Source: Thermoplasmata archaeon
Lineage (GTDB): Archaea > Thermoplasmatota > Thermoplasmata > Thermoplasmatales > Thermoplasmataceae
Direction: 5' to 3'
DNA: 7,507 nucleotides
Assembly (NCBI GenBank): GCA_021806345.1
Contig: JAJZXP010000337.1
Location: forward strand, 1-7,507
Below are positions 1 through 7,507 of this stretch, piece by piece. Both the position numbers and the translations under genes were made by a program. Under the pieces are notes generated by a model, which saw only the letters and a list, made by a program, of their open reading frames with translations, was not told where the DNA came from and searched no databases. The first letter of the stretch is position 1; every line of letters starts with the position of its first letter.

Positions 1-156
1 TATGTAATCAATATCGAGCTTTCCCATTAGCTCATAGATTGCTTTCAGTGTCCTGCTGTCAAAGAGCAGATCCGAAGTTTTTCTGTCCATCCCCTCCTTG
101 AAGGAGAACAGTTTTTCTTTTATCAGTTGTTCCAGCGCCGATCTGTCATTTTCCAT
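1..156 (-). CDS. Probable RIO1-family atypical serine protein kinase, N-terminal part only (cut by window start)
   Basis: This is an open frame on the minus strand starting at ATG 156-154 and running off the left edge, giving 52 residues. The stretch around residues 29-52 (LLFDSRTLKAIYELMG, then KLDIDYI) resembles the segment just before the nucleotide-binding loop of archaeal RIO1 kinases, where a (V/L)FD-x-RTL-x-x-(I/L)Y-x-L pattern precedes the ISTGKEA loop. RIO1 kinases act in the cytoplasm in small ribosomal subunit maturation. The catalytic loop and active-site residues lie outside the window, so the call rests on this N-terminal match from memory. No good TATA box sits at the leaderless distance; TAATAATA (178-171) is slightly too close. 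The gene is transcribed away from the rest of the window and is probably a chromosomal neighbour rather than part of the accessory region. Confidence 0.65.
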   Translation of the reverse strand, partial: MENDRSALEQLIKEKLFSFKEGMDRKTSDLLFDSRTLKAIYELMGKLDIDYI

Positions 157-331
157 ATTACTTGAAACAATATTATTAGATTTCTCAATTACTACCATAG
201 CCCAATTATCTCTATTACATATAGTATTTAAACCCATAAAAGAACATCGCATGGTTTTTGTCGCTTTGAAAAATAATTCGGACTCGTTTTCGTATTTTGT
301 GTCTCATAGGATCTTTGAAAAACCAAAAAAC

Positions 332-358
332 GACCCGTGGTTTATGTACTCACGGGTC
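332..358 (-). terminator. Perfect 8-bp inverted repeat, terminator-like on the minus strand
   Basis: GACCCGTG (332-339) and CACGGGTC (351-358) are perfect reverse complements around an 11-base loop. Read on the minus strand the stem is followed, one base later, by six T residues (330-325), the shape of an intrinsic terminator. No minus-strand gene lies close enough on the right to need it, so it may stop antisense transcription, be part of a small RNA, or be a dyad operator instead. The stem is seen directly; the role is inference. Confidence 0.35.
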
Positions 359-446
359 ACCTTTTGGGATATAATAATATACGAATAAATGTAACTATAT
401 TATGAATCCAGCCAAGTACTGTAATTGTCAAGGGAGACGGGTTGCA

Positions 447-460
447 TGAAAGCCTTAAAT
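447..460 (+). promoter_or_regulatory. Putative archaeal BRE/TATA promoter of the nuclease-like gene
   Basis: TGAAAGCC (447-454) followed by TTAAAT (455-460) resembles a purine-rich BRE plus TATA box. Its centre is about 25-26 bases before ATG 483, the spacing expected when transcription begins at the start codon. No ribosome site precedes 483, which fits a leaderless mRNA. Confidence 0.45.
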
Positions 461-482
461 TCTAATCTTTAATTGATGCATC

Positions 483-1274
483 ATGGACAAAACAATGAAA
501 CAGAAATTTAGACAGCCTTTTGGCTACTTTATGGAACACTTAATTGCAAAGTATTTTCTTTCAACAGGAGTTTTTGAAATGGACCATGGACATAATCATG
601 CATACGAATGGAATATAAAATTAGAGAAAAACGATTTAAAACAACTAAAAATACTATTAGACATATTAAACATAGATATCGAAGAATACAAAAGATCAAT
701 TATTGAAATTCTTAAGGGTGAAAGAATAATCGATGTGAATTCCTTAGAAGTAATAAATAAGTTGTTTACACTTAGGGATAACAAAGCATTATGGCAAGAA
801 AAATTAATCCTATATTCAACTTCAAATCTCGTAGCATCAAACCACATAGAAATACTTAGAATTGAAGGAGGTAAATTAATAGTTAGTGAAATTAAAAGTC
901 AATATGGACCGAACCCTGATTATAGAATACAAATCGAATTCCAGCAAATTAACACTCTTGCACAATTAACCAATGCAGGCATACGCACTTCATTGATATA
1001 CGTCATTGCTCTGCCAGAACCAAGGTTTGTTGAAATTCCATTCATAGCGTTGTATGATATATTCAATCAATATGACGATTTTAATGGGAAGATGTTTACC
1101 ACAGAAAACTGGACTTCAATTAGAATCCGTATCCCTTTTGAATATAGGAAAGATTTCAGATTTAAAACCATAGATAAATCACTTCATAACTATAAAGACG
1201 AGAATTCACTATTTAATTCAATACTAAACGAATTTCCAGATAAGTTCAATCACCTGAAGGAATTATTAAATTGA
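483..1274 (+). CDS. PD-(D/E)xK-like nuclease domain protein, 263 aa
   Basis: The family is not recognised by name, but the layout fits the PD-(D/E)xK nuclease fold. A first helix carries a Glu (GYFMEHLIAKYFL, E18). A strand carries an acidic residue (HIEIL, E123) in place of the usual Asp, then a turn and the E-x-K strand (LIVSEIKSQ, E136 and K138). A helix follows with two Gln (Q154, Q155) and then a hydrophobic strand (SLIYVIALPEP). The 12 residues between E123 and E136 suit the family. About 80 Lys/Ile/Glu-rich helical residues (40-120) are inserted between the first helix and the core. It would cut or bind DNA using metal ions; the substrate is unknown. The gene stands alone, has its own leaderless-type promoter, and is more AT-rich than the replication operon. 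A start at ATG 495 is possible. A catalytically dead relative is the main alternative. Confidence 0.5.
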   Translation: MDKTMKQKFRQPFGYFMEHLIAKYFLSTGVFEMDHGHNHAYEWNIKLEKNDLKQLKILLDILNIDIEEYKRSIIEILKGERIIDVNSLEVINKLFTLRDNKALWQEKLILYSTSNLVASNHIEILRIEGGKLIVSEIKSQYGPNPDYRIQIEFQQINTLAQLTNAGIRTSLIYVIALPEPRFVEIPFIALYDIFNQYDDFNGKMFTTENWTSIRIRIPFEYRKDFRFKTIDKSLHNYKDENSLFNSILNEFPDKFNHLKELLN

Positions 1275-1657
1275 TATTTTCCTCCAAACAGTTCCACTAC
1301 GACTCTGATAATAGTTATGACCACTGTAGAAATTAACACAATTATGAGAACGATGATCACCGAGCAAAAGAGGCCCAATGACGCAGAAAATCGATAGGCA
1401 CTGCAGAATCATATAAAATCATCCACTGTCTCTGTGAAAATCAACATTATATAGACCTCCGTACCGATTATCGCAATGAGGACGGTCATCAAGGAAATGG
1501 TCCATATCTCAGTAACGGATAGATCTGATGCAATGATGCCAAAAATATCTGCAATCCCGCCGCCTTTCTGTCCCATGATGTAGTCTGTAGCCACATTTAT
1601 CAATCCGATTAAGCCGTTCCAAAAGTAAAGAAATAGTACACCTGATACAAAACACTA
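1275..1657 (-). pseudogene. Decayed remnant of an integral membrane protein (minus strand, in-frame stops)
   Basis: A single minus-strand frame reads as membrane protein across stop codons. Downstream of TAG (1657-1655) it gives a hydrophobic stretch (FVSGVLFLYFWNGLIGLI), then a Gly-rich loop (MGQKGGG) and two more apolar segments. TGA (1411-1409) then interrupts, after which the same frame continues as another strongly apolar helix (SVIIVLIIVLISTVVITII). The longest uninterrupted part, from TTG 1603 to TGA 1409, would be 64 residues, with no ribosome site or promoter. Hydrophobic character on both sides of the stop suggests a broken gene fragment. No family was recognised. It could instead be a short real membrane protein (1409-1603) with chance apolar sequence beside it. 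Confidence 0.35.
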
Positions 1658-1885
1658 CCATCTAAAAACCTATTTCTTAAGTTATTCCAGATATAACAGA
1701 AGAAGTAGAAAAGCACGCTGTTTCTGTAAGATTATTCGCTTTAATTTTCATGGAACTTCCGATAAAAAATAACATTTAAACTCAAGAACGAGACCTCGCC
1801 GAGCCCTTCAAAGCATGAAAATAGAATTTGAGATGAAAGCAAAATAAGAACCATACGGGCTTTGCTGTGAAAATACATCAGGGAT
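1658..1885. other. Gene-free stretch downstream of the 355-aa gene
   Basis: Nothing convincing is encoded here. A short plus-strand frame (1681-1779) without a start codon reads like protein (VIPDITEEVEKHAVSVRLF) and may be a scrap of a lost gene. On the minus strand, T-rich runs just after the stop of the 355-aa gene (for example TTCTTATTTTGC, around 1850-1839) could end its transcript, as archaeal terminators are often simple T-rich tracts. Confidence 0.3.
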
Positions 1886-2953
1886 TTATGATTTCTTCTC
1901 GTTAGTGTTTTTATTGATTTCACCCATGAGTTTCTCCATATAACTCATTCCATCCTCCTTCATTAGAACTTTAATATTATCTAAAAATGCCTGCATTAGT
2001 CGAGCGCCTAAATCATCAAACCCAAGATCCAGAACCATTCCTGATAATATTGCAAAATCGAAAAACATGAATTCTCTGCTCTGAATCATTATTGTCAGAC
2101 CTAAAGCGGCGGTGAAATAGTTAAAGGGGAAAACATTACTTTGGAGAGTTTTGAAGAATTCAAGATATCCTGAATAGCTTTTAGGGCGCTTGTTGTTTTT
2201 AATTATGCTTTCAAATCTACCTATCACTTCCTTGTCCAGCGCGATTGAATCTATCTTTGACTTAATTTCTTCAGGTAAAGAACGCATATACGAATCATCT
2301 AGTTTGAATAAGAGGGGAACAGAATCTTCTTTACTTCCAGGTTTAGATTTCAAAAACAACTTTGTCGCATAACTTAGATTTATATTAAAAAGGGAACCTA
2401 AATATATGAACTCTGTAAATTCCCAATAATGCGGAAAATCTCTTATAATAAAATTAATGGTCTCTTTAATGCAATCCGTATCCTTTATCCTCTTAGCGAG
2501 ATCTTTATGGTTATCACCTACTATCTTCTTGATACTCTCTAAATTTTGAGCGGTGGACTCGGAAAGCCTTAGTATATAATTACCACCCTTTAAGTCTGAG
2601 ATTTTGTTGCCATACTTAGAAAGATAATCCTCAATAATATGACGTGTATGAAAGTTTTCGTTCAGATTATTTTCCTTGGATTGTAGTTTTCGGTCAAATT
2701 CACCCTTGACAGGGTGCCCTATGTTTATTGGATAGAGATATTTTTTTTCTGCTAAACTGTTTATAAATTTTACACGTGCAATTTCTGATTGTGATAGTTT
2801 CTCGGATACATAAGCAACCATCCCCTCCAGTATGTCTTTTATTTCTAGTAAAGTATTAGAGATCTGTCCCTGAAATATCGGCATCAGTGTCAAATACCGC
2901 AATGCTTGAAACTCATATCCACTCAGAGCAATGGAAACGTTTTTTTGATGCAT
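1886..2953 (-). CDS. Uncharacterised helical protein, 355 aa, divergent from the replication operon
   Basis: No family was recognised. The frame ends at TAA 1888-1886. Two ATGs are possible, at 2977 and 2953. The second is preferred because ATTATATG (2982-2975 on the minus strand) sits about 26 bases before it, the leaderless spacing, and the eight extra residues from 2977 would lie within that promoter. The protein appears soluble and mostly helical. It begins with a beta-like segment and helix (NVSIALSGYEFQALRYL), is Lys/Glu/Asn-rich through residues 50-170, and has an apolar C-terminal part (about 270-330, with FNYFTAALGLTIMI and FDFAILSGMVLDLGF) that may form a buried helical bundle or weak membrane contact. 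No catalytic motif, zinc site or signal peptide was seen. It shares an intergenic region with an RHH regulator gene, so it may belong to the same element and be co-regulated. It is AT-rich like the nuclease-like gene. Confidence 0.7.
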   Translation of the reverse strand: MHQKNVSIALSGYEFQALRYLTLMPIFQGQISNTLLEIKDILEGMVAYVSEKLSQSEIARVKFINSLAEKKYLYPINIGHPVKGEFDRKLQSKENNLNENFHTRHIIEDYLSKYGNKISDLKGGNYILRLSESTAQNLESIKKIVGDNHKDLAKRIKDTDCIKETINFIIRDFPHYWEFTEFIYLGSLFNINLSYATKLFLKSKPGSKEDSVPLLFKLDDSYMRSLPEEIKSKIDSIALDKEVIGRFESIIKNNKRPKSYSGYLEFFKTLQSNVFPFNYFTAALGLTIMIQSREFMFFDFAILSGMVLDLGFDDLGARLMQAFLDNIKVLMKEDGMSYMEKLMGEINKNTNEKKS

Positions 2954-2974
2954 GTATGCGTATATACAAAGAAA

Positions 2975-2990
2975 CATATAATCTCTTTGG
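2975..2990 (-). promoter_or_regulatory. Putative BRE/TATA promoter for the 355-aa gene
   Basis: On the minus strand CCAAAGAG (2990-2983) precedes ATTATATG (2982-2975), a BRE-like and TATA-like pair. The TATA centre is about 25-26 bases from ATG 2953. This supports the shorter start and a leaderless message. Confidence 0.45.
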
Positions 2991-3005
2991 CTAATATCAA
3001 TAAAG

Positions 3006-3021
3006 GAAGAAAGTATTTATA
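3006..3021 (+). promoter_or_regulatory. Putative BRE/TATA promoter of the replication operon
   Basis: Purine-rich GAAGAAAG (3006-3013) runs directly into TATTTATA (3014-3021), a strong archaeal TATA match. Its centre is about 26 bases before ATG 3044, so the transcript should start at or next to that ATG. This decides the start of the RHH gene against the upstream in-frame ATG at 2906, which lies inside the divergent gene. It is the only clear promoter for the seven-gene operon, and the RHH product is the obvious candidate to bind here. Confidence 0.6.
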
Positions 3022-3043
3022 CACACATAATATTTCCATACAT

Positions 3044-3310
3044 ATGGACAGATTTAGTTTGTATGTAAAAAGCAAGGAGCTGGGTTTAATCCGAAGAAAG
3101 GCAAAGAGGCTGGGTTATTCGGTCTCACGTTTGATGGTTTTTGCAGCTTTGAATTATGAACCTATCAAAACGGTTAAACCAGAGAACGCAAGCAATGAAA
3201 ACGCTTTGAACTTAGAAGAAACGCATAAGAAAAGCGGTCCGGTGGCCGCAACGAAAGCACCGCAGTTTCACGGAAGTGAGAACTTGAATCATGTCAAATC
3301 TAAACATTGA
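3044..3310 (+). CDS. Ribbon-helix-helix (CopG/Arc-like) DNA-binding regulator, 88 aa
   Basis: Residues 1-40 follow the ribbon-helix-helix plan: a short strand with alternating residues (DRFSLYVKS), a basic helix (KELGLIRRKAKRLG), a Gly-Tyr turn, and a second helix (SVSRLMVFAALNY). RHH proteins dimerise through the strand and bind operator DNA with it. Small members such as CopG repress plasmid replication genes. The remaining 48 residues are polar and probably disordered (Asn, Glu, Lys, Ser). The gene is first in the replication operon and starts at the leaderless distance from its TATA box, so autoregulation and copy-number control are likely; this is inference from context. The next gene starts 20 bases before this one stops. 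An upstream start at 2906 is rejected because it would run through the divergent gene and the promoter. Confidence 0.7.
   Translation: MDRFSLYVKSKELGLIRRKAKRLGYSVSRLMVFAALNYEPIKTVKPENASNENALNLEETHKKSGPVAATKAPQFHGSENLNHVKSKH
3272..3279 (+). promoter_or_regulatory. Ribosome binding site for the 47-aa gene
   Basis: GGAAGTGA matches the archaeal anti-16S consensus GGAGGTGA at 7 of 8 bases and ends 11 bases before ATG 3291. It supports translation of the short overlapping gene. Confidence 0.5.
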
Positions 3311-3434
3311 AACGAAAAAAGAGAGGGGTCCCGAGAAGGCCACATGGTTAAGCACCAGGGCACAGAGAATCAAAGAACTTCAAGAACTCTTGGCGGAGCT
3401 ATTCGATGGTAAGAAGGAGGGCCAGAAAAAATGA
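3291..3434 (+). CDS. Small charged helical protein, 47 aa
   Basis: This short gene lies between the regulator and the ATPase. It starts at ATG 3291, overlaps the end of the RHH gene by 20 bases, and ends at TGA 3432-3434, forming an ATGA overlap with the ATPase start at 3431. A near-consensus ribosome site at 3272-3279 supports it. The product is hydrophilic: a polar N-terminus with Lys/Glu, then an amphipathic helix with a Leu pattern (RIKELQELLAELF, residues 26-38) and a basic tail (GKKEGQKK). The helix could mediate pairing or partner binding. No family was recognised. Besides any function of the protein, its translation would couple regulator and ATPase synthesis. Confidence comes from the overlaps and ribosome site, not from homology. 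Confidence 0.6.
   Translation: MSNLNIETKKERGPEKATWLSTRAQRIKELQELLAELFDGKKEGQKK
3416..3421 (+). promoter_or_regulatory. Ribosome binding site for the ATPase gene
   Basis: GGAGGG ends 9 bases before ATG 3431. The site lies inside the last codons of the 47-aa gene and fixes the ATPase start at the ATGA overlap. Confidence 0.65.
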
Positions 3435-5821
3435 AAAAAGAAGAAGGGAAAACCCCACCTGTGCATCAAAATGTCAAAGTGCCTAAAAAAGGTATTGTGT
3501 TTGAAAAAACAACCATTGGAGCTGTATTACATTTAGATGCTGGTGAGAGGAATGTTACTCATGACGAATTGCAGCAGCTTCAGTCCGGCATAATTCCCCC
3601 CGGACTCGATGGAAAAATGACACCGGATGAATTTGAGAAGATCAAGAAATCCGTGAAGAACGAAACAAAAGCCCCCTTTCAAACAAAATCCGGGTCAAAA
3701 GTTTTTCTGGGAAAACAATACCGTCGCGTTAACCCGGCGCTGGACTTTATAGATGATCGTTTAATGATTCTGGTGCCGCTGCCTACGGAGAAGCCTATTT
3801 TTGACAGAAAAGGAGAAATGATCGGAACCCGGACTGATATTGATAATTTTGTAATAACGAGCAACAGAGAAGTGCTTGATTGTATTGCAAGCGAATTTAC
3901 AAAAATGGACTTGATTCCATGGATCCCTGAAAGTGTTGTTGATCAAAGATGGTCCGCTCGTTCATTGGAATCATTCATTCGGGACGGTACGAGCATGGAC
4001 CCCAGCGAGGTGTTCAGAGAAGTTAAAGGAACTTGGGATTATTTCATGGACCTAGGCACGAATCAAGGGGCCGCTGTTGCATGCTCGCTGTATATTTTTC
4101 TGACCTATTGCTATCCTTTGTTCCCATCAGTCCCTTATGTGAGATTCACAGGGTCAAAAGGCGCCGCTAAATCAAAAGCAGGGGCTATTTTCGAACAGAT
4201 CTCGTTCAATTCTCTGAATGCCGTTAATGTGAGTCCGGCGTCCATGTTCCGAACAATCCAGGACACCCGCGGCACCCTGATCATTGACGAAGCGGAAGCA
4301 TATGGCAAAAGGGGGCAGAAGAGCGAATCCCAGGAAGCACTGAATCAAGTGATAAATTCGGGGTGGCAAGCTCAGGGGAAGGTGCCGAGGATTGAGACAC
4401 AAGGCACAAAGAGGGTTCGTGTAAATTACTCTACTTATGGGCCGAAGGTTATCTGTGGAATTAACAGCGTTACTGAAACTCTCAGAGACCGGAGCTACGA
4501 AATTCTGTTAGTTAAAACCTTGGATAGAATAAAATCGGGCCGGACCGTGAGGGAAAATGATCCAAGATGGCAGCGACTTAGAGACATGATCTACGTCTTC
4601 ATCATGAACTATTGGCAAGAAATCAACCAAATAGCGGAAAATGAAGAAATAGAGAACCGGCTCAATCTCATAGGCCGGGAATTTGATAAAGCTAAACCTC
4701 TCCTGGTGCTCGCTGCCTTCTTCACAAAGCATGCCGGCGTGGAAGGAAAATCCTTAATTAATGAAACGTGGGAATTCCTTAGCAATCAACAGGAAAAAGA
4801 AACGGAAGTTCAGCTCGATTCCATCGAATTTTCCATAATCGAAGAATTGGAGTTATTGATCAAGGCTGAACTTCAGAAAGTCCTCGAGTACAAGAAGATG
4901 GAAGATGCGGAACTTGATGAGATACCAGTCCAAATTAAATTGATAGAGCTTACCGAGATGGTTGCGACAGCTGAGGGGATCGATGTAACGAACCCAAGGT
5001 TCAATAAAACGAGATACTCAAAGATACTGAAAGATAAGCTCTTGAAGATGGGCGTTTGTAAAAAAATCCTGAAGGGGCATTCAAATTTTGTGTATTTCAA
5101 AGTTACCAGTAAGGACGTCAAAACCGCTAAAGTGCGCTACCGCATAGATGAAGATGAGAAAGACGATAACCACGATAACCATGGTCACCGTGATAACCTT
5201 GATAACCTTGATAACCAAATCAATTACGATAACCAAATCAATTACGATAACCAAATCAATTACGATAACCAAATCAATTACGATAACCAACACGATAACC
5301 AACAAAAAATTACGGAAAATACAGGGTCTAACAACGATAGGGTTATCGTGGTTACTAAGGTTACCACATGCGAGACGGGAGAAACAACAAAATCACGGGA
5401 AAAATCAGATAAAAACCCCGCAGAAAACGGTACCTTAAAAGAAAAAAATAGTTGTAGTAGCCCTCATGACACGGACAATTCAACGTCTAATGATAACCAC
5501 ACAAAAACCAATATCCACGAGCAAAAAGAAGACGTTAGTCGTAAAATGGAATATGCGGATCAATTTCCGATCACCCATGAAGATGGAGACACGATCTGGG
5601 TTCAACTATCCAATATGGGTTACCTTGTAGATCCGAACTCAGGGATCACAATCGACAGTAAGCACTACAAGATCGGCATCCATGGGATCGGAAAATTGGC
5701 GGATGATAAAAAAACAAAGCTCATCAGTATAATGGATAAGGAACACTTCACACAGCAGAATGATGGGGCATTAGGCGTAAGGTGGTTTTCAAGGCCACTC
5801 AAGAGGGGGGTGAACTCATGA
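3431..5821 (+). CDS. Replication AAA+ ATPase/helicase with winged helix and iteron-encoded linker, 796 aa
   Basis: A P-loop ATPase lies in the middle. Walker A is GSKGAAKS (241-248, K247), with Ala before the Lys, a variant I recall from plasmid and phage primase-helicase ATPases. Walker B is TLIIDEAE (282-289). A sensor-1-like strand follows (VICGIN, N345), then an arginine-finger candidate (LRDRS, 351-355). Residues 1-200 are an uncharacterised N-terminal region. About 500-558 looks like a winged helix (TRYSKILKDKLLKMGV, then SNFVYFKV), probably for DNA binding. Residues 575-625 are an Asp/Asn repeat linker encoded by the iteron-like array; 626-700 are polar and disordered. About 705-796 form a separate C-terminal domain of unknown type. 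The likely role is origin opening or helicase loading for the primase encoded next, whose start overlaps this stop by ATGA. True helicase activity is inferred, and the exact ATPase family is uncertain. Confidence 0.75.
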   Translation: MKKEEGKTPPVHQNVKVPKKGIVFEKTTIGAVLHLDAGERNVTHDELQQLQSGIIPPGLDGKMTPDEFEKIKKSVKNETKAPFQTKSGSKVFLGKQYRRVNPALDFIDDRLMILVPLPTEKPIFDRKGEMIGTRTDIDNFVITSNREVLDCIASEFTKMDLIPWIPESVVDQRWSARSLESFIRDGTSMDPSEVFREVKGTWDYFMDLGTNQGAAVACSLYIFLTYCYPLFPSVPYVRFTGSKGAAKSKAGAIFEQISFNSLNAVNVSPASMFRTIQDTRGTLIIDEAEAYGKRGQKSESQEALNQVINSGWQAQGKVPRIETQGTKRVRVNYSTYGPKVICGINSVTETLRDRSYEILLVKTLDRIKSGRTVRENDPRWQRLRDMIYVFIMNYWQEINQIAENEEIENRLNLIGREFDKAKPLLVLAAFFTKHAGVEGKSLINETWEFLSNQQEKETEVQLDSIEFSIIEELELLIKAELQKVLEYKKMEDAELDEIPVQIKLIELTEMVATAEGIDVTNPRFNKTRYSKILKDKLLKMGVCKKILKGHSNFVYFKVTSKDVKTAKVRYRIDEDEKDDNHDNHGHRDNLDNLDNQINYDNQINYDNQINYDNQINYDNQHDNQQKITENTGSNNDRVIVVTKVTTCETGETTKSREKSDKNPAENGTLKEKNSCSSPHDTDNSTSNDNHTKTNIHEQKEDVSRKMEYADQFPITHEDGDTIWVQLSNMGYLVDPNSGITIDSKHYKIGIHGIGKLADDKKTKLISIMDKEHFTQQNDGALGVRWFSRPLKRGVNS
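5165..5300 (+). repeat. Iteron-like array of GATAACC heptamers inside the ATPase gene
   Basis: Perfect GATAACC copies begin at 5165, 5174, 5192, 5201, 5210, 5228, 5246, 5264, 5282 and 5294; GGTCACC at 5183 is a degenerate copy in register. Spacing is 9 bp for the first six positions, then 18 bp for four steps, then 12. All steps are multiples of three, so the protein frame is kept. Arrays like this commonly bind replication initiators, but they can also arise by slippage in sequence coding for a flexible linker. Confidence 0.85.
5210..5281 (+). repeat. Four perfect tandem copies of an 18-bp unit
   Basis: GATAACCAAATCAATTAC is repeated exactly four times (5210, 5228, 5246, 5264), encoding DNQINY each time. 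There is no mismatch between copies, so the expansion is recent or is kept identical by homogenisation or selection. The unit is the GATAACC core plus an AT-rich spacer. Confidence 0.95.
5341..5365 (-). repeat. Inverted copies of the iteron-like motif
   Basis: GGTTATC (5341-5347), GGTTACT (5350-5356) and GGTTACC (5359-5365) keep the 9-bp step but in reverse orientation. The 14 bases 5341-5354 are the exact reverse complement of TAACCACGATAACC at 5167-5180. The direct and inverted sets are separated by an A-rich stretch (around 5300-5325). A further direct copy, GATAACCAC, lies at 5492-5500. Confidence 0.8.
5805..5813 (+). promoter_or_regulatory. Ribosome binding site for the primase gene
   Basis: GGGGGGTGA ends 4 bases before ATG 5818 and matches the GGTGA part of the archaeal consensus. 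It decides for the start at 5818, which forms an ATGA overlap with the ATPase stop, over the in-frame ATG at 5782 inside the ATPase gene. Confidence 0.65.
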
Positions 5822-6849
5822 ACCCCGTAAGCCCACGTCAGATTAACTGGCTAAGGCAGTTAAGCATTGCGTCCCGGGATGAAATAAAGGTTATGCTGCA
5901 ACCTGCAACCACATGGATTGAACTATTCGATGTGATTCAGCATGTTCCCTCAAAGCCGATCCATTCCAGGACGATTCTAAGAAACGAATTGATCCTTGAG
6001 ATCGATAACGATAACTGGAATGTTGTAAGGGATGGTACCAGAGACATACTCACGTATCTGAAACAATGGGGCGCTAAGGACTCATATTATCTCAGCTATT
6101 CCGGCAATCGCTCCATCCATGTGCATGTTTTCACAGACTGGACCAGTGTGGAAATAGCTGAGGATACAGCAGAGTTGATCAATGGTCATGACGATGTGTT
6201 ATCCAGTATGAAGGCCTATTGGACAAGGCAATTCAATCTTGCAACTGGTGCATCCCTTGATACGCAGCTGACAGGAAGGCATCTTATCAGGATGGAAGGG
6301 GGATTCAATGAGAAATCTCATAAATTCTGCACCATGATTGATGATATTCCTGAGGACAAGCCCCAATATTATGAAATAACCATCCCCGATAGATTGCCCC
6401 CTTCAACCTGGAACCTTTCCAGATTCACCAGTGAGATCAACTCATTCCTTAGGATCCATTATAAGCCCAAGCCGGTTTTTCAATACAATCATGGGAAACC
6501 CTTCAATCCTGAATCTTTAATCGACATTCTCAGACCAGTCTATATCCCGGGGCATCGGCACATGCTGGTATTATGTATTGCCGGATGGTTGAAGCGCCAT
6601 GGTATTGCAGAGGTACAAACCAGAGAGATCATAAGGCAGTTGAATCCCCGTGATCTTACGCCCGCTAAGACCATGGGAACCATAAAAGGTGTGTACAAGG
6701 CATCGGAAACCGACAAGATCCCGGGATTTCATAAACTCATATCGATCATTGATGAACTGGTAATCCAGAATGAAATAAGCCAGTTCACAGCAGATCAGGT
6801 CAAGACATCATTGAAGAATGTATCGAAGCCTAACGGGGTGACGGCATGA
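5818..6849 (+). CDS. Archaeo-eukaryotic primase (AEP) with PriCT-like C-terminal region, 343 aa
   Basis: All three AEP motifs are visible. Motif I is LILEIDNDNW with D63 and D65. Motif II is SGNRSIHVHVF, giving S99-x-H101. Motif III is D148 in LDTQLTGRHLIRMEGG, followed by FNEKSHKF, which parallels the HLIR-x-P-G-S-LHGKTG segment of archaeal PriS. The enzyme would make short primers, and possibly extend DNA, with two metal ions. Residues about 245-305 (RHMLVLCIAGWLKRHGI, then EIIRQLNP) resemble the helical PriCT domain that follows plasmid and phage primases. Residues 1-45 form a small helical N-terminal piece. PriS-like enzymes of cells pair with PriL; no PriL-type gene is present, fitting a self-contained mobile-element primase. 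It is coupled to the ATPase before it and the 62-aa gene after it by ATGA overlaps. Confidence 0.85.
   Translation: MNPVSPRQINWLRQLSIASRDEIKVMLQPATTWIELFDVIQHVPSKPIHSRTILRNELILEIDNDNWNVVRDGTRDILTYLKQWGAKDSYYLSYSGNRSIHVHVFTDWTSVEIAEDTAELINGHDDVLSSMKAYWTRQFNLATGASLDTQLTGRHLIRMEGGFNEKSHKFCTMIDDIPEDKPQYYEITIPDRLPPSTWNLSRFTSEINSFLRIHYKPKPVFQYNHGKPFNPESLIDILRPVYIPGHRHMLVLCIAGWLKRHGIAEVQTREIIRQLNPRDLTPAKTMGTIKGVYKASETDKIPGFHKLISIIDELVIQNEISQFTADQVKTSLKNVSKPNGVTA
6835..6841 (+). promoter_or_regulatory. Ribosome binding site for the 62-aa gene
   Basis: GGGGTGA ends 4 bases before ATG 6846, the same sequence and spacing as at the primase start. It supports translation of the short gene. Confidence 0.6.
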
Positions 6850-7034
6850 GCATTCCCAGGGCAACCGACCCACAAAAAAGGGCGCTGAAGAATCTGATGT
6901 ACAGCACCCAGAATATTACATGTGTCCTTGAGTTCATGGAAAATCATGGCAAGCGATACCTGAACGAATTAAGCGTTACTGAGGCAAGAGATCTCTTATC
7001 CGCATTGCTTGGGAAGGAGGGAACCCGGGCATGA
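6846..7034 (+). CDS. Small helical protein, 62 aa, resembling an accessory domain of phage DNA-metabolism proteins
   Basis: The pattern is a Thr-x-x-Gln/Lys start (ATDPQKRALKNLMYS), a middle helix (CVLEFMENHG), then an L-(S/T)-x-x-E-A helix (LNELSVTEARDLLSALLG). I recall similar small helical domains at the C-termini of phage recombination, primase and other DNA-metabolism proteins, where a T-x-x-Q helix is followed by LT-x-x-EAS-x-LI. Here the domain would be a stand-alone protein. The primase N-terminus (SPRQINWLRQL) may be a related module. Its role is unknown; partner binding within the replication complex is a reasonable guess. It overlaps the genes on both sides by ATGA. Confidence 0.6.
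   Translation: MSIPRATDPQKRALKNLMYSTQNITCVLEFMENHGKRYLNELSVTEARDLLSALLGKEGTRA
7016..7021 (+). promoter_or_regulatory. Ribosome binding site for the 96-aa gene
   Basis: GGAGGG ends 9 bases before ATG 7031, the same sequence and spacing as before the ATPase gene. It supports the start at the ATGA overlap. Confidence 0.65.
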
Positions 7035-7321
7035 TAGCACAAACCCACATTGAATCCATCAGCCCCTATGACACTCTAAAAAGGTACAGGGGGGGGAAGG
7101 TAAAGGTTGCCGGTGGGGATCTGATGCCAATGCCGGATATTACAGTCCATTATTTTTCAAAGGACAGCGAGGGGCACGCTAAAATGCCCGGAAGTGAGAG
7201 CATGGAAAAGGGAAAAACAGTAAAGAACACAAGGAGGAGATTGGTAAGCCTTATCCCTCCAGTGATAAGGAGAAGGCTTGATGCACTGAAGAAGAAGGTT
7301 GCGGGGGCGTCAAAAGAATGA
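7031..7321 (+). CDS. Uncharacterised basic protein, 96 aa
   Basis: No family was recognised. The N-terminal half is mixed polar and apolar with Gly and Met-Pro turns (GGDLMPMPDITVHYF, residues 28-42). A charged linker follows, then a basic C-terminal region with two Arg/Lys clusters (NTRRRL and VIRRRLDALKKKV, 66-90) that could form a nucleic-acid-binding helix. There is no signal peptide or membrane segment. The strong ribosome site and ATGA overlaps with both neighbours show it is a real member of the operon. A role with the primase or the Sm-like protein is only suggested by position. Confidence 0.65.
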   Translation: MIAQTHIESISPYDTLKRYRGGKVKVAGGDLMPMPDITVHYFSKDSEGHAKMPGSESMEKGKTVKNTRRRLVSLIPPVIRRRLDALKKKVAGASKE

Positions 7322-7507
7322 TAATGCCGGAAACAAAGAAGAAAGACTGGAAAGACCACGACAGGGATGCCCGTTCCGATGAACCGAGGAACTACAGCAA
7401 TCCCGATCCGTTGAACTGCGGACTGGAAGGAAAGTCGGTGACCGTCACACTGGTGAACGGGAGAATCGAATCCGGGAAGCTCGTAAAAGCGGGTCAGTAT
7501 TTCATTG
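7318..7507 (+). CDS. Sm/LSm-like RNA-binding protein, C-terminus cut by window end
   Basis: This is 63 residues from ATG 7318, running off the right edge. Residues 36-63 match the first Sm motif: L36 and G38 (LEGKSV), alternating apolar residues (VTVTLV), the NG turn (N47-G48), then SGKLVKAGQYFI with G53, L55 and Y61. Sm and LSm proteins form six- or seven-membered rings that bind U-rich or A-rich RNA; archaeal versions are SmAPs, and Hfq is the bacterial relative. The first 35 residues are a charged, probably disordered extension absent from compact SmAPs. The start at 7318 is chosen for the ATGA overlap with the 96-aa gene; ATG 7324 is possible, and the ribosome site (GGGGG, 7303-7307) is weak. 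The second Sm motif lies outside the window, so the call rests on half the domain. Confidence 0.6.
   Translation, partial: MIMPETKKKDWKDHDRDARSDEPRNYSNPDPLNCGLEGKSVTVTLVNGRIESGKLVKAGQYFI

Follow-up and report, generated by a model that had tools for sequence, protein, structure and literature searches.

The DNA stretch analysed here (7,507 nucleotides, referred to as the window) contains at positions 5165-5365 an array of short repeats which, with a probability of about 70%, is the replication origin, or the initiator-loading portion of the origin, of an archaeal mobile element, placed inside the gene of the element's own MCM-like helicase. The best reading is probably that of a P4/PICI-like iteron origin written in coding sequence, which would be bound by the encoded helicase. 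The array lies within the ATPase gene, whose product has a predicted MCM-like fold, and an origin in this gene, the role favoured by a preliminary description of the same DNA, gains support from the layout found in relatives, from which we infer origin function. The features of the window are the following:

3044-3310, plus strand: small RHH-like protein (NikA-like; Pfam NikA-like E=8.4e-5, 23.1 bits, below the cut-off of 27)
3431-5821, plus strand: MCM-like AAA+ ATPase, presumed initiator helicase, 796 aa
4904-5140, plus strand: winged-helix-like region, residues 492-570 (helix/strand order in the AF2 model, block pLDDT 74-90)
5156-5575, plus strand: predicted disordered linker housing the repeats, residues 576-715 (pLDDT <50)
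5165-5300, plus strand: direct iteron block, ten exact GATAACC in 9/18-bp steps, last step 12 bp
5301-5340, no strand: spacer between the blocks, 40 bp, 68% A+T versus 57% for the gene
5341-5365, minus strand: inverted iteron block GGTTATC, GGTTACT, GGTTACC, 9-bp steps
5818-6849, plus strand: putative archaeo-eukaryotic-type primase, 343 aa (very weak profile matches and the motif SGNRSIHVHV)

The repeat array was confirmed to be real. GATAACC occurs 14 times in the window versus 0.88 expected, and 200 shuffles gave 4 at most. The ten copies of the direct block, which the preliminary description had placed in a 9- or 18-bp register, are indeed exact and start at 5165, 5174, 5192, 5201, 5210, 5228, 5246, 5264, 5282 and 5294, but the last step, of 12 bp, falls outside that register; a degenerate site, GGTCACC at 5183, is in register with them. 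The perfect 18-bp tandem units described before were recovered by TRF (4.5 units at 5210-5290). As for the three inverted copies, their positions and 9-bp step hold (5341, 5350 and 5359), but just one is exact, the others carrying 1 and 2 mismatches. The array is wholly contained in the ATPase ORF, about 450-655 bp ahead of the stop codon. In 20,000 synonymous recodings of this segment, GATAACC reached a maximum of 8 copies (mean 2.1), compared to the 10 observed. The 20/25 match of the inverted segment to the direct block was reached by 188 of 20,000 such recodings, and taken alone this segment is only modestly unusual; in the blind lag-9 test described below, the window's own direct-to-inverted match (19/25) exceeded those of all 40 swapped partners (best 18). 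A scan of the window for a second array, based on the best 36-bp stretch for each lag from 6 to 30, with starts at about 5060-5330 left out and a cut of 0.62, gave nothing comparable in this incomplete portion of the element, where only lag 9 at 629 passed the cut (0.64). The inflection of GC skew that the preliminary description had suggested looking for near 5200-5350 is absent: neither GC nor AT skew of the 7.5-kb window turns at the array, and the cumulative GC minimum is found at 2924.

The preliminary assignment of the host gene to the AAA+ ATPases with a winged helix agrees with the predicted MCM/Cch-like fold of its product, for which Cch is the top Foldseek match, and with the winged-helix-like region of the AF2 model, a candidate for the iteron-binding domain. 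The array is encoded just past this region, in the predicted disordered linker. The model, with a mean pLDDT of 64 and a pTM of 0.54, is weak in the ATPase itself (residues ~261-350), and no Pfam match for the ATPase was obtained up to E=0.1, not even to DUF927, the family of the helicases Cch and SaPIbov1 Rep, which makes its likeness to Cch a structural one only. The adjoining gene at 5818-6849 shows very weak matches to PriS (E=0.082) and to a PHROG primase (E=0.026), and its product contains the sequence SGNRSIHVHV, which we take to be a motif of archaeo-eukaryotic-type primases. Among the matches listed, the relatives of this primase amount to 97 proteins, the window's own being one of them, and some are named from Thermoplasmataceae and Micrarchaeaceae MAGs. 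The primase cluster P0028 is spread over 19 contigs, of which the longest has 31,163 bp.

Beside the RHH-like, ATPase and primase-like genes, the window also holds further small genes. A 263-aa ORF (483-1274) lies in DNA of low G+C (~30%), and a 363-aa ORF on the minus strand (1886-2977), whose start is close to the cumulative GC skew minimum, is divergent from the replication genes; both are without a convincing family match. At 7318-7506 a small protein begins that is truncated where the window stops; by eye it resembles ORFs of loci L002, L048, L049, L056 and L073, the copy in L049 showing a sub-threshold Hfq match (E=0.022). This likeness suggests a single family of archaeal mobile elements.

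DNA of relatives was obtained from three contigs and from searches of 3, 389, 400, 117 and 300 genomes (overlapping sets), in which 3, 15, 12, 7 and 16 genomes matched, respectively. DNA of close relatives was found neither in three scans of viral contigs nor in the first genome scan, and the second genome scan gave three loci. A plasmid search returned no match, and the one weak phage match, Phipami28, has no 9-bp array at its gene end (best lag-9 value, 0.50). The resulting set of 41 genes comprises the window and 40 of 47 loci (L001-L047), after dropping L004-L008, which are re-fetches of L001-L003, and L010/L024, which are pieces of one broken gene; L026, with a frame broken by a stop, and L002, whose ATPase is divided among three ORFs, were retained.

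These relatives do not conserve GATAACC itself. Many of them show instead a motif of their own in 9-bp steps, which forms one block and, in reverse complement, a second one at the 3′ end of the same gene. For each gene, the best lag-9 window near the 3′ end was picked blindly, its best 25-bp reverse-complement match was sought up to 500 bp on either side, and the score was compared with those obtained in the region of every other gene. The own match exceeded all 40 swaps in 19 of the 41 family genes and in 1 of 77 control ORFs (Fisher p 9e-10), these controls being ORFs of at least 300 aa from 21 stretches of the same contigs (L001-L003, L048-L065). A match of at least 19/25 was reached by 22/41 genes versus 1/77 controls (Fisher p 1e-11), and by 17 of 1640 swapped pairs. 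The best repeat lag was 9 in 26 genes of the family and 18 in 6 (controls, 9/77 and 5/77). The opposed paired layout is present in about half of the relatives examined. In L011, L017, L023, L027 and L036 the block reverse to the chosen direct window comes first; since block order and polarity are not uniform in distant relatives, neither is claimed for them. At two other loci, L013 and L014, the ATPase ORF has 9/18-bp repeats of the CTACTC/CCTCTAC type at its 5′ end, and near its 3′ end GTAGAGGTAGTAG and GAGTAGAGTTAGTAGAG, which resemble the reverse complement of these repeats; the two blocks may therefore occupy opposite ends of the gene here, beyond the reach of the 500-bp test.

At the protein level, an alignment of the window ATPase with 20 of 27 relatives revealed, by eye, a run with a period of three residues right behind the winged helix in 17 of the 20, with residues that vary by lineage (SNLSN, INSINS, NQTNQT, STSST, PNHP). 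The run is weak in P0009, and past the winged helix of P0004 and P0018 no obvious one was seen by eye, P0018 ending early. The preliminary description had regarded orthologs that keep an Asp/Asn-rich linker and lack GATAACC as a refutation of its origin proposal, and several aligned orthologs do have an Asn-rich linker encoded with a different motif. We think that this expectation was mis-specified, because the inverted block of the relatives matches whatever the direct motif is. Two of the aligned proteins, P0001 and P0002, are 88% identical in the AAA+ core and differ in their linker repeats (NHPIFP-type versus SNFSNSSN), the protein sequences differing in the direct segment and in the presumed inverted one as well; a recent concerted switch of the origin sequence is a possible explanation.

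The constraint on the DNA was measured with 200 protein-preserving recodings per gene, following each gene's own codon usage. The own inverted match was significant (p<=0.05) in 20/41 genes, 11 of them scoring above all 200 recodings, and the lag-9 identity was significant in 18/41. Among the 21 genes that missed p<=0.05, L030 (0.055) and L028 (0.060) did so narrowly, the arrays of L017, L033 and L043 lie partly or wholly outside the ORF, where recoding cannot judge them, and the remaining loci are plain negatives within the 500 bp scored. Some of the 21 loci without significant pairing are distant relatives (E ~1e-10) or are cut by contig ends or by the 1.5-kb flank. The position of the blocks relative to the stop codon also varies. 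Both are within the ORF in the window and in L002, L001, L029, L030, L028, L018, L027, L023, L036, L042, L046 and L037; in L020 and L022 the direct block precedes the stop and the inverted block follows it; the blocks of L033 straddle the stop; and those of L017 are both 3′ of it. In L017, L020 and L033, short ORFs on the same strand (48-59 aa) overlap the arrays past the stop, and these arrays are likely, but not proven, to be non-coding. The pairing with each gene's own motif, its weakening upon recoding and the blocks past or across the stop codon together indicate that the DNA is selected, and not the linker alone. Selection on the DNA motif itself, as first proposed for the window, is thus shown statistically, with relatives that carry other motifs keeping a direct-plus-inverted layout in 9-bp steps near the same place.

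The closest known arrangements are those of bacterial mobile elements. In phage P4, the crr region directly follows the stop codon of alpha, and its annotated iterons stand at +65 and +83 in one orientation, with an 18-bp step, followed by a spacer of 35 bp (71% A+T) and by inverted iterons at +126 and +135 in a 9-bp step; a further inverted iteron is found at +51, an extra TTCACC occurs 7 bp after the first direct iteron, and the whole unit is duplicated. P4 crr and the window share short iterons (8-bp in P4), two opposed blocks and a position near the 3′ end of an initiator helicase gene. The differences are that crr lies outside alpha, is duplicated, and is annotated as needed in cis for replication, apart from the origin annotated at 9086-9809, and that alpha is a primase-helicase of a bacterial host. 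In the annotated P4 ori, type 1 iterons are 10-11 bp apart, so a 9-bp step is not universal. The second P4 origin, oriII, lies inside alpha; it was considered as a parallel and rejected, as the in-gene lag-9 peak lacks type 1 iterons and alpha contains none of the four 8-mers that were sought.

In PMC4234260, alpha is described as binding the P4 origin repeats through its winged-helix domain. According to PMC7581432, SaPI Rep and SCCmec Cch2 use their C-terminal domains to recognise iterons situated just downstream of the genes that encode them, and unwinding by Cch2 requires AAGTG; the three 5-nt iterons of Cch2, within 23 bp, would by our own deduction fit a 9-bp step. PICI origins are presented as an AT-rich region flanked by two iteron sets (PMC6092414, Fig. 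2 legend for the two sets), and both papers (PMC6092414, PMC7581432) treat the arrays located 3′ of rep in PICI/SaPI as origins. In origins of the PICI/SaPI/P4 type, the initiator is a self-loading AAA+ helicase that binds the iterons by its C-terminal domain and drives autonomous replication; for the window ATPase, the MCM/Cch-like fold comes from a model of moderate quality. Like PICI/SaPI and SCCmec Cch/Cch2, the window has a presumed AAA+ initiator helicase adjoining its own iteron array, with two iteron sets (5165-5300 and 5341-5365) in the 3′ part of the initiator gene. It thus resembles the P4/PICI origins, yet it departs from them in position: its array lies within the gene, whereas those papers place the PICI/SaPI origins just 3′ of rep, and in the relative L017 both blocks are likewise past the stop. 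The hosts of PICI/SaPI are bacterial and the element of the window is archaeal. An archaeal element, the orf904 replicon pRN1 of Sulfolobus, combines primase, helicase and winged helix, and its putative origin is close to where the replication gene ends; PMC4234260 depicts this origin, unlike what is seen in the window, as a stem-loop without iterons and outside the gene.

The lambda origin, with which the preliminary description had compared the array, consists of four longer palindromic iterons in one array inside the initiator gene O, whose product is not an ATPase. The comparison stands for repeats located within the coding sequence of an initiator. However, lambda has no opposed blocks in 9-bp steps, and the window has 7-bp sites and an AAA+ protein. 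The better parallels are P4 crr and the origins of PICI/SaPI.

Regarding the mechanism, the C-terminal winged helix of the ATPase would bind the 7-bp sites, as suggested by P4, SaPI and Cch2, with several protomers aligned on successive sites. The two opposed blocks would then seat two helicase rings facing in opposite directions around the spacer, and melting plus priming by the neighbouring primase would lead to bidirectional replication, the origin presumably firing at the array. The coding stretch would tolerate the array because a disordered linker after the winged helix is encoded there. Melting in the spacer is a weak proposal, because only 10/15 spacers are richer in A+T than their own ORF, and an A+T-rich spacer is likewise weak as a general rule. 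Beyond what kinship explains, the similarity of the recognition helices did not follow the iteron class (the observed value was reached in 3385 of 5000 permutations of the labels).

An explanation at the protein level only, in which an Asn-rich low-complexity linker grew by codon-level slippage and the inverted block is a coincidence, would draw on the predicted disorder of the linker, the low-complexity linkers of most aligned relatives, and the tendency of in-frame slippage to favour multiples of 3 bp. It is already contradicted by the data, and seems very improbable: the inverted blocks correspond to the direct motif of their own gene, the pairing exceeds protein-preserving recodings in 20/41 genes, there are blocks past or across stop codons, and lag 9 dominates rather than 6, 12 or 15.

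Two further explanations accept a role for the DNA sites and assign them another function. Some RHH proteins, such as omega, bind short repeats arrayed in both orientations, and the RHH-like protein encoded at 3044-3310 is a candidate rival binder, for which the array would be a ParR/omega-like centromere or operator, serving partition or repression instead of initiation. Another RHH-like gene is present in L048 (NikA-like E=3.1e-4). Nevertheless, we consider this reading unlikely, as phmmer with the window RHH against the neighbours of 11 ATPase loci gave a single candidate at E<0.1 (L048, E=0.029), although a divergent RHH protein may escape such a search, while arrays are present at several other of those loci (L001, L002, L028, L029, L030). 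Moreover, the window count placed no exact GATAACC near the start of the RHH-like gene, and the arrays found, in a survey that covered the surroundings of ATPase genes, are located at the 3′ end of these genes. Alternatively, the array could be a copy-control or incompatibility element, or an integration or packaging site, bound by the ATPase or by other protein without being the start point. The separate annotation of P4 crr, similar in geometry, from the P4 origin fits such a role, as do the integrase-like genes of L001 and L002 (named by eye; no Pfam match). Against it stand the description of the PICI/SaPI arrays as origins and the lack of a second comparable array in the window, where the element is incomplete, and this role appears rather improbable too.

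The two-block layout is also seen with a second AAA+ ATPase. A search with the primase alignment in 117 genomes of one order matched 4, and in the strongest of them, L073, the primase adjoins a 754-aa P-loop protein, an AAA+ ATPase with Pfam P-loop fragments only, below cut-off, in which hhalign detected no homology to the window ATPase (prob 0.3; one sequence versus profile). Starting at 6295, its gene contains GGTAATGTC, GGTAACGTC and GGTAATGTC, and at 6518 there is an inverted match of 21/25. Judging from these sequences, the two-block layout does not seem to be tied to one ATPase family. In L048, a separate Prim-Pol gene (PF09250, E=1.4e-10) and the RHH-like gene are found upstream of the ATPase, whereas L025 and L033 have a fusion of Prim-Pol with the ATPase; the primase partner would thus be swapped while the iteron layout stays.

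It is tentatively conceivable, at less than even odds, that AAA+ initiator helicases of archaeal mobile elements, without detectable homology to one another, share an origin grammar of two opposed blocks of short sites in 9-bp steps, with an echo at P4 crr (9- and 18-bp steps), in which the sequence of the sites may vary freely provided that both blocks vary together. Within this shared grammar, many archaeal elements would write the whole origin into the codons of their initiator's disordered linker, and initiator and origin would therefore travel as one gene. As a speculation, the 9-bp step may be set by the geometry of the ring: 9 bp correspond to about -51 degrees at 10.5 bp/turn, and to -60 degrees, the subunit angle of a hexamer, at 10.8 bp/turn. 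No earlier description of coding-embedded two-block origins in archaeal elements was found in searches of an open-licence library, part of which had other aims.

The array points to a cis-acting element within protein-coding DNA that shapes the linker of the encoded protein. It also offers a rule to recognise candidate origins of archaeal mobile elements from sequence alone, namely lineage-specific repeats in 9-bp steps that are accompanied, at the 3′ end of an AAA+ initiator gene, by a block in reverse complement, and the variety of paired motifs makes the specificity between initiators and iterons testable over many natural pairs.
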